64,000 bases of DNA from Chthonomonadales bacterium (GTDB lineage Bacteria; Armatimonadota; Chthonomonadetes; Chthonomonadales; CAJBBX01). Made by a program: the position numbers and the translations under genes. The stretch covers positions 1 through 64,000 of the forward strand of contig DAIDHP010000010.1 of NCBI GenBank assembly GCA_027459625.1. The letters are read 5' to 3'. The notes below the pieces were generated by a model. It did no database searches and had not been told where the DNA came from. It worked only from the letters and a program-made list of their open reading frames with translations. Positions 1 to 64,000 of the stretch are shown piece after piece (positions within the stretch are counted from its first letter, which is position 1; every line of letters starts with the position of its first letter).

Positions 1-178
1 ACATACCAGGGAGAAGATATTCCCAATATTTGTGTGTAGAGTTCGGTATCTTTCATAATGTATCATTATGGATAATTCCCGGGGGTTTCCACAAACTTCC
101 CCATAGAGCCCAAAAAATAAATCAGAACTGGAACGTCATAAGGACTTCCTTCAAGGGTTAGGCATAGATGATCCGAAA

Positions 179-2062
179 TTGGCAGTTAATCTATGGATTT
201 CCGATAAAGACAACGAATTCGCCATCAACCTATTCAATGAATACAACCTTTCTCCAAGAAGTACTATTGCCTTCTTCGCGGGAGCAAGCGATAAATCGAA
301 AACATCGAATATCTATGGTGAGGTATTAAATGATGTTTGCAAAAGATATAATTATACGATAATAGCTCTTGGAACCATACAGGATCTTGAAATCACTGAT
401 CAAAATCTAAATAACATTAATGTTCCATATATTAATCTTTGCGGTAAAACAAATTTAAGACAGGCCGCATCAATTATAGCCAACTGTGCGATTAGCGTCG
501 GATCAGATACAAGTTTGGCACATATATCTTGTGCTGTTAACACAAAAAATGTAATATTACTCGGTGGTGCACATTTCGGTAGATTTTTACCATACTCTCC
601 CTTGACATCTGTTGTGTGTTTGCCATTAGATTGTTATGGGTGTGATTGGAAATGCATGTATAACCACTCGTATTGTATCAACGGAGTTAACTCCAATATT
701 TTTAAAGATGCGTTATTGCAATCCATAAAAACAGATTCAAAAAGACCGAGAGTATTCATACAGTCGAGTGTAGATTGGCATGACACAATAAATAAACCTA
801 AATGGAAACCGTTTTCATCTGATGTTATATTAAAGGATTGCGATATAATCGAACTGGAAAATCACTCGAGTGATATATCCAAACCCCTATTGAGTTCATA
901 TAACGTTAATCCCATTCGCGTCTCCGCCATCGTCTCCACTTACAAATCCGAGCGTTTCATGCGCGGATGCCTCGAGGATCTCGTTAACCAAACGCTATAT
1001 AAAAAAGGCGGATTGGAGATAGTTGTGGTTGATGCGTGTTCGCCTGAAAAGGAGGGGGATATAGTTAAAGAGTACCGGGATAAATATGCGAATATAAAAT
1101 ACATTAGAACGGATGACAGAATTTCTCTCTACTCCGCATGGAATTTGGGAATCCAAAACGCAAGCGGCGAGTATGTCACCAGCGCAAATACGGATGATCG
1201 TCACGCACCCGATATGCTCGAGAGAATGGCGTGGGAATTGGGTAGCCATCCGGAATTCGGACTCGCCTACGCGGACTGTTTTATCACGAGAACGGAAAAT
1301 GTGACTTTCATTGACCCCCGCCCAACCGGTATATACACTTGGAAGGAGCATAGCCACAAGGAACTGCTCAAGGGATGTTATATCGGCCCGCAACCTGTTT
1401 GGCGGCGCTCCCTGCATGATAGATTCGGTTATTTTGACGAGGAGTATCGCTCGGCGGGGGATTACGAATTCTGGCTGCGTTTATCCGCCGGAGGAGTTAA
1501 ATTCCAGCATATTCCGCTCCCCTTGGGTGTCTATTTCGAAAATCCATTCAGCATCTCACTAGGCAATAAGCAATTAAGCTGGGAGGAGAAATTAAAAGCT
1601 CAATACAAATATCTCAATGCCACGCCATATGCTTCAATTGCCATGAATTCCATAAGTGACAATTTAATGGATGCGTCTGTTGAGAAGACGAAACGAGATA
1701 TTAAGGAGCGACCGCTCGATGATCAACCCGACGCCAATGAGGATGACACGCCGGATGCGGATGATTTTGATTCGAGAATGCGAAGCGCCGAGATATATGC
1801 CAACTGGGGAAGATGGATTGAAGTCATTCGATTAACTCGATTATGCATCGAGGAGCAACCGGATGATTGGGCGGCGAAGAATCTTCTATCCGTAGCGCTA
1901 TGGAATACTGGAGAACATGAAGAGGCGCAAAAGATCATGCGCGAGGGGATGGTATCCGCTCCAAACAAACGCGAATTCAGCGCCAATATGGCATCCGCAC
2001 TTCTTGAAGAAGGGGATACGCTCAACGCCCTAGAATATGTTTTGCAGGCCGTAAACTCTTGA
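179..2062 (+). CDS. GT9 (C-terminal half)-GT2-TPR glycosyltransferase fusion, 5' end uncertain
   Basis: Three parts are visible. Residues about 30-170 match the C-terminal half of family 9 (heptosyltransferase-like) enzymes, with an FAGAS loop and a GSDTSLAHI nucleotide-sugar site. Residues about 240-480 are a GT-A family 2 transferase (RVSAIVSTYKSERF, ANTDDR). Residues about 525-620 look like TPR helices. The likely role is sugar addition to a cell-surface polymer. The listed start is a TTG with no convincing ribosome-binding site, and the frame stays open back to position 107 with sequence that still reads like GT9, before a TAG at 104-106. The N-terminal GT9 Rossmann half is therefore missing or in another frame. 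DNA up to about 900 is much more A/T-rich than the GT2 part, suggesting a mosaic origin. Exact acceptor unknown. Confidence 0.75.
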   Translation: MAVNLWISDKDNEFAINLFNEYNLSPRSTIAFFAGASDKSKTSNIYGEVLNDVCKRYNYTIIALGTIQDLEITDQNLNNINVPYINLCGKTNLRQAASIIANCAISVGSDTSLAHISCAVNTKNVILLGGAHFGRFLPYSPLTSVVCLPLDCYGCDWKCMYNHSYCINGVNSNIFKDALLQSIKTDSKRPRVFIQSSVDWHDTINKPKWKPFSSDVILKDCDIIELENHSSDISKPLLSSYNVNPIRVSAIVSTYKSERFMRGCLEDLVNQTLYKKGGLEIVVVDACSPEKEGDIVKEYRDKYANIKYIRTDDRISLYSAWNLGIQNASGEYVTSANTDDRHAPDMLERMAWELGSHPEFGLAYADCFITRTENVTFIDPRPTGIYTWKEHSHKELLKGCYIGPQPVWRRSLHDRFGYFDEEYRSAGDYEFWLRLSAGGVKFQHIPLPLGVYFENPFSISLGNKQLSWEEKLKAQYKYLNATPYASIAMNSISDNLMDASVEKTKRDIKERPLDDQPDANEDDTPDADDFDSRMRSAEIYANWGRWIEVIRLTRLCIEEQPDDWAAKNLLSVALWNTGEHEEAQKIMREGMVSAPNKREFSANMASALLEEGDTLNALEYVLQAVNS

Positions 2063-2099
2063 ACTGATCGCCGCACTCCTCAAATTATGCTTTCGGGTT

Positions 2100-2132
2100 C
2101 GAAGATGCGAAACGAAATTCGCACCTTCGTTT
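2100..2132 (+). terminator. Hairpin after the glycosyltransferase gene
   Basis: The arms CGAAGaTGCGAA and TTCGCAcCTTCG pair with one mismatch around a 6-nt loop, followed by TTTA. It lies 38 bp after the stop codon. The U-tract is short, so termination is plausible but not certain. Confidence 0.45.
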
Positions 2133-2259
2133 AATGATTTCCGGTTTCGAAAGTGTGGGAGATGCTGCGTAAAAGAGACGATTGCGCCCTATTGCATGAT
2201 GCGGGTAATATCTCAAGCGTAACGTGGTAAACCGGAATAAAATCCATAGGAGGATAACC

Positions 2260-3336
2260 GTGTCGCTTCAATGGTTCGCTTTCTCCGTGCGTTTGACACT
2301 TTTACTCGCGTGTTTGGTGATCACCGTTGCGGCATCTCCGAATTCCCTTTCGTCCGCACCGCCGGACATCTCCTTTAAAGTGATCCAAATCCTTGATAAA
2401 CCGGTTATAGACTCCTCAAATATCGGTGCGCAAGATAATAAATACGGGTTCGAGGATGGGATGGCGGTCAAAATTCACGGCGTATATCACCTGATCGTGG
2501 ATGAAATGGCGGGTGATCCGAAATGGGTTAGAATGCGAATCGCGCACTGGATCAGTAAAGACGCCATTCATTGGACCCGAGTCGCCACGATCAAGGAGAC
2601 CAGCGGCCAGCCGAGCTCCGTAACCGGATTGCCTTATGAATCGCTCTGGGGCTCCAATGTCGTTTTCGATAAAAAAACGAATAGATGGAATATGTTTTAT
2701 GTTGGGTATGAGCATGGAGGCGCCACAGGAGGTCGTATTTGGCGCTCCGTTTCCGAGAGCTCCGGGATTGAAGGCATTGGAGGTCCCTACAAGGATATAG
2801 GAATTATCCTGCAGCCGGACGCCCATTCCCAGCCATGGGAGGGGGACCAGGGTACGGATTCGTTTTTTCCGTATCAGGTCGGTAAGAAGTGGCTGGCGTT
2901 TTACGGAAGCCATGATTCCTCTCGTTACATATGGCAGGTCGGTCTTGCGGAGGCGTCCTCTTTGGCGGGACCATGGCATCGATTCCCCACTGGCAATCCT
3001 CTTCCCATCGAACCCATCATGATAGAAAACCCGATCGTCACTCGCATTGGCAAGCTCTATGTGGAGGTCCATGATATGGACGTCATTGGTCCCAATTACA
3101 CACGCGATGCGCATAATGTGGGTTATAGCGTTTCGACCGATGGACTGCACTGGTCCATGGCGGGGCGCATAGAGGTGCAGCCTCCGGGGGTGGCGAACTG
3201 GTCGAACTGTATGCGCACGCCGTTAGGCCTTATTCCCGAGGGACATGATGTGTTCACGTTACTTTACACGGGGCAGGATAAAAAGACAGGGTATTTTCCA
3301 GTGGGAATGGTACGGGTGAGGATGATCAAAAAATAG
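2260..3336 (+). CDS. Exported five-bladed beta-propeller glycoside hydrolase (GH43/GH117/GH130-like)
   Basis: The protein has a Sec signal peptide (MSLQWFAFSVRLTLLLACLV, cleavage near AAS) and a body with repeated aromatic/acidic propeller blades, such as FEDGMAVKIHGVYHLI, GTDSFFPYQVGKKW and ENPIVTRIGKLYVEV. This pattern is typical of GH43/117/130-like enzymes acting on oligosaccharides outside the cytoplasm. The longest ORF begins at GTG 2224, but AGGAGG at 2248-2253 sits 6 nt before an in-frame GTG at 2260, and starting there places the signal peptide at the N-terminus. I therefore use 2260 (358 aa). The specific family and substrate cannot be fixed by eye. A DUF6785-like membrane protein follows. 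Confidence 0.75.
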   Translation: MSLQWFAFSVRLTLLLACLVITVAASPNSLSSAPPDISFKVIQILDKPVIDSSNIGAQDNKYGFEDGMAVKIHGVYHLIVDEMAGDPKWVRMRIAHWISKDAIHWTRVATIKETSGQPSSVTGLPYESLWGSNVVFDKKTNRWNMFYVGYEHGGATGGRIWRSVSESSGIEGIGGPYKDIGIILQPDAHSQPWEGDQGTDSFFPYQVGKKWLAFYGSHDSSRYIWQVGLAEASSLAGPWHRFPTGNPLPIEPIMIENPIVTRIGKLYVEVHDMDVIGPNYTRDAHNVGYSVSTDGLHWSMAGRIEVQPPGVANWSNCMRTPLGLIPEGHDVFTLLYTGQDKKTGYFPVGMVRVRMIKK

Positions 3337-3525
3337 CGGTCGAGAGAAATAATCCGATGAATGTTTTTCCCTCGATGCTCTTGAGGGAACCCCGCTCAAA
3401 AAGACTCAAATCGTTTTCGCCCGATACTTAACAAAGGTGCAATTTTAGAGTAGAATGAAGGAGATTCCCAAGATATTTTTTATTGGGCTTATTTTGAGTG
3501 ACACAATGGAAAGGGTTTCCTCTTC

Positions 3526-5532
3526 GTGAATTCGCCTCTTCCCGCCCGTCAACCGGACCAGAGCGCTGCGGATGCGCCCGCACCCACCCATACGCCATCT
3601 AAAATATCTGGCTGGCGTTATTTTAGAGTTATCGTACTCGCTCTTCTGATAGCGCCTTTCTGCACCTATTGGGCGTCCGATCAAATCGTGGACCGCATTT
3701 TCTCCTTAATGGTTCCTCCGGTTATGATCACCTTCGCCCTTGTTTTGGTCAATAAGTTGCTCCAGAAATACGCACCCAGGTTCGCTTTTCTGGAAGGCGA
3801 ATTGGTTGTGTTTTATATTATGCAGTCGGTTATATGCGTCATGTCCTCGGAATGGATGGACATGATCAACAATTACATCGTCACCTACGCCATTCGAGCG
3901 CAAAGCGATCCCACGGTTCAAAACCATATTCTGCCATATTTGTCGAAATATCTTTTCTTCACAAACGAAAAGCAATTGCGCGATATCGAGATGGGAGGTT
4001 ACTCGCTTGAGTACACTCTCCAGCATTTGGGGATGTGGTGGCGTCCGATATTGAGTTGGACTTTTATCGTATTCCTTGTCTGTTTTTCCATGCTCTGTAT
4101 TAACAGCCTCATGCGTGATCAGTGGACACGCCGAGAGAAACTCGCTTTCCCGATCATCCAACTACCGATGGCGATGATGGAGGGCGGCGGGAGGTCTACG
4201 TTCTGGCGAAACAGGTATATGTGGGGCGGCTTCATTGTCATGGCGATTCTGGATTTGCTTAATGGCTTCCACTATCTTTATCCCTCGCTACCATGGATCA
4301 ATCTACGATTTATCGGAGATATGTCTCAATGGCTGCCCAACCCGCCATGGAACGCAATCGGGTGGACACCCATCGGGCTGTTTCCGTTTATCTCCGCACT
4401 GGGTGTTTTCATGCCCACCGACCTTCTCTTCTCATGCATCTTTTTCTTCTTCTTTAGAAAGATGGAGCTTGTAACCATTGCGGCATTCGGTGTGCAACAG
4501 GGTGAAGGCGGCGGAGGGGGGCTCGTCCCCGGTCCACCATACTTAAGCGAACAATCCTGGGGTGCTTTCATCGGACTATTCCTCAGCGCTCTGTTTGTGT
4601 CGCGAGGTTACCTAAAGGAGATTTGGGAGGAGATTGTAAAGGGTACGCGCCGAAAGGGGGAACTCTCCCACCGCTTCATTTTCGTCGGATTGCTGCTGAG
4701 TATGATCGGATTGGGTTGGGTGGGGGTGTCCATCGGACTGCCGTTCCTATTGGTTATCGGTTATCTTTGTCTCTATTTGGTGTTCGCAATTGCGGTGACG
4801 CGGCTTCGCGCTCAGTTAGGCGCACCCACTCACGAGATGGCGTTTATGGGGCCGAACCAGATGATCGTTGATTTCGCGGGAACTCAGAACCTTTCCGAAG
4901 CCACCATCACACATGTGGTTACGACATTCTATTTCATGAATCGTATTCACAGGGATGACCCAATGCCATCCCAGCTTGAATCCATGAAAATGGGGGAGAC
5001 AAGCGGCGTCAATCAGATGTTGATATTTTTTGTGATTGTTGGGGCGACTATTGTAGGCACCATACTCGCGCATATCACTCGCATTTACTTGAACTACCAC
5101 CTTGGATATGGCACTTGGGGCGGAGGCGCGGGTTTTGGCACGGGCACGGTTGGTACGATTTCCAGCTTACTTAACAATCGCCATCCCGCAAACCCGGTTG
5201 CCATTTCGGCGGTGTTGGCGGGGCTGTTGGTAGTGATCGCATTGGATTTCATCCGGTTCCGTTACTCGGGTTTCCCATTGCATCCCGCAGGCTACGCGCT
5301 CGCTATGAATTTCGGCTTGGATTATTACTGGACCGGGTTATTGGCTGTGCTGATAATCAAGGTGTTCGTGACTCACTATTACGGGCTGAAGGGGTACGAT
5401 AAAATGCGCAATGTTGCGCTTGGGGTGATCCTCGGGGAGTTCGTCGTGGAGACCATTTGGGCGGTGATGGCGATGTACACCGGGCATTCCACCTATTCCA
5501 TTTCCATTAACGACAGGCTTTGGGGACTATAA
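3526..5532 (+). CDS. DUF6785/DUF6784-like polytopic membrane protein
   Basis: The product has 668 aa, a hydrophilic proline/alanine-rich N-terminus of about 25 residues and roughly 12-14 hydrophobic segments. It matches my recollection of the large DUF6785/DUF6784 membrane family, common in Armatimonadota and Planctomycetes and vaguely reminiscent of oligopeptide transporters. Conserved-looking stretches include FLEGELVVFYIMQSV, a loop with WLPNPPWNAIGWTPIG, and the glycine-rich GTWGGGAGFGTGTVG near the end. The GTG start at 3526 has GGAAAGGG about 10 nt upstream. The function is not established; next to an exported glycosidase, a solute-transport role is a reasonable guess only. Confidence 0.7.
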   Translation: MNSPLPARQPDQSAADAPAPTHTPSKISGWRYFRVIVLALLIAPFCTYWASDQIVDRIFSLMVPPVMITFALVLVNKLLQKYAPRFAFLEGELVVFYIMQSVICVMSSEWMDMINNYIVTYAIRAQSDPTVQNHILPYLSKYLFFTNEKQLRDIEMGGYSLEYTLQHLGMWWRPILSWTFIVFLVCFSMLCINSLMRDQWTRREKLAFPIIQLPMAMMEGGGRSTFWRNRYMWGGFIVMAILDLLNGFHYLYPSLPWINLRFIGDMSQWLPNPPWNAIGWTPIGLFPFISALGVFMPTDLLFSCIFFFFFRKMELVTIAAFGVQQGEGGGGGLVPGPPYLSEQSWGAFIGLFLSALFVSRGYLKEIWEEIVKGTRRKGELSHRFIFVGLLLSMIGLGWVGVSIGLPFLLVIGYLCLYLVFAIAVTRLRAQLGAPTHEMAFMGPNQMIVDFAGTQNLSEATITHVVTTFYFMNRIHRDDPMPSQLESMKMGETSGVNQMLIFFVIVGATIVGTILAHITRIYLNYHLGYGTWGGGAGFGTGTVGTISSLLNNRHPANPVAISAVLAGLLVVIALDFIRFRYSGFPLHPAGYALAMNFGLDYYWTGLLAVLIIKVFVTHYYGLKGYDKMRNVALGVILGEFVVETIWAVMAMYTGHSTYSISINDRLWGL

Positions 5533-5709
5533 GCCAGTCTCGGATCTCCTCCTCTCCATATCCTGCCATAGGATTTGCAGGAAAACGCAATGTCACAAGG
5601 ATCGCATTGCGCAGATGTATGTTACGCAACGCCTGATAAATTTCTCATCCGCATCCTCAATGCCATATTTACGGATGGGAATCACTGTTCTTAAAGCGGA
5701 ATCCTGAAG

Positions 5710-8700
5710 CTATTGCAAGGGCCAGCCGCCAAACTCCTCGATAATGACATCGATGGCATCCATTAATTCTATGGTTTCGGAGATTGCAGCCACGATTCGA
5801 CGGTAATGCTCCAAATCGTCGAAGTTGAGAATAAGCCCCTTACGGTCCTTGAGCCATTTGGCGCACACTTGGTAACCCCCGATTTGGAATTCCCACGCAT
5901 TGGACTCCACGCCTTCAAAAAACTGACTTTTATTGATCCACACACGCCCCGTTCCATCGGTGGAGGTTGCTTCCTCGTAGCGTATGCCATCCACCATGTT
6001 TCCGCCTGCGATTGGAAAATTGGGTAACACGGAGCCTGTCTTTTCCATCACGTGCAAGGAGATTAACTTTTCACCGAGCGGTAGGATTTTTTTGAAAAAA
6101 GCGGCGTTTGATGGAAAAGGAATGCGAGGGAAATCCATTCTTAAGAGCTCGGCGTATCGGGAACGGTATGACGGTGCGTGAAGAATGGCGTAGATATAGG
6201 CGAATATATCTTCCGGACCGAAGGTGTTGATAAGATCACACTTTGTATTGGGAATGTAATCCATCCCTATATTCGTTGATAATGCTTGTATGAACTCTGG
6301 CGCAAGATTGACATTGTCACCTTCGAATCTATTCGATATGTTTTCTTCATGTACAAACAGATGCATTTTGAATTCCAGCTTCGGATATAAATACAGAGGA
6401 GAAAGATAACTTCCATCATACAGCGTAGCAAGCTTATGTTGTCCTGCTGGTTTATTGCATACAATGACTGAGAATAATTCCTTCGTTTGTCGCGTTGATA
6501 TCAGAGCGAAATTTCTTTGAAGCATGCAATCATTTATCTCCTGACGAAGGTAATCAAATGCGTAAGCACCATAAAGCATATAACGGAAATCAAACGGACG
6601 GTATATGCACATTTGAGGTTCAATGTCATTCATCAAAAAATGTCTCGCATGACTTAATGACCAATCTCTGTTATCTATTAAATGATATCTGTTGCGTATT
6701 TCTTCATCCGATAACAGGACATTTTTAAAATCGTTAATCCTTTTGTTGGCTTCCTGATATGTAAAGCTAATTGCAAAATGATCCCGATGAGAATTAGGAC
6801 CTAATAACGTTTTGGGGAATATGTCAGAAACCCTCCATCCTTTTTCATATTCATTTTTCAAATGCTCATCATGAGGGATAAATAGATATTGAGGGCTACA
6901 TGGCTTCAACTCCCTCCATTCCGTATTCATTAAATCCGATTCCAACAAACGCTTGTATTTCGTCTCCCTTTTTCCCCATAACTCCGCATATCTTACTTTC
7001 GCCAAGCCCTTTTCGGGTTTTCCGCGCCTCACGAATATCCCAATTGCGACACCTTGCTGAATGTCAAATACGTTTTCCTCTTTCTCGCCATCGGGGCCGC
7101 GCTCTCGCTTCTTGCTATTCCCATGCAGATTTAATATGTAGATATCATCAAAGGCGGTCATCAGGCTTTGACGCATTCCGCGGAACGTGGGATTATCAAG
7201 ATAACCATGATTGGTGATGAACGCAAGCGCTCCGTAACCGGTTCGCTCTATTTTCCATTGCCCGAAGCGAATAAACTTGACGTAATCGTCGTTCAGCCAT
7301 TTCGGATTGCGTTCCCCCAGAGGTTGTCCGTCCACTTCGAAATAGTTATCGGTGGATTCTCCGGTCAAACTGTCTCGCCCTCTCAGAAGATCGTTAATCC
7401 AAGCTCCTTTGTTGGCGGAGTGTCCGGAGTAGGGGGGATTGCCAAGTATCACCATCACGGGTGCGTCTCTCTTGATGGCGCTGGCGGCGTTCGCCTCCTC
7501 GGTTACCCATTGAGCGAAGAGGTTGTTCTCCGTTGCAATGATCGCTTCCTCCAATGTGTTTGTTAAATAAACACGCAGTCTTTCCTCGGATTGGAAATCG
7601 TATCCGGATTCCGACAATTGCAAACCGAGTTTCATGTGCGCGACGGCGTAAGGCGCCATCAGGAGTTCAAATCCAAAGAGCCTGGGAAGCAGATGATTTC
7701 GCACATACCCGGACCACATCCCCTCGTTGCCTTTAAATCTCTCTTGAATGCAATCAATCACCCCGTACAGGAAGGTGCCTGTTCCCGCCGCAGGATCGAG
7801 GATCTGAACTCTGTGAATTTCACCCTGCTTTCCGTGAGGGTACGTTTGTTTTACTGTGCCTGCGTATGCCAAGCCCTCCGGCATGTCGAACTCTGTTTTG
7901 AGAATGCCGTCCACGCTGCGCACTATATACGAAACCACCGGTTCCGGAGTGTAATACACCCCTCTTTTCTCACGCAAGGTTGGATTGTACTCGGAGAGGA
8001 AAGTTTCGTAAAAATGAACCACAGGGTCCTCTTGCCTGGTTCTTTTTCCAAACTGCTCCAAAACGGCGGTCATATCCGCATGGGAAAGAAGATTCGCCAA
8101 ATCATCAACCGCCCATGCGATACGATCATCCAAATCCGGTCCGGCGATATGGTTAAACATGCGTCGAAGAAAGGGATTTGTCTTTGGCAGGATGTAGGCG
8201 GCGTTACGCCTTGAGAAAGCTCCGTTGGCTTCATCACTGCAACGCGCTGCGAATAGACCGTAACATACCGTTTGAGCGTACATATCGGAGAATTGGGTGG
8301 GGGTCAGTTCATGCAGCAGACTCTGCTGGAAACCGATCATCTGCTGATGCAGCGTTCCTCCTCGATCCTCATCGTCGAAAGAACCAAGGATGGCATCTCT
8401 GATAATTCTTGCCAAGTGCGCCATGCGTTTGGCGAGTTCGTTGGGCGTAGCGATTATTTGCGCTTTTGCATGCAGAAATGATTCCATCAGCGACGACACA
8501 TCCAAAATGCCAGCCGTATCAGGCAGCAGTTTGGCGGATGGAATTATAGTTGCAAGCCTTGCTGTTTTGCGATGCTCTCCTCCGAAAAACCATCGAAACT
8601 CAAGGTAATCCGTTAGAATCAAGCTGCCGAGTGAATCAAGGTAGCGCCGCAACTGATCCTTAGCGAGAGCTTTGTCCAAGGAAGCTCCGATATCTTTCGC

Positions 8701-8907
8701 TTCCACATAGCCTATCGGAGTCTCTCCTCTTGTCAAGATGAAATCGGGGGCCCCGCATCGAATGCGCTTTGGCTCATTGATCGCCGTTACATCGTCCTCA
8801 AAGCTTTCAAGAAGCTCCTTGAGAAAGGGTCGATATGAATGCTCCGTTGTGTTGCCCGTATCCAGGGCGTTTTGGATTTTGGAAAGATAATCCTCAAATG
8901 GATTCAT
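5710..8907 (-). CDS. Single-chain restriction-modification enzyme (type IIG / ISP-like, N6-adenine methylase)
   Basis: The N-terminus has a PD-(D/E)xK nuclease signature: PD at residues 54-55 and EAK at 69-71. The methylase follows with RGVYYTPEPVVSYIV at about 315-330, SAM motif I DPAAGTGTF at about 371-379 and catalytic NPPY at 490-493, typical of N6-adenine methylases. The remaining about 500 residues resemble the C-terminal specificity region of type ISP enzymes. No helicase lies between nuclease and methylase, so this is not a canonical ISP enzyme; at 1065 aa it fits a solitary IIG-type enzyme that cuts and methylates. The DNA of the presumed recognition domain (about 6200-6900) is more A/T-rich, fitting domain exchange. 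The recognition site is unknown. Confidence 0.85.
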   Translation of the reverse strand: MNPFEDYLSKIQNALDTGNTTEHSYRPFLKELLESFEDDVTAINEPKRIRCGAPDFILTRGETPIGYVEAKDIGASLDKALAKDQLRRYLDSLGSLILTDYLEFRWFFGGEHRKTARLATIIPSAKLLPDTAGILDVSSLMESFLHAKAQIIATPNELAKRMAHLARIIRDAILGSFDDEDRGGTLHQQMIGFQQSLLHELTPTQFSDMYAQTVCYGLFAARCSDEANGAFSRRNAAYILPKTNPFLRRMFNHIAGPDLDDRIAWAVDDLANLLSHADMTAVLEQFGKRTRQEDPVVHFYETFLSEYNPTLREKRGVYYTPEPVVSYIVRSVDGILKTEFDMPEGLAYAGTVKQTYPHGKQGEIHRVQILDPAAGTGTFLYGVIDCIQERFKGNEGMWSGYVRNHLLPRLFGFELLMAPYAVAHMKLGLQLSESGYDFQSEERLRVYLTNTLEEAIIATENNLFAQWVTEEANAASAIKRDAPVMVILGNPPYSGHSANKGAWINDLLRGRDSLTGESTDNYFEVDGQPLGERNPKWLNDDYVKFIRFGQWKIERTGYGALAFITNHGYLDNPTFRGMRQSLMTAFDDIYILNLHGNSKKRERGPDGEKEENVFDIQQGVAIGIFVRRGKPEKGLAKVRYAELWGKRETKYKRLLESDLMNTEWRELKPCSPQYLFIPHDEHLKNEYEKGWRVSDIFPKTLLGPNSHRDHFAISFTYQEANKRINDFKNVLLSDEEIRNRYHLIDNRDWSLSHARHFLMNDIEPQMCIYRPFDFRYMLYGAYAFDYLRQEINDCMLQRNFALISTRQTKELFSVIVCNKPAGQHKLATLYDGSYLSPLYLYPKLEFKMHLFVHEENISNRFEGDNVNLAPEFIQALSTNIGMDYIPNTKCDLINTFGPEDIFAYIYAILHAPSYRSRYAELLRMDFPRIPFPSNAAFFKKILPLGEKLISLHVMEKTGSVLPNFPIAGGNMVDGIRYEEATSTDGTGRVWINKSQFFEGVESNAWEFQIGGYQVCAKWLKDRKGLILNFDDLEHYRRIVAAISETIELMDAIDVIIEEFGGWPLQ

Positions 8908-8982
8908 GATGGGTTCCTGGAGTGTATGTCGTGGATTTTACCTTCCAACCATTCCCCCTTGCAAATCGTACCATGAGGGATG

Positions 8983-10755
8983 TCAGGAAGCCGTCTCCTT
9001 TGCGAGGATATGCCTCGACCTCACGATGGACCAGGCGTACCATGAGGTTTGTTCACCGTTACCCGGATCGCTCATGCTTATCTTTCCATCCGGGGATACC
9101 GTGAAACTCTCGGCGAATATGGGATCGCTGTTCGCTTGCTCCAGGAAATCCAACAGGCTGCAAGTTCTGTCCCATTCTTTATGTTCGATCGAAAACATGA
9201 ACTCCCACGCCCACTGCTTGCCAATCACCATTCGAGCGATTTTGTTCGGAGGATTCCATTCCGCCGCCAGCAAATTCAACCCCCTCCAAGGAAACATTGC
9301 CACTTGCCGGTAGGCATGAATCGTGTTATCGAGAATGTCGGGATTCGCTCCTCGCCAACCAGCGGCTACGGGCGAAAGGTTCACCCACGAAATCCCGTCG
9401 TATATCACACCCTTTCCGCCGTCCGGCAATCGCATCTCCGCATAGATGGTCTTGCCTCCCAACTGCATGGTCAAATTTAGCTGAATTCCGCTTTCTAGTT
9501 CATTCAACGCCCGTTGCCATTTGTAAAAATGCTCCCAATCCTCCCTTCTTTTGGCAATCGGGATGAGTTCGCGCCATGTCTCCGCCACAAAACTCTGAGT
9601 TAGTAGGTCGTAACAATCCCAAAAGCGTCCTTCCCTGGAGTGCTCGAAACAGGGGTTGCGGATTAGGTAGGTTGCAGTGGTTCCCCATCCCATGTTCATG
9701 TAGGGCATGTCGGTGGCTTGATCCGCGAGATGGGATACTTGACGATAGGTTTGATCTTCAAAGCCTCGGTCTTCGCTTTGGGCGACATATCTCGCCCACG
9801 CCAGGAGGACGCTATATTGCCCATCCGGTTGATCGGAATCACTTAAAATCGGGATTTCATCCTTTTGGGCGTAGTCAAGAGAACCAAAATCCAACGCGAA
9901 CGCCGTGACATGATCCTTATGGAGCTGCCAGCCTATGGGAGGCTTGTCGTGAGAGTATGCGCCTCCGAACGGGTTATCGGTCACTTCATTCAATCCCCAC
10001 CAAATCATGTTTCCTTCCCCCTTGAAGGATAATCGGATTGCATAATCCGTCTCGGTTTGAAGCTTGAAGGATTCATCGAATTTGGCGATCACCCACCCGT
10101 TGATGAACTCATTGATCGTTTTTGTCCATGTCACAATGGCGGAAGGGTCATTGGCGTTTCGCACGATCTCGACGGTAAGGATGCCCTTGGCGTTAACCGA
10201 CGTTAGCCACACATCCACCGCATATAGTCGTTCGGATGACGCCTTGAAGGGTTGCGCTCCGCCATAGTTAGGCTGATCAAGCCGATACAGGGGGACGTAA
10301 TGGAAGAGTTGTCCGGGATTTCGCGCATTGATGATGGGCGGATTTTCCTTTTGTTCGGGACCGATCACATGAGGGATGCGATTCATATGGGAGAGTTCCG
10401 TGGACTCCAGGATGAAATTTAAAATATTCCTCGCGTTTTTCAACCCCTTTTCTTCAAGCATCAGGAAAACGTAAGGACCTGCGGTGCGGGGGAACATGCC
10501 GGAGTAGGCGCCGGTCAGGGATTCAGGGAGATAGCCGTCCGCAGAAATACGATGCACGAGGCTTTGGTAGGTGTTATCGAATAGCCTCTTGTGAAATGGA
10601 CTGTTCAGCCTCTTGATCACATCCTCTTTCGTTGACATGGTGATGCCCTCCCCGCTCTTGGCGTTTCCAAAGTTTACTCCCAAAATCCCTAAAGCCGGAA
10701 CGATCATGGCGGCTTGGATGAATTGACGCCTGTTTATCATGTCTGGAATGTCCAT
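8983..10755 (-). CDS. Exported alpha/alpha-barrel glycosidase-like protein with inserted beta-sandwich
   Basis: The N-terminus carries a Tat-like signal (NRRQFIQAA followed by a hydrophobic stretch). The body has features of (alpha/alpha)6-barrel carbohydrate enzymes: GYLPESLTGAYSGMFPRTAGPYVFLMLEE near residue 75, paired aromatic/acidic helices, and NMGWGTTATYLIRNP further on. A beta-rich segment at about residues 155-265 resembles a jelly-roll carbohydrate module. I cannot name a GH family. AAGGAG lies 13 nt before the ATG at 10755; a second ATG five codons in (MINRRQF) has no better site. It lies downstream of the GH172 gene on the same strand, 92 bp away, and is probably co-transcribed. 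Confidence 0.65.
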   Translation of the reverse strand: MDIPDMINRRQFIQAAMIVPALGILGVNFGNAKSGEGITMSTKEDVIKRLNSPFHKRLFDNTYQSLVHRISADGYLPESLTGAYSGMFPRTAGPYVFLMLEEKGLKNARNILNFILESTELSHMNRIPHVIGPEQKENPPIINARNPGQLFHYVPLYRLDQPNYGGAQPFKASSERLYAVDVWLTSVNAKGILTVEIVRNANDPSAIVTWTKTINEFINGWVIAKFDESFKLQTETDYAIRLSFKGEGNMIWWGLNEVTDNPFGGAYSHDKPPIGWQLHKDHVTAFALDFGSLDYAQKDEIPILSDSDQPDGQYSVLLAWARYVAQSEDRGFEDQTYRQVSHLADQATDMPYMNMGWGTTATYLIRNPCFEHSREGRFWDCYDLLTQSFVAETWRELIPIAKRREDWEHFYKWQRALNELESGIQLNLTMQLGGKTIYAEMRLPDGGKGVIYDGISWVNLSPVAAGWRGANPDILDNTIHAYRQVAMFPWRGLNLLAAEWNPPNKIARMVIGKQWAWEFMFSIEHKEWDRTCSLLDFLEQANSDPIFAESFTVSPDGKISMSDPGNGEQTSWYAWSIVRSRHILAKETAS

Positions 10756-10847
10756 ACGTTATGCCTAACTCCTTGTTATCCCATCTCGAACAAACAGGAC
10801 CGTATTCCTCAATTATGGATTCACCAAGCCCCGTGCTGCAAATGCGG

Positions 10848-12467
10848 CTATTTCAAATCGGCGATCGGCTTAGTCGCCTCCTCAGGCATTGGCTCTCTGT
10901 TGCACGTGGCTCCCGGGCGGGCGTACCAGTAGCATGTAACCGCGTAAGTCACCTGGGTCTGCGCCCAGTGCCATATCTCCATGTCGAAGTTCAGGGAGGA
11001 GTGAAAGGGGATGGCGTCCAGAGTTCGCACGCGTGTCACGCTAACAAATCCGGGCTTGTTGTTCCCGTCCCACCGCGCCTCGGCGTGAAACGGAGCCTCG
11101 AAAAAGGTCCCGAGATTGCCGAACGAGAACCCGTAGTAGTCCTCCGTGCCCGTGCCGAAATGCGAAGGGAATTTCTCGCCATCCACGAAAATCTTCTCAT
11201 CCCCCTCACCCCACCAATCGCTTGACCCGTTATACATTGCGAGGGAATCGCCCATGTATACTCCATCGCCATTGGCTTGAAGGTAGTTCCAGTCGAATCC
11301 GTCCTGCCTCTTCGTCTCCATGTTCGCCTGCTGTCGCCATGTGGAGTGGAAATGCATGCTTCTCTTGTCCCATTTCCACGGTGTTACGGCGATGGACCCG
11401 AGCGTGGCGTTGACGCTCTGGGAACCTAAATTGAGCAGTTCGATGCTGCAACTCTTTTCAAACGGCATCACCCAGTAGCAAGTCATCAAACCGTCCCTAT
11501 CCACTTCGTTGTCCCAATCCCGATATGGGTTCAAGCCCACGCCGCTTCCGAAGAAATCACCCACAGGGCACCATACGGTTCTCTCTCCATCGAAGGATAT
11601 GATAAGAACGGTGGACCTTAGCGCGGACTCCATATCCCGAGCCGTCAATTGAATCGACAGCTTGCGAATAGCCTGCGACCCGTGCAGTTCCATATCCATG
11701 TGCTCACCGGTGGCGAGAGTTTTATTCATGGGTTTCAACAGCTTTGCGTTCGGAAGGGAGTTCTGCGGCGTTAATAGCTCCATGCCTATTTTACTAATCA
11801 AAGGCTCAACCGTTTTATACTCATCCCAGGTGAAGGTGCGAACCTTCGTGTTCGGTGCGTATGTGCGATATTCAATGTTGTACCAGCAGTTGGCGTTGCC
11901 GTCGTAGGTCACCTTGCAGCTTTTGGCGTAGGGGATTGGAAAGTAGAGATTTCTGCCGATGCAGGTGATTTGAGAGAAGGGAGGCGGGATCGGTCCCTTA
12001 CCGCCGCATAACTGATCCGAAGTCTCCGTGATCGTGGGTTCTGTGTTTCCATCCAGATAGATGCGCAACTCCCCCGGCAGCGAGCCATCCGGAGTGGGAG
12101 CTCCCATCCAAAACCGGGTGATGCAGCCGGGTCCCTTCGCATCCATCATCACATGCTCGGTACGCCCGTCATTCACTTCGTCACGGATGTATTGAGACCA
12201 ATCGTTATTGGCGAACCATCCTGGCTCGTTAGGGGATACGGATCGGCGGTCATAGCTGCTCGCCTGTTTGGACAGAAAGGGAGCGGAAGGGAGTTGCGCG
12301 AAGGCTCTCCGGTCCGTCATCTCGTGCAGAAGGGAGGAGATGGTGATTTCGGGGGGGGCGGAAGCGTGGGATTCGATAATCGCGCACGCCAAAAGCGATG
12401 CCGACAGAACACAAACCACAATGAAATTGGGGGCGAGAAGTGCATCAAATATTCTCGATAACAGCAT
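10848..12467 (-). CDS. GH172 family (DUF2961) glycoside hydrolase, exported
   Basis: The sequence has the hallmark DUF2961/GH172 segments GPGCITRFWMG, the WGEGDEKIFVDGEKFPSHFG stretch and GTGTEDYYG, the region holding the catalytic glutamates in this family. Known members act on alpha-D-fructofuranosides or alpha-D-arabinofuranosides. The signal peptide runs through FIVVCVLSASLLACAII. The longest ORF begins at 12539, but GGAGG (complement of 12474-12478) sits 6 nt before the ATG at 12467, directly in front of MLLSRIFDALL, so I use 12467 (539 aa). Tandem ATGs at 12470 and 12467 leave one codon of doubt. Probably the first gene of a two-gene unit with the alpha/alpha-barrel protein. Confidence 0.88.
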   Translation of the reverse strand: MLLSRIFDALLAPNFIVVCVLSASLLACAIIESHASAPPEITISSLLHEMTDRRAFAQLPSAPFLSKQASSYDRRSVSPNEPGWFANNDWSQYIRDEVNDGRTEHVMMDAKGPGCITRFWMGAPTPDGSLPGELRIYLDGNTEPTITETSDQLCGGKGPIPPPFSQITCIGRNLYFPIPYAKSCKVTYDGNANCWYNIEYRTYAPNTKVRTFTWDEYKTVEPLISKIGMELLTPQNSLPNAKLLKPMNKTLATGEHMDMELHGSQAIRKLSIQLTARDMESALRSTVLIISFDGERTVWCPVGDFFGSGVGLNPYRDWDNEVDRDGLMTCYWVMPFEKSCSIELLNLGSQSVNATLGSIAVTPWKWDKRSMHFHSTWRQQANMETKRQDGFDWNYLQANGDGVYMGDSLAMYNGSSDWWGEGDEKIFVDGEKFPSHFGTGTEDYYGFSFGNLGTFFEAPFHAEARWDGNNKPGFVSVTRVRTLDAIPFHSSLNFDMEIWHWAQTQVTYAVTCYWYARPGATCNREPMPEEATKPIADLK

Positions 12468-12579
12468 CATTATCCTCCGGAAATGAGATGAAATAAAACA
12501 ACATGGATAATCCATGAGCGGTGATGATAACGTTACCATATATTAGAGAGTTTAATCAACGTAATTCAGTGCAACCCTT

Positions 12580-12617
12580 AAAAAAAGCGGGATGGGTTCG
12601 TGAGAAGTCCATCCCGC
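12580..12617 (-). terminator. Intrinsic terminator of the DipZ-like gene
   Basis: On the minus strand GCGGGATGG pairs perfectly with CCATCCCGC around a 13-nt loop and is followed by seven T residues. It lies 33 bp beyond the stop codon of the DipZ-like thioredoxin gene. This is a textbook rho-independent terminator. Confidence 0.9.
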
Positions 12618-12649
12618 AATGCTAAAACTATCAAAAATTTCTTCGTTTT

Positions 12650-13825
12650 TTACGGTTCAAGGCAGGACGTGAAAGTCATGGAGTATAGGCGCAGATCGGG
12701 GGATGAGGTCTCCATTAGGAGGAGATGCGTTCCGAAACGGGTGTTTTTCGTAAGCCGATACATTCGCGGGGAATTGACCAGCACATAGGTCCGTCCTTGC
12801 GGGTCACGGAGGATATCCGCGCCGGAATCGCTCGGGGAGATGGGCTTGTCATCCTGATAAACATATAACTTGAAAGGTTCGTTCCTTCCCGGGCGGATCA
12901 CAGCGTTCGCTCCCAATGCGTGGTATTTCACGGTTACTTTGGCGGTGGGGGACGAAGTGGTTATCACGGGCTGCAAGCACTCCTGACCTGTAATCCAAAC
13001 TCCGTCCAGATAGAACTCCCCGTCATCAAGGCTTTCAGGCGTGCGATATGCGCTTTGTCCGCCCGGTTGGTATTGCGTGACGTTACCTAATTGCCCTTGC
13101 TCGAAGCCTCGCGCGCCGGCATACATCTCCGGCGTTGAGGGGTAGCAAACGGCGTTGGAGCCATCCTCGGGGCGAACGGGCTTCATGATAGGCGGCAGGG
13201 ATACTCCAGGGTGAATGCGGGCAAGCAATTTCTGTATCTCTCTCTCCGTTTCCGCGTATCCGCCCTCCCCCGCATGGTCGCTTACCACTCTCCCTCTCGG
13301 GTCCAACAAATAATCTCTGGGCCAGTACCCTGCCGAACCCTGCCAGAGCTGCCAATTACGGTAATTGCTGTCTATCAAAATGGGATATTTCAATCCGAAA
13401 CGCTTCACCGCAGCCGCGACGTTTACATGCTTGTGCGCAAAGGAGAACTCAGGAGTGTGTATGCCGATAATCACGAGACCGTCTTTGGCGTAGCGTTGAT
13501 TCCATTCCTTCAGATAGGGAAGCGTGCGAATGCAGTTAACGCAGGTGTACTCCCAAAAATCCACCAATACGATATGATGACCATCCAGCACTCCGCCGGC
13601 GCCGTACAGACGAAGGGGCTTTCCATCGGTATTGAGAAAATCCCCTGCTCCGCCGACCAGTTCCGGAGCCTTAAGTCCAATGTCGTAGGCGTTCGTTTGT
13701 GCTAGGGCACTGGGAATCATTGGGAGGCGAGAATTCCCGCTGAGAATGGAGTGGAGCATCCCTATGGTGAACAGAGTGACAAACCCAGTGATGACGATTA
13801 CGCTCTTTTTTGGAACACTTCGCAT
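12650..13825 (-). CDS. DipZ/TlpA-like thioredoxin-family protein, membrane-anchored
   Basis: An N-terminal hydrophobic segment (residues about 8-28) anchors or exports the protein. A redoxin domain at about 48-195 carries the dithiol motif WEYTCVNC (Cys95 and Cys98) and GYWPRDYLLDPRG. The C-terminal 150 residues match the extra domain found behind the thioredoxin module in DipZ-type proteins (DGVWITGQECLQP). The expected role is thiol-disulfide exchange outside the cytoplasm. The CcdA-like membrane domain of full DipZ is absent, so the electron donor must be encoded elsewhere. AAGGAG precedes the start with a 10-nt spacer and a strong terminator follows, so it is likely monocistronic. Confidence 0.85.
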   Translation of the reverse strand: MRSVPKKSVIVITGFVTLFTIGMLHSILSGNSRLPMIPSALAQTNAYDIGLKAPELVGGAGDFLNTDGKPLRLYGAGGVLDGHHIVLVDFWEYTCVNCIRTLPYLKEWNQRYAKDGLVIIGIHTPEFSFAHKHVNVAAAVKRFGLKYPILIDSNYRNWQLWQGSAGYWPRDYLLDPRGRVVSDHAGEGGYAETEREIQKLLARIHPGVSLPPIMKPVRPEDGSNAVCYPSTPEMYAGARGFEQGQLGNVTQYQPGGQSAYRTPESLDDGEFYLDGVWITGQECLQPVITTSSPTAKVTVKYHALGANAVIRPGRNEPFKLYVYQDDKPISPSDSGADILRDPQGRTYVLVNSPRMYRLTKNTRFGTHLLLMETSSPDLRLYSMTFTSCLEP

Positions 13826-14029
13826 TGGATGATATCTCCTTCCGAACTGTGAATGACTTTAGGAGCAAGGCTTTCCGCGCAACTTCAAATCCCCGAACAT
13901 CCGTTCCCAATATGGGCATGGAGTCCAAACGGGATCATATTATATTTATCTATACTAAATATTAGGATGAATTGTTTGCAGTTCCATATCCTTCATTTCG
14001 AATAAGTTAAATGGATAGGATCACCGTGT

Positions 14030-14614
14030 TCAATGCTGATGCCCTTTCAGATTCGATTCAATTCGTCTGTCAGGGATTAGCCACATCAACGCGACAATCG
14101 CGTAGATACATTCCGAAACCCAGTGGAACCCAGCAGATGCCATAATCGCCACGAGATATAAGACGGGGGATATTTTCCCTTTCAGGTCGCGTCCCAAGGC
14201 GCGGGCGAGATGGGAATCGGGGCCATCCTCCTTCACCAAGCAGGCTTGCAGGATATGGTAGGCGATGGAAGCGAGGAACAGTATAACGCCATATGCCGCC
14301 GTGGGTATGGGGGCGAAATGCTGTTCGCCCATCCAGCTTGTAACAAAGGGGATCAACGAGAGCCAGAAGAGGAGGTGCATGTTCGCCCAGAGAATCGTCC
14401 CGTTGATCTTATGAGTGGCTTGCAGCAAATGATGGTGATTGTTCCAGTAAATCGCCAAATAGACGAAACTCATCACATAGGTCAGGAAGAGCGGATAGAG
14501 ATGGAATAGGGAGGACAGGCTCGAACCGTTCGGGGATCTCAAACCAAGCACCATGATTGTGATCAAAATGGCGATGACGCCATCGCTGAAAGCTTCAAGC
14601 CTGTCTTTACGCAT
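14030..14614 (-). CDS. TMEM175-family potassium channel-like membrane protein (DUF1211)
   Basis: The family signature RLEAFSDGVIAI is at residues 5-16, at the start of the first transmembrane helix where TMEM175 channels have their FSDG pore motif. The 194-aa length and about five to six hydrophobic helices fit a bacterial single-repeat TMEM175, which forms potassium-permeable tetramers. It lies close to the ANT(6)-like gene on the same strand, 73 bp away, but the pairing has no obvious functional meaning. Confidence 0.85.
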   Translation of the reverse strand: MRKDRLEAFSDGVIAILITIMVLGLRSPNGSSLSSLFHLYPLFLTYVMSFVYLAIYWNNHHHLLQATHKINGTILWANMHLLFWLSLIPFVTSWMGEQHFAPIPTAAYGVILFLASIAYHILQACLVKEDGPDSHLARALGRDLKGKISPVLYLVAIMASAGFHWVSECIYAIVALMWLIPDRRIESNLKGHQH

Positions 14615-14687
14615 ATAAGGTCTCGTTTCTCGTTATCACAAAACGAAATGTGAGATGAAAGCGCCATCTCCTGTTTTTTGCACTGAC

Positions 14688-15545
14688 CTAATAAATCTCC
14701 TTCGCGTCCCGAGGCAAACCCCGCACATGTCTGAGATGCCCGAAGACCCTTCTATCGTCGTCGTAGGGGTATGCATATCCGAAGTGTTCCGCGACTTGAA
14801 CCGCGATCTTTCTGAACAATACGCAAGACGTTTCGAGTGCGCACCAAGTGCGATCAATTTCCGAATCGGAATACGTTTTCATAAGCTCATCCCAAATCTC
14901 CGGCTCCAGACAACTATTCAGGTTTTTTTCGAACTTACCTATATTAATCGCGAATCCGCTCTGCACCCCCGCATACCATGTTAACATCATCATAAGTTGT
15001 TCCCTTATGACTTGATCCATTAACCCTTTGGCGTAGGTAATCTCCTCCCTCCATAACCCCTTCGCCACATAGACGCTAACCCACCAGAACTCATTGCAGC
15101 AGTCAAGATAAGATTGGGCGGATGGGGGAGCGGGGAGGTAGTTGCTTTCATTCGGATGAGGAAGCGCAGGTATAATACCGTCCTTATCCAAAAGGACGAT
15201 TGACAAGCTGTCATACCCTATTTCATTGCGTTTTGAAAGGTCACGGATGTTCAGATCGATTCGATTTCCATCGGTGAATTGCATCAGAATGGTGAAATGG
15301 TAATGATTGGCGGAAGGAGGATTGGGCGTTTGCATGATCATGATCTCGCCAAACCGCTTCCTCCATTCAAGGTTGTGAATGTAGGGGGTGATGTCGGTGA
15401 CGTAATATACGATGTCATAATCCTGAAACGGATCTTGTTTGGCGTTGGGATTCGCACGAGAACCGTTCATAATGACCGCTCGAATGTGTTCATCATCCTT
15501 GGCGGTGTTCAATATGATCTCCATCATCTCTTTTTCGGTTCTCAT
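14688..15545 (-). CDS. Aminoglycoside 6-adenylyltransferase-like nucleotidyltransferase (ANT(6) family)
   Basis: The nucleotidyltransferase core is visible as NGSRANPNAKQDPFQDYDI, with the metal-binding acidic pair at Asp42 and Asp44. The 285-aa length and the downstream segments GNRIDLNI and WYAGVQSGFAINIGK match ANT(6)/AadK proteins, which adenylylate streptomycin in resistant hosts. Many environmental relatives have no demonstrated resistance role, so the sequence supports the family but not the phenotype. There is no mobile-element context around it. Confidence 0.85.
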   Translation of the reverse strand: MRTEKEMMEIILNTAKDDEHIRAVIMNGSRANPNAKQDPFQDYDIVYYVTDITPYIHNLEWRKRFGEIMIMQTPNPPSANHYHFTILMQFTDGNRIDLNIRDLSKRNEIGYDSLSIVLLDKDGIIPALPHPNESNYLPAPPSAQSYLDCCNEFWWVSVYVAKGLWREEITYAKGLMDQVIREQLMMMLTWYAGVQSGFAINIGKFEKNLNSCLEPEIWDELMKTYSDSEIDRTWCALETSCVLFRKIAVQVAEHFGYAYPYDDDRRVFGHLRHVRGLPRDAKEIY

Positions 15546-15710
15546 CGCATTTCTCGTTTCTTGATCTGAGGGTGAAAAGATTATGGGAGGGTTAAATAAT
15601 GCACCATTGAGGAGAATGATAAAATCATGATGTCTGTAAAATGCGCATGTTCGGGCTGGCTGAAACGGGCAAAGGAGGGTTTGATATCCGCGTGAACTAA
15701 CGGAGACCCG

Positions 15711-16985
15711 CTAATCGCCGCCAGAGAATAGTCTCTTGAATAAGGGATTAAGGGCGAACCCGCCTCCATCCGTTTTCCATGCACTCCATTTCGCTTGTAT
15801 TTCCGATGCGGAATCCCTTACGAGATTCGGAGTGGGCGGAGTTTTGCCTGGTATGGTGGTGTATACTCCCCACGAATTATCTCCGTTTTCCGTGCACTTG
15901 TAAGTCCAGATCGTCCAGCTTATCCCCGCTTTGTCCATGGAGTTGATGGCGTATCGCCAAGCCGCCTCGTCTCCGAAAAGGTTAAATTCTCCCACGTAAC
16001 AGGGCGTATTCCAATCACGATACTTTGTGGTGAATTGGGCTATGTTGGCGTCAATCATGGCTTCCCGCGAGGTCGTGTCCTTGCTCCGCCAATCGTACCA
16101 ATGGAAGGAGTAGACCACGTTTTCATATCCGGCCTTTCTCGGGTCGCGCAGGGAATCCCATCCCCACACCCCCTCTATCGCGATGATATGATCGGGGTCC
16201 GCCTCCCTGATGACGTGATAGATGCGATCATAAAGCGCTCTTATAGTTTCAGCGGAGGGGGCAATCTGGCCTTGTTTTGCGAAGGAATTGTTCGGTTCGT
16301 TCAGGAGATCGTACATCGCCACGGCCGGATTTCCCCGATAGTGCGTGGCGATCCTCCTCCATATGGATATCGTTTCGCTCATTTCCGATGGGTTCGCCCA
16401 GTATCCGTCGGCGGAACCGTTCTGGTTCGCCCCCGGCGGGAGCCATGCGTGGAAATCAAGGATGGCGTATATTCCCCTCTTCCAAGCTTTTTCCACGAGC
16501 CAGTCCATGTATCCGAAAGCGTCATCGCGCCATGAGCCGTCCCTGTTTTTCAAGGTGTCGTAAGCGAAACTAAGACGCACGGCGTTGAAGCCAAGCTTGT
16601 GGATATTGTCTATATCCGTCTGAGTAATCCAGGAATCCTCGTAAGCGCGTATCAAACGATTGGCAGCCTTCGCGTTGAAGCGATCGCTCAATAGTTTCCA
16701 GACACCAAAGTCATAGCCGTTGTGCCCTTGATTCAGGTCCTTGACCTCATCCGATCCCTCCGTGTCGAACGGACACATCCAGGACTGCCATTCAAGCCAC
16801 CCCCCGAGGTTCACCCCCCTTAACCGCACGACGTTTCCCTTTCCGTGATTGTCGCGCAAAACGGTTCCCGAGGCGGCGAGAAAGCCATCCGGTGAAGTTT
16901 GGGCGTTGGCGAAGACGCATATGGGCGACTGTGAGATAGCGGCGGACCATGTCATCAGATGCTGCAAGAAGCGACGGCGGGTCAT
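15711..16985 (-). CDS. Tat-exported GH5 family endoglucanase-like enzyme
   Basis: A Tat-like signal begins at MTRRRFLQ and ends near FANAQ. The GH5 TIM barrel is clear: RGVNLGGWLEW, NAVRLSF, the acid/base glutamate in YDLLNEPN (Glu230) and the nucleophile in YVGEFNLFG (Glu333). These match cellulase/exoglucanase-type GH5 enzymes that hydrolyse beta-1,4-glucan or mannan. GGAG lies 7 nt before the ATG. It belongs functionally with the GH44 and GH31 genes elsewhere in the window. Confidence 0.9.
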   Translation of the reverse strand: MTRRRFLQHLMTWSAAISQSPICVFANAQTSPDGFLAASGTVLRDNHGKGNVVRLRGVNLGGWLEWQSWMCPFDTEGSDEVKDLNQGHNGYDFGVWKLLSDRFNAKAANRLIRAYEDSWITQTDIDNIHKLGFNAVRLSFAYDTLKNRDGSWRDDAFGYMDWLVEKAWKRGIYAILDFHAWLPPGANQNGSADGYWANPSEMSETISIWRRIATHYRGNPAVAMYDLLNEPNNSFAKQGQIAPSAETIRALYDRIYHVIREADPDHIIAIEGVWGWDSLRDPRKAGYENVVYSFHWYDWRSKDTTSREAMIDANIAQFTTKYRDWNTPCYVGEFNLFGDEAAWRYAINSMDKAGISWTIWTYKCTENGDNSWGVYTTIPGKTPPTPNLVRDSASEIQAKWSAWKTDGGGFALNPLFKRLFSGGD

Positions 16986-17071
16986 ATAGTGTCTCCGATG
17001 AAAAAATGAAAGATGCGTTGTAATCCCTTATCCTTCCATGTTACTCCATGGAGATGGAAAATGAGAAGGAT

Positions 17072-17407
17072 TCAATCCACGCTTTCGGTGTTTGAGGTGC
17101 CCCCCGTTTGGATAATCGCGTAGCTCTTCTCAATAATCCTCCGAAAACTCTCCCCCGTTCTCGCCCAATCCAGCATATCCACGCGGTAGGGAAGATCGGA
17201 TTCGGTGAACGCCTCCTTCAATTCTATCAATTTGAGTATGGGGAGAGGAGTTTCCGTCATTGCGACCAGATCAATATCGGAAGTGGGGCGGGAGTTTCCA
17301 TTCACCCGTGAACCGAATACGCGCACCTCAAATTCGGGCACGTGTTGATTAAGGATTTCCATGATCATTTCCAACTCAGCAGGGGTGACATCAATCGGAT
17401 TCCGCAT
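17072..17407 (-). CDS. MntA-like minimal nucleotidyltransferase (antitoxin-type)
   Basis: The MNT motif is intact: FGSRVNGNSRPTSDIDL, that is GS, ten residues, then D-x-D. Such proteins pair with HepT-like (HI0074) partners and can adenylylate the partner toxin. The longest ORF starts at 17431, but GGAGGAGAA directly precedes the ATG at 17407, giving MRNPIDVTPAE and 111 aa. That start overlaps the end of the upstream HepT-like gene by 17 bp, the usual coupled arrangement. The partner gene is damaged, so whether this protein still has a function is open. Confidence 0.8.
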   Translation of the reverse strand: MRNPIDVTPAELEMIMEILNQHVPEFEVRVFGSRVNGNSRPTSDIDLVAMTETPLPILKLIELKEAFTESDLPYRVDMLDWARTGESFRRIIEKSYAIIQTGGTSNTESVD

Positions 17408-17657
17408 TTCTCCTCCGAAGCTGATCCACAAGATAGTCCATATCCTTTAGAAAATCATCCACCACAGAGATCACTTCCTCCGCGCTGGATTCCTCATATG
17501 TAAGCGAGGTGATATTCCGCATTTCTCGATAGATCATGAATTTGACGGGGTCTCTTATTATTCCCGCATCCGCTGCCGCTCTCATCAGATCACGGAACGC
17601 CAATCCAAAATCGTTATCCGAACAGGGAATTGCAAAATTCGCTTTTAAGATATCCAA
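17391..17657 (-). pseudogene. HepT-like/HI0074 nucleotidyltransferase partner, 5'-truncated by a palindromic element
   Basis: The C-terminal half of the HI0074/HepT fold is present (AFRDLMRAAADAG, then IYREMRNITSLTYEE, where family members show RN-x-x-x-H/L-x-Y-(D/E)-E). About 45-50 N-terminal residues expected from the family, including the first helix pair, are missing. The first residues of the ORF (ILKANFAI) are encoded inside the 87-bp palindromic element at 17624-17710, and the TTG start lies within it with a stop just before. I found no detached N-terminal piece on the far side of the element. The family's R-x4-6-H toxin motif is not intact here (S-L-T-Y instead of an HTY-like sequence). 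Confidence 0.65.
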
Positions 17658-17710
17658 TCAAGCGTGAGATGAACTCAATTCGCCTCATTTTCCGAATTTT
17701 GCAATTACCT
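17624..17710. repeat. MITE-like palindromic element, copy 1
   Basis: The 87-bp element has 17-bp terminal inverted repeats, AGGGAATTGCAAAATTC and GAATTTTGCAATTACCT, with one mismatch between them. A second copy of the same length lies at 27421-27507 in the opposite orientation; the two share the termini and blocks such as GAAAATGAGGC and AAAAGCG. It carries no coding capacity of its own, and this copy lies across the 5' end of the HepT-like gene. Confidence 0.85.
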
Positions 17711-17793
17711 CCGAATATTGAAACAGAGGCGTATAAAAAACGTCTATAGTATTAATGCAAGGATAATTCCATCCCTCAAGGAGGGTTGAATAG

Positions 17794-18765
17794 ATGAGAC
17801 GCATGATATCTCCGGTGATCCTCCTAATTCTCCTTTTGGCGTGCTTGACGATCGCAAAAGCATCCGACAAAAAAGGACCTAAGGATTCCGTAACCGCGCC
17901 GTTTCCTGACGGCTCACACATCGCCATAGTCGTTGCGGACAAGACTGGCGGCAATCAGGTGGATCGTGTGGTGGGGGATATGCTCACCACCGCGATGACC
18001 AAGGCGGGAGTCCATGTAATTGAGCGGCAGGCGATAGGCGCCATTGAGCAGGAGCATCAACTGGCGCAGCAGGGAGTGGTCAATCCCGCAACCGCCGCTC
18101 CTTCAGGTCAGGTGCTGGGCGTGAACTATATTCTGGACGTTAAATCCACGGAGTTCGGCATTAAGGATAATCGAATCGGCGGAGCAATCGGTTGGGGCCC
18201 CATCGCGGGCTTGCAGGTTCGCAGCAGTACGGCGCGCGTCGTATTGGACACTCGCCTGATTGATGTCACCACGGGCAGGGTGCTCACGGCGTTCACCACG
18301 CGCGGAGAGCAGGTCAGCTATGGCGGTACGCTTCTTGCCGGGTACATCCACGGCGGTTCCATCAATCTCGGCGGAATTGACATCGGAAGTTCGGAATGGT
18401 CGCAAAGCTCCCTCGGCAAGGCGGCGCGCAAAGCCGTGAACCAAATTGTGCAAAAGCTGGTCGGAACCGTGAATAGCTACGAAGGCTCGGTATTGGCGGT
18501 GCTGCCAAACGGCGAGGCGATCGTGGATCTGGGAGGGTTCGATGGTCTGCAGGTGGACGACAAACTGATGGCTTATCGTCTCTCAACCGTGAAGGACAGC
18601 CAAGGAAACGTCGTCTGGACGGAAACGAAGCCCCTGGGAGAGCTGCGGGTGTTGGAGGTTCAGGCGGATCGATGCAAGGTGAGTCCGGTGGATATGAGCC
18701 TTAAGTTGCTGGAAGGGGACCGTGTCAAAATCCCCGAAGTTCCAAAGGAGGAGAAGCGGAAATGA
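17794..18765 (+). CDS. CsgG/HfaB-like outer-membrane lipoprotein
   Basis: The first 17 residues end in a lipobox (LLAC, Cys17), so the protein is probably lipidated. Residues about 40-230 follow the CsgG pattern: IAIVVADKTGG, DMLTTAMTKAGVHVIERQ, LGVNYILDVKSTEF and ARVVLDTRLIDVTTGRVL. CsgG forms the curli secretion pore, and relatives such as HfaB export adhesins or holdfast components. The C-terminal 90 residues form an extra beta-rich domain (GEAIVDLGGFDGLQVDD) often found on CsgG relatives in this type of bacterium. CAAGGAGGG lies 9 nt before the ATG. No curlin-like substrate gene is in the window. Confidence 0.82.
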   Translation: MRRMISPVILLILLLACLTIAKASDKKGPKDSVTAPFPDGSHIAIVVADKTGGNQVDRVVGDMLTTAMTKAGVHVIERQAIGAIEQEHQLAQQGVVNPATAAPSGQVLGVNYILDVKSTEFGIKDNRIGGAIGWGPIAGLQVRSSTARVVLDTRLIDVTTGRVLTAFTTRGEQVSYGGTLLAGYIHGGSINLGGIDIGSSEWSQSSLGKAARKAVNQIVQKLVGTVNSYEGSVLAVLPNGEAIVDLGGFDGLQVDDKLMAYRLSTVKDSQGNVVWTETKPLGELRVLEVQADRCKVSPVDMSLKLLEGDRVKIPEVPKEEKRK

Positions 18766-18821
18766 ATGCTCCTCCATTTAAGTAAATTCCCAAGTTGAGA
18801 CAAAACTGAAGGGGCTGCATC

Positions 18822-19484
18822 CTATCTTTTTTTTCTCATCGTCACCAAATACAGGCTTCTTGGCATCTTTCCCTCTTGGAACTCCTCCACGCTTAGCGTT
18901 TCGTAATCCCTCGCCAATCGCTCGACCTTCTCCCTATCGTAAAATTGAACGATGAACCCATCCACCTCGTACATATCCTCGCCGTGATGAATCCCCGCGC
19001 CGTAGTGGGGATCGGAGGTGTTCCGAACGGTGAAAATGCATAACCCGTTCGGCTTTAACACCCTTCCGATCTCCTTGACGAGGCTTTCAATCTCCGTCAT
19101 TTCCAACGCCATGCAAAGCAGCATATGAGAATAGCAGGCGTCAAAAGTCTCATCCTTGAACGGCAAAGGCTTGCGCACGTCCATGCATTTCCCGTGGACC
19201 TTATCAGACACCTGAAGCCTTTCCGCTTTTTCCATGATCGCTTCGATGCCCCGTTTGGTGTAATCCCCCGCTGTCACATCGAGCCCGTTTCGGGCGAATA
19301 AGAAGGTGTCGCGCCCCTGCCCGGAGCCGAGTTCGAGCATGACGGATACGCCGCACCGTCTCATGGTCTCCAAGGATTTCCGCCCGGCGTAACTCGGACT
19401 TTCCCCGAACGCGTCCGGCTCCAGAAACGTGTTCTCCCAGTGCTCCTGTTGGGTATTTAGAACATTCTTGGATATAACATTCAT
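18822..19484 (-). CDS. Class I SAM-dependent methyltransferase
   Basis: The SAM-binding motif LELGSGQGRD is at about residues 51-60, followed by the acidic strand end VTAGD, the DVRKPLPF segment and a post-motif EIGRVLKPNGLCIFTV. This is the Methyltransf_11/25 type of small-molecule methyltransferase fold. The substrate cannot be predicted. It lies in a minus-strand run with a small conserved gene and the ABC-F ATPase. Confidence 0.85.
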   Translation of the reverse strand: MNVISKNVLNTQQEHWENTFLEPDAFGESPSYAGRKSLETMRRCGVSVMLELGSGQGRDTFLFARNGLDVTAGDYTKRGIEAIMEKAERLQVSDKVHGKCMDVRKPLPFKDETFDACYSHMLLCMALEMTEIESLVKEIGRVLKPNGLCIFTVRNTSDPHYGAGIHHGEDMYEVDGFIVQFYDREKVERLARDYETLSVEEFQEGKMPRSLYLVTMRKKR

Positions 19485-19504
19485 TTTCTTATATCACTTT
19501 CTAA

Positions 19505-19714
19505 TTACATGTTGGATGAATAAAACGCCTCCAAGGGTCTGTCACCTGGATTGGTGGCATCTTCAAAGATTTGATCTTTCTGAAAGACGATTCTCTTCGA
19601 TGCTTTTTTCAGAGTCTCCCATACCGTTTCGCCATATCCGGAATCATCGGCAAGCCATGATTCCAGTAATGCGATTGCCTCTTTATTTTTTTGTTTCTGT
19701 AATTCCAAATCCAT
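19505..19714 (-). CDS. Small conserved protein with LLESWLADDSGYGE motif
   Basis: This 69-aa ORF has the pattern KEAIALLESWLADDSGYGE-x-VWETLKKA, which I recognise from a widespread family of small uncharacterised proteins, especially in cyanobacteria, where it usually reads SWL-x-DDS-x-YDE-x-x-W. That match argues for a real gene despite its size. AAGGA sits very close to the ATG, so initiation is not textbook. Function unknown; relatives are often found near toxin-antitoxin genes, but no partner is visible here. Confidence 0.65.
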   Translation of the reverse strand: MDLELQKQKNKEAIALLESWLADDSGYGETVWETLKKASKRIVFQKDQIFEDATNPGDRPLEAFYSSNM

Positions 19715-19735
19715 GTCCTTACCAATGAAATGGTA

Positions 19736-21538
19736 TCACTCCCCCTTCCTTCTCTCCAACTCCTCCCAACGCGCGTAAATCGCCTCCACTTGCTCCGTGG
19801 CTTGCGACAACTCCTCCCATGTGTGTTGCAATTTCTCCGCGTTCGTAGCCACTTCAGGCGATGTCAGGGATTTTTCCAAACGCTCCACCTCCGCCTCGGC
19901 TTCAAGGATGGACTCCTCCATACGTTTGAGTTCGTTTCGCTCGGAGGCGCTTAACCCGCCGACGGATCGCGGGGCGGGCTTTTTCGGCTTTTCCTCGCGT
20001 TTCACTTTTGCTTCCCGCTTCTCCGGCTCAAGCGTTCGCTGCCACTGACCGTAGTCCGCAAAGTAAGACGCTCCGCCTTTCCCGTCCAACGCCAGAAAAT
20101 CGGTGCAGACACGTTCAAGAAGGAATCGATCGTGGGTCACAAGCACAAGAGCGCCGCTGAACTCCAGCAGCGTCTCTTCCAACGCCTCTATCGACGCGAT
20201 ATCCAGATCGTTCGTGGGTTCGTCGAGGAGCAGGATATCCGCAGGCTCCAGCATCAGCTTGGCGATAAGCAATCGAGCTTGCTCGCCACCGGAAAGAAAA
20301 CTTATCGGTTGCTCCAACTGCTCCGGGGAGAAGAGGAACCGTTTCGCCCACCCCGCCACATGGATGTGAAGATTCCGATACATCACCGTTTCACCGTTCT
20401 GCGAGAGGGCGTGCCGAAGGGATTCCTCCTGGTTCAGATGCGCGCGATTTTGATCGAACGTCACCGTATGCAACTCATTCGCTCGTTTGATCGAACCGGC
20501 GTCGCGTTCCAAGCGATCGGCTAAAATCTGCAGCAGGGTGGTTTTCCCGCAACCGTTTGGACCGAGCAGTCCCAGCTTAACCCCGGGGGACAGGCGAATA
20601 TCCAGGTTTTGGAATAGGGTTTTGTCGCCAAAACGCTTGGACAAGGATTTGGCGGTGAGCAGTTCCCGGGTTTTCCTGCCGGATGAGATGAATTCGATTC
20701 CCGCGCTTTTTTCCTGAAGGTTGCGGGTGTGCACCTCGCCCAGGTCTTCCAGAAGTTGATGTGCGGATTCGATGCGTCCCTTCGCCTTGGTTGTGCGGGC
20801 CTGAGGGTTGCGGCGAAGCCACTCTATCTCCAAGCGAGCTATGCTGGAAAGAGCCTGCTCCCGATGGGATTGCATCGCGAAATACGCCTCCCTCTCCTCC
20901 AAAAATGTGCTATAGGAGCCAGCCACGCTTAGGAAACCATCGGCGTATGCGTGATTGATTTCCACGATACGCGTCGTCACGTTTTCAAGAAAATAACGAT
21001 CGTGCGTCACGATGATTGCGGCGAACGGGGATAACTTGAGGAGGTTTTCCAGCCAGATGATCCCATCAATGTCCAGATGGTTCGTCGGCTCGTCCAGTAA
21101 TAAAATATCCGGTTGGCGGATTATCTCCCTTAGAATGGCGATGCGTTTCACCCATCCTCCGGAGAGATCGCGAACAGGGGTGTCCGCTTGCGGGTAGGGA
21201 TGTCTCGCGAGAAAGAGATTCACCTCCAGTTCCCGCTCGGCGGGATCGTGCGTCGTCTCGGCGATGGCGTCAAGTAAAAGAGCCCTAGGCGTCGCTGAGT
21301 CGTCGAAGGATTCGGACTGGGTCACGTACCCCATGCGTAGTCCGCGTTTGGAGGAGAGTGTTCCATCATCCGGCGTTTCGATTCCGGCAAGGATGTTCAG
21401 CAGAGTCGATTTGCCCGCTCCGTTGGGACCGATAAGCCCGATTTTCTCCCCTTCGTTGATCCCCAAGGTGATTCCGTGAAATAGACGACGATGGCCATAC
21501 TCCTTGCTTATCGCCTGGCAACTGGTTAGAAAAGCCAT
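19736..21538 (-). CDS. ABC-F family ATPase, Uup-like
   Basis: Two nucleotide-binding domains lie in one soluble chain, with Walker A motifs GPNGAGKST (about 38-46) and GPNGCGKTT (about 330), signatures DLSGGW and FLSGGEQ, and Walker B DILLLDEPTNHLD and DILLLDEPTNDLD. There is no transmembrane region. The chain ends in a charged coiled coil (about 520-600) containing LSASERNELKRMEE, the arrangement of Uup. ABC-F proteins act on the ribosome in translation regulation; Uup is also linked to transposon excision and DNA branch handling. Confidence 0.9.
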   Translation of the reverse strand: MAFLTSCQAISKEYGHRRLFHGITLGINEGEKIGLIGPNGAGKSTLLNILAGIETPDDGTLSSKRGLRMGYVTQSESFDDSATPRALLLDAIAETTHDPAERELEVNLFLARHPYPQADTPVRDLSGGWVKRIAILREIIRQPDILLLDEPTNHLDIDGIIWLENLLKLSPFAAIIVTHDRYFLENVTTRIVEINHAYADGFLSVAGSYSTFLEEREAYFAMQSHREQALSSIARLEIEWLRRNPQARTTKAKGRIESAHQLLEDLGEVHTRNLQEKSAGIEFISSGRKTRELLTAKSLSKRFGDKTLFQNLDIRLSPGVKLGLLGPNGCGKTTLLQILADRLERDAGSIKRANELHTVTFDQNRAHLNQEESLRHALSQNGETVMYRNLHIHVAGWAKRFLFSPEQLEQPISFLSGGEQARLLIAKLMLEPADILLLDEPTNDLDIASIEALEETLLEFSGALVLVTHDRFLLERVCTDFLALDGKGGASYFADYGQWQRTLEPEKREAKVKREEKPKKPAPRSVGGLSASERNELKRMEESILEAEAEVERLEKSLTSPEVATNAEKLQHTWEELSQATEQVEAIYARWEELERRKGE

Positions 21539-21674
21539 TCCTTCGCTCTTGCTGACTCCCTTATGTGTTTTTGAAAGGATGATTCGTTAATGCGCCTAGG
21601 TTATTCATGCAAGCCCGCGCACTACGCTTGCAGCTCGGATTTTGAATATATTCAATGATGGGCGGGACTACGTA

Positions 21675-22142
21675 TTATCCGAATATCTCGCAATAATAAT
21701 CCCATTCGGGGTTTGTCGCCATACGTATGAACGCCACCTGACCCGCATGGTAATAATCCTCCGAAGTTAGAAAAGCCAGCGCTGCGCCGAGCTTCCTCTC
21801 CTGGCCCCAGATCAGCACCTTCTCATCCAGTTCGCTGGTACCGTAACGCTCTTTCAAATATCCGATCAATTCCGCATGAGATTGGTGTAACAGTTCGACC
21901 AACTTGCCGAAATCCCGCTCCTGCTCACGGTGAGCGTCGTAATCCGGCTCCATCCCCGAGCGCAGCCCGTCCAACGCGGAGCGGTCATCGCAGACAAGAT
22001 GCGCCAATATCTCCTTTACGGACATGCATTCAGGGTAGGGTTTCCATTCCGTCTGCTCGGCGGTGATTCCCCGCAAGTGTTTTAAGAAATGGTTTCTCGT
22101 TTGAACGAGATCGTTAATCAACTCTTCTGACGTGAACGACAT
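21675..22142 (-). CDS. DinB-family four-helix-bundle protein
   Basis: This 155-aa protein has a DinB-like pattern: LVQTRNHFLKHL in the first helix, EWKPYPECMSVKEILAHLVC with the first metal-binding histidine, and EDYYHAGQVAFIR with the later histidine. DinB/YfiT-like proteins are metal-dependent thiol transferases or have unknown function. AGGAG precedes the start codon. A second DinB-like gene is present at 58353-58835. Confidence 0.82.
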   Translation of the reverse strand: MSFTSEELINDLVQTRNHFLKHLRGITAEQTEWKPYPECMSVKEILAHLVCDDRSALDGLRSGMEPDYDAHREQERDFGKLVELLHQSHAELIGYLKERYGTSELDEKVLIWGQERKLGAALAFLTSEDYYHAGQVAFIRMATNPEWDYYCEIFG

Positions 22143-22208
22143 GGACTTATCCTTTCTCCTCTTGGATTAATTTCATCCTTCGGGGGATATCCCTTTCGTT
22201 TGCCGCGA

Positions 22209-23165
22209 TCAGTGATAATACCCCCGGTATCTTTCCAATGCGTCGAACATGGCGCGGATATTTTCAAACGGAACCTCCGGTCCAATCTCGGCTTTCAACC
22301 ATAAACCGCCCTCCGGCGAGCCGAGTCTCTCCGTCGCCTCCCGAACATGAGCGTCAATATCCTCCGGGGTGCAGAACGGGAACATCTGCCTGTCAAGGTC
22401 CAAATCCACGCAGACCTTCCCTTTGCAGGTATCCACCAACCGATCCAGCCCGTTGGCGCGAAACTGAGGGTTGATTACATTCACACCGCACTCGATCAGA
22501 TCATCCACTATGGGAATGATATGCCCGTCGGTGTGCATGTAAACCGACAAACCCTCTGCGTGGCATTTGTTGTAAATCGCTTTGAAACAGGGCTTGATAT
22601 ATTTACGCCATTGCCTGGGACTGATCGCCAACGAGTATTGGGTGCCAAGGTCATCACCGAAATAGATGATGTCCTTGGAGTGGCGGATGTTGTTCTCCAC
22701 TTCCCCTAAGTTGTACTGAGAAACCATGTCGATTAACTCCTGCAATTCCGGTGGTTCCTCGGCGAAATCCATCATCAATTGTTCGAAACCGCGTAAATCA
22801 GCCAATCTCAGCCACATAAATCCATGGGGAATTCCAGAGCCAGGAGTGGGTGGTTCATAGGAGTGAAAAGATTCGCGTGTGGGGATGGGGTGACCTGTGA
22901 CAATCGCTTCGAACCCTTCGTTCAGATTGCTCCATACGCAACCCCAGGCGTCAACATGCGTGCCTTTTCGATAAGTCCCCCCCACGGCGTCGTAATCCCG
23001 CTGTCCCGGTACGTTCTCGCCGAATATCACAGGATGGTCCGCTGCCAGTTTGTCCAATTCCTCTCTGTGCCGCATCCAGGTGGCAGGAATAAGACCCACT
23101 GATACCGGAATATACTCTGGATTCTCAAAACGCATCGCTTTGAGGCGATCCTCTTGCATTCCCAT
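22209..23165 (-). CDS. URO-D-like (uroporphyrinogen decarboxylase family) protein, probably not HemE
   Basis: The C-terminal two thirds show the URO-D barrel pattern, with GDDLGTQYSLAISPRQWRKY, VYMHTDGHIIPIVDDLIECG and NVINPQFRANG. Members of this branch include corrinoid methyltransferases and many uncharacterised proteins in Armatimonadota and Lentisphaerae; the HemE substrate motifs are not seen. The ORF is open from 23396, but the first 77 residues look non-coding. AAAAGGAG precedes the ATG at 23165 by 10 nt, giving MGMQEDRLKAMRFENPEYIP and 318 aa. A TTG two codons upstream is an alternative start. Confidence 0.8.
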   Translation of the reverse strand: MGMQEDRLKAMRFENPEYIPVSVGLIPATWMRHREELDKLAADHPVIFGENVPGQRDYDAVGGTYRKGTHVDAWGCVWSNLNEGFEAIVTGHPIPTRESFHSYEPPTPGSGIPHGFMWLRLADLRGFEQLMMDFAEEPPELQELIDMVSQYNLGEVENNIRHSKDIIYFGDDLGTQYSLAISPRQWRKYIKPCFKAIYNKCHAEGLSVYMHTDGHIIPIVDDLIECGVNVINPQFRANGLDRLVDTCKGKVCVDLDLDRQMFPFCTPEDIDAHVREATERLGSPEGGLWLKAEIGPEVPFENIRAMFDALERYRGYYH

Positions 23166-23441
23166 GTCCAAGCCGCTCCTTTTTATACGTGAGAATCTTG
23201 TATTCAACGGAAACTTCAATACGTCTATTTTAGCATGCATGAGAAAGGCAATTCCACGCATCCCGAATGGATACTTCATTCCGTGGGTTATGACGTTCAT
23301 ATATCTGTTCGCCTTAGGACGTAACCCGACAGTAAATGATATCATCAGATTGTCAAATTGAAGCCGCTTCAACGGTATGGTTCGAATATAATCCATGGAT
23401 AGGCGTGATTTATGGCTCGAATTGGGATTGTGATTCTGTTA

Positions 23442-23581
23442 TTGCTCAGCGAAAATGTCCGGGTTAGTTGCTCAGCGATTATGTCTGTATACTGAAAGGT
23501 ATGGACACAATCACTTTGAACGCAAAACAACAACGACGGGCGGACATACTTGCTCGTACGCTCGTGGGTCCAAAATCATGA
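23442..23581 (+). pseudogene. Remnant of an insertion sequence left end (ISNCY/integrase-type)
   Basis: Two copies of TTGCTCAGCGAnnATGTC start at 23442 and 23468, 26 bp apart, followed by an ATG at 23501 opening MDTITLNAKQQRRADILAR. This reads like the N-terminus of a transposase with a helix-turn-helix start. The frame stops after 26 codons at 23579-23581, and no further transposase or right end is visible. The subterminal repeats and abrupt end fit a decayed or deleted copy. The family name is from memory of similar N-termini. Confidence 0.55.
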
Positions 23582-23666
23582 TGAAAAGCATAAACTACGC
23601 CATGCGGAGTATATAAGCAAAATATTGCTTCCCCACTAACGGATAGAGATTGAATTAGGTCAAATT

Positions 23667-23773
23667 ACACGGATAACACCATAGATAAACTAAAATGTGA
23701 GGGAATAATCAGGTTCATTTGGTAAGTATCCTTATTCCCCATTCAATTTTAGTTTCTTGTTCGTTTTCCGTGT
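23667..23773. repeat. 107-nt long imperfect inverted repeat
   Basis: The outer arms are ACACGGA and TCCGTGT, the middle arms AAACTAAAAT and ATTTTAGTTT, and the inner arms GGGAATAA and TTATTCCC, in nested order around a 23-nt loop. It lies in non-coding DNA between an IS remnant and the GH76 gene. It could be a second miniature element, a structured RNA or a relic of the IS event. No coding capacity was seen. Confidence 0.6.
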
Positions 23774-23821
23774 CAATGAGTTAAAAAAGTCCCCGCCTGA
23801 AATAGTTGTTATGCGGTATCA

Positions 23822-23857
23822 TTTATCAGGCGCTATCGGCAAATATCGCCTGATAAA
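23822..23857 (+). promoter_or_regulatory. Hairpin/operator candidate just upstream of the GH76 gene
   Basis: TTTATCAGGCG and CGCCTGATAAA form an 11-bp perfect inverted repeat with a 14-nt spacer, ending 7 nt before the AAGGAGG ribosome-binding site. It could be an operator or a 5'-UTR hairpin controlling translation. There is no U-tract, so it is not a terminator. Confidence 0.5.
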
Positions 23858-23878
23858 GCGTTGAAGGAGGAGATGCAA

Positions 23879-25000
23879 TTGCGCATAGGCTTAATGACTT
23901 GTCTGATATTGGGAATGATGGCGGGGCAGGGGGTGGCTATGGCTCGGAACGCACCAACCGGGAACGACTTCCTGCAGTGGGCGCAGGATACGCAGAACCG
24001 TATCATCGCGGAGTTCGCCATACCCAACACGAATATCTACGCGGATAAGATCACGGTGGGGAAGCCCGCCAGCGGCCCCGCCTTTATGTGGGGATGCGGC
24101 GTACTTCTCCCTTCGTTCGTGGGCGCGGCGAAGCTGATGCCGGACACCTACATGGAGGATTTGAATCACTATTTGGAAGGATTGAAGGTCTACTGGGTCA
24201 ACTCTCGGAACGTATCCGGATTCAATGTTCTGCCGAAACCATCCCCGCCGGACCGTTATTACGACGACAACGAGTGGATGGTTATCGCCCTGGTCGGGGC
24301 TTACGAGGACAACCACAATATCCAAACGCTCCGATGGGCCGAGGACACGTTCAAATTCGTGCTCAGCGGAATGGATGACCAGTTGGGCGGCGGTATCTAC
24401 TGGCACGAGCAGAAGAGGAATTCTAAAAACACCTGTTCGAACGCCCCCGCCATCGTGGGAGCCCTGCGCCTTTACCAGGTCACCAGACAAAAGAAGTATC
24501 TGGACATAGCGCAACGGCTTTACACTTGGGTGAACGCCCATCTGCAAGACCCAAGCGGGCTTTATTACGATAACATTAAGCTGAACGGTACTGTGGAGAA
24601 AACGGAATGGTCGTACAACTCCGCACTTATGATCCGCGCGAACGCCCTTCTTTACGCCATCACCAATCAGGAATCGTATCTCAAGGAGGCTGAGCGAATC
24701 GCGACGGCGGCGGAGGCGAAATGGATCGACCCCAATACCGGTGCTTTCATCCACGACGGCGGGGTCTTCGCACATCTTCTCGCGGAATCATTCCTCTCCC
24801 TTTACAATCGGGATAAGAACCCGCATTGGCTGCAACTCGTGCAAAAGGGATTGATCTATGTTCACGCCAACTGCCGTGACTCCAATGGCAATTACACCGG
24901 CGGATGGAGCCAACCGGTCGCAGAGCCATTGAAAACAGTGAAACTGATTGACGAGGCCAGCGTCGCTCGCGCCTATTGGCTGGCGGCGGGATATCCGTAA
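23879..25000 (+). CDS. Exported GH76-like alpha-1,6-mannanase
   Basis: The adjacent aspartates DD in DRYYDDNEWMVIAL are the catalytic signature of GH76, and GIYWHEQKRNSKNTCSNAPA and LYTWVNAHLQDPSGLYYDNI match its (alpha/alpha)6 barrel. Such enzymes act on alpha-1,6-mannan backbones of fungal or bacterial glycans. A signal peptide follows the start (LMTCLILGMMAGQGVAMA). The longest ORF uses TTG 23861, but AGGAGG at 23865-23870 overlaps that start. TTG 23879 lies 8 nt after it and ATG 23873 only 2 nt after it, so 23879 is my choice; all give the same mature protein. Confidence 0.88.
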   Translation: MRIGLMTCLILGMMAGQGVAMARNAPTGNDFLQWAQDTQNRIIAEFAIPNTNIYADKITVGKPASGPAFMWGCGVLLPSFVGAAKLMPDTYMEDLNHYLEGLKVYWVNSRNVSGFNVLPKPSPPDRYYDDNEWMVIALVGAYEDNHNIQTLRWAEDTFKFVLSGMDDQLGGGIYWHEQKRNSKNTCSNAPAIVGALRLYQVTRQKKYLDIAQRLYTWVNAHLQDPSGLYYDNIKLNGTVEKTEWSYNSALMIRANALLYAITNQESYLKEAERIATAAEAKWIDPNTGAFIHDGGVFAHLLAESFLSLYNRDKNPHWLQLVQKGLIYVHANCRDSNGNYTGGWSQPVAEPLKTVKLIDEASVARAYWLAAGYP

Positions 25001-25051
25001 TCACGCTTAATAGCTGTTCGCATCGGTGTTTCGAATACGGGCTCGATACGC

Positions 25052-27376
25052 CTAATACTCCCACAGGATCAACTGGCGCGGATTGAGCCTTATTTTATCT
25101 TCATACCGCTTTCCGGTGATGATGTCTTGAAATGATTTATCGCCTTTGGGAAGCGTCGGGAAAACCGTTTGGGTTTCGCGCATAAGATTGACGAGATATG
25201 CGTATCGTCTCCCTCCGTCCACGGTGGTGCGCCCCTCCACGCCCCATGCGGGTTCACCTCGCTCATCCAAGACGCGGATTTCACAAACGACCCCGGCTCC
25301 GCGCATCATCCTCTCAAATTGGGGATGATACCGCTGAGGAGAGGAGATATCCAGATATTCCGTCCCCTCAAGTTGATGGGACTGGCGCAACACTCCGGTA
25401 GGCTCTCTCTTGAAACAGTCCTTGCCGATGGCGCACACGGTTACTCCCTTGCCAATCGCTTCCCGCAAGCGCGGCGCCGTAGTGTCCTGAGAGTATTGCG
25501 CATTCGGTGCGACAATTAATCTCGTATCCGTATGTGCGCCACTCTCAGCCAACTGTTTCTCGGTCAGGAATCCTATGGGGACGCCAAGAAAATTCAGCGC
25601 CTCGTAGGCATCGCGTAAAACGTCGAGATAATGAACATCCTGTATCGCCGACGCTTCCGAATAGAGCAGCTTCACCTGGCGGGGCAGTTGTGCGAAGGAG
25701 GATACGGGACGGACAAAGCGGCGCAGGTTCAGATTTGTGCGCACATAACCGTGCATCATCCAGGGTTGCTGCAACGCCGACCCTTTGAACCACCCCGCCC
25801 CTTGCCCTGCAATCGAGCCATCCGCATTACGCCCCCAATACCATAGAAGGTGCGCGGACATTCCGTGCAGATGCGCCAGCCACAACGCCAATTCGATGTG
25901 CGCCTTCGCATCCTCCTCGTCGCCGGGGGCGGTGTCGTCATCGGTTACGTGAAACTCGGAGTTATGGAAGGGCTTTTCAGGCTGAAGGGATTTCAGGAAA
26001 TCCGCCGACATGCCGGCGTCCAGCCACCCGCAGATATAGGGAACGGAGCCGAAACGGCGGTTGGGGTTCGCCACATGGGATAAATCCATCAGGTCCAAGT
26101 CCCCCCCGAGCAGACTGCACGCCTTGGAGATATACTCCTGATCGATTCCGTAGGTGTGGTAGGACAGGTTCATTGTCCAACCGCGTGGTTCCACGCTGCC
26201 CATGAAGTAGGAGCCCATCATCACCTTCACATGTGTCGCCACATGCGAGTCTTTCGCGTGAAGACGATCCGATAGGTCTTTGAAATAGGCTCCAATGCGT
26301 TCATTGTTGAACGCACACCAGTCATATAGCTTTCCGCGCATCCCGGGTTGGCTGAAGTCCACATTCCCCCTCTCCCACCATATGCCGGATTTGGGGACCA
26401 GCGCCGCAGGGTGATCCTTGATTTCCTTCCAATCGCCGATGGTGACACCCCAAGCATTGCTCAATTTCTCAAGTTCGCCGTACTTGGCTCTAAGCCAATC
26501 GCGCCACAACTCCATGAGGATATCCGATGTCCCTTGGAATGCCGGTTCGTTAGCGAGGTCCACGGCGAAGAAGGAGCGATTTTTATCGTAGAGCGGGGTG
26601 AAATGATCTATGAATTCATGACGATACTTGATATCCATTGGGTCTTCCAGCACATAGTCGTCGCCATTGCCGTATCCGGGACTTCTCAGTGAGGGATATT
26701 TACCGAACATCCATTCCGGCGGCTCATCGCCTAGGAGACAATCCACCGGGATGCCCGTATTGGACATCCGCTGCATATATGCGCCATCCCCCGCAAGCCA
26801 ACCGGCGTCATCAAAAGAGCCATTCGGATTCATATTCCCGCGAAACATTCCATCCGCCAGCGTGAACCCTAATCTGTGGAAAACGGACGGATTTCTGTTC
26901 GCCAAAGTCGCATCCCAGTTCAGCCCGCAGAGGAATACCGGCTGGTTGCCGCTCCAAAACCGCCCGTTCCTCCATGTCACGCCAAGCGTTGTCCATTTGG
27001 GAATTTTGGGATAGGCGGCTTCATGATTTAGCGTCCTGTTCACGGATTTGATCTCTTCGTCTAGCATTGAGAGTATGTAGCGCATGGATAGAAGGGCTGG
27101 TTCCGCTAAATCCTTATTCTCGGCGTCGCTGCGAGAGAAACGGCAAAACAGTTCGCCTAACGCAAGGGAACTGTCCGGCATGGCGATGTCCTCTCCCCCC
27201 TCCTCGCATGCGCGTAACCGATTTCGCAGGATGTCGCATCTGTTTTCCGCCTCCGCGACGAGGCTAAGTAACTGAGTGCGGATATCCGTTGGTTGGGCGT
27301 TCAGCTTCGTGACCGCCGCAAGGGCTAATGTTTGTATTCCCTGAGTGATTAATTCCCTTCGTGTGAGGATACCCAT
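25052..27376 (-). CDS. Tat-exported clan GH-A glycosidase, GH42/GH5-like (putative beta-galactosidase type)
   Basis: After a Tat-like start (MGILTRREL, ending near LNAQ) and a helical region, a TIM barrel has acid/base candidate ANEPAFQ (Glu277 from this start) and nucleophile candidate HNSEFHVTDDD (Glu474). It is followed by an A4-like flavodoxin-type domain (VKLLYSEASAIQDVHYL, LIVAPNAQYSQDT) and a small beta domain. This order is that of GH42 beta-galactosidases, although the barrel is divergent. GGAGAG precedes the ATG at 27376; the ORF start at 27409 has none. The palindromic element copy 2 lies 45 bp upstream of the start. Confidence 0.75.
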   Translation of the reverse strand: MGILTRRELITQGIQTLALAAVTKLNAQPTDIRTQLLSLVAEAENRCDILRNRLRACEEGGEDIAMPDSSLALGELFCRFSRSDAENKDLAEPALLSMRYILSMLDEEIKSVNRTLNHEAAYPKIPKWTTLGVTWRNGRFWSGNQPVFLCGLNWDATLANRNPSVFHRLGFTLADGMFRGNMNPNGSFDDAGWLAGDGAYMQRMSNTGIPVDCLLGDEPPEWMFGKYPSLRSPGYGNGDDYVLEDPMDIKYRHEFIDHFTPLYDKNRSFFAVDLANEPAFQGTSDILMELWRDWLRAKYGELEKLSNAWGVTIGDWKEIKDHPAALVPKSGIWWERGNVDFSQPGMRGKLYDWCAFNNERIGAYFKDLSDRLHAKDSHVATHVKVMMGSYFMGSVEPRGWTMNLSYHTYGIDQEYISKACSLLGGDLDLMDLSHVANPNRRFGSVPYICGWLDAGMSADFLKSLQPEKPFHNSEFHVTDDDTAPGDEEDAKAHIELALWLAHLHGMSAHLLWYWGRNADGSIAGQGAGWFKGSALQQPWMMHGYVRTNLNLRRFVRPVSSFAQLPRQVKLLYSEASAIQDVHYLDVLRDAYEALNFLGVPIGFLTEKQLAESGAHTDTRLIVAPNAQYSQDTTAPRLREAIGKGVTVCAIGKDCFKREPTGVLRQSHQLEGTEYLDISSPQRYHPQFERMMRGAGVVCEIRVLDERGEPAWGVEGRTTVDGGRRYAYLVNLMRETQTVFPTLPKGDKSFQDIITGKRYEDKIRLNPRQLILWEY

Positions 27377-27420
27377 GGCGCTCTCCGCGTTATTTGAATT
27401 ACGCATCATTAAATCAATAG

Positions 27421-27507
27421 AGGTAATTGCAAAATTCAGAAAATGAGGCTAATATCGCTCATTTCATACTCGGCGAAATACCTGAAAAGCGAATTTTGCA
27501 ATTACCT
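27421..27507. repeat. MITE-like palindromic element, copy 2
   Basis: This 87-bp element has perfect 17-bp terminal inverted repeats, AGGTAATTGCAAAATTC and GAATTTTGCAATTACCT. It matches copy 1 at 17624-17710 in length and termini but is inverted relative to it. It sits in the presumed 5' region of the GH42-like gene, where it could supply or disturb regulatory signals. No clear target duplication is visible at either copy. Confidence 0.85.
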
Positions 27508-27970
27508 GAATATCCCAAAACTTTGACGCTATGTATTTTATGTTCCCAACCGTTTAACTGGTGAATCTTGAATGCATTCTCTTTGAATTCATCGTGGCAT
27601 GTTTGTAATCATAATACCGGATACATATCGAGGATCGGGTGTGGCACAGGATAGAAATGCCTGTGACTGCTTGATATGATGTACGAAAATGTCGATATGT
27701 TGTTTCGTTGGAAATATCAGCGTGGACGCCCATGCGAATTAAATCCATTATTTTCACGCACCGTGTCTCAGCCGATACCCCGATAGTCCGCGTGGAAGTC
27801 CTGTGACGCCCTGAAGGATACGCTTTTATTTGAGCCTATGGATGGATTACTACAATCTGTTCGATTGGCCGGGTCCGATGATAACATAGAAAAGCTAGTG
27901 CAAATGGGCGCAACTCGTGGTAATCTGAAAATGTGGCAATTCAATCGTATTATCAACCAAAAGGCGCAGC
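27508..27970. other. Non-coding stretch between element copy 2 and the beta-helix gene
   Basis: The minus-strand ORFs here (67 and 62 codons) have no recognisable domain or ribosome-binding site. On the plus strand a 53-codon frame from ATG 27838 (MDGLLQSVRLAGSDDNIEKL) resembles an ankyrin-like helix pair. It overlaps the next gene, so a decayed gene fragment is possible. Nothing else is identified. Confidence 0.4.
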
Positions 27971-29902
27971 ATGATGAAATTTCAGGTGAACATGCATAGG
28001 ATCACGCGCAGAGACCTATTGAAATCCGGCGCGGGGCTTGCTGCGTTCGCAGTGGTCCCATCTCTTCCACAAAGCAAGGGCTCCAAGCGCTATGTGGTAA
28101 ACAATTCGCACCCTCTGGCTTCCGATAAGAACCCTGGCGACGAGAGACTTCCTTTGAAAACGATCTCCAAGGCGGAACAGATTGCCAAACCGGGCGATAG
28201 CGTGATTGTTAAAGCCGGCGTTTACAGGGAGTTCGTCAACTTAACCAACAGCGGCGCTCCCGGCGCTCCGATCTCCTTCGTCGCAGATCCTCCAGGATCC
28301 GTTCATCTGTTGGGAACGGACATTATTACCGGTTGGATGAAAACTCAGGGCGATGCACCGATCTATCAGGTTCCATGGACTTCCATTTTCATCATTGATT
28401 GGAATAACGGGAAGCCCATACAGCATTATCCAAGTGATGCGCCTCTTTGGGGCAGGGCGGAACAGGTGTTCGTGAATGATGCCGCGCTTCACCCCGCGCT
28501 AACTCTGCAGGATCTTCAATCCGCCTGGGAGAAACACTCCGCCGCGTTGGCGAAGGGTGAAAAATCGCCCGTTCTGAATCCTCCCGTTCCTAATTTAGGA
28601 CCTCAGTTTGCGGGCATGTTCGCTGCGGACACTGCGAATAAAACGCTTTATGTCTGGTTGGCGAACGGTTCCGATCCGAACCAAAGCAAAATGGAGGCAT
28701 CCACGCGCGCCCAAACCTTCGGCACCAATCCATGGGCGAACCCCAAAGGGGTGGAGAATGTCCGCATTAGCGGTTTCCACTTTAAATACGGTGCGAGTTT
28801 CTGTCAACGCGGGGTGGTATGGCTCTACGGCAAGAACAACCTGATCGAGGATTGCGTCATCGAGGACATGGCTGGCAGCGGGGTGAACGTGAACGGTGTG
28901 ATGCGACGATGCGTCATCCGCCGTTGCGGACAGACCGGCGGTGGAGCCACAGGAGACGGTTGCCTCAACGAGGATTCGTTCTGGGAGGGCAACTGCTGGA
29001 AGCCGATCGATAGAGGCTGGGACGCAGGCGGATTTAAAACGGCGTTCTTTCGAGGGGGAAACTTTAGGAGACTTTATTTTAAGCGGAACGGCGGCCCCGG
29101 TTTGTGGTTCGACGTCAATGTGGAAAACGTGTTGATCGAGGATTGCGTTTTTCAGGAAAACGAGGGGAGCGGTCTCTTCATCGAAATAAGCAAGGGATTC
29201 ACGGTTCGCGACTGCCTCTCCTTCGGTAATAGCACAGGCGTTGTGGGTAACGATCAGGGATGGAGTTCCGGCGGCATCCAGCTTGGGGAGAGCGAAAATT
29301 GCACGCTTATCAACAACACCTGCGTCGGAAACAGCGACGGTATCACCTTCCGTGAGCAGGGCCCGCGCGGCACCCCTTCGCACTCCGGAAGAAATCTCCA
29401 GTACCATAACACGGGGCACATCGTGAAGCGTAACGTCTGCGCCTTCAATCACGGATATCAGCTCGGACTTTGGTATGACAACGACTTTTTCGGCTGGCAT
29501 CCGTTTGAACAGAAGGAGTTTCACAACGATTTGAAAGCCTTCGATGCCTATCTGAAGACGGTTCCAGAGAAAATATTCGATCCGACCAAACAAAACATCG
29601 TTATCGACGACAATATCTACTTCTCCCCCGCAGCCGACAAGCCGTTGATCCTTTACGGCGTCCCATGGCGTCCGAAGCACAAGGAGTTCAATACGCTGAA
29701 AGCGTTCTCCGATTACACCGGCTTTGACAAGAACAGTATCACGGTGAATCCGGAACTGGCCAATCGAAAAAAGAATGATTTTCGCTTCCGACAAGGAAGC
29801 ATCGCATATCGACGCAAAGCCGGCTGGCTTCAAGCACCTACTGAAATATCCGCTTGGATGAAGGGAAAATTGCCCCACTGGATGAGTTCATACCTAAAAT
29901 AA
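27971..29902 (+). CDS. Tat-exported right-handed parallel beta-helix protein (polysaccharide lyase/hydrolase-like)
   Basis: A Tat motif (ITRRDLLKSGAGLAAFAV) leads the 643-aa chain. Residues about 40-110 hold the DUF1565-like entry motif of beta-helix proteins (GDERLPLKTISKAEQIAKPGDSVIVKAGVYRE written in shorter pieces: LKTISKAEQIAKPGD, VIVKAGVYRE). Coils rich in N, C and V then follow, such as NLIEDCVIEDMAGSGVNVNG and NVLIEDCVFQENEGSG. This fold occurs in pectate lyases, alginate epimerases and several glycosidases, so the activity is open. It may be co-transcribed with the GH50-like gene 72 bp downstream. Confidence 0.8.
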   Translation: MMKFQVNMHRITRRDLLKSGAGLAAFAVVPSLPQSKGSKRYVVNNSHPLASDKNPGDERLPLKTISKAEQIAKPGDSVIVKAGVYREFVNLTNSGAPGAPISFVADPPGSVHLLGTDIITGWMKTQGDAPIYQVPWTSIFIIDWNNGKPIQHYPSDAPLWGRAEQVFVNDAALHPALTLQDLQSAWEKHSAALAKGEKSPVLNPPVPNLGPQFAGMFAADTANKTLYVWLANGSDPNQSKMEASTRAQTFGTNPWANPKGVENVRISGFHFKYGASFCQRGVVWLYGKNNLIEDCVIEDMAGSGVNVNGVMRRCVIRRCGQTGGGATGDGCLNEDSFWEGNCWKPIDRGWDAGGFKTAFFRGGNFRRLYFKRNGGPGLWFDVNVENVLIEDCVFQENEGSGLFIEISKGFTVRDCLSFGNSTGVVGNDQGWSSGGIQLGESENCTLINNTCVGNSDGITFREQGPRGTPSHSGRNLQYHNTGHIVKRNVCAFNHGYQLGLWYDNDFFGWHPFEQKEFHNDLKAFDAYLKTVPEKIFDPTKQNIVIDDNIYFSPAADKPLILYGVPWRPKHKEFNTLKAFSDYTGFDKNSITVNPELANRKKNDFRFRQGSIAYRRKAGWLQAPTEISAWMKGKLPHWMSSYLK

Positions 29903-29974
29903 CTCAAAGAAATCGGACGGATGATATGCACGATAGTCGCTGCAATCCATCCATTTATCCCATCGGAGTGGAAC

Positions 29975-32077
29975 ATGCAAATAAAAAGACTGTTTGTAAT
30001 TTTGACGCTCTTAGCCATTCCTCATATTGTGTTGGCGGCGGATAATCGCTTCAATTTGGCGACTCAACAGGATTTCGGAGCTAAAACCGGCTTTATCCTC
30101 GATTTCGAAAACAGCACGAACGCCGCCGGGGTGTGCCCCCTCTCCACCCTGCGCCTTATCTGCGGGTTTGGTGACGGTAATAACAACTACTTCATGGCTC
30201 TCACCCCCAAATGGTCCTATTCCACAACCTACATGGCGTTGATGAAAGCGGGTCCGAATGGGGAATCCATCCGGCTCTTGAACGATCAGGGAGATGTTGT
30301 AGCTGAGCAGGAGCAAGCGGGAAAACTCACGCCCTGCACGGGGCCGTTGCTCGTCTCGGACACTCCCAGTTGGGCGCAAGCCCCAGCCGAGTATCATTTT
30401 GTCCAGACCAGCCTGAAGGTCACCTCATCCTCCGGCCAAACGCTCATCTGCAAGTTCGCATCTTCGCACCTCTCGCCCGTGCTATGGCTCTTCGCACCGC
30501 CCCCATCCCAAAGTTATTCATGGGTGACGCATCCCGGCGATACCGTGACTATCGAGGCTGATTTTCGAATCGTGCAAAATCCCAGTTTGCGGGCCGTCGC
30601 ACCGGTGATAGACAAATACGGCCAGGTGATCCAATCCAACTGGCCGGAGAAGATTAAATCGGACGCACAGCTCAAAGAGGCTGTATCGAGAGAGCGTTCC
30701 GTACTGCGTAAATGGGGACGAGACAAGGACGAGGACGCTTATGGCGGCTGGCTTAAGGCGGGATGGAGGGAGAAACCAACAGGTTTTTATCGTGTTGTGA
30801 AACATAATGACAAATGGTGGCTCATCACGCCATTGGGTAACCCTTGCTTTTACACCGGTATCTGCAGTGCACCATCCACCACTTGGGAGACGACACCCAT
30901 TACGGGCAGGAGGTACCTTTTCGCCGACTTGCCGCCCAAAACAGGGAGGTTCGCAGCGGCTTGGTCGAAAAATCAGTGGGGAATATCGGACGGAACGGAT
31001 TATTGCGCTTTTCAAACTGCGAACCTCATCAGGGAATATGCGAGCAAATGGCAGCAGGCATCCATCAACCTGCTCGTGAAGCGAATTCAGGCATGGCGAT
31101 TATGCGGGTTGGGAAAATGGTGCGGTCCGACGCAACATCTCCCCTATTCGCCGGTACTCTATCGATGGGACGTACCGAGTTTGGCGGGGCATCCCGATAT
31201 CTTCGATCCGAGCGTACAGGCGAAATTCCGTGCATCCTTGGAGAAACAGATACTCCCGGAGAGGAACAACCCGTGCGTCGTGGGATGGTCGTTAGGCAAC
31301 GAGTACGACGAGATCATCCAACCCTCGGAAATTCAATCCATCCTTAAGATGCCCGCCACCGTACCCGCGAAAAAAGCTCTGGTGGATTACGATATCGATA
31401 CCCTGCATCACGGGGATGTGAGCCAAGCGGCGGAAGGGTTGGGGGTTCAGGAAGCCACGACTCGTGAGGTACTGGAATCCGCCGCATGTAACCCGAACGC
31501 CAAGGATTTGGAGGCGTTACGCGAGTTTTACGCCGATCGCTATTACGGCTTCATTTACAAAACGATCAAGTCCATCGACCCCAATCATCTCTATCTCGGC
31601 TTTTGGATCGTACCTGGCTGGTGGGTGAACGCCACAGATTGGTCCCTCATCGCCAAGCATTGCGACGTGATCGGATTCGACCGCTACGCCAACGTTTTCG
31701 CCGATTCCATGATTCAAGGGCTTTTCAAAAGCGCGGGCAAGCCCGTCCTATGCGGTGAGTTTTCGTTTCCTCCAACGTACAATGGTGCGAGGGGTTTCGG
31801 AGTTTATCCCACGAACGCGGTGGATGATCGGGACAGCGGTGCGAAATACGTTCAATGGATTAGGGATGCCGCAAACAATCCATACTGCATCGGATGCTAC
31901 TGGTTCGAGTATCGCGACGAGCCTGTCACCGGCAGGGGACCTGGACACGGTCCGGATTTAATATACGGGGAGCATTACGCATTCGGATATGTGGATGTCA
32001 CGGATCAGCCTCGGTACGCCCTCATCGAACAGGCGCGTCAAATCAACGCGGAAGCTAGCGCGATACGGAACAGATAA
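29975..32077 (+). CDS. Exported GH50/agarase-like glycoside hydrolase
   Basis: A signal peptide (MQIKRLFVILTLLAIPHIVL) is followed by a beta-sandwich region of about 180 residues and a clan GH-A barrel. The barrel segment KWWLITPLGNPCFYTGI and the candidate catalytic residues in WSLGNEYDE (Glu443 from this start) and LCGEFSFPPTYNGARGFG (Glu595) resemble GH50 beta-agarases and relatives. An agar or galactan substrate is a family-level guess. The longest ORF starts at 29921, but GGAG lies 6 nt before the ATG at 29975, which also starts the signal peptide, so I use it (700 aa). Confidence 0.78.
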   Translation: MQIKRLFVILTLLAIPHIVLAADNRFNLATQQDFGAKTGFILDFENSTNAAGVCPLSTLRLICGFGDGNNNYFMALTPKWSYSTTYMALMKAGPNGESIRLLNDQGDVVAEQEQAGKLTPCTGPLLVSDTPSWAQAPAEYHFVQTSLKVTSSSGQTLICKFASSHLSPVLWLFAPPPSQSYSWVTHPGDTVTIEADFRIVQNPSLRAVAPVIDKYGQVIQSNWPEKIKSDAQLKEAVSRERSVLRKWGRDKDEDAYGGWLKAGWREKPTGFYRVVKHNDKWWLITPLGNPCFYTGICSAPSTTWETTPITGRRYLFADLPPKTGRFAAAWSKNQWGISDGTDYCAFQTANLIREYASKWQQASINLLVKRIQAWRLCGLGKWCGPTQHLPYSPVLYRWDVPSLAGHPDIFDPSVQAKFRASLEKQILPERNNPCVVGWSLGNEYDEIIQPSEIQSILKMPATVPAKKALVDYDIDTLHHGDVSQAAEGLGVQEATTREVLESAACNPNAKDLEALREFYADRYYGFIYKTIKSIDPNHLYLGFWIVPGWWVNATDWSLIAKHCDVIGFDRYANVFADSMIQGLFKSAGKPVLCGEFSFPPTYNGARGFGVYPTNAVDDRDSGAKYVQWIRDAANNPYCIGCYWFEYRDEPVTGRGPGHGPDLIYGEHYAFGYVDVTDQPRYALIEQARQINAEASAIRNR

Positions 32078-32113
32078 AACAGGGGGGAGTGCGGCTCCTC
32101 CCCCTCATGTTTT
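32076..32113. terminator. Bidirectional terminator between convergent glycosidase genes
   Basis: AAAACaGGGGGGAG and CTCCtCCCCCTcatGTTTT pair around TGCGG, giving a GC stem with flanking A/T runs that serve both strands. It separates the GH50-like gene (+) from the GH44 gene (-), overlapping the last codons of the former. Confidence 0.7.
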
Positions 32114-32119
32114 CCCATC

Positions 32120-33817
32120 CTATCCACCCGCCGGGTTCAAGATCAGTAGTGTGATGGATTGTTCGGGCAGAGTAAGAGATACGGTGTTTCGTTTAACCCC
32201 GACATTCGCCAGTTTTTCGATATGATTTGCGACTGTGAGCTGATATACCTCGGCGGACGGCTTGGCTTGATATCCAGCCACATTGAGCGTCACGGGCTGG
32301 GACAACCCCGGTTGCTTGTTCAAGATCATTATTTTCAACTGATTGGTTCGACCATCCTCCGACGCGAATGCCGCACATGTGTCGGGATCGGGTGTTTGGC
32401 AAGCCACGGAGATATCGCCGAAAACGCCGTCCTTGCCATTGTAGTTGCGATACATCCTGATGGCGTTGAATGCGGGAGAATCGGTCTTCGGGCACGTCCA
32501 CCGATTCGCCAGATACAACCCCTCCCGACCGAATATTCCAAGAACATCCGCCTCGGCTATTGCACCACTGATGTTATCCTCCGCGCCCCAACTGTATTCG
32601 GTGATACCGATTTTCGTTCCCGGGAAATAGGTTTTCACCCATTTTTTCAACAAGGGAATCAAGTCTATCGTTTTGCGTATCCACGATTCATCCACGTATT
32701 TAGGATCCCAAAGCGCACGAGTGCTGCGGTTCCGGAGTAGAACGGTTGCGGGATCAGCGTTTTTGGAGGAGACTCCGTTCTCTTGCGGGTAGTAGTGAAC
32801 CGTGAGTACATCCAAATATCTCTTGCCGGTGCGTTTTTGCACGGCGGCGAATTGTTGCAATATCCACGGAATAAGCTCCATCCCGCCGTGCGCCGACTGA
32901 TCGGGGTAGGGCTTTTGATAATGGTGCTTTCCGGCCCATTCATTGTCATAACCGGAATTGAAATACTCCGGCCATCCCCATGCCTCCGTGCCGCACACCA
33001 TGGCTGTGGGGTCCACGGATTTGATCATCTCGGCGGTTTTTAATTCCCTGGAAAACAGGTCATCCATCTTCAATCCTGAGGGGAAAACATCACGGTGGGT
33101 GGATTGCCACAACCCCGTTTCGTTATCCAGCAGATAATAGGAGATTCCGCCGTTTTTCGCCGAGCCGAATGCGCCGACGAGATGATTCACCCACCTCTTC
33201 TCGAAATCCACGGTGACCGGCATTTGAGCGTCATTCGGATCGTTGCCTGTGATCGGCTGACCGTTCGGCTTGAAACCGTTGCCCATGTCAGGATGATACT
33301 GCTCTGTTCTTTGTTGAGCGCCGTATTTTTTCACGGAAAAGGACCAGAGCGGTGAACGGTTCGGACCCAGCTTCGCCGCCCATCCGATCATCGGAATGGT
33401 GACCATGCTCCTGACGCCGTCGGTGGTTTTCGCGGCCATGTTTCCCCGCACCCATGCGTCCACACTGCCGCTTGGAGTGTTCGAATTTCCGTCGGGATGG
33501 CTCATGAAATACCAATCGTTTCCCGAATTCGTGGCGTCCTCCTCCCAATTATAACAGGTTGTGGCGTTGCCCCCGTTTCGGTTAAGCGTGATATTCAGGA
33601 GCGTCGCCTGTTCGGAATTTGCGAAGTTCACTCCGTATATCAATGGGGAGATGGGGTGTCTATCTTTCTGAACTTCCACCCGAATATCCACCGTTGACGC
33701 CATGGCGTGTATGCCCAAGCATAACGTCAACGAGAGAATAAGGAGATACCGAAAGCGCCAAGGGGAAGTCAGAGACATCCTCAGCGCTCTCATGGCGTCT
33801 TTTATTTTTAATTCCAT
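32120..33817 (-). CDS. Exported GH44 family endoglucanase/xyloglucanase
   Basis: GH44 landmarks are clear: the N-terminal ISPLIYGVNF, LNRNGGNATTCYNWEEDATN, the acid/base glutamate in LLDNETGLWQSTH (Glu233) and the nucleophile in IGITEYSWGAE (Glu407). A signal peptide (FRYLLILSLTLCLGIHAMA) precedes the catalytic barrel, and a C-terminal beta-sandwich of about 70 residues ends the protein. GH44 enzymes cleave cellulose and xyloglucan, which pairs well with the YicI-like GH31 alpha-xylosidase nearby. GGAG lies 7 nt before the ATG. Confidence 0.92.
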   Translation of the reverse strand: MELKIKDAMRALRMSLTSPWRFRYLLILSLTLCLGIHAMASTVDIRVEVQKDRHPISPLIYGVNFANSEQATLLNITLNRNGGNATTCYNWEEDATNSGNDWYFMSHPDGNSNTPSGSVDAWVRGNMAAKTTDGVRSMVTIPMIGWAAKLGPNRSPLWSFSVKKYGAQQRTEQYHPDMGNGFKPNGQPITGNDPNDAQMPVTVDFEKRWVNHLVGAFGSAKNGGISYYLLDNETGLWQSTHRDVFPSGLKMDDLFSRELKTAEMIKSVDPTAMVCGTEAWGWPEYFNSGYDNEWAGKHHYQKPYPDQSAHGGMELIPWILQQFAAVQKRTGKRYLDVLTVHYYPQENGVSSKNADPATVLLRNRSTRALWDPKYVDESWIRKTIDLIPLLKKWVKTYFPGTKIGITEYSWGAEDNISGAIAEADVLGIFGREGLYLANRWTCPKTDSPAFNAIRMYRNYNGKDGVFGDISVACQTPDPDTCAAFASEDGRTNQLKIMILNKQPGLSQPVTLNVAGYQAKPSAEVYQLTVANHIEKLANVGVKRNTVSLTLPEQSITLLILNPAGG

Positions 33818-33854
33818 TGCACAGCTCCATGATTTATTTTAAGTCTTGGCGTAT

Positions 33855-34961
33855 CTAAGCGATCAGCGAGGTTTCCCTTGGTGCGCGCACCGATTTCCGG
33901 ATGATGATTTCATGAGGAAGCCGTTCGAGTATCAGACGCCCGTCCGTCTCATCTCCGTTATTGGACATCACTGGATGATTTTCCGTCTGAGAGGGTTCCA
34001 TCTCCACATGGCTAAGCAAAATCTCCACCGCGCGTTTCGCCATTAGCCTGAAGGGTTGTCTCACGGTGGTGAGGGAGGGGTTGGTGATCTGGGCGAGATG
34101 GGTGTCATCAAAGCCGGTTACCGATATATCCTCCGGAACGCGTATGCCGCGATCATTCAAAACCTCAATGCATCCGTAAGCGATGGCGTCACTATCACAT
34201 AAAATCGCCGTGGGAAGGGGTCTGTTTTTCAATCTTTGCAACAGACAGAGCGTGCATTCCCTGCCGCGTTCGATGGAGTAATCCCCCAACACCGTCAAAT
34301 CCTCATCCCATTTCACTTCATTCCCCTGTAAAGCCCGAAGGTAGCCGGATTGTCGTTCTCGTGAGCATGTCATATTCATGCTGCCCGTGATGTGAGCGAT
34401 GCATTTGTGCCCGTAGTTCAGCAGGAGTTTGGTCATATCATATGATCCGTTTTCGTTATCCACATCCAGACTCGGTACGTTAGGCAATCCGGAGTTGTTG
34501 TGGATGAATACAAAGGGAGTGTGGTGGGGGATTTGACGAACGAAGGATTGGCGCATGTGCGGCCCTATGAGAATCATGCCGTCGATTCTTCCATCGCACG
34601 CTTGGAGTATCTTGGGTTCGTCAAGCACCCAGTCCGAAATGGAGAATATTGTGGTGTTCTGTTGATATTGCGCCGCAGTCTCCAGGATTCCGTTCAAAAC
34701 CTCCATGAAATAGTGGTTGAAGTCCCCCGCATGGATGATAAACGACACGCCAATGGTGTTCATTCTTCTGCGGGAGAGCCCTCTCGCTACGGCGTTAGGT
34801 CTGTATTGCATTCTTTTCGCAGCTTCGAGAATACGATCTCTTGTGGCTTCGGAGACACGGGTGGAGGATGTCGCATTGTTTAGAACCACCGATGCGACCA
34901 TCGCAGAGACTCCCGCCTCCTTGGCTACGTCCGATAAGGTTGTTGCGCTTCTTCTTCTCAT
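33855..34961 (-). CDS. LacI-family transcriptional regulator
   Basis: The helix-turn-helix TLSDVAKEAGVSAMVASVVLNN and the hinge YRPNAVARGLSRRR are typical of LacI/GalR repressors, followed by a periplasmic-binding-protein-like ligand domain (VTGFDDTHLAQITNPSLTTV, QPFRLMAKRAVEILL). It probably binds a sugar and controls neighbouring glycan genes. ATTTACCGRTAAAT operators near the GH31 promoter are natural target candidates, but no binding is shown. The ORF opens at 34973; I prefer the ATG four codons in (MRRRSATTLSDVAKE), which sits where LacI proteins usually start. Neither start has a strong ribosome-binding site. Confidence 0.9.
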   Translation of the reverse strand: MRRRSATTLSDVAKEAGVSAMVASVVLNNATSSTRVSEATRDRILEAAKRMQYRPNAVARGLSRRRMNTIGVSFIIHAGDFNHYFMEVLNGILETAAQYQQNTTIFSISDWVLDEPKILQACDGRIDGMILIGPHMRQSFVRQIPHHTPFVFIHNNSGLPNVPSLDVDNENGSYDMTKLLLNYGHKCIAHITGSMNMTCSRERQSGYLRALQGNEVKWDEDLTVLGDYSIERGRECTLCLLQRLKNRPLPTAILCDSDAIAYGCIEVLNDRGIRVPEDISVTGFDDTHLAQITNPSLTTVRQPFRLMAKRAVEILLSHVEMEPSQTENHPVMSNNGDETDGRLILERLPHEIIIRKSVRAPRETSLIA

Positions 34962-35066
34962 GATTCCTATCATTTCAAGATAGATTTAAAGTCATTGTTT
35001 TAAGCGTTCAATCGGTGTTCGTAGTGCGGTTCAACGCTTCAAGGCATAAATATTATAGCCCGAGGC

Positions 35067-35086
35067 GATAACCGCATTCGGTTATC
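35067..35086. promoter_or_regulatory. Palindrome upstream of the LacI-type gene
   Basis: GATAACCG and CGGTTATC form a perfect 8-bp inverted repeat around CATT, about 100 bp upstream of the regulator start. Its symmetry suggests an operator, possibly autoregulatory, but it differs from the GH31 operators. Confidence 0.4.
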
Positions 35087-35117
35087 TGCAGCCATTGAAC
35101 GGCGTAAAGGGATGAAA

Positions 35118-35156
35118 GGGGATAGCGATTATCCAACAATATCGCTCGCTATCCCC
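35118..35156 (-). terminator. Terminator candidate of the pilin-lipoprotein unit
   Basis: GGGGATAGCG and CGCTATCCCC form a perfect 10-bp stem. On the minus strand the stem is followed by TTTCATCCCTTT, a weak U-rich tail. It lies 160 bp beyond the lipoprotein stop. The rest of the gap 34962-35316 holds only the palindrome at 35067 and an imperfect AAGCGTT/AACGCTT repeat. Confidence 0.55.
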
Positions 35157-35316
35157 GAGCCCATTGTGCCAAATAGTCATAGCGTCACCTGAATTACCGC
35201 CTGAATGGCATTTTCGAAGGCATGCAATATACGAACTCTTTGCCAACGATACGGCGAATTTCACTGTGTCCATCAGGTGCTTTAATGACCGATTCTTTCC
35301 GTCATCCCTCGCTGCT

Positions 35317-35535
35317 TCAGGGACGAACGGCCCCTTGCTGAGGCGGTTTTGCGCTTTGCGCTTTTTGGATTTGCTTCAATGCTTCAGGCGGGATGTTTTT
35401 GGGTCCTTGAAAGCTAGCCTTGTCCTGGGAGGTCATCGGGCCCCCTCCACTGCTGGAGCAACCCGCCAACCCGCCTCCCAGGACCAATACCGCCGATAAT
35501 ACCATTAGAGTTGATTTAATAATGTCATTCTTCAT
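35317..35535 (-). CDS. Small lipoprotein downstream of the DUF1559 pilin gene
   Basis: This 72-aa protein has a lipoprotein signal ending in LAGC (Cys26), then a Ser/Gly/Pro-rich tail with PPEALKQIQKAQ. The ORF is open from 35571, but AAGGAG lies 8-9 nt before the ATG at 35535. It starts 20 bp after the stop of the DUF1559 pilin gene and is surely in the same transcript. Small lipoproteins and DUF1559 proteins are common neighbours in Planctomycetes and Armatimonadota; their joint role is unknown. Confidence 0.8.
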   Translation of the reverse strand: MKNDIIKSTLMVLSAVLVLGGGLAGCSSSGGGPMTSQDKASFQGPKNIPPEALKQIQKAQSAKPPQQGAVRP

Positions 35536-35554
35536 TGGATATTTCTCCTTGATA

Positions 35555-36394
35555 TTATTGTCTCGTTCCATCCCACATGTTGTTCTGAGGCTGGTTTACA
35601 GGGTCCGGATTGGTGGCGGATGGTTTCATCGCCTTGGCGTGTCCGTCTATGAATAGAAAGTTCGCCATGCCGTTATGCGTGGCGGTGACGCTGCCGTCAG
35701 GTCCGTTTGGCCAGGCTGCCGCAGGGAATTTCGCATCCGGAGTTTGAATCGGACCCCACCATTGAAGCGTGCTGGAAAAAACACCCAGAGGCCCGTAATT
35801 CGATGTGTTGCCCCATGTCCAACCGGAATTCGCCTGATCATATGTCAAGCATTGGTCATTGTGTTTTTCGGACATCAAAATGGTGTCGCTGGGCTGCAAC
35901 ATCGCCGCCATAGTTTGAAAACTGTGATAGAGCCATCCGCTTTGACTTCCGCCTATTCCCATCGGTCCGAGAAGCGGGAATCCGCTGTTCCAGTTGGGTG
36001 AGCAACACCAGTTCGAGCTATAATAACCGTTCACGGCGTAGGAGATTCCCCAACCCTCCCACGCGTTCCCGCCTGTCATCGGCCCGCTGCCGGCATCATC
36101 GGGACACTCATAAACGCCCAGCGATTTGACATAGGGCATGATTTTCTGACACCAAAGATCATTGCCCGTCCAGACCGTTGAACTGAATCCCTCGGGGAAC
36201 GACTCGTCGTAATCCTGAGTGTATTGCATGATTGCTAGCCCCAATTGATTGAGATTCGACAGGCAGGAGATTTGCCTCGCTTTTTCCCTCGCTTGTGCGA
36301 AAACTGGAAACAGAATGGCCGCTAAAATTGCTATAATTGCAATCACAACGAGCAATTCTATCAATGTAAAACCGTTCACAACCCTGCGTTTCAT
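35555..36394 (-). CDS. DUF1559-type prepilin-like protein (H-x9-DG)
   Basis: The N-terminus is a type IV pilin/pseudopilin leader: a short basic segment, then [25 protein letters not shown] with Glu5 of the mature form. It ends in the H-x9-DG element [15 protein letters not shown]. These proteins are abundant in Planctomycetes, Armatimonadota and relatives; pilin or type II secretion use is presumed. Start chosen at 36394 (MKRRVVNG), behind AAAGGAACTC, rather than 36421. The unit is pilin then lipoprotein. Confidence 0.92.
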
Positions 36395-36509
36395 TTTAAG
36401 AGTTCCTTTCTTTGTAGTCATAGAAAAAGGTCTTTTTAGAACATGAAAAGTAGAAATTCGATTTAATTTCTAATCGGAGCCTCCTCTCCTTGGGACGTGA
36501 ATTATAGTC

Positions 36510-38822
36510 CTAAATCACAAGTGATAAATCATTGCATCCCTCTGTTGGTGTAAGTGTCAAACCATTCAACCCTTGAACAATGGTCCCGCCATGCGATTCG
36601 GAACAGGAACGGATTCCGACCATGAGGACTTTCCATGGATTTTCGCCAGCGCTAATATTCATATGGATGTTTCCCCCATTCCTTTTGGCGGAGAATTCCA
36701 ACGGGGAATCGGCTGGAACAAGGCATTTCGCCCCATCGCCATCCTCCAACCGATACACCCTGAACTCCACATCCCGCGTGTAATCGTAATCCGGTCTGTT
36801 GTCGTCGCATCCGATTGGCAGGATGGAGTGTGGTCTCACCCAAAGAGGAAGACTTTTGAATCCGTGTCTCTCTCGTATCCAATGCCCCCCTTCGCACTCC
36901 TCGCCGGTTAGGAAATTGGTCCAAACCCCTTCGGGAAGGTAATAGTCCACATCCCCCTCCTTGGAGAATACCGGCGCTACGAGGAGGGAATCGCCTAGCA
37001 TATATTGGCGGTCCAAATAGTCGCAGGTTCGGTCATTGGGAAACTCCATGTACATGGGACGCATTACCGGTACGCCTGTTTCGCTCGCTTCAATCGCCTT
37101 CGCATATAGGTATGGCATCAATCTGCATTTCAGTTTGGTGAAAAATCTCAAAACCTCCACGGATTCCTCATCGAACAACCATGGAACCCGATAGGATGAA
37201 CTGCCGTGCAACCGGCTATGCGAGGAGAGCAATCCGAACGCGATCCATCTTTTGTAAATGTCCGCCTGCGGGGTTCCTTCGAATCCGCCGATATCGTGGC
37301 TCCAGAATCCAAAACCGCACGCACCGAGGGATAAGCCGCCTCTTAGGCTCGTCGCCATTGACTCATAAGTCGAGAAACAATCCCCTCCCCAGTGCACCGG
37401 AAAGCGCTGTCCTCCCACAGTTGCGGAACGTGCGAACAGCACCGCCTCGTTTTTCCCTCGTTTTCGCTCCAACAGATTGAAGACGGTTTTGTTATACAGA
37501 TAGCTGTAAAAGTTGTGCATTCGCGATGAATCGGAGCCGTCATTGTAAATGACATCCGTGGGAATGCGCTCGCCGAAGTCCGTTTTGAACGCATCCACAC
37601 CCATATCCAAGAGCGCCTCCAGTTTTGAGGCGAACCATTCGCAAGCGCTGGGATTGGTGAAATCCACTATCCCCATCCCGGGCTGCCATTGATCGGTCCG
37701 CCACACCATTCCGTCCGGTTTTCTTAGCAAATAGCCATTCCTGCGTCCCTCTTCGAAAAGAGAGGATAGCCCGGCGATATAGGGATTTATCCAAACGCAG
37801 ATATGCAATCCTTTTTCCTTAAGCCGACGAAGCATCCCTTGAGGATCCGGGAAAACCCGGTTGTCCCACTGAAAATCACACCAGTGGAACTCCCGCATCC
37901 AGAAGCAGTCGAAGTGAAACACATGCAGTGGCAAATCCCGCTTAGCCATCTCATCTATTACATCCGTCACCGTTTTCTCATCGTAGTTAGTGGTGAATGA
38001 GGTGGTGAGCCACAAGCCAAAAGACCATGCAGGGGGCAATGCGGGTTTTCCGGTGAGTTGCGTGTATTTTCGGAGGATATCCTTCGGAGAGGGCCCGTAT
38101 ATCACGAAATACTCCATCTCCTCGCCGGGCACGCTGAATTGCACTCTCGAAACCTTCTCGGTTGCAACTTCGAAGGATACCTTTCCGGGATGATTTACGA
38201 ATACGCCGTATCCGCGATTGGTCATGTAAAACGGGATGTTCTTATATGCCTGTTCGCTCTCCGCGCCTCCATCCCTGTTCCAGATATCCACGGATTGTCC
38301 GTTTTTGACGAACGAGGTGAATCTCTCCCCCAATCCGTAAACGCACTCCCCAACGCTCAAATTGAGACGTTCCAGCATATAGGAGCCGTCACCATCCACC
38401 ACCGCGTATCCCGCATCGTCAGTTCCGCTAAAAGTAAGGATATGTTCATCGCCATCAAACTCGAGTTTCCATGGTTCCTTTTTGTGCAATCTCGCCGTCA
38501 ATGCGCCGCTTTTGTATGCGAGCCATTCGGTGGATTCCTCGATGACTCCCGAGAATTCCGGGTTGTCGAAGATGTCGAAGGACGGAGAGTGCGCGGAGCG
38601 CTCATCAAAATGGGAGATATGGACGGAGATGATATCGGGAAGGGGAGCGTGAAACCGTATCCGCAACAGAGGTCCATTCAAGGTGTCTCCACGATGGCGA
38701 ATGGCGTTGACAGGCGCGAGCGAGGTCAATTCGCCGTCTCTCACGAATGATTCATAGGCTTGTTTCGGAGAGAAGACGCGGGTTCCTGGTTGCATCATCC
38801 AATTACCATCAGTGAATTTCAT
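36510..38822 (-). CDS. yicI: GH31 alpha-xylosidase (YicI-like)
   Basis: The N-terminus MKFTDGNWMMQPG matches the YicI family, and nucleophile Asp415 in AFKTDFGERIP and acid/base Asp481 in HWGGDCFSTYES fall within a residue of the E. coli positions. The 770-aa length is also that of YicI. There is no signal peptide, so it acts in the cytoplasm on imported alpha-xylosides such as isoprimeverose from xyloglucan. With GH44 and GH5 outside, this forms a coherent xyloglucan route. It is preceded by an excellent promoter flanked by two palindromic operators. Confidence 0.92.
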   Translation of the reverse strand: MKFTDGNWMMQPGTRVFSPKQAYESFVRDGELTSLAPVNAIRHRGDTLNGPLLRIRFHAPLPDIISVHISHFDERSAHSPSFDIFDNPEFSGVIEESTEWLAYKSGALTARLHKKEPWKLEFDGDEHILTFSGTDDAGYAVVDGDGSYMLERLNLSVGECVYGLGERFTSFVKNGQSVDIWNRDGGAESEQAYKNIPFYMTNRGYGVFVNHPGKVSFEVATEKVSRVQFSVPGEEMEYFVIYGPSPKDILRKYTQLTGKPALPPAWSFGLWLTTSFTTNYDEKTVTDVIDEMAKRDLPLHVFHFDCFWMREFHWCDFQWDNRVFPDPQGMLRRLKEKGLHICVWINPYIAGLSSLFEEGRRNGYLLRKPDGMVWRTDQWQPGMGIVDFTNPSACEWFASKLEALLDMGVDAFKTDFGERIPTDVIYNDGSDSSRMHNFYSYLYNKTVFNLLERKRGKNEAVLFARSATVGGQRFPVHWGGDCFSTYESMATSLRGGLSLGACGFGFWSHDIGGFEGTPQADIYKRWIAFGLLSSHSRLHGSSSYRVPWLFDEESVEVLRFFTKLKCRLMPYLYAKAIEASETGVPVMRPMYMEFPNDRTCDYLDRQYMLGDSLLVAPVFSKEGDVDYYLPEGVWTNFLTGEECEGGHWIRERHGFKSLPLWVRPHSILPIGCDDNRPDYDYTRDVEFRVYRLEDGDGAKCLVPADSPLEFSAKRNGGNIHMNISAGENPWKVLMVGIRSCSESHGGTIVQGLNGLTLTPTEGCNDLSLVI

Positions 38823-38870
38823 AGCTTGAAACGCTCACCCTTTGGCTTGACATGGCGATAACGCATTACA

Positions 38871-38884
38871 ATTTACCGATAAAT
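38871..38884. promoter_or_regulatory. LacI-type operator O2 in the GH31 leader
   Basis: ATTTACCGATAAAT is a near-perfect palindrome with a central CG, the form LacI-family repressors bind. It lies about 20-35 nt downstream of the predicted GH31 transcription start. The matching site O1 is 73 bp away centre to centre. Confidence 0.7.
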
Positions 38885-38905
38885 CATAAACCATTTAACA
38901 CCCTA

Positions 38906-38941
38906 CATCAATATTATAAGCTATGTAAAATCAAAATGCAA
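38906..38941 (-). promoter_or_regulatory. Sigma70-type promoter of the GH31 gene
   Basis: On the minus strand TTGCAT (38936-38941) and TATAAT (38913-38918) are separated by exactly 17 nt. The -10 box is consensus. Transcription should begin near 38906, about 80 nt before the ATG. Confidence 0.75.
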
Positions 38942-38943
38942 GC

Positions 38944-38957
38944 ATTTACCGGTAAAT
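38944..38957. promoter_or_regulatory. LacI-type operator O1 abutting the GH31 -35 box
   Basis: ATTTACCGGTAAAT is a perfect 14-bp palindrome ending 2 bp from the -35 element. Together with O2 it brackets the promoter. The rest of the divergent gap up to the beta-helix gene at 39198 shows no further clear signal. Confidence 0.75.
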
Positions 38958-39197
38958 CTGATTAAATCGTTCATTTTTTTTATTTGATAATAGCTATTGA
39001 TCTGATTTAATGGGGGCGTCGAAGGCTTTTTCCTCTCAAACACTGAGCCGAATTTCACCGTTATGTCCCATCCTGCGCGCAATTTCCTTGCTGACGTCAA
39101 CAACACCGAAGAGTAGCGTTATGTCGTAACCTATCTTGCGGAGTTGATAAAAGATGCGGTAGTCTTCATGATATCTCGATCCAGTCAGGAGACAGTG

Positions 39198-42038
39198 ATG
39201 AAATCCTCCTTATTATTGCCGTCCGTCACTTTGCTTGCGTTGTTAATGGCGCCCGTTCTCTCATTCGCAGTCGAATGGTCCCATCCCGTCCCTGAACCTT
39301 CCGTTCCCGGCTCCGCTTTTTATCCGCGGATACCCAAGGTTGCAAGGTTAGAGCCGGGAAACTCGGAAATCTACAGTTATACGCGCGACGCTGGGCCGGA
39401 CGAATCGTTTTTCATCGCCGGAGGCGACTTATCCTCGGACATAACAATGTGGGGAGTGGATTCCGACAATCCCGCAGGCGTGGCGTTTAAACCCCGGATA
39501 CAACAGGCGGATCGGGATGGCGTCATCGCCACGATTCCGGATTCTCGTCCGAACGGACTTTTCTTCGCGTGGGTGAACGGCAAGGAGGGGGCAAGCAATA
39601 TAATTCGTTTGAACGCCCCCGAACCGTGGTGGTGCGGGCCCGACATCGCCCATCCCGATGAGACCGTTCGGATTTTTGGAAGACGATTGACGGAATTGCC
39701 CGACAACGTTACGGCGTATGTCTATCTTTGCAAGCCGGGGATGAAAGGCCAATGGATGCAGGTTTTGAACCCGTCGCAGTATGCGGTGAGTTTCCAAATT
39801 CCCACGGCATTCAAACCCGGAGATTATCAGGTTTGGGTCTATGCGGGGATGGGAGGGGAGTCGGGGTGGGGCGGTCCCGTGTCCCTAAGGATAACCCCCG
39901 AACCTGCGGCTCGAAAAGTGATTCATTTTCAGTCGGTTGAGGGCGGATTGAGGCTGCAAAAACTGTTGGATTCCGCTCACCCCAACGAGGTTGTCAAAAT
40001 ATCCCCGGGAAACATCACTCTGCTTCGCACTCTTCGAATCCCAGCCGGAGTTGTGTTGACGGGATCGGGAATGGAGCGGACAATTATGCGTTTATCCTCC
40101 TCAGGAAAGGGAAGGCTCGTTCGGCGCACCTCCGGATGGAATATGGCGATTGCCGAGTTGCAGGATATCGGCGATCGTTTGATCTATCGTATCCGCGCCC
40201 CTCGGTCGGGGAAATGGAGTTTGTGGATGCGCTATGCCGCCGACGATTCCGGTTACGGTTATGGCATGAGCGACAGAACGGAAATGATTGTAAACGGTGA
40301 CGAGAGAGTTCCCTTATCTCCGGTGCCGAATACATCCGGCTGGGGGGATTTCGAATGGACCAAGTGCTCAGTTCTCACCTTGAAAAAGGGGGAGAACACC
40401 CTGGAGTGGAGAAACGTGAAAGGCGGAGGATTGAACCTCGATGCGTTCGTCCTCGCTAAAAGCCCAAACTGGAAACCAGATGATTTAAAATCAATCAAGA
40501 GCGGATCCGACTTGATCGTTTTTCAGGCTGAGGCGGTTGACAAGGCGATCACCAAGCAAGCCGAATTTCCAAGTGAGGGTTCCCCGGTGGTCTGGTTATC
40601 GGGGGGTAACTCGGGACTGGAGTATTTAAGCGTTTTCGGGAACGCCAGAGTCACGACCGGTGTGGAGGTGAAATCCCCCGTTCCATTGGGTTGGGTTCAC
40701 GGAGGAGTGATCCGAGGAGTGGAAGTGGCGGATGTGGACGGAAAATGGGACGAGAACATCGGTTTGCATTTGCGACGAGTGGATCATTTTCTGGTGACGA
40801 AATGCCGTTTCACCGGTCGTGCGCCCATATTCTTCAGCGGAGCACGGCAATGCGAGGTTAGCGATAATCTATGCTACCCCGCCACACGGTTCGGGGGGAA
40901 CGCCGAGGCTGCATTGCTGAGCCGCACGGAGCCGTTGGAACAATGCCGTATTGAAAACAATGCCATCGTGGGGTCGAGATTTGCAGGAGGACCAACGGCT
41001 CGCAGGCTGATATGGTTCTCCACCGGACATGGTTCGGTGGATGAAAATTGGATATATGGCAATCGCGGCGAACATTGCCGATTCGGAGGCGTCGCCGGAA
41101 CGGATCAAAACGTAGGGGAGACCATTCTGTTTGAATCCAATATGCGCCTTGCGTATTACGGGTCGCCCGTGGCGGTATATCCCGATGGCATAACCCTTCC
41201 GCCATCCGCCTATAACCCCCCTTTGAAGGATGACGGCACGGTGGAACCTCCTTTGGGGGAGTATTACATTTGCGTCCTTCATGGGGTCGGAATAGGACAG
41301 GCTCGAAGAGTTGTTGGCAGGAACGGGGCTGTGCTTCTTCTTGATCGACCTTGGCGCGTTCCTCCAACTCCCTCATCCGTTGTGGTTATGGAGCCGATGT
41401 TTGCGCGAAACCTGGTGATCGGGAATGAGACCGTGGACGGCATGTGCGGCATCCAGTTATGGATCGGCGGCGTGGAGAACGTCTACGCGAATAATATCAT
41501 CAAAAGAGAGCGCAGAGAGGGGGTGTACCTATTCGCAGCGGCTAGCACGCTTGACGAGAGTATGCCCAATCAATGGAACGCAGGTATCGGTCCTTTACTG
41601 TACAACACAGTGGAGGGAAACACGGCGGATCGCACCGCTCAGGCGTTCTCGCTGATGGCGGATAGCAAATTGCCCGCAGCAAACGATTCAAAACTCGTCC
41701 TCGCAATAGGCAACGTTTTTCGCTACAACACCGGGACTAATAGCAGAATATCCGGTCTATCGATCTACGCAGGTTCCTCCTCTCCGAATGCGAAACCATA
41801 CAAGGCGGTCATCGGCACGATAGCGGAATTCAATGTGATGCGCGATCAGACGACAGCATACAGCGCCGGGGATTGGGTGTGGGACACCCTCTTTCGCCGT
41901 GATCACGCCTACTTCTGGGACGTGCCCGCAGGGGAAAAGCCTGTCGGATTCGACACAAACGGTTCCGCAAACACGGTGTTGAAGGAGAACAACATCGAAG
42001 ACCTTGTCGGAGACGAAATCCCCAACTCGCAACCTTAA
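39198..42038 (+). CDS. Large exported beta-helix protein with inserted CBM-like module
   Basis: A signal peptide (MKSSLLLPSVTLLALLMAPVL) is followed by an N-terminal Ig-like region, a beta-helix entry (LQKLLDSAHPNEVVKISPGN, LTGSGMERT), an inserted beta-sandwich at about residues 320-445 resembling carbohydrate-binding module 35-like folds (GKWSLWMRYAADDSGYGYG), and then many beta-helix coils (VTKCRFTGRAPIFFSGARQC). The architecture suggests binding and cleavage of a polysaccharide; the family is not assignable. AGGAG lies 6 nt before the ATG at 39198, while the ORF start at 39144 lacks a site (946 aa). It is divergent from GH31 and may share its regulation. Confidence 0.78.
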   Translation: MKSSLLLPSVTLLALLMAPVLSFAVEWSHPVPEPSVPGSAFYPRIPKVARLEPGNSEIYSYTRDAGPDESFFIAGGDLSSDITMWGVDSDNPAGVAFKPRIQQADRDGVIATIPDSRPNGLFFAWVNGKEGASNIIRLNAPEPWWCGPDIAHPDETVRIFGRRLTELPDNVTAYVYLCKPGMKGQWMQVLNPSQYAVSFQIPTAFKPGDYQVWVYAGMGGESGWGGPVSLRITPEPAARKVIHFQSVEGGLRLQKLLDSAHPNEVVKISPGNITLLRTLRIPAGVVLTGSGMERTIMRLSSSGKGRLVRRTSGWNMAIAELQDIGDRLIYRIRAPRSGKWSLWMRYAADDSGYGYGMSDRTEMIVNGDERVPLSPVPNTSGWGDFEWTKCSVLTLKKGENTLEWRNVKGGGLNLDAFVLAKSPNWKPDDLKSIKSGSDLIVFQAEAVDKAITKQAEFPSEGSPVVWLSGGNSGLEYLSVFGNARVTTGVEVKSPVPLGWVHGGVIRGVEVADVDGKWDENIGLHLRRVDHFLVTKCRFTGRAPIFFSGARQCEVSDNLCYPATRFGGNAEAALLSRTEPLEQCRIENNAIVGSRFAGGPTARRLIWFSTGHGSVDENWIYGNRGEHCRFGGVAGTDQNVGETILFESNMRLAYYGSPVAVYPDGITLPPSAYNPPLKDDGTVEPPLGEYYICVLHGVGIGQARRVVGRNGAVLLLDRPWRVPPTPSSVVVMEPMFARNLVIGNETVDGMCGIQLWIGGVENVYANNIIKRERREGVYLFAAASTLDESMPNQWNAGIGPLLYNTVEGNTADRTAQAFSLMADSKLPAANDSKLVLAIGNVFRYNTGTNSRISGLSIYAGSSSPNAKPYKAVIGTIAEFNVMRDQTTAYSAGDWVWDTLFRRDHAYFWDVPAGEKPVGFDTNGSANTVLKENNIEDLVGDEIPNSQP

Positions 42039-42043
42039 TCAGT

Positions 42044-42081
42044 ATCTGTCGGATCGGACCGACCGGTCCGATCCGACAGAT
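42044..42081. terminator. Long perfect palindrome after the beta-helix gene
   Basis: The arms ATCTGTCGGATCGGACCG and CGGTCCGATCCGACAGAT are exact 18-bp complements separated by 2 nt. The repeat starts 5 bp after the stop codon and lies 22 bp before the Pho box. It has no U-tract, so it may act as a strong hairpin terminator or roadblock, or it may be a mobile palindrome. Confidence 0.6.
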
Positions 42082-42102
42082 CAGCCTGCCCGACCCATGC
42101 CT

Positions 42103-42161
42103 TTAAACAATATTTAACCCCACCTTAACATTACCTTAAAACTCGCCTGCCACACTATAAC
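42103..42161 (+). promoter_or_regulatory. Pho box (four TTAAm repeats, 11-bp period) and -10 box
   Basis: TTAAA, TTAAC, TTAAC and TTAAA begin at 42103, 42114, 42125 and 42136, exactly one helical turn apart. They are followed by a -10 candidate TATAAC at 42156-42161. This is the arrangement of two tandem PhoB/PhoP-type boxes replacing a -35 element. All genes downstream are phosphate-uptake genes, and the PhoB-type regulator is encoded in the same locus. Confidence 0.85.
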
Positions 42162-42207
42162 CGTTGGCAATTCTGCCATCGCATTATTCTTCAAAAGGAG
42201 GAAAGAG

Positions 42208-43833
42208 ATGAGGCGAATTTCCCAGGCGCTGGTGATGATGGCGTTGCTGCTGACCATCATCGCTTCACCGGGTTGGTCTCAAGTGGCAAGCGATGTTCCC
42301 CCGGGAAACTGGGCGTACAAAGCCGTTGAGGACCTAGCATCGAAAGGTTTGATCAAAGGCTATCCGCCGAACGGGAATTTCTTCGGAAAACGAACCGTAA
42401 CCCGATACGAGATGGCTACGATCATTCAGAGGGTGCTGATACGAGTGGATGAACTGCTGGCGAACAAAGCGGATAAATCGGAGATCAACAACACTCCGAA
42501 ATCCGTGCTGACCCCGGCAGAGGTGGGTGAGATTAGAAAATTGGCTGACCATTACAGGGTGGAATTAACGGTCATCCAGACGGATATGACAAAAGCCCAA
42601 AGCGACATCGCCACATTGCAAACAGAAGTGGAGGGGCTGAAGAGCGCTGTCGCCGCAAACCAGCAAGCGACGGAAAAGAACACCGGGAATATCGCCAACC
42701 TCAGTCATGGGGTGAAAAGCGTCACTGAGACGGAAAAGGAACAAGCCGCCCGTATTACCAAATTGGCGGACACCAAAGTCTCCGCAGGCGACGGTAAAAT
42801 TCAAATCAACGGTGACGAGCAGATTTGGTTCCAAGGTTCGACCCAAAACGATAACGCAAGCCCTTCGGGTGGGTTTCAAGCCAACGGTTTTCGTTTGCGG
42901 CGCATGGAGTTGAAACTAACGGGGCAGATTAACAACCGCTCCTACTGGGATGTCTTATTCGATCTCTCGAAAAGTCTTTCCGGCTCCATCACACGGGATA
43001 AGAACGGCAATCCAACCGGTGTGTCACTGGACGCTACGAAGAATGTGCTTCAGGACATGTTCGTTGGATGGAAGCTCACCCCCAACCTGGCTTTCGAGGT
43101 GGGACAGCAGCATTTGCCGCTGGGTCTGGAGGGACTGACACCCTCGACCCACCTTCTGACGGTGGAGCGCTCCATCATGAACCTGTTGCCAACCAACGAT
43201 GGGCGTTACTCGGATATACGCGACATCGGAGCCCTCATGCGTTACACCAATCCGCAAATCGAGGGGGAGTTGGCGGTTTTTAATGACGGCGGCAACCTGC
43301 AGAATCAAACGGACAATAATAACAGCAAGGAGATTATTTGGCACGGCGTGTACAATGGCCTGCGTTATGTCTCTTTCGGAGCCTCCCAGGTGATTAGCGG
43401 GGGGGTTCAGGTGCCTAACGCACCGCAAACCACGCTGCGTGATCGCCTCGGATTCCAGTTGTCCGCCAAGTACGGTCGAAACCAACTCGAGGCCGAGTAC
43501 GAGCAGGGCAGAGACGGCGGGTTTTTCAACAGCGTCTTCAGTCCCGATATTAAATCGCAGGGCGGCTATGTCACCTACGCATACAAGCTTGCGCCATCCT
43601 GGCAACTTGTGGGTAGAGGGGAATATTGGAACCCGAATCGCGAAGCGCATGGCGTCGATTACGTATCGGAATATGACATGACGCTTGGTTTGAATTACTT
43701 CATCGCCGGACACAATTCGGAGATACAGGCGAACTGGGTCCGCAAGAATATCAACGACCCGAATGGACTGCAAACCAGCGTGCTTGGAGCGGACAGAAAT
43801 CTGTTCCTGATCAATTTCCAGCAAGCGTTTTAA
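42208..43833 (+). CDS. SLH-domain outer-membrane porin of phosphate-selective OprO/OprP type
   Basis: A signal peptide ends near GWSQ. One SLH domain follows (WAYKAVEDLASKGLIKGYPP, TRYEMATIIQRVL), then a helical coiled-coil linker (about residues 95-190), then a beta-barrel of OprO/OprP-like sequence (FRLRRMELKLTGQINNRSYW, GLEGLTPSTHLLTVERSIM) ending in a terminal phenylalanine (NFQQAF), as outer-membrane barrels do. The SLH domain would tether the outer membrane to the cell wall. The Pho box upstream and pstS downstream indicate phosphate or polyphosphate uptake. AAAAGGAGG precedes the ATG. Confidence 0.88.
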   Translation: MRRISQALVMMALLLTIIASPGWSQVASDVPPGNWAYKAVEDLASKGLIKGYPPNGNFFGKRTVTRYEMATIIQRVLIRVDELLANKADKSEINNTPKSVLTPAEVGEIRKLADHYRVELTVIQTDMTKAQSDIATLQTEVEGLKSAVAANQQATEKNTGNIANLSHGVKSVTETEKEQAARITKLADTKVSAGDGKIQINGDEQIWFQGSTQNDNASPSGGFQANGFRLRRMELKLTGQINNRSYWDVLFDLSKSLSGSITRDKNGNPTGVSLDATKNVLQDMFVGWKLTPNLAFEVGQQHLPLGLEGLTPSTHLLTVERSIMNLLPTNDGRYSDIRDIGALMRYTNPQIEGELAVFNDGGNLQNQTDNNNSKEIIWHGVYNGLRYVSFGASQVISGGVQVPNAPQTTLRDRLGFQLSAKYGRNQLEAEYEQGRDGGFFNSVFSPDIKSQGGYVTYAYKLAPSWQLVGRGEYWNPNREAHGVDYVSEYDMTLGLNYFIAGHNSEIQANWVRKNINDPNGLQTSVLGADRNLFLINFQQAF

Positions 43834-43848
43834 GATGAATATAAATTC

Positions 43849-43870
43849 GAGGGAAGGATTTCCTTCCCTC
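43849..43870 (+). promoter_or_regulatory. Intercistronic hairpin between porin gene and pstS
   Basis: GAGGGAAGG and CCTTCCCTC form a 9-bp perfect stem with a 4-nt loop, ending 3 nt before the pstS ribosome-binding site. It probably affects mRNA processing or differential expression rather than acting as a terminator, as no U-tract follows. Confidence 0.5.
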
Positions 43871-43886
43871 CAAGGAGACAAGGATA

Positions 43887-44927
43887 ATGACACTTCGTAA
43901 ACTGTTAATGAAAGGATCTATCATTGTTTTAGCCATCGCGCTCTCGATGAGTATGAAAAGCGCGAACGCTCAGGCGTTGAACGTGGCTGGATCAACCTTT
44001 GTGTATCCCATAATGAACAAATGGATACAGAGATATCATGAACTCCATCCCGGCGTATCCATAAATTACCAGGCAATCGGATCGGGAGCCGGCATTGCTC
44101 AATACAAATCCGGAACGGTGGATTTTGGCGCGAGTGACGTTCCGCTCACCAACAAGGAGTTGGGCACCATGCCTCGCCCCACACTCAATATCCTGGATGT
44201 GTCGGGCGCCATCGTGCTGTGCTATAACGTACGAGGAATTGGCCCCGGCCTTCATATTTCGGGACCGGTGATCGCGGATATCTATTTGGGCAAGATCACC
44301 AAATGGAACGATCCCGCAATCAAAAAATTGAACCCGTATCTCAATTTGCCTGATGAGCCAATCCGTGTGATGCACCGCTCCGACGCTTCCGGAACGTCTT
44401 ATATTTTCACAAGTTATCTCGCATCCGTAAGCAAGGCTTGGAAAGACGGTCCCGGAGTTGGAAAAAGCCCCAACTGGCCGGTGGGAATCGGTGCGCAGGG
44501 GAACCCCGGGGTTGCCGGGTTGATTCACCACGCCCAAGGTTCGTTCGGTTACATCGAATTGGCTTATGCTCTGCAAAATCATATGCCCGCCGCTGTCGTG
44601 GAGAATCGAAGCGGTAACTTCGTCGCCGCAAGCATTCAATCCACCGCGTTCGCAGTGAATAGCGCTGTAAGGAAGATGGAGAAGGATATTCGTGTGAGCA
44701 TCGTGAATGGACCCGGTGTGAACACCTATCCCATTTGCGGGTTCAGCTATCTCATCGTTCCGAAATACCCGACCAACGTTACGCATGGAAGGGCTATGTT
44801 GAATTTTCTAAAATGGACTATGACCGATGAGGCGCAGCGGATGGCGGCGGACCTGCTATACGCTCCTTTGCCTGAATCAATCCGGAAAATTAATTTGAGA
44901 GCCATTGACAGCATTAAGGTGCGTTAG
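43887..44927 (+). CDS. pstS: Phosphate ABC transporter substrate-binding protein PstS
   Basis: A signal peptide ends at SANA-QA and is followed by the PstS core: LNVAGSTFVYPIMNKW, AIGSGAGIAQYKSGTVDFGASDVPL and the phosphate-contacting RSDASGTSYIF. The length of 346 aa is normal. There is no lipobox, so it is a soluble periplasmic protein. AAGGAGACAAGGATA lies before the ATG. It delivers phosphate to the fused PstC-PstA permease encoded next. Confidence 0.95.
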   Translation: MTLRKLLMKGSIIVLAIALSMSMKSANAQALNVAGSTFVYPIMNKWIQRYHELHPGVSINYQAIGSGAGIAQYKSGTVDFGASDVPLTNKELGTMPRPTLNILDVSGAIVLCYNVRGIGPGLHISGPVIADIYLGKITKWNDPAIKKLNPYLNLPDEPIRVMHRSDASGTSYIFTSYLASVSKAWKDGPGVGKSPNWPVGIGAQGNPGVAGLIHHAQGSFGYIELAYALQNHMPAAVVENRSGNFVAASIQSTAFAVNSAVRKMEKDIRVSIVNGPGVNTYPICGFSYLIVPKYPTNVTHGRAMLNFLKWTMTDEAQRMAADLLYAPLPESIRKINLRAIDSIKVR

Positions 44928-44939
44928 CATGGATATGCA

Positions 44940-44967
44940 AGCTGGAGGGGGAAATCTTCCCTCCGGC
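44940..44967 (+). promoter_or_regulatory. Hairpin between pstS and the pstCA gene
   Basis: GCtGGAGGGgGAA and TTCcCTCCgGC pair around ATC. In many pst operons a hairpin here stabilises the abundant pstS message, and the position fits that role. The remaining intergenic sequence to 45182 shows no gene. Confidence 0.45.
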
Positions 44968-45182
44968 TCACCATTGTATTGGGGTATTATTAAAATGGAG
45001 AATAATGGCGTTTTTAATATAATGGCGATAAACGATGCTATATTGTGGAATTGCTCGCTTCCGTTTCATGGCAAATTGAGGACGAGTAACAATGCCGTTT
45101 TCATCGTGAATTTTACAATGAATTCGTCAAGCGCATTGGTTGACGAATGTTTCCGTTATCTCCAATAAGGATACAAGTCTCA

Positions 45183-47216
45183 GTGATTGAACAAAACAGT
45201 AATCAGAACCCAGTTACGCAAAATCTTCCAAAGCCGCTCAAAACCGCTGGATTCGCTGAATTCGGAGATTCTCTGTTTCGAGTGATCTCCACCCTTTTTG
45301 CATTGTCCTCTCTGTTTCTTATTGGATGGATAGGTGTCATCCTCTATCAGCAATCGGCTCTCACCCGTCATCTTTTTGGTTGGAGCATTCTGACAGGTCG
45401 GACTTGGGACACCCTTCATCATGTCATTGGCGCTTTGCCTTTTATTTACGGCACGTTTGTCAGTTCCACCATCGCTCTTATTCTGGCGGTACCGATCGGC
45501 ATATGCGCTGCGATATTTCTATCCGAGTTGGCACCTGCCTGGCTTGCAAGCCCTTTGTCGTTTCTAATTGAGTTGCTTGCGGCGATACCCAGTGTCATTT
45601 ACGGGCTATGGGGCGTTTTATTCCTTTGTCCGTGGTTAAACAACAACGTTTATCAATGGTTGAATAATAACTTCGGCAATATCCCTCTCTTCTCCAATTA
45701 TGGTGGTTATCCTTCCACAATGCTCGCTGCGGGAATCATCCTCGCCATCATGATTTTGCCTTTTATAACCTCCGTTTCCCGCGAAGTAATTCGCAGCGTC
45801 TCTCAGGCGCAGCGCGAAGCGGCGTTGGGGCTTGGAGCCACCCGCTGGGAGATGATCCGCAATGTCGTTTTGAAAGCCGCAAAATCTGGGATCACCGGTG
45901 CGGTGATACTTGCATTGGGAAGGGCCATAGGGGAAACCATGGCGGTGGTGATGGTGATTGGAAACAACACCATGATGTCCGCCTCCCTGTTGCAGCCCGG
46001 ATATACGATGCCGGCTTTGCTCGCCAACGAGTTCAATGAGGCGTGGACGAGCAAACTGCACACCTCCGCCCTCCTTGAGATTGCATTCATTCTGTTTGTC
46101 ATCACCTTCATCATAAACGCTTTGGCGAGAATTCTCATTCTCCTTACTTCTCGAAACTCGAATTACGCATCCGCGGAGCCCGGGAAAGCTGCGGCGATGG
46201 ATACTCTGCGCGATATCCTTGCCAAATTCGGGAGATGGCTCATGATCGTTGTCATCATCGGATTTGTCGCTTGGCAAATCATTGGGGATTTGCGATCGGA
46301 ATCGTTCAGGGGGTTGCTTCATCCAACAGAAATCATCGTTTACCTCTATCTCGCCACCCGATTTGTCACGCGCATCACAAGGGGCACTGGGAATTGGAAG
46401 AGATGGCGTAAGATTAACAACGGTTTCGTGCAGATATTACTGGGATTGTGCACTTTTCTGGCTTGTTTTATTCTCGCAATCTTACTATATGTCGTGGCGG
46501 TTCAGGGAATACAATACCTTCATCCCTCCATCTTCATCCATGACGAATTGGACGGAGGAATGAGCAATGGGATCATCGGGACTTTGGTTTTGGTGGGTAT
46601 CGCTTCCGCAATCGGAATTCCGCTTGGATTAATTGGCGGGATATATCTTTCGGAATACGGTGCGGGGCGATTTGGTAATGTGTTACGTTTCTCGGCTGAT
46701 GTGTTGAATGGAATCCCTTCGGTGGTGATAGGAATGTTCGTGTATGCAGCGGTGGTCCTTAAAACCAATCATTTCTCCGCAATGGCTGGAGGATTGGCGC
46801 TTGGGATCATGATGATCCCGACAATTGTGCGCACGACTGAGGAGATATTGCGACTAACTCCGTATTCACTAAGGGAGGGGTCCTTGGGGTTAGGTGCGAC
46901 CAAGTTTCGCACGATAAGAAGCATTATCGTTCCCGCCGCCAAAGGCGGCATTGTAACCGGCGTCATGCTCGCTCTCGCCAGAGTGATCGGGGAGACGGCG
47001 CCCTTGCTGTTCACAGCGTTTGGAAACGAGATGGTTACCTACAAGCTGAATTCGCAGATATCCTCGCTGACCATGCTTATTTATCGATTCGCCATGGATT
47101 CCGACGTCACGAAGAATGGAATGGCTTGGACGGGATCGCTCATATTAATTACCATAGTGCTTGTTATAAGTTTGCTGGCGCGATTGTTTTCACGTTCGCG
47201 TTATTCGATGCACTGA
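45183..47216 (+). CDS. pstCA: PstC-PstA fused phosphate ABC permease
   Basis: One reading frame encodes both permease subunits. The PstC half (to about residue 320) has ATP-binding-partner loop REAALGLGATRWEMIRNVVL; after a linker with two extra hydrophobic segments, the PstA half (from about 405) has REGSLGLGATKFRTIRSIIV. Each half carries about six transmembrane helices and a GETM/GETA motif. The product imports phosphate with PstS and PstB. ORF start 45147 has no ribosome-binding site; I prefer GTG 45183 behind AAGGA (677 aa). No stop or frameshift separates the halves. Confidence 0.92.
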   Translation: MIEQNSNQNPVTQNLPKPLKTAGFAEFGDSLFRVISTLFALSSLFLIGWIGVILYQQSALTRHLFGWSILTGRTWDTLHHVIGALPFIYGTFVSSTIALILAVPIGICAAIFLSELAPAWLASPLSFLIELLAAIPSVIYGLWGVLFLCPWLNNNVYQWLNNNFGNIPLFSNYGGYPSTMLAAGIILAIMILPFITSVSREVIRSVSQAQREAALGLGATRWEMIRNVVLKAAKSGITGAVILALGRAIGETMAVVMVIGNNTMMSASLLQPGYTMPALLANEFNEAWTSKLHTSALLEIAFILFVITFIINALARILILLTSRNSNYASAEPGKAAAMDTLRDILAKFGRWLMIVVIIGFVAWQIIGDLRSESFRGLLHPTEIIVYLYLATRFVTRITRGTGNWKRWRKINNGFVQILLGLCTFLACFILAILLYVVAVQGIQYLHPSIFIHDELDGGMSNGIIGTLVLVGIASAIGIPLGLIGGIYLSEYGAGRFGNVLRFSADVLNGIPSVVIGMFVYAAVVLKTNHFSAMAGGLALGIMMIPTIVRTTEEILRLTPYSLREGSLGLGATKFRTIRSIIVPAAKGGIVTGVMLALARVIGETAPLLFTAFGNEMVTYKLNSQISSLTMLIYRFAMDSDVTKNGMAWTGSLILITIVLVISLLARLFSRSRYSMH

Positions 47217-47239
47217 CGGGTGAGAAAAAGGAGAATGCA

Positions 47240-47563
47240 ATGATTTCGAGAAAATGGTTTGGTTTGATAGCGGTTTTGGGAGCGTTCGCTCTGGCTGGAT
47301 GCAGTTCCGGAAACGGCGGACAGGGGAACGGCCCCGCGCCGACCACCGACACGGTCAAAATGATTCAGGAGAAGATTAACGCTGATCCCAAGCTTCAAGG
47401 AGCGAAAATCAAGGTGTCCGTAACAAATGGCATGCTCAATTTCGATGGAACCGTGAAGAGTGTCGATCAGAAGCAGCAAGCGGAAAACGATGCGATGAAC
47501 ATCCAGTCACAGCAAAAAATGGCAATGGGCGTGAATGATAATTTATTGGTCGAAGGAAAGTAG
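47240..47563 (+). CDS. BON-domain lipoprotein in the pst operon
   Basis: A lipoprotein signal ends in LAGC (Cys21), and a single BON-like domain follows (MIQEKINADPKLQGAKIKVSVTNG in pieces: IQEKINADPKLQGAKIKVS, GMLNFDGTVKSVDQKQQAEN). BON domains bind membranes or carbohydrate and occur in envelope-integrity proteins. The long ORF begins at 47126 inside pstCA, but AAGGAG lies 6 nt before the ATG at 47240 (107 aa). Its place between the permease and pstB points to a role in the phosphate-starved envelope, with no known function. Confidence 0.85.
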   Translation: MISRKWFGLIAVLGAFALAGCSSGNGGQGNGPAPTTDTVKMIQEKINADPKLQGAKIKVSVTNGMLNFDGTVKSVDQKQQAENDAMNIQSQQKMAMGVNDNLLVEGK

Positions 47564-47584
47564 AAACACATCGAGGGTAAAAGT

Positions 47585-48406
47585 TTGGACGCAATCATAG
47601 ATACACCTCCCGCCAAGACGGCATGCGAGAAAAGCATGAGTGAACAGGGACAGACAATACGGCTTGCGACTCGAAATCTCAATTTTTTCTACGGTCGCAC
47701 GCAAGCGTTGTTCAACATTAATATAAACATCCCGGAAAAAAGCGTCACGGCGCTCATAGGCCCTTCGGGGTGCGGGAAATCGACGTTCCTCCGGTGTTTC
47801 AATCGGATGAATGACGAAATCCCGGGAACCCGCCTTCAAGGCACGGTGCTGTTTGACAATCAGGATTTATACGTTCGGGGAATTAGCCTGGTTGACCTGC
47901 GCAAACGCATCGGCATGGTGTTTCAACGCGCCAATCCTTTCGCGATGTCCATTTTCGATAACGTGGCTTACGGACCACGCATCCACGGGGAGAATAACCG
48001 GTATAAGATTCAGGAGATCGTCGAGCGAAGTCTTGTTCGAGCGGCGCTGTGGGATGAGGTGAAGGATAATCTAAAAAAATCCGCGTTGGATCTGTCAGGC
48101 GGGCAACAACAGAGGCTGTGTATTGCAAGAGTGCTTGCGGTGGAACCCGAAGTGATCTTGATGGACGAGCCATGCTCCGCGTTGGATCCAAACTCCACTT
48201 TTTGCATCGAGGAATTGATGCAGGATCTTAAAAAAACCTATTCCATTGTAATCGTGACGCATAACATGCAGCAAGCCGCGCGCGTTTCGGATAATACGGG
48301 GTTTTTCCTTAAAGGGGAATTAATCGAAATAGACAAAACCGAAAAAATATTCCAAGGGCCGGAGGATCAGCGAACCGAAGATTATATCCGAGGGCGGTTT
48401 GGTTGA
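47585..48406 (+). CDS. pstB: Phosphate ABC transporter ATP-binding protein PstB
   Basis: Walker [10 protein letters not shown], signature [18 protein letters not shown], Walker [14 protein letters not shown] and the switch histidine in [13 protein letters not shown] are all present, and [22 protein letters not shown] is specific for PstB. The start is a TTG behind GAGGG; an ATG 17 codons in is an alternative. It lies 22 bp after the BON lipoprotein gene. It energises the fused permease. The phoU gene that often follows pstB is absent. Confidence 0.95.
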
Positions 48407-48559
48407 TATATGAATGCGCATGTGAAGGTTGGAAAGCTTGGTCGATTGTATTTCAATGAGCGAAAGCTGCGTTGTACTAGCGAATTTACTCTCACTGAGA
48501 GATACACCGCCTTCCTATCGCGGTTATTCCGTTCGAAAATGGAGGCATGAGGCGAAAAC

Positions 48560-49243
48560 GTGAAGGTTTTAGTTGTTGATGATGAGATTCCCATATTGGA
48601 TGCGGTTGCGTATAATTTGCGCAAGGAGGGGTTCCAACCCTTGACAGCTGAAGATGCGGAGCAGTGCATGCGATTGGCAAAATCCGAAAAGCCGGAGCTA
48701 ATCATTCTGGATGTAATGCTTCCATCCGCCAGCGGCTTCGACATCTGCAAACGCATACGCTCGGAAAGTCACACCCCCATCATTATGCTCACCGCGCGAG
48801 CGGACGAAACGGACAGGGTGGTGGGTTTGGAGCTTGGCGCCGACGATTACGTCACGAAACCATTCAGCATGAGGGAATTGATGGCGCGGGTGAAGACGGT
48901 TCTCCGTCGGAGCAATGCTATCACTGGAAATATCGAAGAGGTGATTGATATCGGGGGAATCCATATCGATTCCAATCGATACGAAGTCAGCGTGAATGGA
49001 AATCCCGTAAGCCTTTCCCCGAAGGAGTTTGACCTTTTGAAGTTCCTTGCCCGTCATCCCGGTCAGGTTTTCACCCGTCAATCCTTGCTTGACAGCGTAT
49101 GGGGGCCTGCTGCGTTCGTGGAGGATAGAACCGTGGATGTGCATATACGATGGCTGCGGGAGAAAATTGAAGCGGATCCCTCGCAACCCCGGCATCTGAT
49201 GACGGTTCGAGGCATAGGATACAAGTTTTGCGACGAGATGTGA
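48560..49243 (+). CDS. phoB: PhoB/PhoP-type response regulator
   Basis: A receiver domain with acidic pocket VVDDE, phosphoacceptor Asp in LIILDVMLP and the switch lysine in YVTKPFS is followed by an OmpR-type winged helix (SLSPKEFDLLKFLARHPGQVFTR split as LSPKEFDLLKFLARHPG, VDVHIRWLREKIE). Its location between pstB and a PhoR-like kinase identifies it as the phosphate regulator, presumably binding the four-repeat box upstream of the porin. The start is a GTG at 48560. Confidence 0.9.
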   Translation: MKVLVVDDEIPILDAVAYNLRKEGFQPLTAEDAEQCMRLAKSEKPELIILDVMLPSASGFDICKRIRSESHTPIIMLTARADETDRVVGLELGADDYVTKPFSMRELMARVKTVLRRSNAITGNIEEVIDIGGIHIDSNRYEVSVNGNPVSLSPKEFDLLKFLARHPGQVFTRQSLLDSVWGPAAFVEDRTVDVHIRWLREKIEADPSQPRHLMTVRGIGYKFCDEM

Positions 49244-49392
49244 GTGAATAACAAAAAGGATATCTTTCCGTGAACATCCTCTTGTCACACGGGATGCACA
49301 AGGTATTCGTTCCCGATGTCGTCTTCGAAGGTATCTTTTGAATGGAACCTCGCCATCCCTTTACCGCAATTGGATTCACTAGGATTTGAGAA

Positions 49393-50505
49393 TTGCTAAT
49401 CAGAAATCATTTAAACCACGTCTCATCGAACGAAACTCAAGCGGAAGCCACCGATACGGTTCGTTATGAATACCAAGCTCTTTTGGATTTAAGCGATTCC
49501 GGCATTATGGTCCTTGATCGCGATGGTGTGATAATACGCGCCAACGCACTTGCCGGCAAACTATTGGGAGTTTCCACCAATACGCCTGTAGGACACACTC
49601 TTTTGGAGGTGACTCTGTCTCAATCCCTTCATAAGATTGCGCTCGCCTCCCGCGAGGAGAGCAGTACATTGTTCCTGGAGACCCGAATCCCGGAACCCGA
49701 TGGCAAGGTGCTTGCTGTGAAAATCTCCCCCATCCCGATCGATTCCGTGCCTTCGGACATGCTCTTAATCGTGGCGCGCAATGTAACCGACCTAAGAAGA
49801 CTGGAAACCATTCGAAGGGATTTTGTTGCGAACGTATCGCACGAACTTCGTACTCCTCTCGCCTCCATTCGGGCGATGGCGGAGACATTACAGCAGGGCG
49901 CGTTGGAGGATACTCAGGTGGCGTCCAAGTTTCTTGACACCATCATCAACGAATCTCAGCGTCTTGCTCGAATTTCGGAAGACTTGCTGATTCTATCTCA
50001 AGCGGAATCCCGCGCCCCGACGAAGGAACCTTTCGATATGGCTAAACTTTTGCGCAAGGTCGTGCAAAGGTTTCAACCGCAAGCCGATCGGTCAGGCATC
50101 AATCTGTCTTTGGATTGTCCGGCTCCCTTGCAAGCCTTCGGTAGTCAGGATCAGATCGAACAGGTAATTGTCAATCTTATTGATAACGCTCTGAAGTACA
50201 CGAGCGAGGGGGGGGAGGTGCAGGTGTCAGGCGGGATGCAGGAGGATGGAATTAATGTTTGCGTTCGCGATACCGGCATCGGAATCATGAGTAAGGACCT
50301 TCCCAGGCTTTTTGAGCGTTTTTATCGGGTGGACAAGGCGCGTTCTCGCAGTTCGGGCGGCACTGGGCTTGGTCTGTCCATCGTGAAGCACATCGTCGAA
50401 GCGCATGGAGGCAAGGTGACAGTGGACAGCGAATACAACCACGGATCCATATTCTCCTTCACGCTTCCCAACGAAAGAGACAAAAGTGCAAACAAGGAGG
50501 GATAG
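49393..50505 (+). CDS. phoR: PhoR-type PAS sensor histidine kinase lacking membrane helices
   Basis: The order is PAS domain (about residues 25-135), HisKA with phosphoacceptor His150 in VANVSHELRTPLASI, then HATPase with NLIDNALKYTSEGG, DTGIGI and GGTGLGLSIV. Typical PhoR kinases begin with one or two transmembrane segments, and none is visible here. A stop codon lies just before the TTG start, so the protein seems genuinely soluble unless a frameshift hides a longer form in 49244-49392. It would phosphorylate the adjacent PhoB-type regulator. Confidence 0.88.
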   Translation: MLIRNHLNHVSSNETQAEATDTVRYEYQALLDLSDSGIMVLDRDGVIIRANALAGKLLGVSTNTPVGHTLLEVTLSQSLHKIALASREESSTLFLETRIPEPDGKVLAVKISPIPIDSVPSDMLLIVARNVTDLRRLETIRRDFVANVSHELRTPLASIRAMAETLQQGALEDTQVASKFLDTIINESQRLARISEDLLILSQAESRAPTKEPFDMAKLLRKVVQRFQPQADRSGINLSLDCPAPLQAFGSQDQIEQVIVNLIDNALKYTSEGGEVQVSGGMQEDGINVCVRDTGIGIMSKDLPRLFERFYRVDKARSRSSGGTGLGLSIVKHIVEAHGGKVTVDSEYNHGSIFSFTLPNERDKSANKEG

Positions 50506-50555
50506 GAGCTATCTATCCTATCCTGTGGTTTCATCATCCTGGCGCTCCTGTTCGC

Positions 50556-52190
50556 TCACGGTCTCATGTTTTTGAGCATCTCCGTCCTTATGATGCTTGG
50601 CTGCGCGCTGCCGTATATCTGTATTCTCTGCGGCAAGGAGCTATCCTCGAAAATCGTGCCCAGTCGGTTCTTTAGGACGGATCGTAAATCCATCATCTCG
50701 TGATATCCTACCGCTCTGCAAATTAGCCTCCCGGGTTCGCGTGCGCTTATCTGCACGCAATGAGTCGCCATGTATTCGCTCACCTCCAACTCATTACGCA
50801 GCATCCTAATCGCACCTATTGTATCGATGCATCTGAGATGAAGGAGGATATCCATTTTCATGAGCGTTATGCTCGTGAAACGTCTATAGTGGCGAAGCAA
50901 GTCCATGTGAGGGTCCGTGTAATATTCCATCTCCCTCATCCACTCTTCGCAATACGCCCCCCATCCCTCCTCGAAGAGCACGCTTCTGGCGAAGTGAGCG
51001 CGGAAACGATTTATGTGATTTTGCGAACGGGAAATCTGCGTATGAATGCCAGGATAGACGCGGTTTATGATATTCAGCGTCACATCATAACGAGTTAGCG
51101 CGTAATCCGCTCCGCCCGTCGGATTGGAATGGTACGGGGATATCCATAGATTTCCCAGCTTCACGTATTCGAACGGCGGAGAGTTAATGTAGCGCACCGC
51201 ATTGCATAGTCCTGCGGCGTAAGGTGGCATTGGCTCCACGTCAATCCATTCCGGGAAATCCTCCGATAACTTGCGAAGTTGAATAAATTTCCTTGCGCGA
51301 TCCAACTCCTCTCGGTATACTCCTGTTAGCTGTTCATAGGGGATAGTTTGATCGCGCATTTTGTGTATATGTTGAAGCCAGTTGTTCGTTCCGTCTATCA
51401 GGCGCGATGAGGCTTCAAGCTCATGGATCTCCTCTAATAACCATTCTTCCGCTTTATCCAGTAAAGTGTCGCCCGTATCGTCCAACATAAGCCCAACGCG
51501 AAGTTGAAAGTTATACCACTCCTCGCCCATGGAGGCGTCTTCGCGTGCATGGGGAGAGAGTTCGTCATGAATGAACTTAGCGTAATCCTCCAGCGCCGTA
51601 AGACTGTGTTCCACCTCGTTACGGATCGCCTGCTGAAGATCGTCGTCCTCCAACTGCGAGCACCATGTAGGAATCGCCTCCTTCATGAAATCCTCCGCCC
51701 CAGCAATGCACTCAAAAGCGTGGTCAAGGTGGATGCGAAGTGGGCTTACCAATGTCGCTTTCGCTTCGGAGAGAAGTCGAGGTATTTCCTGAAGGCGATG
51801 ATACAGGTGGAACGCCCGCTCATCCGGAGACTGATAATCCCGTGATAGAAGCAGATAAAGTCCCTCCATTGCGAATTGCACTGGATAGCCCGGATCTTTT
51901 TCGTAGACCAATCCCTGCTCGAAAAGGGCGATACGAATCTGCGCCTCCGCACGCGCCAAACGATAATCGAACCGCATTTCCCGTGATAGCCCTACCAAGG
52001 ATATTCTGTCAAGTTCATGCAGAAAACCCCTTGATTTTTCCATATGCTCTCGCAATGCATGGGGATGAATATGTGGCATTTCCGAATCGTATTCATGCAC
52101 CCCCATCGATGTGGCGAAAATGGGATGAGCGGCGTACAAATAAGACAGATATGACATCAAGGCTTCTTCGAAATGCAATTTTGAATCCAT
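50556..52190 (-). CDS. DUF885-family protein with altered metal motif
   Basis: The all-helical sequence has DUF885 landmarks: GVHEYDSEMP at the N-terminus, VLFEEGWGAYCEEWM, and a late REPGRLICRAVGYHEM. Family members are putative zinc peptidase-like proteins with a HE-x-x-PGHH motif. Here the corresponding region reads INRVYPGIHTQ, lacking the first His-Glu, so catalysis in the usual way is doubtful. The ORF opens at 52211, but AAGGGG before the ATG at 52190 (MDSKLHFEE) is a better start. It is convergent with phoR. Confidence 0.75.
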   Translation of the reverse strand: MDSKLHFEEALMSYLSYLYAAHPIFATSMGVHEYDSEMPHIHPHALREHMEKSRGFLHELDRISLVGLSREMRFDYRLARAEAQIRIALFEQGLVYEKDPGYPVQFAMEGLYLLLSRDYQSPDERAFHLYHRLQEIPRLLSEAKATLVSPLRIHLDHAFECIAGAEDFMKEAIPTWCSQLEDDDLQQAIRNEVEHSLTALEDYAKFIHDELSPHAREDASMGEEWYNFQLRVGLMLDDTGDTLLDKAEEWLLEEIHELEASSRLIDGTNNWLQHIHKMRDQTIPYEQLTGVYREELDRARKFIQLRKLSEDFPEWIDVEPMPPYAAGLCNAVRYINSPPFEYVKLGNLWISPYHSNPTGGADYALTRYDVTLNIINRVYPGIHTQISRSQNHINRFRAHFARSVLFEEGWGAYCEEWMREMEYYTDPHMDLLRHYRRFTSITLMKMDILLHLRCIDTIGAIRMLRNELEVSEYMATHCVQISAREPGRLICRAVGYHEMMDLRSVLKNRLGTIFEDSSLPQRIQIYGSAQPSIIRTEMLKNMRP

Positions 52191-52496
52191 GCGAGAATTC
52201 CCCTTCGACATCCTGATAGATCATTTTGGTTCTAAACAACCTATTGAAGTATAAGCGCCCGTGGATGCGTAATGATTTTACCTATGGATAACATTCTACC
52301 TCTGAGGATGTTTTTTATCCGATTATCGGGAAAACAATGCTAAAAATACAGGAACCGGGGAGATGAATGTTCCGTATTAATGAATAGATTATTGAGTATG
52401 ATATACTAAAGAGAAGTGATATAATGATTATAGATAATTTTCCGATTTACTCTTATCCGACGCTAATGATCAAGTCCTTGTAGGACGGAGGGAATT

Positions 52497-55118
52497 ATGG
52501 ATTACGAAAAAATGACTGAAAAAGCTCAAGAGGCGTTAAGCAGCGCCACGTCCATGGCAATGGAGCATAACAACGTCAACGTGGACGGCGAGCATCTGTT
52601 GCTTTCTCTGTTGCGGCAAGAAGATGGTCTGATGCCGAAGATTCTTGCAAGGATAGGTGTGAGCGTCAAGGAGTTCACGAATAAAGTCGAGAGGGAAATT
52701 GATCGACTTCCGCGCATTGGCGGCGGATACAGCTCGGAATCCATTCACATGACATATCGTCTTGGACAGATACTGAACCGCGCGGAGAAGGAGGCGAAGC
52801 AACTCAAGGACGAATATGTGAGCGTCGAGCATCTGATACTCGCGATGGTGGAGGAGGGTGGCAACACGCCTTCAGGGAGTCTCCTTACGGAATACGGCGT
52901 CACGCGGGATCGACTCTTGAGCGAATTAGTGGAGGTGCGAGGCAATCAGAGGGTCACCAGCAAAAACCCGGAGGCGACTTACGAGGCGCTCGTCAAGTAC
53001 GGGCGGGATCTCGTGGATGACGCCATGAAAAACAGGCTTGATCCCGTCATCGGAAGAGACGCGGAGATACGGCGGATTCTGCGCATCCTGCTTCGAAAGA
53101 CCAAGAACAATCCGGTGCTTATTGGAGAACCGGGAGTGGGCAAGACGGCGATTGTGGAGGGGTTGGCTCAAAGGATCGTTAGAGGAGATGTGCCGGAAGG
53201 GCTGAAAAACAAGAAGATTTTCGCCTTGGATATGGGTTCTTTGATCGCCGGCGCCAAATACCGAGGGGAGTTTGAGGAGCGTCTGAAAGCGGTGCTCAAC
53301 GAAGTGAAGAAAAGCGAAGGGGGAATAATTCTGTTCATCGACGAACTTCACTCCATCGTTGGAGCGGGAAAAGCCGAAGGCGCGCTGGATGCCGGAAATA
53401 TGCTTAAGCCGATGCTTGCGCGAGGAGAGTTGCATTGCATCGGGGCCACGACGTTGGACGAGTATCGCCAGTACATCGAAGAGGATGCGGCGCTGGAGAG
53501 AAGATTTCAGCCAGTGGTTGTTGAGCCGCCAAGCGTGGAGGACACCATTTCCATTCTGCGCGGCTTGAAGGAAAGATACGAGATTCATCATGGGGTCAGG
53601 ATTCAGGATAACGCCTTGGTTGCGGCGGCAACGCTCTCAAACCGTTATATCAGTGATCGTTTCCTTCCGGACAAGGCGATTGATCTAGTCGACGAAGCTT
53701 GCGCCATGATACGGTCGGAGATCGATTCCATGCCCACGGAATTGGATGAAATTATGCGTCGCATCATGCAACTGGAGATTGAGGAGCAAGCTCTCCGGAA
53801 AGAGACCGATCACGGCAGCATGGAACGATTGGAAGCCCTGCGCAAGGAGTTGGCGAATCTGAGGGAGAAAAGTTCCGCCATGCAGGCGCAGTGGGAGAAT
53901 GAGAAGACAGTTATCAAACGCGTTCAACTCTTGCGCGAGGAGATCGAAGAGACTCGCTACGCCATCGAGCAGGCCGAAAGGGATTACGATCTTAACCGCG
54001 CAGCGGAGTTGAAGCATGGAAAATTGCCTGAGTTAATGAGAAAGCTGAAGGCTGAGGAAAACTCTCAGGATGAAAATGGCGACAAGTCCAAACTGCTGAG
54101 CGAGGAGGTGACCGAAGAGGAGATTGCGGAGATTGTTAGCAAGTGGACCGGAATACCTCTTTCCCGGCTTGTGGAAGGTGAGAGAGCCAAGTTGCTTCAT
54201 TTGGATGAGGAACTGCATAAGAGGGTGATAGGTCAGGATACGGCGGTGAACACTGTTTCGGACGCCGTGATTCGCGCCAGGTCCGGAATTAAGGATCCAA
54301 AAAAACCCATTGGCTCCTTTGTGTTTCTCGGACCGACCGGCGTGGGCAAGACGGAATTGGCGAGGGCTCTCGCGGAATCGCTCTTTGATTCCGAGGAGAA
54401 CATGGTGCGCATAGATATGTCGGAGTATATGGAGAAGCATAGTGTCTCCAGAATGATAGGCTCGCCGCCCGGTTACGTAGGATACGAAGAAGGGGGGCAA
54501 TTGACGGAAGCCGTCAGAAGGCATCCCTACTGCGTGCTGTTGTTCGATGAGTTTGAAAAAGCTCATCCGGATGTCTCAAACGTGATGCTGCAAATCCTTG
54601 ATGAGGGGAGACTTACGGACTCGCATGGGCGATTGGTGGATTTTAAAAACTCCATCATCATCCTTACAAGCAATGTGGGATCTCATCTCCTGTTGCAGGA
54701 ACTGGATGCAAAAGGAGAGATCAGCGCGAAGTGCGAAAATGAGGTTTTGGATGAGTTGCGTGACACCGTTCGACCGGAGTTCCTGAACCGATTGGATGAA
54801 ATTGTTATCTTCAAGCCGCTTGGAATGGCTGAGATAGAGCAAATCGTCGATCTTCAAGTGGATTTGCTTAAAGAGAGACTGAAAGATCGAGGTATCACTT
54901 TGGAACTGACCGATGCCGTGCGTGAGCGTCTCGCCAAGGCGGGGTACGATCCCGTATACGGAGCGCGCCCGCTGAAACGAGTCATCCAGCGTGAACTGGA
55001 GACTCTGATTGGAAGAAACATCATTGCGGGGGATATCTCCGATGGGGATCATTTGGTTGTTGATGTTCAGGATAAACGTATCGTCTTGAGCACAATAAAG
55101 GAAACATCGAAAACATAA
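52497..55118 (+). CDS. clpB: ClpB disaggregase
   Basis: Clp N-domain repeats (residues about 1-145), AAA-1 with GEPGVGKT and [21 protein letters not shown], a full coiled-coil M domain of about 125 residues, and AAA-2 with GPTGVGKT and [20 protein letters not shown]. The M domain and 873-aa length identify ClpB rather than ClpA/ClpC. It rescues aggregated proteins with DnaK. The gap 52212-52496 upstream contains TATAAT at 52420 but no CIRCE or HspR site that I could see. Two Hsp20 genes follow immediately. GGAGGG precedes the ATG. Confidence 0.95.
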
Positions 55119-55145
55119 TCATAATGCATTAAGGAGGGAAATTCA

Positions 55146-55607
55146 ATGAGAACATGGGATACGTTTAATGAACTAGTGGCGTTGCAAAGAGAGTTGAATC
55201 GGGCGCTCGACACCTACCTGCCGGAACATACATCGAGTAGGGACTGGCCCGTGGGTTTTCTGCCCGGTAAAAGTGCGAGAGCCTATCCTCTCATCAACAT
55301 CAGCGAGGACAAGGATAACTTTTACGTTGAGGCCTTGGCGCCTGGAATCAACACATCATCCCTTGAGATCAACGTGGCGAGAAAAACCCTGCGCATCTCA
55401 GGAGAGAAGATGAATCTGAACGATATCAAGCCGGAACAGATACATCGCAGCGAGAGGTCGGGAGGAAAATTCATTCGCAGCGTGGAACTGCCCGTGGAGG
55501 TGGACTCCAACGGAGTGAAGGCGAAATACTCGCAGGGCATTCTCACCATCACTCTGCCGAAGGCGGAGGATGCGAAACCTAAACGCATCGCAGTGGATGT
55601 GCAATAA
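55146..55607 (+). CDS. Hsp20 small heat-shock protein, first copy
   Basis: An alpha-crystallin domain spans about residues 45-153, with ALAPGINTSSLEINVARKTLRISGE and the end motif KYSQGILTITLPKAEDAKPKRI. Hsp20 proteins hold unfolding clients for refolding by ClpB and DnaK. The gene starts 27 bp after clpB with AAGGAGGG, indicating one operon. Confidence 0.93.
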   Translation: MRTWDTFNELVALQRELNRALDTYLPEHTSSRDWPVGFLPGKSARAYPLINISEDKDNFYVEALAPGINTSSLEINVARKTLRISGEKMNLNDIKPEQIHRSERSGGKFIRSVELPVEVDSNGVKAKYSQGILTITLPKAEDAKPKRIAVDVQ

Positions 55608-55640
55608 GCGGGAAATTTTCATTCGGAAGGAGAAACGACA

Positions 55641-56039
55641 ATGGCCGAGAAAACAATTCAGACTCAAACAGAGAAAGGCGATTTGCAAAAACTGGAGAAT
55701 ACTCGCAATACGGAGGAATATATCACTCCCGCCGTGGATATCTACGAGGAGGAGAAGGGATTGGCGCTCCTTGCTGACCTTCCAGGCGTGAACAAGGAGG
55801 GGTTGGATATTCAGGTGAAGGATGATATCCTCACAATCCAAGCGCACGCCGATTACAAGAATGTTGCGACTCCGTTTTACAAAGAGTTCGATATTCAACA
55901 CTTTTTCAGGCAGTTTCAACTCTCGGAGAAGGTGGATGCGAGCAAGATCACCGCTCAGTTCATTAATGGAGTTTTGAAACTCAGCCTGCCGAAGGCAGAG
56001 GAAACCCTGCCTAGAAAGATCACGATTGAGATCGGATAA
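55641..56039 (+). CDS. Hsp20 small heat-shock protein, second copy
   Basis: The alpha-crystallin domain is at about residues 30-132: PAVDIYEEEKGLALLADLPGVN, LDIQVKDDILTIQA and FINGVLKLSLPKAEE. It is shorter and divergent from the first copy, so the pair may form mixed oligomers. GAAGGAG precedes the start, 33 bp after the first hsp20 gene. Confidence 0.93.
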   Translation: MAEKTIQTQTEKGDLQKLENTRNTEEYITPAVDIYEEEKGLALLADLPGVNKEGLDIQVKDDILTIQAHADYKNVATPFYKEFDIQHFFRQFQLSEKVDASKITAQFINGVLKLSLPKAEETLPRKITIEIG

Positions 56040-56064
56040 TTACCGTCAATCGCCATCGATAGGT

Positions 56065-56097
56065 ATAATGGGGGAGTGGGAGACCCTCCCCCATTAT
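56065..56097 (+). terminator. Hairpin after the heat-shock operon
   Basis: ATAATGGGGGAG and CTCCCCCATTAT form a perfect 12-bp stem with a 9-nt loop, 26 bp after the second hsp20 stop. The trailing sequence is not a U-run, so it may terminate weakly or protect the message end. Confidence 0.6.
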
Positions 56098-56116
56098 TCG
56101 TGGATAGGTTTATAAA

Positions 56117-56332
56117 ATGTCAGAGTTCGGGAAACTTTTGCTTGTGCTTGGAGCGATATTGATGTTCGCCGGAGCTGTCATATGGGCGATGGGTAGACTT
56201 GGCGCCCCTAGGTTGCCGGGGGATTTCGTATTCCGCAAAGGCGGAGTGACATTCTATTTCCCCATCGCCACTAGCATCATCGTCAGCATAATCCTCACCT
56301 TGCTTTTGAACATCCTTCTGCGCAGACGCTAA
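56117..56332 (+). CDS. DUF2905 small membrane protein
   Basis: The 71-aa protein has two transmembrane helices with a central LPGDFVFRKGGVTFYFPIAT motif, the signature of DUF2905. Function unknown across bacteria. The metallophosphoesterase gene follows within 40 bp. Confidence 0.88.
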   Translation: MSEFGKLLLVLGAILMFAGAVIWAMGRLGAPRLPGDFVFRKGGVTFYFPIATSIIVSIILTLLLNILLRRR

Positions 56333-56369
56333 GGTGTGCCGGCGTACCTATTTGATAAGAGAGGCATAC

Positions 56370-57278
56370 GTGACTGAGATGGATAAATCCTTGTATTTTC
56401 ACCCGGATGGTTCCTTTCGAATCGTTCAGCTTACAGATCTCCACATCACGAACGGCGGCGAGGAGGACCGTAAAACTTTGGACCTGGTCGGCAAAATACT
56501 GAACTGGGAAAAACCCGATCTTGCGGTTTTAACCGGGGATATCATCGAAGGGAAGCGTTGCGTGGACCCTGCCAATTCGTGGCTGTCCGCCGTCGAGCCG
56601 CTTGAGAGGAGATCGTTGCCTTGGACCGCCGTCTTCGGCAATCATGACGATGAGGGTGTTCTAAGCCGTTCCGAATTAATGCGCGTGCAGCAGTCGTGCG
56701 AGCATTGCCTTTCAGAGTTCGGACCCGAAAACATACCCGGAGTAGGGAATTATGCGCTGACCATTCGTAATAATCCCGGCAACGCCATGGGCGCCATACT
56801 CTATTTCATAGATTCAAACAGCTACGCCAGGGATGGATTGGAGGGATACGGTTGGATTGAGAAGGAGCAAATAGATTGGTATCTGACCAAAGCGGCGGAT
56901 CTCGCCTTCCAATCGCCTGACGGTAATCCTGTTCCGGCGTTCGCTTTTTTTCACATCCCTTTTCCTGAATACAATGATGTCTGGAGCCAGGGGAATTGCA
57001 AAGGAGAGAAGAACGAAGATGTGTGTTGTCCCGCCATCAACACCGGAATGTTCGAGGCTTTCCGCAAAGCGGGGGATGTTGTCGGCGTTTTTGTCGGGCA
57101 CGAACACATCAACGATTATGAAGGCGATTTAAATGGGGTCAGACTTTGCTACGGACGCGGCGGCGGGTACGGAACCTATGGAAAGGAGGGATTTCGCAAA
57201 GGGGCTCGCGTGATCGAAATCCGTTCCGGCGACAGAGACTTTAAAACATGGATCAGGTTGGATAATATCAAGGGGTGA
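56370..57278 (+). CDS. Calcineurin-like metallophosphoesterase
   Basis: All metal-site motifs are present: LTDLHI (D-x-H), LTGDII (GD), FGNHDDEG (GNHD), FFHIPFPEY and VGHEHINDY (GH-x-H). This resembles the purple acid phosphatase-like/ICC branch acting on phosphoesters. The ORF opens at 56334, but GAGAGG lies 5 nt before GTG 56370, and an ATG three codons later is a further option. There is no signal peptide. The substrate is unknown. Confidence 0.88.
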   Translation: MTEMDKSLYFHPDGSFRIVQLTDLHITNGGEEDRKTLDLVGKILNWEKPDLAVLTGDIIEGKRCVDPANSWLSAVEPLERRSLPWTAVFGNHDDEGVLSRSELMRVQQSCEHCLSEFGPENIPGVGNYALTIRNNPGNAMGAILYFIDSNSYARDGLEGYGWIEKEQIDWYLTKAADLAFQSPDGNPVPAFAFFHIPFPEYNDVWSQGNCKGEKNEDVCCPAINTGMFEAFRKAGDVVGVFVGHEHINDYEGDLNGVRLCYGRGGGYGTYGKEGFRKGARVIEIRSGDRDFKTWIRLDNIKG

Positions 57279-57299
57279 CGGGAGAATGGAAACAAAAAC

Positions 57300-57334
57300 G
57301 GCTCGAAACGTAGGAATAACTAGCGTCCCGAGCC
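57300..57334. terminator. Hairpin between convergent phosphoesterase and aldo/keto reductase genes
   Basis: GGCTCG and CGAGCC pair, with extra AAACG/CGTCC contacts inside. It lies in the 68-bp gap between the two stop codons. No clear U-tract follows in either direction. Confidence 0.35.
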
Positions 57335-57346
57335 TGTGACAACTAG

Positions 57347-58297
57347 TCAATCGGAGAATGCGTTCTCGATGGCTTGCAACTCCTCTTTGGTGAGTTTCCA
57401 TCCCATCGCCTGCACGTTCTCTTCCGCCTGTGATGCGCGTCTTGCCCCCACTATTGCGGCGGTCACTGCGGGATTGCTTAATGTCCACGCAATGGCGAGA
57501 TGCCCCACGGTCTTTCCATGTTTCTCCGCGATGGGGCGAAGACGATCCACGAACTCCAAGTTCTTTTGCAGCCTTTCACCGCTGAACATCGGGTTGCGTT
57601 TGCGCCAATCATCCTCCGCGACGCGACTGGGGTCAAATGAGCCGCTAAGCAACCCCGCCTGCATGGGGCTATAGACGATTACGCCGACTCCATGATCGAG
57701 GCACCACGGCAGTATCTCCTTCTCAACCTCTCTTCGGAGCAGGCTGTAAGGAGGTTGCAGGGAATCAACGTGGCACACGGCTTCGCATCGTTGCAAAAGC
57801 TGGACGTCAAAATTGCTGACTCCGATCCATCTCACCTTTCCCGCTTTCTGAAGGTCCGCCATCGCAGCCCAGGAATCCTCGACAGGGGTTTGAGTGCGAT
57901 TATCCGGCCAGTGGAATTGATACAAATCAATGTAATCCGTGCCTAATCGACGTAAACTCGCTTCCACCTCTCTGCGAATGCTTGCAGGGGTGAGATCATT
58001 GACGGGAGGTGTGGTCTCCTGAGGAATCAATCCGCATTTGGTGGCGATGATAATTTCTTCGCGTCGCATACCCTCCAACGCCTTGCAAACCACCTCTTCG
58101 GAGTGTCCATACCCGTAGATCGCAGCGGTATCGATCCAATTCACTCCGAGTTCAAGAGATTTGCGTATCGCTTGAATTGATTCCGAATCATCCTGAACCC
58201 CCCACCCATAGACCCATGGACCGCCAATCGCCCACGCGCCGAGACCCACGGTGGTGATTTCCGGTCCGTTTCTTCCCAGCTTTCGTTTATCAATCAT
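57347..58297 (-). CDS. Aldo/keto reductase
   Basis: The AKR tetrad is present: Asp56 and Tyr61 in WIDTAAIYGYGHSE, Lys87 in ATKCGL and His in YQFHWPD. The C-terminal cofactor loop IVGARRASQAEENV supports NADPH binding. The 316-aa length and style resemble the AKR11/12 (YhdN/IolS-like) group that reduces sugar-derived or small aldehydes. Substrate unknown. Confidence 0.92.
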   Translation of the reverse strand: MIDKRKLGRNGPEITTVGLGAWAIGGPWVYGWGVQDDSESIQAIRKSLELGVNWIDTAAIYGYGHSEEVVCKALEGMRREEIIIATKCGLIPQETTPPVNDLTPASIRREVEASLRRLGTDYIDLYQFHWPDNRTQTPVEDSWAAMADLQKAGKVRWIGVSNFDVQLLQRCEAVCHVDSLQPPYSLLRREVEKEILPWCLDHGVGVIVYSPMQAGLLSGSFDPSRVAEDDWRKRNPMFSGERLQKNLEFVDRLRPIAEKHGKTVGHLAIAWTLSNPAVTAAIVGARRASQAEENVQAMGWKLTKEELQAIENAFSD

Positions 58298-58352
58298 AGT
58301 ATTTTTTTCTCCTAATTATGATTATGGGTATTCCCAATTGGGTTTGGCTGAC

Positions 58353-58835
58353 TTATCGCCATGTTTTAGGCACGCGAAACTCGGTGTCTCCGTAGAGGGT
58401 TTGGATATAATTGATCTGCCCGCCGTGATACTCCATATTTCTACACGGCATTTCAATAAGAGTAATGCCTTTCAATGGGCCGCGCCAATGCGGATAATCC
58501 CGGTCCAAATCCTCCTCTTTCAATTGCGATATCGCATCCGCAAGCTCTTTCGAACTTGCTACCAACTCCTGGCAAAGAACCTCAGGGTCATCTATTACAA
58601 ACTCAGATTGCTGTCCGGCGGGAGGGCGCTCGGGATTCTCGCCTTTTAGTAACGCCGCCATGTAGCGGTTAACCAACACGCATTCCGTGCTCACATCCAG
58701 AATCGAGCGCGCTTTGGACTCGTTTTCAGGCGTGGGACGCCAATTAAGTCTCTCCTTGGGAGTATTCGATATGAAAAAGGCGAGGGACTGCCCTAACCTC
58801 TCCGCTCGTATTGCTTGGAAATCCAATAGATTCAT
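58353..58835 (-). CDS. DinB-family protein
   Basis: This 160-aa helical-bundle protein has RLNWRPTPENESKARSILDV near the N-terminus and MEYHGGQINYIQTLYGD at the end, matching DinB/DUF664 proteins. The first-position histidine of the usual metal triad is not obvious (DVSTECV region), so metal binding is uncertain. It lies 55 bp upstream of the aldo/keto reductase on the same strand. Confidence 0.8.
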   Translation of the reverse strand: MNLLDFQAIRAERLGQSLAFFISNTPKERLNWRPTPENESKARSILDVSTECVLVNRYMAALLKGENPERPPAGQQSEFVIDDPEVLCQELVASSKELADAISQLKEEDLDRDYPHWRGPLKGITLIEMPCRNMEYHGGQINYIQTLYGDTEFRVPKTWR

Positions 58836-59284
58836 TCTTATCTCCTTGTAAATCGCACAACCATTAAGACGACTGCATAATCACTTTGTATCTTGGTATC
58901 AACCATTAAGTTGCATTTTATCTCTTGTCATTGCTCGCGGCGTTAGGCGATTGCCTATATTCGAGAATGGCGGATGGAGAACGGCGTTCAACATCAGGGA
59001 AGTCACATGCGAGTTTTGAATGCTCGTTCTCTTTATAGAATACCTCATACCTATTAATGCAATTAATGAGGGTACATATTATTCAATGTGGCGTTTTCAA
59101 CCATTATAGCGTTCCAGTTGTTTTTTTTCATACATACCCTCATGAGCGACCCCGCAGTTTCATTTGTTGTTCCGTGCATTCAAATCGTTTCTCTTTGGCG
59201 CCTCTTCGCCATGTGTGAAAACGTATTATTACTCGATAGGCGTATTCCGATATGTGACAACAATATCATCAAGGAGATACGACG
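58836..59284. other. Intergenic region between divergent DinB and ABC permease genes
   Basis: Both promoters must lie here, but I could not assign a convincing -35/-10 pair. A 76-codon plus-strand frame starting at GTG 59088 is hydrophobic, lacks a ribosome-binding site and runs into the permease gene in another frame, so I do not call it. Confidence 0.4.
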
Positions 59285-60418
59285 ATTCGAACCTTGCCTG
59301 CGTCATTCCTCTACTTAGTGCGTAATCCGCGTAAAACCATACCGGTCTGCCTGGTGATCGCGCTAGCGGTCGCGCTTTTAGCGAGCGTGACGATTTTGAT
59401 GGATTCCATTGGTCAAACCGTATTCGCCATGTATGGATATCAGCGAGATCTTACAGTGCTGTATCCTCGCAATACGCTATATGTCAGCAAGGATACGGTC
59501 ATAAAACTGAAAAAATTGCCGGACCTGAATCGTTTATATCCCTCAAGCGCCTTGTTTATATCCATCAAGACTTTTTTTGGAAGAACCCCTTTCGTTGTTT
59601 TCGCGCTTCGCCATAAGGATGCCGCGGAGATTTTACGGGAATGCGGATTGAAACTGACACAAGGCAGGTTTCCCGATTCGGACAAACCGGAAATAGTCCT
59701 TTCAAGAGACATCGCCGCGAATCGACATCTGCGTTTGGGAGACATAGCCCTCTCGCCCACTTCCAAGGATAGTTACTCCCCGCAGCCAATGCGCTTGGTA
59801 GGCGTTTTGGATGGGCCTGTGTGGCTTGCGTTCACTTCCTACTCCTATGTTCATGATAACTGCCCGATTGCGCTCAACGGGTTTTTGGCATCCGCGAAAA
59901 CACGGTCGCAAATGCCTGCGCTTGATCGTGAAATTGAACGCGTCATAGATCCGGGGAAAATCCGTATATGGACATATAAGGATTTGGTGAGGGAAGCGTA
60001 CAACGCCCTGTCCAATCTCTATTTTTTTCTTGATATCATCGCAGCCATCATCATTTTTGATATCGCATTGTTGTGCGGGTTGCTTTTTCTGATCTATTTC
60101 GATCAGAGGTTGTCGGAATACGCAGCGCTATTGGCGATGGGATACCATCAAGGATATATCATTCAACAGACACTTCAGGAGACTGGGACGCTTGCGATGA
60201 TTGGTTGGTTGACAGGGGCGATAGTGGCAACCGGGCTGCTGGACTATCTGCGCCTATTCTACTTTGAACCAAAGGGGATGATCCTGCACGCATTCGATCC
60301 TCATGCGTATTGGTACACTTTTGCTCTACCAGTATTTATTGTTCTGTTCGCCTTGGTGACCATCAGCCTCAGAATGCTCAGAATCGATCCCGTAAGCATC
60401 ATGGAGCGACGCTCGTGA
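59285..60418 (+). CDS. FtsX/MacB-type ABC transporter permease
   Basis: An N-terminal transmembrane helix (VCLVIALAVALLASVTILM) is followed by a large extracytoplasmic domain (about residues 45-240) and three C-terminal helices, the standard FtsX/MacB permease layout. The final RIDPVSIMERR is typical. The ORF track starts at TTG 59294, but AAGGAG at 59271-59276 is 8 nt before an in-frame ATT at 59285, a possible rare start; both are uncertain. The stop overlaps the start of the ATPase gene, so they form one transporter. The substrate is unknown. Confidence 0.8.
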   Translation: MRTLPASFLYLVRNPRKTIPVCLVIALAVALLASVTILMDSIGQTVFAMYGYQRDLTVLYPRNTLYVSKDTVIKLKKLPDLNRLYPSSALFISIKTFFGRTPFVVFALRHKDAAEILRECGLKLTQGRFPDSDKPEIVLSRDIAANRHLRLGDIALSPTSKDSYSPQPMRLVGVLDGPVWLAFTSYSYVHDNCPIALNGFLASAKTRSQMPALDREIERVIDPGKIRIWTYKDLVREAYNALSNLYFFLDIIAAIIIFDIALLCGLLFLIYFDQRLSEYAALLAMGYHQGYIIQQTLQETGTLAMIGWLTGAIVATGLLDYLRLFYFEPKGMILHAFDPHAYWYTFALPVFIVLFALVTISLRMLRIDPVSIMERRS

Positions 60419-61089
60419 ATGACGATCAAAAAAAGGGTTTGTGCGCGGAGAATATCTCCCTGGCTTACCACGACGGCTCGGAGGTTACCTTGGCGGTACG
60501 GGGCATTACATTAAGCCTTTCGGACACCGGGTTTGTCGGTATCTTAGGGCCTTCAGGTTCCGGGAAAAGCTCTCTTCTTTATCTGTTAGGCGGGTTGAAG
60601 CGCGCCACTTCAGGAGAGATTTACTATAACGGGAGTCCCTATTCCGAGATGAAGGAAAAGGAGCGACTGCGGCTACGCCGTAATCATTATGGCTTTGTTT
60701 TCCAACAACCCTATCTTTTCGACTATCTAACTGCAATGGAAAACGCTTTGGCGGGCACCTCCACGGGGGACAATCAAGCTTTGACGCGAGCAATGGAAAT
60801 ATTCGAAGAGCTAGGTATCGCACGGCACGCGAAAAAGCGCCCACGGCAACTCAGCGGGGGGGAGAGGCAGCGCGTTTGCATCGCGCGTGCAATGATGAAT
60901 TCGCCTTCGGTGATCTTCGCCGATGAACCTACCGCAGCCTTGGATCGTCAAAACGGTCATATGGTCATGGAAATGCTTGCATCTTATCGCGACCGAGGAT
61001 TGGTGATCGTGGTCACGCATGATACGGCTATGTTGGATGAATGCGATCGGATATACAGAATGCGCGATGGAATCGTGCAGGAGAATTAA
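60415..61089 (+). CDS. LolD/MacB-type ABC transporter ATP-binding protein
   Basis: Walker A GPSGSGKSS, signature QLSGGERQRVCIARAMM, Walker B VIFADEPTAALD and VVTHD are complete, and GFVFQQPYLFDYLTAMEN matches the LolD/MacB subgroup. The GTG start overlaps the permease stop codon (GTGA), with GGAG 8 nt upstream. The ORF track's earlier start at 60310 is inside the permease gene. Confidence 0.92.
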   Translation: MNDDQKKGLCAENISLAYHDGSEVTLAVRGITLSLSDTGFVGILGPSGSGKSSLLYLLGGLKRATSGEIYYNGSPYSEMKEKERLRLRRNHYGFVFQQPYLFDYLTAMENALAGTSTGDNQALTRAMEIFEELGIARHAKKRPRQLSGGERQRVCIARAMMNSPSVIFADEPTAALDRQNGHMVMEMLASYRDRGLVIVVTHDTAMLDECDRIYRMRDGIVQEN

Positions 61090-61103
61090 TATCCTGTTTT
61101 TTT
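61078..61103 (+). terminator. Terminator candidate after the ABC ATPase gene
   Basis: A short stem CAGGA/TCCTG spanning the stop codon is followed by seven T residues. The stem is only 5 bp, so strength is uncertain. Confidence 0.45.
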
Positions 61104-61169
61104 CTTGCAATGGTTTCATTCGATTGATATAATGCGATTAGTACGTAACTTAAGAATGGAGATACATAA

Positions 61170-63725
61170 ATGCTATCATTCCGACGTTTACGGGTGATAA
61201 TCCCCGTCACTTTTCTTCTTTTGTCAAGCATGGTTTGCGCCGCACCAGTCGAACACTCATCAGCTTCATCCTCCCAAGCGAGCATCATAATCGTACCGCA
61301 TCATGGTCCAATAACCGACCTGGTATGGTCTCCGGATGGAAGTCGGCTGGTTTCGGCTAGCGATGAAAGTAACCTGATGGTGTGGGATGCGGCTTCGGGG
61401 AGGTTATCATATGCCTTGCCAGTGGACGGTGATGCGGGGAAAATAACATTCTCACCTTCGGGGGATCAGATGGCTGCGGGAGTGATCCATTACCTGCAAC
61501 CGGTCTCGACTGATCCCATCCTTTGGAAGGCGAAAAGCTGGATTCAGCTTTGGGATACGAAAACTTATGCGTCATCCAGAAGAATCATGCTTCCCGAAGT
61601 AAATGGCCGCACCGACATTATGTCATTGGCATGGTCGCCCAATGGAAAATGGATCATTGCGGGCGTGTCGACATATGCCATCATTCCGCCTCGAAAATTT
61701 CCAAGCCTGACATCCAAAATCCTGTTCATTAGCTATCCGTCCGGAAACATTCGAAGTGTTACTCCGAAAGGGTACTCGAGGGGGGTGACATCCATCGCGT
61801 TCAACCAGGATAATTCGTTGATGGCGTGTGGCACGCAGGAGGGAAAAGTTATCCTGATTGATCCCCAAACCCAAACGGAAGTTAAGACAATCCAAGCGGA
61901 GGCCAATGATCGCTCTCCGATCACCTATCTTCATTTTCTGAAGGATAATAAGACCCTTTTGGTTGATCGAGTGAACCGACAGGCGGTCATGCTGGACACA
62001 TCCACAGGCACATACGGCGACGATTATCCTCGCTCCCAGCAGGCTTGCCTTTCTCCCGATGGTAACACCCTGATCATGACGCTTCCCGGGGCGATAACCT
62101 TGCAGCCATTGCCAAATGGCTCCCCGCGTAAGATAATTGTATACAGTGGCGGTTCCATATGCGTCGCCCCTTCTCCCAACGGCACGGAACTCGCTTGCGG
62201 GGATGGCTTGGGAGTCGTCAGGATGATCAACATGGTGTCCGATGTCCCTATACGCCCCACGGATATTCGTAATCCCGCTAGGCTATGTGTGATACTGCGC
62301 GCCAAGTTAAACCCTGTGGCAAAATGGGTTTGGTATCATCTCTCATTGGATAATCGCGACAACATACGCCAGTTCGATTTCAACAATCCGGTTCCCACCT
62401 CTCTTCTCCAATCATTGACGGATGATTTGAATAAAATCCTTCACATGGACGATTTCTACACCCCGGATCGATTTGCAGGTGTGAAGATGCAGGATGAGAT
62501 CACCGAGGAGATCAAGCAGGCGGACACCCCGGAGGAGAAAGTCGGGTTGAACCGTGAATTGATGGAGGACGCGTTCGCTCCTTACATTGCATCGAACTGG
62601 ATCCGATGGACCTCGCCAGTGTTCCCCGAACCCGCTTATTCGATATCCGTCGCTAAAAACGCTCCGTTGGCGGCGTTGGGCGGCTCCGACGGAACGCTGA
62701 GAATTATAAACCTGAAGACCGGCTCCCTGATGGAGGCTTTCGGTTCGGGCTCGCCAATTATGGACACACTTTTCGCTCCGAGCGGCAATATGGCGGCTGG
62801 ATGTAACACATCCAATATATTGCAGTTGTGGGATGTTTCCGCCGATTTACCGCTTTATGTATACAAAGGGCACAAAGGGGCGATTACGGGAATGGCTATC
62901 TCTCCCGACGGGCGATATATCGCAAGTTGCGGGATGGATAAGATGGTTCGGTTCTGGAGATCGGATACGACCGAGGATCTCTCGCAACTCCCCGTGCAAA
63001 AGCAGCCTGTTTTGACGGTGGCGATTTCGTCTCAAAGCGTGATAGGCATTATAGAAGGAACGGGAAATCAAACGCAGGCGGAGACATGGGATCGGCTATC
63101 AAATCAACTGCTACATACTTTCGCTCTGAAAACGGGAGTGGGCAATAACCTTGTCTTCTCTCCGAATGGCAAGATGATGGCGTCATGGTCAAGCTATTCG
63201 TCTGGCGGGGTGCATGTTTGGGATGTATCAACCGGTCAACTGGTTCGCACCATAGGTCCCAAAGATGTCATCACTGCGGCGACATTCACTCCGGACGGTC
63301 AGGGGATATTGATGTCAAAGAGAATGAATCCGTTCTTTGGTCCTGCTTACGGTTACGTGACATGGATAAATATCAGCGATGGCGCGGTGAAAAGATCCTG
63401 GATATCTCAAAGGAGCGCTGTAAGGGCGATGCACTTCGCGCTTAACGGCGCGATGCTTATCACCGCAGGCGAGGATAACGAGGTTAAATTGTGGAGTTGG
63501 CCAACCGGAAAACTTAATCTGACGATGGCTTTTCCTGAGTTTTACGACCATCTCTCCAGGGATGAATGGATCGCCTGGGCTCCGGACGGGCATTACGCTT
63601 GCTCTCAAGGCACGGAGGAGGCGGTGCATTTTCGCATCGGAACGAAGGTGCTCCCTCCCGATCGCTATCCTGGATATCATCAAAGCACGTTATTAAAAAG
63701 CGATGAAAAGATGACCGAACGCTAA
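61170..63725 (+). CDS. Secreted WD40-repeat protein
   Basis: A signal peptide (VIIPVTFLLLSSMVCA) precedes WD40-like blades in two groups: residues about 40-360 (GPITDLVWSPDGSRLVSASD, ITFSPSGDQMAAG) and about 490-830 (GAITGMAISPDGRYIASCG, VRAMHFALNGAMLITAGEDN). A helical segment at about 395-480 separates them, giving probably two seven-bladed propellers. Such exported WD40 proteins are common in Planctomycetes and Armatimonadota and usually have unknown binding roles. No catalytic domain is seen. Confidence 0.88.
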   Translation: MLSFRRLRVIIPVTFLLLSSMVCAAPVEHSSASSSQASIIIVPHHGPITDLVWSPDGSRLVSASDESNLMVWDAASGRLSYALPVDGDAGKITFSPSGDQMAAGVIHYLQPVSTDPILWKAKSWIQLWDTKTYASSRRIMLPEVNGRTDIMSLAWSPNGKWIIAGVSTYAIIPPRKFPSLTSKILFISYPSGNIRSVTPKGYSRGVTSIAFNQDNSLMACGTQEGKVILIDPQTQTEVKTIQAEANDRSPITYLHFLKDNKTLLVDRVNRQAVMLDTSTGTYGDDYPRSQQACLSPDGNTLIMTLPGAITLQPLPNGSPRKIIVYSGGSICVAPSPNGTELACGDGLGVVRMINMVSDVPIRPTDIRNPARLCVILRAKLNPVAKWVWYHLSLDNRDNIRQFDFNNPVPTSLLQSLTDDLNKILHMDDFYTPDRFAGVKMQDEITEEIKQADTPEEKVGLNRELMEDAFAPYIASNWIRWTSPVFPEPAYSISVAKNAPLAALGGSDGTLRIINLKTGSLMEAFGSGSPIMDTLFAPSGNMAAGCNTSNILQLWDVSADLPLYVYKGHKGAITGMAISPDGRYIASCGMDKMVRFWRSDTTEDLSQLPVQKQPVLTVAISSQSVIGIIEGTGNQTQAETWDRLSNQLLHTFALKTGVGNNLVFSPNGKMMASWSSYSSGGVHVWDVSTGQLVRTIGPKDVITAATFTPDGQGILMSKRMNPFFGPAYGYVTWINISDGAVKRSWISQRSAVRAMHFALNGAMLITAGEDNEVKLWSWPTGKLNLTMAFPEFYDHLSRDEWIAWAPDGHYACSQGTEEAVHFRIGTKVLPPDRYPGYHQSTLLKSDEKMTER

Positions 63726-63747
63726 GCACCGCGAGATGTTGGCTTGT

Positions 63748-63781
63748 AACGCCCTGATCGCATGAGGTCAGGGCGTTTTTT
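63748..63781 (+). terminator. Intrinsic terminator of the WD40 gene
   Basis: AACGCCCTGA and TCAGGGCGTT form a perfect 10-bp stem with a 10-nt loop, followed by T residues (GTTTTTT across 63775-63781). The stop codon of the convergent minus-strand gene lies inside the 3' arm. Confidence 0.92.
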
Positions 63782-64000
63782 GCGGGATCACTTTCCAAAG
63801 GAGCAAATCCCCTGGGGATATTTTCAAATGCGTGACGATCTCGCCATTAGATGATGCGCAGGGGATATTTTTCCCATTCACAGCATTCAAAACACGATAC
63901 TTTCCACGAGGCAAACCCAAGCCGGCGAGGTGAATGGTGATTTCGCCGTTATAGGACATATTGGGATTCCAGCCACACAGCGTCAGCAACGCCATACGAG
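63768..64000 (-). CDS. 3' end of a gene cut by the window edge; C-terminal beta domain
   Basis: The frame is open to the window edge, so only about 77 C-terminal residues are seen: MALLTLCGWNPNMSYNGEIT and RYRVLNAVNGKNIPC-like segments ending in GDLLLWKVIPQKTP. The pattern resembles the small C-terminal beta-sandwich of glycoside hydrolases (a phrase like LLLWKV at the end is common there). The product cannot be named. Confidence 0.6.
   Translation of the reverse strand, partial: RMALLTLCGWNPNMSYNGEITIHLAGLGLPRGKYRVLNAVNGKNIPCASSNGEIVTHLKISPGDLLLWKVIPQKTP

Follow-up and report, generated by a model that had tools for sequence, protein, structure and literature searches.

Non-autonomous elements (MITEs) paired with IS1182-family insertion sequences (ISs) have been described in Methanosarcina acetivorans, in which the ISMac2 MITEs are 160-169 bp in length, occur in 7-14 copies and carry 25-26-bp inverted ends, one of the two sets being listed with a 4-bp duplication (PMC3852290). 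ISPse1, also of the IS1182 family, has 16-bp inverted ends and a 4-bp duplication (PMC3281130), whilst the Correia elements of Neisseria and ERIC, which are short intergenic palindromic MITEs, number from tens to hundreds in a genome (PMC10969869). The window analysed here, a 64-kb stretch of a 4.55-Mb Armatimonadota assembly of 114 contigs (G000), contains two copies of an element that resembles the ISMac2 MITEs in being non-autonomous and paired with a probable IS1182-family element, but differs from them in its length of 89 bp, its copy number of at least 131, its ends and its unrelated host. It shares with Correia and ERIC the character of a short intergenic palindromic MITE at high copy number, although end sequences and sizes differ and effects on transcripts are known for Correia and ERIC. 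Given that both IS1182-derived MITEs (ISMac2) and 4-bp duplications (ISPse1) are on record, the kind of element is already known; the 89-bp family is a new, probably IS1182-derived, example of it, distinguished by its copy number and wide range of ages. A literature search retrieved no report of a MITE from the Armatimonadota.

An earlier note on this DNA had described two 87-bp units in opposite orientation, with 17-bp inverted arms and common internal blocks, and alignment of the two slices confirmed both units at their places, with ends and internal blocks conserved. Searching the window for the arm GGTAATTGCAAAATTC at up to three mismatches returned six matches against 0.94 expected (maximum of 3 in 100 shuffles), four of which were the arms of copies 1 and 2 (Table 1). 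The equal length of the units was also borne out, but the figure of 87 bp was one base too short at each end: an extra terminal base, C...C in the orientation of copy 1, was present in 31 of 35 young copies, giving an 89-bp element. Related ISs of other phyla end in GAGCCTCTTGCAAAA, GAGGGAATTGCAAAAC or GAGGTAATTGCAAAACC, with the common end motif ...TTGCAAAA, and several of them show 4-bp duplications, which supports assigning the terminal base to the element. The duplication length of 4 bp agrees between the MITE, several related ISs and ISPse1; a simple scan of Rhodothermales IS relatives found no common terminal repeat.

Table 1. Coordinates of the two MITE copies, their target-site duplications and inverted arms in the window
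Feature	Position	Strand	Basis
MITE copy 1, 89 bp, subfamily with interior AAGATATCCAATCAAGCGTGAGATGAACTCAATTCGCC	17623..17711	+	model R1, 97.3 bits, positions 1-89
Target-site duplication CGAA, left of copy 1	17619..17622	.	sequence; family statistic
Target-site duplication CGAA, right of copy 1	17712..17715	.	sequence; family statistic
Left inverted arm of copy 1, AGGGAATTGCAAAATTC, 1 mismatch	17624..17640	+	sequence; arm search
Right inverted arm of copy 1	17694..17710	-	sequence; arm search
MITE copy 2, 89 bp, young subfamily A, 99% identity to consensus	27420..27508	-	model; empty orthologous site in G001
Target-site duplication AATA, left of copy 2	27416..27419	.	sequence; single AATA at empty G001 site
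Target-site duplication AATA, right of copy 2	27509..27512	.	sequence; single AATA at empty G001 site
Inverted arm of copy 2, AGGTAATTGCAAAATTC	27421..27437	+	sequence; arm search
Inverted arm of copy 2	27491..27507	-	sequence; arm search

Redrawing the boundaries overturned the statement that neither copy has a clear target-site duplication, as perfect 4-bp direct repeats flank both 89-bp copies. An exact 4-bp repeat lies immediately outside the 89-bp unit in 24 of the 35 young copies, compared with an average of 2.0 and at most 7 in 5000 shuffles, and at no other offset tested did more than two of these 35 copies carry one. The same flank test at the 87-bp boundaries detected a 4-bp repeat in no copy, which explains why the duplications had been missed. 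At least two (L032 and L034) of the 11 young copies without an exact repeat at the set boundary carry a 5-6 bp repeat instead. The exact repeats fade with age, remaining in 6 of 23 middle-aged and 5 of 79 old copies. The boundaries and 4-bp duplications were thus established directly.

Across the whole of G000 the arm was matched 233 times at up to two mismatches, compared with once for the reversed control. At E <= 0.01, a covariance model trained on 16 copies located at least 131 in G000, and a genus mate (G001) has 129. The dispersed copies and flanking duplications proposed for checking in the earlier note were both found. The G000 figure is a lower bound, because the best 150 candidates alone were scored, and also because contigs end inside copies (the start of C66 and the end of C30), indicating that the assembly breaks at the repeat. 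Copies are mostly 85-92 bp long and encode no protein. Identity to the consensus is at least 95% for 25 G000 copies, 90-95% for one and 60-90% for the remainder, hence there is a recent burst of approximately 25 copies atop a large older set of approximately 100. Copy 2 is a member of this burst, whilst copy 1 falls in a second, small subfamily. That the element is active in this genome, as had been proposed, holds for the recent past, in that six G000 copies at different sites are identical; no intact transposase accompanies them in the assembly.

Comparison with G001 revealed empty sites in both directions. At the copy-2 site G001 reads CTTAAATCAATATCCC, whereas the window reads ATTAAATCAATA, the 89-bp element and AATATCCC, such that AATA occurs once without the element and twice with it. 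Several G001 copies are reciprocally absent from the orthologous G000 places, for instance L352 (duplication AATA) and L354 (CTTA); empty sites and lineage-specific insertions were therefore directly observed. The attributes of a MITE were consequently all present in this family: a length of less than 500 bp, no coding capacity, terminal inverted repeats, target-site duplications at young copies, dispersed copies and insertion polymorphism. In a single case, G001 has CTCA, the 89-bp element and CTCA (L372, ~1083-1173) where G000 has CTCACTCA (L078), a difference that could be an excision footprint pointing to cut-and-paste movement. In 34 cases an old copy has its counterpart at the corresponding place in the other genome. 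The region of copy 1 is more diverged in G001, which retains ACCTCCGAAT beside the right flank. The young G000 copy L039 (C31) appears to occupy a site at which the G001 copy is more diverged (L320; C8:25912-26000), which may reflect gene conversion between copies or else repeated insertion at the one place.

A transposase with matching ends, the remaining check proposed in the earlier note, was also found, in an IS1182-type IS that shares 15-17-bp ends with the MITE and is decayed in G000. The DDE_Tnp_1 gene on C211 of G001 sits in a 1398-bp IS that starts with GAGGTAATTGCAAAAT, ends with TTTTGCAATTACCTG and has a single in-frame stop. When this transposase was used as a query, G000 yielded a 1427-bp IS with both ends, a stop and frameshifts (C7), a 985-bp IS with both ends and an internal deletion (C27), and a fragment (C3). 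The right ends of the C7 and C27 copies contain the full 17-bp MITE arm, and the MITE ends, (C/G)AGGTAATTGCAAAATTC, match those of this IS1182-type IS (~1.4 kb). Similarity between the MITE interior and the IS was weak and present at one end alone (20 comparisons, uncorrected), and an exact 4-bp duplication was absent at all three IS copies in the two genomes. Neither the transposase search nor the domain search of the G000 assembly found an intact gene, the former recovering no intact IS1182 partner and the latter no DDE_Tnp_1 gene at threshold. Two other DDE_Tnp_1 genes of G001 (C119 and C214) were rejected as partners as their ends do not match.

The partner transposase comprises DUF772 and DDE_Tnp_1 domains, and its best annotated plasmid relatives are labelled IS1182 family; the NCBIfam IS1182 and IS5 models match it below their curated cut-offs. 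ISUnCu17-type transposases are ~39% identical to it, but unlike ISUnCu17 and ISPse1 the MITE lacks a transposase, and the IS copies of G000 and G001 have stops, frameshifts or deletions. The decayed C7 (L178) and C27 (L189) copies have a common extra stretch, TTATGAGAAAACTTGTTTT..., in the transposase gene relative to G001, so an already defective IS may itself have been copied in trans in G000.

The arm search covered 81 genomes, with many arms found in G001 and in G017 of the same order (81 arm matches), and zero or few in most others. A relative slightly shorter than 100 bp occurs in two further members of the order, G023 and G026, and in G026 it has a 4-bp duplication (ACTA); one-mismatch arm loci in G022 and G025 were rejected as elements, having no paired second arm. 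Among the matches listed, the G017 arms have the form GGTAATTGCAAAA(G/C)TC and some pairs are ~180-250 bp apart; transposase fragments are also present in G017, and these arm pairs probably delimit longer MITEs that belong to the same group of ISs. A second palindromic family, with ends TCGGCAATTAAATA, gave 52 arm matches in G001, mostly in pairs 64 bp apart (for example L339, ~4429-4524), six in G000 and none in the 64-kb window. One G000 pair lies 912 bp apart (C18:10003-10914), and the interval might hold the autonomous partner of this second family.

Only 9 of 135 copies lie inside open reading frames of at least 150 aa, compared with 60% of random positions, and the other 126 lie outside, as expected if insertions into genes are purged. 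Beside copy 1, an NTase_sub_bind (HEPN-like) gene (17391-17657, minus strand) aligns with profile positions 65-125 alone; it lacks its 5' part, its reading frame starts inside the MITE copy, and G001 has further sequence in place of the missing part. The gene at 17072-17431 encodes the nucleotidyltransferase paired with this neighbour. Copy 2 is situated some 10 bp upstream of the start codon of a GH42-like gene (25052-27409).

Intergenic placement, together with the strong propensity of individual copies to fold into hairpins (z of roughly -4.4 to -5.3), might instead suggest that the copies are functional RNA or DNA hairpins, such as terminators, attenuators or protein sites, whose likeness reflects selection for function and not movement. 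Compensated arm changes in old G000 copies, at approximately twice the number seen in shuffles, were considered as a sign of such selection; this count is biased, however, the copies having been found by a model that rewards pairing, and comparison of the 34 orthologous old copies did not bear it out, with one compensatory change among 600 arm-pair cells and 79 paired in one genome alone. Between the two genomes the interior of these copies diverges by 15.3%, faster than the adjacent 60 bp (9.5%) or sequence farther away (7.9%), and their arms by 8-11%, a figure biased downward because the copies were found by their arms. Old orthologues hence decay without compensatory pairing changes, which makes a conserved hairpin function appear unlikely, and with empty sites in the sister species and no matching family in an Rfam search, we consider function as the explanation of the family very improbable.

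The REP-like alternative raised in the earlier note, in which a RAYT, a single-stranded-DNA transposase of IS200/IS605 type, mobilises two inverted REP sequences (a REPIN), would equally accommodate short palindromic intergenic units at high copy number. It is contradicted by the 4-bp target duplications, the clean empty site and the match of the ends to a DDE-type IS; REPINs are not known to produce target duplications, and we give this alternative almost no credence. The other proposal of that note, a non-autonomous element, was upheld by the copy number, duplications, reciprocal empty sites and an IS with common ends in the same genome. More weight attaches to the possibility that the MITE was moved by a transposase other than the IS1182 copies found, whether of another family or acquired and then lost, since six MITE copies are identical although the G000 assembly holds no intact IS1182 transposase, and the assemblies are fragmented, with contig ends inside copies. 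The end sequence, the terminal G and the 4-bp duplication nevertheless all fit the IS1182 group, and a G000 search for DDE_Tnp_1 genes yielded none at threshold; this too is improbable.

We therefore favour, as very probable, an 89-bp MITE mobilised in trans by an IS1182-type transposase, although the G000 assembly has no intact transposase. The supplier would be the decayed IS1182-type IS or a close unassembled relative, from which the MITE may have originated by internal deletion. According to this model, the transposase (DDE; DUF772 and DDE_Tnp_1) would act in trans, recognising the MITE ends and moving the 89-bp unit into short A+T-rich targets, where a staggered 4-bp cut would be made and its repair would duplicate 4 bp; we infer that movement is by cut-and-paste. 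Copies landing in genes would be lost, whilst intergenic copies would persist and then decay. A more speculative and rather doubtful idea is that the MITE has outlived its helper: each sister genome would have had a separate recent burst, whilst the IS1182 copies found in it are broken, and the MITE may persist through re-mobilisation by horizontally acquired IS1182-type transposases, a repeated use that would keep its 89-bp length and ends.

The 89-bp family leaves knowledge of the mechanism unchanged. It does provide a clean system for the study of bacterial MITEs, in which the partner family is defined, the boundaries are exact, empty sites occur reciprocally in two sister genomes and the copies vary widely in age. 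Its recognition is of use in annotation, as the copies break assemblies and can pass for gene starts or RNA hairpins, and the system is useful for measuring the spread and decay of such elements.

Follow-up and report, generated by a model that had tools for sequence, protein, structure and literature searches.

At class II promoters PhoB lies over the -35 region and recruits sigma-70, and the PhoP box of Bacillus subtilis is made of TTAACA-like hexamers with a period of about 11 bp, four per core site. A literature search on the four-repeat core of B. subtilis returned nothing relevant. The cyanobacterial Pho box consists of at least three 8-bp repeats of CTTAACCT separated by 3-bp linkers (PMC1906773), and in Synechocystis the mutation of any of the three TTAA repeats reduces or abolishes PhoB binding (PMC11126600). 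The operators of pitH2 and glpQ1 in Streptomyces contain four PhoP repeat units, as established by footprinting (PMC7866108). The PHO box of Escherichia coli is positioned 10 bp upstream of the -10 element (PMC1906773).

The window, i.e. the whole stretch of 64,000 nucleotides analysed here, contains four TTAAM pentamers starting at 42103, 42114, 42125 and 42136, thus with a period of exactly 11 bp, and reads CTTTAAACAATATTTAACCCCACCTTAACATTACCTTAAAACTCGCCTGCCACACTATAACC across the array. The sequence agrees with the initial annotation in these positions and in the presence of TATAAC downstream; the gene that follows, described there as an SLH-porin, indeed carries SLH and Porin_O_P domain matches. 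The features of the locus are given below, the four repeats being assigned from the sequence, the pattern count and the comparison with relatives.

42102-42109, plus strand: putative Pho box repeat 1, TTTAAACA, with the pentamer TTAAA at 42103
42113-42120, plus strand: putative Pho box repeat 2, TTTAACCC, with the pentamer at 42114
42124-42131, plus strand: putative Pho box repeat 3, CTTAACAT, with the pentamer at 42125
42135-42142, plus strand: putative Pho box repeat 4, CTTAAAAC, located in the -35 region, with the pentamer at 42136
42151-42156, plus strand: CACACT, the predicted -10 element, occupying the slot that is conserved 10 bp beyond the last pentamer (positional enrichment in relatives)
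42156-42161, plus strand: TATAAC, 15 bp after the last pentamer and outside the conserved register (window sequence and sister genome G001)
42196-42203, plus strand: Shine-Dalgarno-like AAAGGAGG before the porin ATG (sequence)
42208-43833, plus strand: SLH-domain Porin_O_P outer-membrane porin (PF00395, PF07396)
43887-44927, plus strand: PstS-like phosphate-binding protein (PF12849)
45147-47216, plus strand: PstC-PstA permease, a single fused protein of 689 aa (BPD_transp_1, two stretches)
47126-47563, plus strand: BON-domain protein (PF04972)
47585-48406, plus strand: PstB ATPase (PF00005)
48560-49243, plus strand: PhoB-type response regulator with recognition helix VEDRTVDVHIRWLR (domain match and recognition-helix comparison)
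49393-50505, plus strand: PhoR-type PAS histidine kinase (domain match and check of the upstream reading frame)

Similarity to the B. subtilis box resides in the TTAACA-like 11-bp repeats, although the host there is a low-GC Gram-positive bacterium, unlike here. The array shares with the cyanobacterial SphR/PhoB box (Synechocystis PCC 6803; PMC1906773, PMC11126600) the 11-bp period, the TTAA core, the presence of at least three copies and the position ahead of pst and other phosphate genes, with a PhoB-family regulator in both. In the window, 8-bp repeats resembling CTTAACCT follow one another in at least three tandem copies, joined by linkers of 3 bp; arrays stand upstream of phosphate-acquisition genes both in the window and in relatives, and a PhoB-family regulator carrying the PhoB recognition helix is encoded in the genome. 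The differences are the phylum, the modal number of four repeats and a predicted regulon that extends to DUF1559 pseudopilins. The Streptomyces PhoP operators (pitH2, glpQ1; PMC7866108) have 11-nt direct repeats in common with the array, at least four per operator, and their staged occupancy, with units overlapping the -35, may also be taken as a likeness; their core, however, is GTTCACC compared with CTTAAC here. The E. coli PHO box (PMC4415409, PMC1906773) likewise has 11-bp units placed about 10 bp upstream of the -10 and a regulator with the same recognition-helix residues, but its core bases differ and a single box comprises two repeat units. Core repeats of the E. coli type, CTGTCAT, are absent from the array, the cores of the window being TTAAA and TTAAC.

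The pattern TTAAM-N6-TTAAM is matched four times in the window, compared with 0.18 matches expected from shuffles, and all four matches belong to this array, one of them being its reverse-strand reading. The genome search with TTAAM(N6)TTAAM proposed in the initial annotation gave a divided outcome across the 4.55 Mb genome: the pair alone was not enriched (27 matches versus 33 for the reversed-pattern controls), whereas an exact triple repeat occurs in the window array only. Own-genome matches with two or three mismatches were mostly due to chance, since the reversed controls outnumbered them, and only the site at C5:108158 stood out. As the pairs match the reversed control in this genome, the signal lies only in arrays of at least three repeats; arrays of this length arose in 5 of 200,000 first-order Markov sequences with the composition of the array's own intergenic region. 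The interval that separates the array from the preceding gene contains, at 42044-42081, a perfect inverted repeat whose arms are 16 bp long (ATCTGTCGGATCGGAC / GTCCGATCCGACAGAT); it lacks a T-tract and is possibly an insulator or a terminator. A rearranged version is found in the sister genome G001.

In G001, whose porin is 81% identical, the array is kept with one mismatch over about 43 bp, and the adjoining hairpin region on its 5' side has diverged. Arrays of three to five repeats precede the SLH-porin or pstS in many relatives belonging to other genera and families, and further arrays are situated ahead of genes for PhoU, PhoX, phytase and the PHO4 transporter; some pstS genes of relatives have no array of at least three repeats within reach. 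Upstream of 30 pstS/porin loci, which were collected via protein homology and therefore selected independently of the motif, the TTAA-TTAA spacing is 11 bp in 45 pairs, 22 bp in 27 and 33 bp in 15, every other spacing being represented by at most three pairs. Among 31 genomes of the order, roughly 200 three-repeat arrays were found against 4 reversed controls and 43 four-repeat arrays against none; the 39 distinct four-repeat arrays that were examined all lie between genes. A functionless repeat that arose by chance in an AT-rich intergenic region could accommodate the TTAAM pair being no commoner than its reversed control, but it leaves unexplained four repeats in a row that are unique in the genome, a position and register kept in relatives, and the count of four-repeat arrays; its probability is practically negligible. 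Plain AT-richness was ruled out by the specificity of the 11-bp spacing in the 30 loci together with the reversed controls.

The unit consensus is (C/T)TTAA(C/T)(A/C)(T/C), corresponding to an operator model of YTTAAY plus five bases. A second class of 11-bp arrays, reading TTTAAT/TTTAAG in the gene sense, e.g. TTTAATCTCCGTTTAATCTCTCTTTAAG, was seen at L207, L208, L210, L211, L216, L218 and L219; a TA-rich hexamer often follows about 10 bp downstream, the genes encode DUF1559, cytochrome c-like and other proteins, and these arrays possibly serve a related regulator. Small DinB-superfamily or DUF1572-like proteins are encoded downstream of arrays in three genomes (L178, L149, L212).

The initial annotation regarded four repeats as double the length of known boxes of two to three, which may allow cooperative or graded activation, and noted TATAAC downstream. 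The corresponding rival reading is an unusually long box whose length gives special activation of this kind, with TATAAC as the -10. Four repeats and a downstream TATAAC are present, and G001 has TATAAT at the same position. However, among 18 arrays ahead of phosphate genes three repeats occur in 5, four in 10 and five in 3, so that four is the modal number, and the footprinted Streptomyces operators (PMC7866108) already offer examples with four units. Taken together, four repeats are ordinary, and the claim of a double-length box does not hold. Cooperative or graded activation by the array is possible and would be ordinary for such operators. An array of a relative with six repeats (L174, G003:C49:14242-14301) contains a duplicated 22-bp unit, with AGGGATTTAAACATCTCTTAAT present twice, which suggests that arrays may grow via tandem duplication.

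The placement of the -10 bears on the same proposal. When 78 arrays were aligned on their last repeat, a hexamer carrying A in its second and T in its sixth position began exactly 10 bp after the pentamer in 44, and no other hexamer offset exceeded 16, even though some wrong-strand rows in the alignment diluted the signal. The consensus of this slot is YAKAMT in the 18 phosphate-gene arrays, 15 of which have both A2 and T6. The corresponding hexamer of the window, CACACT, is a weak -10, but as judged from its register it is probably the -10 of the array promoter. TATAAC is 5 bp off the register kept by relatives and has C at position 6; it was rejected as the main -10 on account of the register and may be an alternative -10. 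An unusually long box with TATAAC as its -10 is thus unlikely. The short array-to--10 distance is fixed at 10 bp, which points to the geometry of class II PhoB promoters.

The regulator encoded within the locus shows the recognition-helix sequence of E. coli PhoB, VEDRTVDVHIR (VEDRTVDVHIRWLR in the window protein and VEDRTVDVHIRRLR in that of E. coli), and this helix is conserved across the family. The arrays of relatives, the spacing, the helix and the consensus all agree with a PhoB-type operator ahead of the SLH-porin and the phosphate locus, as had been predicted, and it is very probable that the array at 42102-42142 is a TTAA-type PhoB operator that switches on the porin and pst genes at low phosphate. 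Phosphorylated PhoB, probably the product of phoB at 48560-49243, would bind the four 11-bp direct repeats head to tail; with the last repeat located within the -35 region and followed 10 bp further on by CACACT, PhoB would replace the -35 element and under low phosphate recruit sigma-70 RNA polymerase, thereby turning on the porin together with the pst genes that follow it. It is plausible that the array drives the entire phosphate locus, with the reservation that the 220 bp between 44927 and 45147 and the 154 bp between 48406 and 48560 could leave room for separate promoters. The listed start of the BON-domain reading frame, 47126, overlaps the end of pstCA, and the real start is probably further inside. 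The PhoR-type kinase begins directly with its PAS domain, and the reading frame upstream of 49393 contains stop codons and no membrane segment; the kinase therefore looks soluble, which distinguishes it from E. coli PhoR. In relatives, phoB-type genes are found divergent beside the SLH-porin or beside an array (L084/L053 in G010, L085/L052 in G008, L090 in G002), an arrangement that suggests autoregulation of phoB.

The largest class of four-repeat arrays in the order, 22 of 39, precedes genes for DUF1559 (PF07596) pseudopilins, 21 coming from the array survey and one (G003:C9) from the placement of its DUF1559 gene by a genome-wide DUF1559 listing; in other families of the phylum the share is 18 of 35. 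The DUF1559 assignments at four-repeat arrays rest on an N-terminal methylation motif of the FTLIELLVV type, with Pfam or genome HMM confirmation for some. Eight genomes encode 42-58 DUF1559 genes each, which amounts to about 1-2% of genes if roughly 0.9 gene per kb is assumed, and the probability of the excess by chance is below 1e-20 even at 2%, arrays of one genome not being fully independent. The planctomycete Rhodopirellula baltica has 74 DUF1559 genes (PMC2754498). The second array of the genome studied here (C5:108158-108195, L031), with three exact TTAA cores and one degenerate copy, is also located ahead of a DUF1559 gene and is followed by TATAAT at exactly 10 bp. Fifteen orthologs of this gene in the order, fetched by protein, have at least 49% identity and come from three families; upstream of them, in arrays of two to six repeats, 20 TTAA pairs were counted at 11 bp, 15 at 22 bp, 6 at 33 bp and 7 at 32 bp; more distant copies of the protein are mostly without an 11-bp array. 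Array-bearing DUF1559 loci in relatives, spread over at least three families of the order and over other families of the phylum, include L302-L316, L161-L200 and L261-L299. In genome G015, 3 out of at least 46 DUF1559 genes have an array.

The prevalence of DUF1559 genes over phosphate genes behind four-repeat arrays could indicate that another OmpR-family regulator binds the TTAA arrays and controls surface genes (porins and pseudopilins), the phosphate genes being part of its regulon; the genome codes for five strong OmpR-family DNA-binding domains, so such a regulator could bind the array. Against it, arrays precede pstS, the pst-linked porin, and the PhoU, PhoX, phytase and PHO4 genes, the window has phoB within the locus that the array precedes, and the consensus equals that of the cyanobacterial PhoB/SphR box. 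The unit consensus is moreover identical at DUF1559 and phosphate-gene arrays (one array being listed twice in this comparison), which makes one regulator the simplest reading. Control by another OmpR-family protein is accordingly rated very unlikely, and PhoB would be the regulator at the DUF1559 genes as well. It is reasonably probable that the Pho regulon throughout this phylum, which judging by gene content is probably Armatimonadota, holds a large set of DUF1559 genes, such that phosphate starvation would switch on many alternative surface or secretion pilin-like proteins. A literature search on DUF1559 together with phosphate returned nothing relevant, and the predicted phosphate-responsive DUF1559 set appears to be new.

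As far as sequence comparison can tell, the reading of the array as a real, conserved Pho box of known type is functionally well supported, and it would represent a textbook element in a little-studied phylum. The motif of YTTAAY repeats at 11 bp, followed after 10 bp by a -10, is searchable and yields almost no chance matches, so that Pho regulons may be read from the genomes of mostly uncultured bacteria. The part worth following is the wider regulon, since the strongest association of the arrays is with DUF1559 and not with phosphate genes. If true, it would provide the first regulatory context for the widely expanded DUF1559 family, and the link to phosphate would make the function of these proteins directly testable.
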